From positions 919 through 9,815 of the forward strand of contig MGOK01000007.1 of the NCBI GenBank assembly GCA_001795335.1: 8,897 nt of DNA, given 5' to 3'. The notes under the pieces were generated by a model. It saw nothing but the letters and a program-made list of their open reading frames with translations. It was not told the DNA's origin and did not search any database. Positions 1-8,897 of the stretch are shown here, piece after piece. The stretch's first letter is position 1, and each line of letters starts with the position of its first letter. The stretch is from Chloroflexi bacterium RBG_19FT_COMBO_55_16 (GTDB lineage: Bacteria > Chloroflexota > Anaerolineae > Anaerolineales > UBA4823). A program made the position numbers and the translations under genes.

Positions 1-1
1 A

Positions 2-67
2 GCTCGCAGCGCTGACTTGATCGACCTGATCCGCCATCTGCCGGCCCTCACCGGTGGTGGCACGTAA
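2..67 (+). CDS. C-terminal fragment of an upstream protein, possibly a c-type cytochrome
   Basis: Only the last 21 codons and the TAA stop lie in the window; the gene starts before base 1. The fragment reads ARSADLIDLIRHLPALTGGGT. The pattern D-L-x-D-L-I-x-H-L-P resembles the last helix of class I cytochrome c domains, which commonly end in forms like 'DLADLIAYLRSL'. No haem-binding CXXCH motif is in view, so this assignment rests on one helix and is weak. It is co-directional with the oxidoreductase operon and lies 77 bases upstream of it. A cytochrome c here would make sense as an electron partner of the complex. It could equally be any protein ending in an amphipathic helix. Confidence 0.4.
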   Translation, partial: ARSADLIDLIRHLPALTGGGT

Positions 68-121
68 GGGCACGGCGGAATTGGATAAGGATGGAGAACG
101 CGCCTAAAAACCGCCGTGCCC
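68..121 (+). promoter_or_regulatory. Perfect 11-bp inverted repeat between the upstream gene and nxrA
   Basis: GGGCACGGCGG (68-78) is matched exactly by its reverse complement CCGCCGTGCCC (111-121), with a 32-base loop. The left arm begins on the base right after the upstream TAA stop, and the right arm ends 23 bases before the nxrA start codon. The stem is very GC-rich. There is no T-run after the right arm (the next bases are AAATCAAAT), so it is not a classical intrinsic terminator for + strand transcription. It could be a stabilising or processing hairpin between two cistrons, a partial terminator/attenuator, or a binding site for a dimeric regulator. Confidence 0.55.
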
Positions 122-131
122 AAATCAAATT

Positions 132-139
132 AAGGAGGT
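132..139 (+). promoter_or_regulatory. Full-consensus Shine-Dalgarno of nxrA
   Basis: AAGGAGGT is a complete match to the anti-Shine-Dalgarno end of 16S rRNA. It sits 5 bases upstream of the ATG at 145, which fixes the start of the catalytic subunit and places the twin-arginine motif at residues 5-11. It is the strongest ribosome binding site in the window, in keeping with an abundant respiratory enzyme. Confidence 0.85.
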
Positions 140-144
140 AGTCC

Positions 145-3100
145 ATGCCAAAAATCTCCCGCCGTGAATTCCTCAAACTCTCCGGGGCGACTGCCCTCGG
201 GCTGGCCTTCACCGAGCTCGACCTGCAGCTGCTCGATCCCGTCGATGTCCCGAACCCGCTGGCCTTCTATCCAGAGCGGGACTGGGAGAAAGTTTACCGG
301 GACCAATACCGGTACGATACGTCTTTCACTTATGTGTGTTCGCCGAACGATACGCATGCCTGCCGCCTGCGAGCCTTTGTGCGCAATGGCATCATCCTGC
401 GCTCCGAGACGAACTACGACGTCAGCCGGTACAGCGATCTCTACGGGAATACCGCCACCGCTCACTGGCATCCGCGCGGCTGCAAGAAGGGACAGACTTT
501 CCACCGCCGTATCTACGGCCCACACCGCCTCAAGGGTCCCCTGATGCGCAAAGGCTGGAAGGAGTGGGCCGACGCTGGCTTCCCGGAACTCGACGCGGCC
601 AACAAATCCAAATACAAATTCGATGCGCGTGGGTTGGACGAGCTTCTCCCCGCCTCCTGGGAAGAGGCTTACGACTATATTGCACGCGGGATGATCGCCA
701 TCGCCGAGCGCTACTCCGGCGAAGAGGGCGCTGCGCTGCTGCGCTCCCAGGGCTACCCAGAGGAGATGATCGCCGCCATGGGCGGGGCGGGGACGCGCAC
801 CTTCAAGTGCCGCGGCGGCATGGGATTACTGGGTGTGATCGGCAAGTACGGCATGTACCGTTTCGCCAACACACTGGCCCTGCTCGACGTGCATGTGCGC
901 GGCGTCGAACACGAAGAAGCGCGCGGCGGGCGCACCTGGTCGAACTACACCTGGCATGGCGATCAGGCTCCTGGCATCCCTTTTGTTACTGGCCTGCAGG
1001 CCTCAGATGAAGACTTCAACGACCTGCGTAATTCGCGACTGCACATCCAGTGCGGCAAGAACCTGGTCGAGAACAAGATGCCCGAGTCGCACTTCTTCGT
1101 CGAGGCGATGGAACGCGGCGCCAAGATCGTCACCATCACCCCGGAGTACTCACCGCCGGCGACCAAGTCCGACTACTGGATTCCCATCCGCCCGGCAACC
1201 GATACCGCCCTTTTCCTGGGTATCACCCGCTGGTTGATGGAGGAAGAGAAGTACAACGCCGATTTCGTCAAACGCTTCACCGACTTCCCCCTGCTGGTCC
1301 GTCTGGATAATTTGAAACGCCTGGGCGCTGCCGATGTTTTCCCGAACTACCAGGCCAGCCTCAGCACCGATGGGCCAAGTTTCAAATTGCAGGGCCTTCA
1401 GCCTGGACAATATGAACAGCTTGGCGATTACGTGGTTCAGGATGCCAAGACCGGCGATTTGGCGTCCATCTCCCGCGATGACGTGGGTGCAGCCCTTGAC
1501 ACAAAAGGGATCGATCCCGCCTTAGATTGGTCGGGGTCAGTCACCCTGGTCGATGGAACCCAGGTGGAGGTGATCACGCTCTGGTCAATGTACCGCGAGC
1601 ATTTAAAGGAATACGATCTGGACACAGTTGCCGAGATCACACACGCGCCCAAAGCGATGATCGAGCAGCTTGCCAACGACATTGCCACGCTCAGCCCGGT
1701 CGCCATTCATATCGGCGAGGGGATCAACCACTGGTTCCATGCCACCCTGGCTAACCGGGCGCAGTACCTGCCTTTAATGCTCACCGGCGACATCGGCCGG
1801 CTGGGTGCTGGCCTGTACACCTGGGCAGGCAACTACAAGGCCGCCCTGTTCCAGGCCTCTCCCCTGACCGGCCCGGGGTTCAAAGGCTGGGTGGGCGAGG
1901 ACCCCTTTGAACCTAACCTGGATCCAAACGCGGCGGGCAAGGACATCGTTGCCCACGCCTATACGAAAGACGAGGAACCTGCGTATTGGAACCATTCCGA
2001 ACGCCCGCTGATCGTCGAAACACCCAAGTATGGGCGCAAGGTCTTCACCGGCCAGACTCATATGCCCACTCCAACCAAGGTGCAGTTCTTCACCAATGTC
2101 AACCTGCTAAACAATGCCAAGCACCACTACGAGATGGTTAAGAACGTCAATCCGAACGTCGAGTTGATCATCTCAATGGACATCGAAATGACATCTTCGG
2201 TCGAGTACGCCGATTTCGCCCTGGCAGCCAATACCTGGGCCGAATTCCAGACCCATGAGATCACCGCTTCGTGTTCCAACCCGTTCTTGCAGATCTGGAA
2301 AGGTGGTATCCCACCGCTCTACGACACGCGTGACGATTCACGCATCCTGGCGGAGGTGGCCGTCGCTATCGGAGACCAGCTTGGCGACCAGCGCTTCCGT
2401 GATTATTGGAAATTTCTCCTGGAAGGCAAGCCTGAGATCTATATCCAGCGCCTGCTCGACTCTTCGTTGACCACCAGTGGCTATAAGTTCGAAGAAATCA
2501 TCAGAGGGAAATATGGCGAGCCGGGCGCTGCGCTGATGCTCTTCCGCACCTACCCGCGCATCCCGTATTGGGAACAGGTGCACGACTCTGTGCCCTTCTA
2601 CACCGACACCGGGCGGATGAACGCCTATTGTGACATCCCCGAAGCCATCGAATATGGCGAGAACATCATCAGCCAGCGCGAAGGCCCGGAGGCGACACCT
2701 TATCTACCAAACGTCATCGTCACCTCCAGCCGCTTCGTGCGCCCTGACGATTACGGCATCCGGTTGGATGCCATGGGCTGGGAGGAACGTACGGTACGCA
2801 ATGTAGCCATGACCTGGGAGGAAGTCAAGCAGACGGTCAACCCGCTTTGGGAGTCGGGCTTCCAGTTTTACTGCCTGACGCCCAAGACTCGCCATCGCGT
2901 GCACTCCTCATGGAGCACGGTAGATTGGACGATCATCCTCGACTCGAACTTCGGCGATCCCTACCGCATGGACAAGCGCCTGCCCGGCCCGGGCGACCAC
3001 CAACTGCACATCAACCCACAGGCCGCTAAGGACATGGGCATCGAGGACGGCGATTATGTCTACGTGGACGCCAACCCCGCCGACCGCCCGTACATTGGCT

Positions 3101-3585
3101 GGAAACCCGACGACCCGTTTTATAAAGTTGCCCGGCTGATGCTGCGCGTTAAATATAACCCTGCGTACCCATACAACATCGTCATGCTCAAGCATGGCCC
3201 CTTCATGGCAACTGAGAAATCGGTTCTGGCCCACGAGACGCGGCCCGATGGTTTGGCCAAGTCCGAGGGTACCGGCTACATGGCTAATCTACGCTATGGT
3301 TCGCAGCAATCAATCACCCGTGACTGGTCGATGCCCATGCACCAAACCGATACCCTCTTCCACAAGCAGAAGACCAGTATGCAGTTTATTTTCGGCGGCG
3401 AGGCCGACAACCACGCCTTGAACACCGTCCCCAAGGAGACCCTGGTCAAAATCACTAAGGCTGAAGATGGCGGCCTGAATGGCGTGGGCAAGTGGGAGCC
3501 CATCCAGACCGGCTTTACCCCTGGCCACGAGAGCCAATTTATGGAGAAGTATCTCGGTGGAGAAACGGTGGAAGTGAAGAAGTAA
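145..3585 (+). CDS. nxrA: Molybdopterin oxidoreductase catalytic (alpha) subunit, NxrA/NarG-like, Tat-exported
   Basis: Catalytic subunit of a type II DMSO reductase family enzyme with a bis-MGD molybdenum cofactor and one [4Fe-4S] cluster (FS0), 1146 residues. An exact twin-arginine motif, SRREFLK (residues 5-11), precedes a short hydrophobic stretch, so export is by Tat. No clear AxA cleavage site is visible. FS0 ligands would be C65, D69, C73 and C113 (RGCKKG): the order C-x3-D-x3-C replaces NarG's H-x3-C-x3-C. The Mo-ligating Asp of type II enzymes is most likely D273 in WHGDQAPG. GEGINHWFHATLANR (524-538) and the stretch around TPKTRHRVHSSW (912-923) fit the cofactor-binding domains. The length and the GEGINHWFHAT...AGNYKAALFQ region look like NxrA of Nitrospira/anammox bacteria from memory. 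Whether it works as nitrite oxidase, nitrate reductase or on another substrate cannot be read from sequence. Fold and family are near certain; the Nxr label is probable. Confidence 0.88.
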   Translation: MPKISRREFLKLSGATALGLAFTELDLQLLDPVDVPNPLAFYPERDWEKVYRDQYRYDTSFTYVCSPNDTHACRLRAFVRNGIILRSETNYDVSRYSDLYGNTATAHWHPRGCKKGQTFHRRIYGPHRLKGPLMRKGWKEWADAGFPELDAANKSKYKFDARGLDELLPASWEEAYDYIARGMIAIAERYSGEEGAALLRSQGYPEEMIAAMGGAGTRTFKCRGGMGLLGVIGKYGMYRFANTLALLDVHVRGVEHEEARGGRTWSNYTWHGDQAPGIPFVTGLQASDEDFNDLRNSRLHIQCGKNLVENKMPESHFFVEAMERGAKIVTITPEYSPPATKSDYWIPIRPATDTALFLGITRWLMEEEKYNADFVKRFTDFPLLVRLDNLKRLGAADVFPNYQASLSTDGPSFKLQGLQPGQYEQLGDYVVQDAKTGDLASISRDDVGAALDTKGIDPALDWSGSVTLVDGTQVEVITLWSMYREHLKEYDLDTVAEITHAPKAMIEQLANDIATLSPVAIHIGEGINHWFHATLANRAQYLPLMLTGDIGRLGAGLYTWAGNYKAALFQASPLTGPGFKGWVGEDPFEPNLDPNAAGKDIVAHAYTKDEEPAYWNHSERPLIVETPKYGRKVFTGQTHMPTPTKVQFFTNVNLLNNAKHHYEMVKNVNPNVELIISMDIEMTSSVEYADFALAANTWAEFQTHEITASCSNPFLQIWKGGIPPLYDTRDDSRILAEVAVAIGDQLGDQRFRDYWKFLLEGKPEIYIQRLLDSSLTTSGYKFEEIIRGKYGEPGAALMLFRTYPRIPYWEQVHDSVPFYTDTGRMNAYCDIPEAIEYGENIISQREGPEATPYLPNVIVTSSRFVRPDDYGIRLDAMGWEERTVRNVAMTWEEVKQTVNPLWESGFQFYCLTPKTRHRVHSSWSTVDWTIILDSNFGDPYRMDKRLPGPGDHQLHINPQAAKDMGIEDGDYVYVDANPADRPYIGWKPDDPFYKVARLMLRVKYNPAYPYNIVMLKHGPFMATEKSVLAHETRPDGLAKSEGTGYMANLRYGSQQSITRDWSMPMHQTDTLFHKQKTSMQFIFGGEADNHALNTVPKETLVKITKAEDGGLNGVGKWEPIQTGFTPGHESQFMEKYLGGETVEVKK

Positions 3586-3596
3586 AAGGAGAACTC

Positions 3597-3860
3597 ATGC
3601 CTAAGGACGAATTTGTCGATGAAGATCCCATGCAGCTGGTGGGGATGGTCCTTCCCGGCGAAGAAGGCCAGCTGGAAGCCATGGCCGAGTGCATCGTCGA
3701 AGAGTATGTGCGCATGGGCTGGGACGAGCGGAGGTTAATGACCCTGTTCGTCAATCCGATGTTTATGTCCACCTATCGTATTTACCGGCAAAAAGGCGAA
3801 GAGTATATAGTTGGTTTGATTCGCAGGATTTGCGCTAAATGGATTATCTCAGCCAGTTAG
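3597..3860 (+). CDS. Small acidic hypothetical protein (87 aa) between the alpha and beta genes
   Basis: Function not recognised. The start at 3597 is supported by AAGGAG at 3586-3591, 5 bases upstream, just after the alpha stop codon (11-base gap). A longer reading from 3492 would overlap nxrA and lacks that site. The 87 residues begin MPKDEFVDEDPMQLVG, then GMVLPGEEGQLEAMAECIVE, then EEYVRMGWDERR, then NPMF...YRIYRQKGEEYIVGLI. It has an acidic N-terminal half, a basic C-terminal half, no signal peptide and no membrane segment, and looks helical and cytoplasmic. The motif set (DPM-LVG, AMAE-EEY-RMGW, NP--YR-YR--GEEY) feels like a small conserved family I have seen next to redox enzymes, but I cannot name it. 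Its stop codon overlaps the stop of the convergent HicB-like gene, so the last few residues (KWIISAS) may have been altered by whatever brought that gene in. A role in maturation or assembly of the complex is a guess from position only. Confidence 0.75.
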   Translation: MPKDEFVDEDPMQLVGMVLPGEEGQLEAMAECIVEEYVRMGWDERRLMTLFVNPMFMSTYRIYRQKGEEYIVGLIRRICAKWIISAS

Positions 3861-4135
3861 GCATACGCGTGAACGGCTACGTCCACCTTAAAACGAAAAA
3901 CTTCTGTAACCTTGTCCGGTTCAGTTATGCGAGGATCGGCCTCTACTGGCACCGGGCGCAGATAGGGCAGGCCGTCTTCAATAGCCCCCTCAAGGTGCAA
4001 TGCAGCAGCCTCCAACAGCATTGCCTTTGCTTCCTGTGGGGTTTTACCCACGGAGGCAATATCAAGTTCTGGGCAGAGCGAACTATACCCCTGATCTTCT
4101 CTGATAAGGATCCCGGTAAAGGTAAACATGTTCAT
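3857..4135 (-). CDS. HicB-like (UPF0150-type) protein, orphan, antisense inside the operon
   Basis: A 92-residue protein of the HicB antitoxin-like family. The core is GYSSLCPELDIASVG followed by KTPQEAKAMLLEAAALHLEG (about residues 16-50). This is the usual 'edGgY-a-cPELdi-s-GdT-eEA--nl-eAi-l-le' pattern of the partial RNase H fold. The C-terminal part (residues 60-92) has no ribbon-helix-helix or helix-turn-helix DNA-binding domain that I can see. No HicA-type toxin gene lies next to it: upstream is the nxrB leader and downstream is the convergent small gene. Many such solitary HicB-like proteins exist and few have known roles, so calling it an antitoxin would go too far. Its TAA and the TAG of the small + strand gene share bases (3857-3860), leaving no space for a terminator. 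A likely own promoter lies at 4186-4214. The Shine-Dalgarno is weak (GGGA about 8-10 bases ahead). Confidence 0.75.
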   Translation of the reverse strand: MNMFTFTGILIREDQGYSSLCPELDIASVGKTPQEAKAMLLEAAALHLEGAIEDGLPYLRPVPVEADPRITEPDKVTEVFRFKVDVAVHAYA

Positions 4136-4185
4136 GGTTGTTTCCCAAGGGAGAATGAAATATCAATCACCATTCCAGTTTAATC

Positions 4186-4214
4186 AGTATAACATAGCCG
4201 CTAACCCTTAACAA
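4186..4214 (-). promoter_or_regulatory. Candidate sigma-70-type promoter of the HicB-like gene, overlapping the nxrB leader
   Basis: On the minus strand, TTGTTA (4214-4209) and TATACT (4191-4186) are separated by exactly 17 bases. That is 4 of 6 and 5 of 6 matches to the -35 and -10 consensus. Transcription would begin near 4180, leaving a leader of about 45 bases before the ATG at 4135. The -35 box overlaps the Shine-Dalgarno of nxrB (AAGGAG, 4213-4218). On the + strand the same -10 area reads TATAAC (4188-4193), but no convincing + strand -35 was found. Consensus matching only; the sigma factor preferences of the host are unknown. Confidence 0.45.
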
Positions 4215-4224
4215 GGAGTCTCCT

Positions 4225-5483
<1,259 letters not shown>

Positions 5484-5487
<4 letters not shown>

Positions 5488-6173
5488 GCCAGATCGCTTT
5501 TCGTCGTTCCCAGGTCTATCACTTCTTCGCCGGTACTTTTCTCTATCCCCAGGAGAACTGGCTGGAGGATCTGCCGATCGTGGCAGGTATCTTAGAAGAA
5601 TTAAAAATGTTGCAGGGTTGGGTTTTTGGGCATGCCAGCCAGGATTTCAGCCTTCTCGACTTGCAATCCGAACACCGCCGGACATTTGGCCTGACCGGTT
5701 CTCAGTGCTATGAGACGGAGTTCGGCTTGCCTCATGAGTTTCGCCAGAGCCAGGAATTGGCGGATATCGCTGGGTTCTACCAGGCCTTCGGTTTCAAAGT
5801 GGGTGGCACAGTGCGCGAGCGCCCCGACCACCTGGCAGTTGAACTCGAATTCATGTACGTACTGGCCCTGAAAGAAGCTTACGCTACCACCAATGGGAGC
5901 CAGGAGCAGGTCGAGATCTGCCGCGAGGCGCAGGGCAAGTTCTTAGGAGATCACCTCGGCAGGTGGATCGGCTTGTTTGCCAAATCCCTGTCCCAGTCCT
6001 CCCTGGACGGCCCGTACCTGGCCCTGGCTCAATTTGCCGCAGCTTATGTCGAGGCTGACGCCAAAGGTCTGGGCTTGCGACTGGAACAGCCGCAACTGGC
6101 TGGAATCTCTCCGACGCCCCTTGGCCCTGACCTTTCTTGCGAAGATTGCCTGGTTGCTGAAAACCTGCGCTGA
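5484..6173 (+). CDS. TorD/NarJ-like molybdoenzyme assembly chaperone
   Basis: A 229-residue all-helical cytoplasmic protein of the TorD/DmsD/NarJ family. These bind the apo catalytic subunit, often through its Tat signal, and hold it until the Mo cofactor and partner subunit are in place. The family hallmark E-R-P-D-H-L-A-V-E-L-E-F-M occurs at residues 112-124. The N-terminal part (RRSQVYHFFAGTFLYP) is the usual first helix. The gene starts inside the nxrB stop codon (ATGA), with only a distant AAAGG (5468-5472), so translation is probably coupled to nxrB. That fits a chaperone made in step with its client. The C-terminus has a C219-E-D-C222 pair, which would suit metal binding or a disulfide; its meaning is unknown. 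Length is normal for the family. Family assignment is firm, and the client is inferred from the operon. Confidence 0.88.
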
Positions 6174-6190
6174 CAGATAGGAGGGTACGC

Positions 6191-7225
6191 ATGTTCAATC
6201 GCTCTCACCTTTTACTCGTTTTGGTCCTGATTGCAGCTGCGCTGCTCACATTCTATAAAATCCCGATCGCCAGCTCCCAGGGCCTCACCCTTGTCTCTGC
6301 TGCGGTTGAGGGAGACCTGCCCTTGACCGATCCAGATTCTGCCCTGTGGAATCAGGCTACGGCTGTGGATGTGCCATTGAGCGCTCAAAATGTCACCAAG
6401 CCTTTTCTCCTTGAGTCCAAAATCAAATCTCTCACTGCAAGGACGATCCAAAACGGGTCTCAAATCGCCTTCCTGGTCACGTGGGCAGACGACACTCAGA
6501 ACGATAGCCTGGTGCGCGTACAGGATTTTCGCGACTCAGTGGCGCTCCAGTTCCCTCTGGCCGAAGGGCAGCCCTTTTTCTGCATGGGCCAGCAGGGAGG
6601 CAATGTCAACCTCTGGCTTTGGAAGGCCGATTGGCAAGCGGATATCAACGCTCGCCAGGATATGGACACGCAATACTCGAACATGTATGTCGATCAGTAT
6701 CCCTTTGCCGATCCTGCCAAAGGTATCCAGGCTGGTGTTGCAGATTACACCGACCCAAACTATGTCCCCGCCATGGCATCTGGAAATCTATTTGCCAGCC
6801 CGCTGCATGCCTCCCCGATCGAGGACTTGATCGCCGGTGGTTTTGGATCGCTGACTGCTCAGGCTGCAGACAACCAAAACGTGCAGGGCTTTGGCGCCTG
6901 GGAGGCTGGTAAGTGGCGCGTGATTTTCAGCCGCGACCTGGCTTCCTCCGAGACGGATGACGTAACCTTTGTCCCTGGCAAGACTTACTCCGTGGCTTTT
7001 GCGGTTTGGGACGGCGCTAACGGCGAACGCAATGGGCAGAAGTCCACCTCCCAATGGGTTAATCTTCAATTTGGTAGCGCCCCCCAACCTGTTGGGGTCA
7101 AGGAGCAGGTCGAACCTCAGAAGCCCTGGTGGCAGACCACTCAAGTGATCACATTGTTCATGTTCGGAGTCCTGGCAGTGCTGTTCATCGTGGGCGCTTT
7201 TATCTATTCTCGCCTGCCTGAGTAA
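6191..7225 (+). CDS. Haem b gamma subunit (ethylbenzene dehydrogenase-like), signal peptide plus C-terminal anchor
   Basis: Likely third subunit of the complex (NxrC/EbdC/DdhC type), 344 residues, binding one haem b outside the cytoplasmic membrane. It has a Sec-type signal at residues 1-30 (hydrophobic core LLLVLVLIAAALL). The middle 40-295 is the ethylbenzene dehydrogenase-like haem domain. The known axial ligands of EbdC are a Met and a Lys; the equivalents here are probably M132 (PFFCMGQ, before NVNLWLWKADW) and K241 (EAGKWRVIFSRDL). Residues 319-340 form one transmembrane helix ending in RLPE, so the body faces outward and the complex is tethered to the membrane. EbdC and DdhC themselves are soluble. 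AGGAGG at 6179-6184, 6 bases ahead of the ATG, supports the start. Spacing to the chaperone is 17 bases. Function by family is good; the name NxrC is inferred from the operon. Confidence 0.85.
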   Translation: MFNRSHLLLVLVLIAAALLTFYKIPIASSQGLTLVSAAVEGDLPLTDPDSALWNQATAVDVPLSAQNVTKPFLLESKIKSLTARTIQNGSQIAFLVTWADDTQNDSLVRVQDFRDSVALQFPLAEGQPFFCMGQQGGNVNLWLWKADWQADINARQDMDTQYSNMYVDQYPFADPAKGIQAGVADYTDPNYVPAMASGNLFASPLHASPIEDLIAGGFGSLTAQAADNQNVQGFGAWEAGKWRVIFSRDLASSETDDVTFVPGKTYSVAFAVWDGANGERNGQKSTSQWVNLQFGSAPQPVGVKEQVEPQKPWWQTTQVITLFMFGVLAVLFIVGAFIYSRLPE

Positions 7226-7228
7226 ACC

Positions 7229-8185
7229 ATGAAGCGTTATCCAGTTTTTCTCTCCTGGCTAGTCGGGTCAGCCCTGGTGGATTGGCTGGTCACCCGCACC
7301 CTGGCGCGCTCGGCAATTTTCATGCCTAAATCGCCGCCGGTGATCCTCGTCTACCAGGGATTAGGCCTGCTCGGACAGCTGGCCGCTACAGTTACCGGTC
7401 TGCTTGTCCTGGCCTTTTTGGGTTGGATAGCCTGGCGGGGTTTACGCATGGGCGGCGAGGTCGTGTTGCCCACCGCTTTTGCCAGCTTGGTGGTCCTCAG
7501 CCTCATTTTCCTTGTATTTCCCCCCTCCGGCTGGTTGGCGGTGAGTTACCACATGATCTTAGTGGCAGTCATTGTATTGGTAGGTTGGCGGGCATTTAGC
7601 TGGGTGGATTCGAATTCAAAGAAGACCGCCAGCTTGCTTGTGGCGCTCACCCTCCTGGTCAGTGAACTTTACCAGGTGATCCCGGCGCTCTATGAAGCCT
7701 TAAGGTTACCTGGCCCGACTTTCTTTTCCCTGATCCTATTCAACGCCGGCGAACTGTTGTTGCTGCTCAGTACGATCGCCCTGTGGTGGGCGCATGGGCG
7801 TCCTGCTGCATGGCGAGTCTGGTTAGTTGCCAGTCTCCCGGCGCTCGCCTTTATCGCCATGCGGCTCGCCAATCCTGCCATGACTGGTATCATCGCCATT
7901 TGGTCAACAGGCTTGACTCTCTACCTACCCTGGCCGGGCTACGCTCTCGGCCTGTGGCTGACAGCCGTGACTGTCCTCAAATCACTAAAACAGAGCGACC
8001 TGGCCGCTTGGGTGATCCTCTTGCTGGCAGCAGGTGGGTATGCCCCCCAGCTCAGCACGCACGCCTTCCTGGGCATTGTCGCTCTCTGGCTGCTTCTGCC
8101 TGCTGCGCCGCAGCCTGCTTTGGATCGTCCGGTTTATCTTGAAAGCGTTCCCACCTCGAATGACCTGGTGTTAGAGGAGCTATGA
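7229..8185 (+). CDS. Polytopic membrane protein of unknown function
   Basis: I do not recognise a family. The 318 residues form about nine or ten hydrophobic segments, roughly at 6-30, 40-66, 77-97, 101-120, 133-152, 165-188, 194-211, 217-250 (probably two) and 258-291, with a short soluble tail rich in acidic residues (EEL end). Histidines are few: H108 (SYHM) and H189 (WAHG) in or near membrane segments, and H278 (STHAF). Two or more of these could ligate a haem b or take part in quinone contact, but no known pattern (NarI, NrfD, cytochrome b561) is seen. It starts 3 bases after the gamma stop with no Shine-Dalgarno, so translation should be coupled to gamma. That tight link suggests a role with the oxidoreductase, such as quinone/cytochrome link, anchor or transport of substrate. 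It is the last intact gene of the operon in this window. Confidence 0.8.
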   Translation: MKRYPVFLSWLVGSALVDWLVTRTLARSAIFMPKSPPVILVYQGLGLLGQLAATVTGLLVLAFLGWIAWRGLRMGGEVVLPTAFASLVVLSLIFLVFPPSGWLAVSYHMILVAVIVLVGWRAFSWVDSNSKKTASLLVALTLLVSELYQVIPALYEALRLPGPTFFSLILFNAGELLLLLSTIALWWAHGRPAAWRVWLVASLPALAFIAMRLANPAMTGIIAIWSTGLTLYLPWPGYALGLWLTAVTVLKSLKQSDLAAWVILLLAAGGYAPQLSTHAFLGIVALWLLLPAAPQPALDRPVYLESVPTSNDLVLEEL

Positions 8186-8208
8186 CTACGATTTCTGGGC
8201 GTCTGTAA
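8182..8208 (+). other. Possible start of a broken downstream gene (8 codons)
   Basis: An ATG overlaps the stop codon of the membrane protein (ATGA, the same arrangement as nxrB/chaperone) and is preceded by GAGGAG at 8174-8179. It reads MTTISGRL and then stops at TAA 8206-8208. The spacing from GAGGAG to the ATG is only 2 bases, and GAGGAG simply encodes the final Glu-Glu, so this may be chance. If real, it would be the residue of another operon gene cut off here. Not a functional CDS as it stands. Confidence 0.25.
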
Positions 8209-8234
8209 TTTTAGCAACATTTGAAGGTCACCTC

Positions 8235-8897
8235 CTACGGGCATCTCTGATCCCGAATGAGGAAATGCGTTTCCGGTTGGCCTCCCGAGGCTGGGACGGA
8301 AGATAGGATGTCCAGGCCTCCGTCGCCGTCGAGATCGACCAGGGAGAACAGGTTAGCCTGGATGTTGACTCCGAGCGGGGCCGTTGAGAATCGGCCTGTG
8401 CCATTGTTGAGCAACAAGAGGGGCTGCTCGCCGCTGCCAGGTACATGCTTGGTAAGTATGTCTGGACTTCCGTTTCCATCGAAGTCAACAACTTCAAGTT
8501 CTTTGATCCATGTGCCTTGCGGTTCGAAACCTTCGAGGCGGGTGGTAGTCTCGTCCGCAAAGGTCGCGTCCCCTTGATTGACCAGCACCTGTAAATACCT
8601 GTTCTGGTAATCTGCCTGCGTGAAGGCCATCACCAGGTCTATATAACCGTCGCCATTGAGTTCAACAGGCTCAATAACCAGGGCTATGTCGGTTGCAGCG
8701 TAGGGCTTGATGGGGATCGCGTTTGCTTTGAGAGAGAAGTGCCCCAAACCGTCGTTGAGCAGGACGAGCGAAGCGGGTGTGTGATCATCGGCTCCCAGGA
8801 TCAGATCGGGTGCCCTGTCGTTGTTCACGTCCGCGAAAACGCTGGCTGTGAAACGGCTGGTGTTCAAATTAGAAACGCTATCGGGGAGTAATCCGCT
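8235..8897 (-). CDS. FG-GAP/VCBS-repeat protein, C-terminal part only
   Basis: The reading frame is open to the window edge, so the N-terminus lies beyond base 8897; 220 residues are seen. No convincing start exists inside (the candidate at 8865-8867 is TTG with no ribosome site, and the frame continues upstream of it). Four FG-GAP/VCBS units are visible, each with a calcium-loop: DVNNDRAPD (23-31 counted from the window edge), ELNGDGYID (79-87), DFDGNGSPD (138-146) and DLDGDGGLD (188-196), spaced 50-59 residues. Each of the first three is followed by a strand like LVLLNDGLGHF or LLLLNNGTGRF. Such repeats build beta-propeller blades in secreted or surface proteins that bind calcium and often serve adhesion. 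After the fourth loop the expected '-LLN-G-G-F' strand is cut to THFLIRDQRCP and stop, so the last blade looks incomplete. It is convergent with the operon and probably unrelated to it. Confidence 0.8.
   Translation of the reverse strand, partial: SGLLPDSVSNLNTSRFTASVFADVNNDRAPDLILGADDHTPASLVLLNDGLGHFSLKANAIPIKPYAATDIALVIEPVELNGDGYIDLVMAFTQADYQNRYLQVLVNQGDATFADETTTRLEGFEPQGTWIKELEVVDFDGNGSPDILTKHVPGSGEQPLLLLNNGTGRFSTAPLGVNIQANLFSLVDLDGDGGLDILSSVPASGGQPETHFLIRDQRCP

Follow-up and report, generated by a model that had tools for sequence, protein, structure and literature searches.

A complete NXR-type nitrate/nitrite oxidoreductase operon in an uncultured member of the Anaerolineae, probably outward-facing and chiefly nitrate-reducing

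The 8,897-nucleotide stretch of contig MGOK01000007.1 that we analyzed (the window) contains an intact set of genes for an alpha subunit, a beta subunit, a NarJ/TorD-like chaperone, and a haem b gamma subunit, as evidenced by open reading frames (ORFs) and by Pfam and structure-sequence matches. We consider it fairly likely that the product of this operon is a membrane-anchored, outward-facing Mo enzyme acting on nitrate/nitrite, a type II DMSO reductase from the NXR branch, which would serve its uncultured Anaerolineae (Chloroflexota) hosts chiefly in nitrate reduction. A previous sequence-only reading had grouped these four genes at 145-7225, and all are indeed intact there. However, it missed a small gene after alpha (orfS), an antisense ORF, an upstream tail, and a membrane protein ORF directly 3' of gamma, which moves the end of the gene run to 8185 (Table 1).

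Table 1. Features of the window
Feature	Positions	Strand	Details
Probable C-terminus of a receiver-like protein, directly upstream of alpha	2-67	+	frame +2 reads ARSADLIDLIRHLPALTGGGT then stop
Alpha, Mo-bis-MGD catalytic subunit, NxrA/NarG-type, Tat motif	145-3585	+	1146 aa, ATG start; N-terminus MPKISRREFLKLSGA
orfS, small conserved gene	3597-3860	+	87 aa; predicted all-helical; between alpha and beta
HicB-like antitoxin-type ORF, antisense in orfS-beta gap	3857-4135	-	PF15919 19 bits, cut-off 27
Beta, NxrB-type FeS protein, Cys45	4225-5487	+	420 aa; 614 bits to 7b04 chain A, full length
NarJ/TorD-type chaperone	5484-6173	+	229 aa; 4-base overlap with beta; PF02613 63 bits
Gamma, haem b subunit with a hydrophobic stretch near its N-terminus and a hydrophobic (membrane) helix at its C-terminus	6191-7225	+	344 aa; PF09459 128 bits
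Membrane protein with several helices, immediately following gamma	7229-8185	+	318 aa

As for the catalytic subunit, alpha matches PF00384 (93 bits) and aligns over its full length, with 65% identity, to chain B of the Kuenenia stuttgartiensis NXR-ABC structure (7b04). The scores against 7b04 (1776, 614, and 124 bits for alpha, beta, and gamma) exclude a chance match, the alpha score being far above the 128 bits obtained with NarG, and they bear out the proposal that the window holds a complex of the NXR/periplasmic nitrate reductase (NAR) family, predicted to be exported. The ligands agree as well. Alpha residues C65, N68, D69, and D273 correspond to Kuenenia C67, N70, D71, and D275, and C73 and C113 are also conserved, so that the Mo-ligand Asp (D273), the substrate Asn (N68), and the 3Cys/1Asp set of FS0 (C65, D69, C73, and C113) are all present, their roles being assigned from Kuenenia NXR (PMC8387239, in excerpt). 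Since Cys replaces Asp69 in six of 80 fetched loci (L044, L047, L050, L054, L070, and L073), the Asp ligand of FS0 is not universal in the branch. The Tat motif attributed to alpha can be read by eye as SRREFLK at residues 5-11, with both Tat models falling just below cut-off (PF10518, 19.9 of 22.7 bits; TIGR01409, 15.8 of 16.7 bits).

Gamma matches PF09459, the ethylbenzene dehydrogenase haem b domain. Its alignment with 7b04 chain C spans residues 55-292 and places M132 and K284 at the sites of the Kuenenia haem ligands M155 and K305. Gamma ends in a hydrophobic helix, which is lacking in all three gammas from anammox bacteria that were scored (L057, L066, and L072), with a hydropathy of 2.77 (19-residue mean), within the range of 2.25-3.14 found across 16 Anaerolineae-type gammas scored. 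The beta subunit exhibits, letter for letter, the three blocks quoted in the sequence-only reading (MPEVYNWQLGR, FSKGQEYMWWNN, and PMETRCMA), and its FeS-binding cysteines are present in the sequence. It thus shares the N-terminus and cluster blocks of Nitrospira-type NxrABC, but it has Cys45 where Nitrospira-type NxrB has Asp45 at FeS cluster IV (PMC6050957, in excerpt), the comparison with that type being one of beta subunits. The overall design predicted here from sequence would be that of Nitrospira defluvii, with a Tat-exported alpha, an unsignalled beta, and a membrane-integral gamma (excerpts of PMC3578206).

The alpha and beta trees cover only the NXR branch and a sister group at 40-46% identity, with PcrA, SerA, ClrA, DdhA, and EbdA outside them. 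In both, the window falls in its own Anaerolineae clade (18 rows and SH-aLRT 99 for beta, 28 rows and SH-aLRT 100 for alpha), with Chloroflexota CSP1-4 as its sister (SH-aLRT 97 and 98), and this clade is apart from the NxrA and NxrB of anammox bacteria (Brocadiales). Nitrospira-like proteins were compared in the beta tree only; there, P0121, P0122, and P0124 fall with NC10 CSP1-5 and not with the window. We take P0121 to be Nitrospira-like because a Nitrospira NxrB sequence finds it at 97%. Together with Cys45, the separate clade speaks against the "Nitrospira/anammox-like" affiliation first suggested for the operon. Among the 120 matches listed, the minority named by organism belong to Anaerolineales, Anaerolineae, Chloroflexi/Chloroflexota, and Thermoflexales. 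Some relatives have isolate names, such as CFX1 and CFX8, that may point to reactor MAGs. Since the gene is common to many Anaerolineae in the clade, a "lateral" origin, also suggested, is not the most straightforward way to explain this contig. Members of the family also occur in NC10, Omnitrophota, Planctomycetota, Rokubacteria, and further groups, which makes Nitrospira and anammox bacteria only two of its branches. On the sequences compared, the window enzyme belongs to the family but is of neither the Nitrospira nor the anammox type, and the Anaerolineae branch carrying the full NXR set is, in these trees, well resolved.

The sister group (L020 second copy, L081, and L083-L087), possibly the Nitrotoga/Hydrogenobacter group, a guess we make from the literature, also has a type II alpha of similar length (1111-1166 aa) and a beta. 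However, it forms a separate clade in the alpha tree (SH-aLRT 100) and its beta is shorter (375-380 aa). The CSP1-4-type NXR/NAR loci (L029, L033, and L040) are closer, with orfS present and the order alpha, orfS, beta, chaperone. They differ in that their alpha identity is about 67-69% and the 318-aa membrane protein was not found there, the contigs of L033 and L040 ending early. In CSP1-4 sediment lineages, such genes have been read as nitrate respiration (PMC13212565, 2026, in excerpt). Another member of the Chloroflexota, Caldilinea aerophila, has the same gene family, compared here by its description: the excerpted text of PMC3578206 (2013) reports an NxrB-like protein accompanied by a chaperone and NxrC, with NxrA lacking, in contrast to the complete set in the window.

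Of 72 non-anammox loci, a profile search detected orfS in 71 and tblastn in 68. It was detected in none of eight anammox loci by either method, in none of the eight anammox genomes searched, and in none of four genomes searched having only the 40-46% sister type, these counts leaving out Nitrospira, Nitrospina, and Nitrotoga genomes. Differences in the orfS gene show third-position bias, and there are 902 homologues at E up to 1e-5. The structural model has a pLDDT of 86.9, and there is no convincing Pfam or PDB match. OrfS, which we propose to be an assembly factor or small subunit, probably aids alpha-beta assembly or stability. More tentatively, and at slightly less than even chances, it may be an overlooked, near-universal part of NXR/periplasmic NAR systems outside anammox bacteria, traveling with alpha across phyla and lost or replaced in anammox. 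If so, orfS may be a component missing from attempts to produce such enzymes in foreign hosts; according to excerpts of PMC8387239, heterologous production of anammox metalloproteins is not possible and NXR of nitrite oxidizers has been purified only in part.

In every Anaerolineae-type locus with a contig extending beyond gamma (16 of 16), the 318-aa membrane protein is present; none of 58 other loci has it. Its model has a pLDDT of 88.8, a PDB search gave nothing at E up to 0.001, and among 14 sequences W19, R23, R27, P33, K34, and E175 are invariant, with no invariant His. We propose that it is a membrane anchor or partner of the complex. Of the 22 Anaerolineae-type loci, 18 have a receiver-like gene upstream of alpha; tblastn identified 16 of these, and clustering added L002 and L023. 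The tail at the start of the window resembles the tails of these proteins at the same place, its identity being probable because just 21 residues were compared, by eye; "receiver-like" is itself a sequence reading, the L001 copy having no Pfam match. Homologues of the HicB-like ORF, in the same place and on the same strand, were found in six of 22 Anaerolineae-type loci.

An important question is in which direction the enzyme works. The sequence-only reading was right to leave this open. The genomic context of relatives favors nitrate reduction, although NarX-type sensors respond to nitrite too. A NarX/NarQ-like kinase lies no more than 10 kb away, within the flanks fetched, in 12 of 22 relative loci and a NarL-like regulator in 10, both genes being seen in relatives only and neither within the window. 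Eleven of the 12 kinases have the P-box, either as INLAGRQRM or as something very near it, the nitrate-binding consensus being that given in excerpts of PMC8199190, and the remaining one is cut by a contig end. A cytochrome cd1-type gene is found downstream in five of the 22 loci. Among the 22 host genomes, 17 have the NrfA family (16 strongly, three of these matches each containing one internal stop codon), and in 19 at least one nitrite-reductase family is strongly matched. Since PF02335 and PF02239 are family models, some of these matches are perhaps not true NrfA or NirS. Within the class, where NrfA is common anyway (102 of 396 genomes), it is commoner with this alpha (10/17) than without it (88/375; Fisher p 0.0025, uncorrected for kinship) and absent at that threshold from seven of the 17 alpha-bearing genomes. 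Transcripts of narGHIJ have been described in Anaerolineae MAGs of anammox granules, with nrfHA in one (PMC5460018, in excerpt); in the same excerpts the authors read this Nar as cytoplasmic, and its identity with the window enzyme is not established.

In our proposed mechanism, the chaperone would load the cofactor, alpha would carry beta out through the Tat pathway, and gamma would dock outside the cell, held by its own helix and perhaps by the 318-aa membrane protein. The weakest steps come next: electrons would flow inward from the respiratory chain through gamma haem b and beta FeS clusters to Mo, the conversion of nitrate to nitrite would take place outside the cell and be controlled by a NarX/NarL-type two-component system, and this nitrite would feed NrfA, cytochrome cd1, or NirK of the same cell. 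Counting against this, there is no obvious quinol-oxidizing haem protein among the operon genes.

Among the alternatives, a reversible enzyme in mixotrophs, reducing nitrate under anoxia and oxidizing nitrite with oxygen, appears unlikely but survives best. Kuenenia NXR, the closest solved relative, catalyzes both directions, its in vivo role being nitrite oxidation (PMC8387239, in excerpt), and the hosts have both oxidases and nitrite-reductase families; however, a NarX/NarL-type switch suggests one main condition. Somewhat less likely still is a true nitrite oxidoreductase acting outside the cell, with electrons passing via gamma to cytochrome c oxidase and some hosts fixing CO2 by RuBisCO. 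That Kuenenia NXR is the closest solved enzyme and has the same FS0 and Mo ligands agrees with this, and COX1-family terminal oxidases (22/22 host genomes) and RuBisCO (10/22, eight strong) would permit some relatives to grow on nitrite, which counts against the nitrate-reduction reading. Against nitrite oxidation, most hosts also have nitrite-reductase families, and about half of the loci have a sensor pair for nitrate/nitrite close by. A weaker point is that the set that excerpts of PMC3578206 give as common to Kuenenia (where it is one cluster), Nitrospira, and Nitrospina, namely, mono- and dihaem cytochromes c, cupredoxins, an alternative NxrC, and a bd-like oxidase, was not seen as shared neighbors in the 22 loci, although it need not be clustered. 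Apart from cd1, none of the set was noticed among gene groups common to at least three of the 22 loci, and ORFs with at least two CXXCH motifs number two, in 2/22 loci. Finally, another substrate (perchlorate, chlorate, selenate, a hydrocarbon, or dimethyl sulfide), with the enzyme falling in a different clade of type II DMSO reductases, is very improbable. In its favor are matches to TIGR03479, TIGR03478, TIGR03482, and TIGR03477, all below cut-off (88 vs. 152 bits for the chaperone with TIGR03482). Against it, alpha reaches 333 bits with TIGR03479, where the cut-off is 985, and scores far lower against perchlorate reductase PcrA (188 bits) and ethylbenzene dehydrogenase EbdA (154) than against NxrA, with SerA, ClrA, and DdhA covered through TIGR03479 only. 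On scores, then, the grouping with perchlorate reductase or hydrocarbon hydroxylases that the sequence-only reading named as its refutation is not seen.

NXR-family genes are often taken as evidence of nitrite oxidation. The nitrate-sensor genes near about half of the loci and the nitrite-reductase families in most genomes suggest that "nxr" calls in Chloroflexota metagenomes may instead mean nitrate respiration. A complete NXR-type operon, predicted to face outward and best known from nitrite-oxidizing and anammox bacteria, is present in an uncultured member of the Chloroflexota, and orfS is a candidate missing component of the NXR system that can be tested.

The window contains a single operon of five genes on one strand, encoding the alpha subunit, an 87-aa protein that we named orfS, the beta subunit, a chaperone and the gamma subunit. 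Sequences of the ribosome-binding type, read by eye, lie upstream of orfS (AAGGAG), beta (AAGGAG) and gamma (AGGAGG), and all three beta motif blocks quoted in the sequence-only reading are present. The operon is real, intact and well placed, and represents a variant within a known enzyme family. The HicB-like ORF recurs at the same place, 68-77% identical, in 6 of the 22 Anaerolineae-type relatives defined below (loci L010, L013, L016, L018, L027 and L059).

Genes and ORFs of the window, in nucleotide positions
Feature	Position	Strand	Remark
alpha	145-3585	+	
orfS	3597-3860	+	
beta	4225-5487	+	
chaperone	5484-6173	+	
gamma	6191-7225	+	
membrane-protein gene	7229-8185	+	three-base gap after gamma
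HicB-like ORF	3857-4135	-	antisense, occupies orfS-beta gap
FG-GAP-type repeat protein gene	8235-8897	-	cut by right window end, convergent with operon

When compared with PDB sequences, alpha matches Kuenenia NxrA (7b04) over its full length, with 1776 bits and 65% identity, followed by perchlorate reductase (188 bits), ethylbenzene dehydrogenase (154 bits) and NarG (at most 128 bits). On these scores, with at most 188 bits versus 1776, the three identities are disfavoured for alpha. Beta reaches 614 bits with 7b04, versus 204, 202 and 174 bits with these three groups, and gamma scores 124 bits with NxrC and 73 bits with EbdC. The residues named in the Kuenenia NXR structure paper, a Mo ligand, a substrate Asn, an unusual FS0 Asp and a Cys (passages of PMC8387239), are kept in window alpha as D273, N68, D69 and C65, respectively, with C73 and C113 likewise conserved. 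Among 90 alphas (89 extracted plus the window), D273 is invariant and Asp69 is found in 82, with Cys in seven and a gap in one. Since the FS0 Asp is replaced by Cys in the alpha of six loci (L044, L047, L050, L054, L070 and L073), this ligand is variable inside the branch. Of 70 gamma rows, 69 retain the haem ligand M132 and 67 retain K284, with gaps in the others.

Searching 7996 candidates yielded 2203 alpha homologues at E <=1e-20, the best 120 of which are all at least 81% identical and, where an organism is named, belong to Anaerolineales, Anaerolineae, Chloroflexi/Chloroflexota or Thermoflexales. From the 473 alpha relatives found by a genome scan, we kept the best 80 as loci, an uneven sample of the family because it was chosen by similarity to the window. 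The 22 loci at 77-85% alpha identity, which we call Anaerolineae-type, carry the record titles Chloroflexi, Chloroflexota, Anaerolineae, Anaerolineales, Anaerolinea, Thermoflexales, Caldilineaceae, Caldilineales and Ardenticatenaceae; several of these genomes, Caldilineales and Ardenticatenaceae included, turned up among those of the class to which L023, an Anaerolineales MAG, belongs. The rest of the best 80, at 65-73%, come from NC10, Acidobacteria, Omnitrophota, Elusimicrobia, Planctomycetota (including eight anammox-type loci), Rokubacteria, Latescibacterota, Poribacteria, further Chloroflexota and additional groups. The alpha of L065, a "Pseudomonadales" MAG contig, joins a Phycisphaerae alpha (SH-aLRT 100), possibly through a binning error.

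The sequence-only reading had proposed a Nitrospira/anammox-like affiliation, with trees of alpha and beta as a check, and both trees instead place the window in an Anaerolineae-type clade whose sister is CSP1-4-type Chloroflexota. In the beta tree (100 rows), this clade has 18 rows (SH-aLRT 99) and its sister three (SH-aLRT 97), while Nitrospira-like proteins cluster with NC10 CSP1-5 and anammox is found elsewhere. The alpha tree (95 rows, without a Nitrospira row) agrees, with a 28-row clade (SH-aLRT 100), the same sister (SH-aLRT 98) and anammox separate. Moreover, window beta has Cys45, in contrast to the Asp found there in the Nitrospira-like betas P0121, P0122 and P0124; Asp45 has been described in the N. 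defluvii beta (part of PMC6050957). Trees and Cys45 therefore indicate that the enzyme is neither Nitrospira-type nor anammox-type but belongs to a separate Chloroflexota branch. The window alpha type (>=77%) was matched in 17 of 396 genomes in the class of L023, four further genomes having only a 40-44% relative. Across the Chloroflexota phylum, 18 of 400 genomes have an alpha match at E <=1e-100, ten at >=58% and eight with the 42-46% type only; one of the ten, G378, carries both types on different contigs. Two alpha-beta-gamma sets lie on one stretch in L020 (NC10 bacterium CSP1-5), one at 73% in the window branch, the other at 43% in the sister group of type II alphas at 40-46% identity.

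The orfS product is conserved beside alpha. It was found in 68 of the 72 non-anammox loci by tblastn from the window alone and in 71 by profile (all except L056), a count that is partly so by construction since 46 of the loci helped build the profile, which is not the case for tblastn; the profile match in L071 is a cut piece at a contig end (E 2e-4). No orfS was found in the whole genome of L056, in the eight anammox loci and eight anammox genomes, or in the four genomes searched that show only the 40-46% type, and in G378 it adjoins the 58% alpha. In L034, L038 and L051, orfS precedes alpha. Differences between window and relative concentrate at third codon positions (for L002, as one example, 21 at position 1, 16 at position 2 and 52 at position 3), showing that selection acts on the protein. 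Homologues at E <=1e-5 number 902; where the 120 listed carry a name, it reads hypothetical, except that two have stray enzyme names and one is garbled. Pfam, NCBIfam and PDB gave no match of note. A narrow look at the literature for any gene separating nxrA from nxrB, a slender basis for calling orfS unpublished, surfaced only nxrX with nxrA, nxrX being Nitrobacter's isomerase-like gene.

The operon encodes the subunits with their ligands, and gamma ends in a hydrophobic C-terminal helix. From established knowledge of the family, the chaperone would load the Mo cofactor, alpha would be exported with beta via Tat, and gamma via Sec. Electrons of the respiratory chain may enter at gamma. The membrane protein of 318 aa encoded after gamma, whose structural model is confident (pLDDT 88.8), is found in all 16 Anaerolineae-type loci with a contig reaching there and in none of the 58 others. 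Because it has no invariant His and no PDB match at E <=0.001, it more likely serves as an anchor or docking partner than as a haem-based electron carrier.

We approached the direction of the enzyme via the gene neighbourhoods and whole genomes of these 22 relatives of Anaerolineae type. Fetched flanks encode a sensor kinase and a regulator, the L001 copies of which best match NarQ (207 bits) and NarX (139 bits), and NarL (175 bits), respectively, in NCBIfam, all below equivalog cut-offs. By tblastn, the kinase is found in 12 of the 22 loci (>=224 bits, excluding a 66-bit match in L002) and the regulator in 10 (>=200 bits; 108 bits in L002), which are lower bounds because many of these loci have flanks that are cut short. 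Outside the 22, L034 and L051 are the only two of 58 loci to match (kinase 54 and 74 bits, regulator 135 and 136 bits), and seven fetched stretches with short flanks gave no match. A P-box for nitrate binding (INLAGRQRM or a near variant) is present in 11 of 13 kinase-cluster proteins, the rest being L010, truncated by the contig end, and L002, another kinase; sections of PMC8199190 give the P-box consensus and describe a group of sensors of this kind in Chloroflexi, many of which come from anammox communities. A cytochrome cd1-type gene (cytochrome c and D1 domains, with 262 bits for the L015 copy; NirS or NirN) follows the operon at a short distance in five relatives of one sub-clade (L015, L016, L017, L027 and L059), one of them cut at the contig end. 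An FmdE-domain protein is encoded near the operon in nine (L004, L008, L014, L015, L016, L017, L018, L027 and L059), that of L017 having a weak match of zinc-finger-like type near its end.

The search for nitrite reductase and terminal oxidase genes suggested by the sequence-only reading, run in the 22 relatives' genomes (MAGs), found both: COX1 family in all 22, and a strong match to one or more nitrite-reductase families in 19 (none in G007, G010 and G011). NrfA family is found in 17 (16 at >=235 bits, three of these with one internal stop codon), NirK above cut-off in 6 (weaker multicopper matches in 15 more were left uncounted), and cd1 is strong in 7 (13 above cut-off, including short pieces). 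In the class of L023, NrfA occurs in 10 of 17 genomes with the window-type alpha, in all four that have the 40-44% type and in 88 of the 375 that lack both (Fisher p 0.0025 for 10/17 versus 88/375, in a test that ignores kinship and genome completeness). Taken together, neighbour and genome evidence suggests that the enzyme probably works as a nitrate reductase. That it is instead a true nitrite oxidoreductase oxidizing nitrite would fit the ubiquitous COX1-family oxidases and the RuBisCO in 10 of the 22 genomes (8 of them >350 bits), but is rather improbable. The cytochromes c, cupredoxin-like proteins, alternative NxrC and bd-like oxidase that Kuenenia, Nitrospira and Nitrospina share, and that cluster with nxr in Kuenenia (part of PMC3578206), were not noticed at the Anaerolineae-type loci, although this counts little, as the inspection covered only gene groups and CXXCH motifs at these loci.

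The enzyme family in Chloroflexota is already known in outline from papers on Caldilinea, anammox-reactor Chloroflexi and hot-spring nitrite oxidizers. Parts of these sources describe an NxrB-like protein with chaperone and NxrC, without NxrA, in Caldilinea aerophila (PMC3578206), nar and nrf genes reported as nitrate reduction in anammox-reactor Chloroflexi (PMC9942424, PMC5460018), and a new-phylum NxrA compared with those of Nitrotoga and of Chloroflexota NOB from hot springs, separate from the Nitrospira/Nitrospina/anammox clade (PMC11009272). An Armatimonadetes MAG with a cluster of NXR type was considered an unlikely chemolithoautotrophic nitrite oxidizer (Speth 2016, a passage of PMC4821891). 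What is added here is the Anaerolineae branch in resolved form, the gene set that it carries, and orfS. The weight of the finding rests on orfS and on a caution for reading nxr genes, which in the Anaerolineae branch probably signify nitrate respiration.
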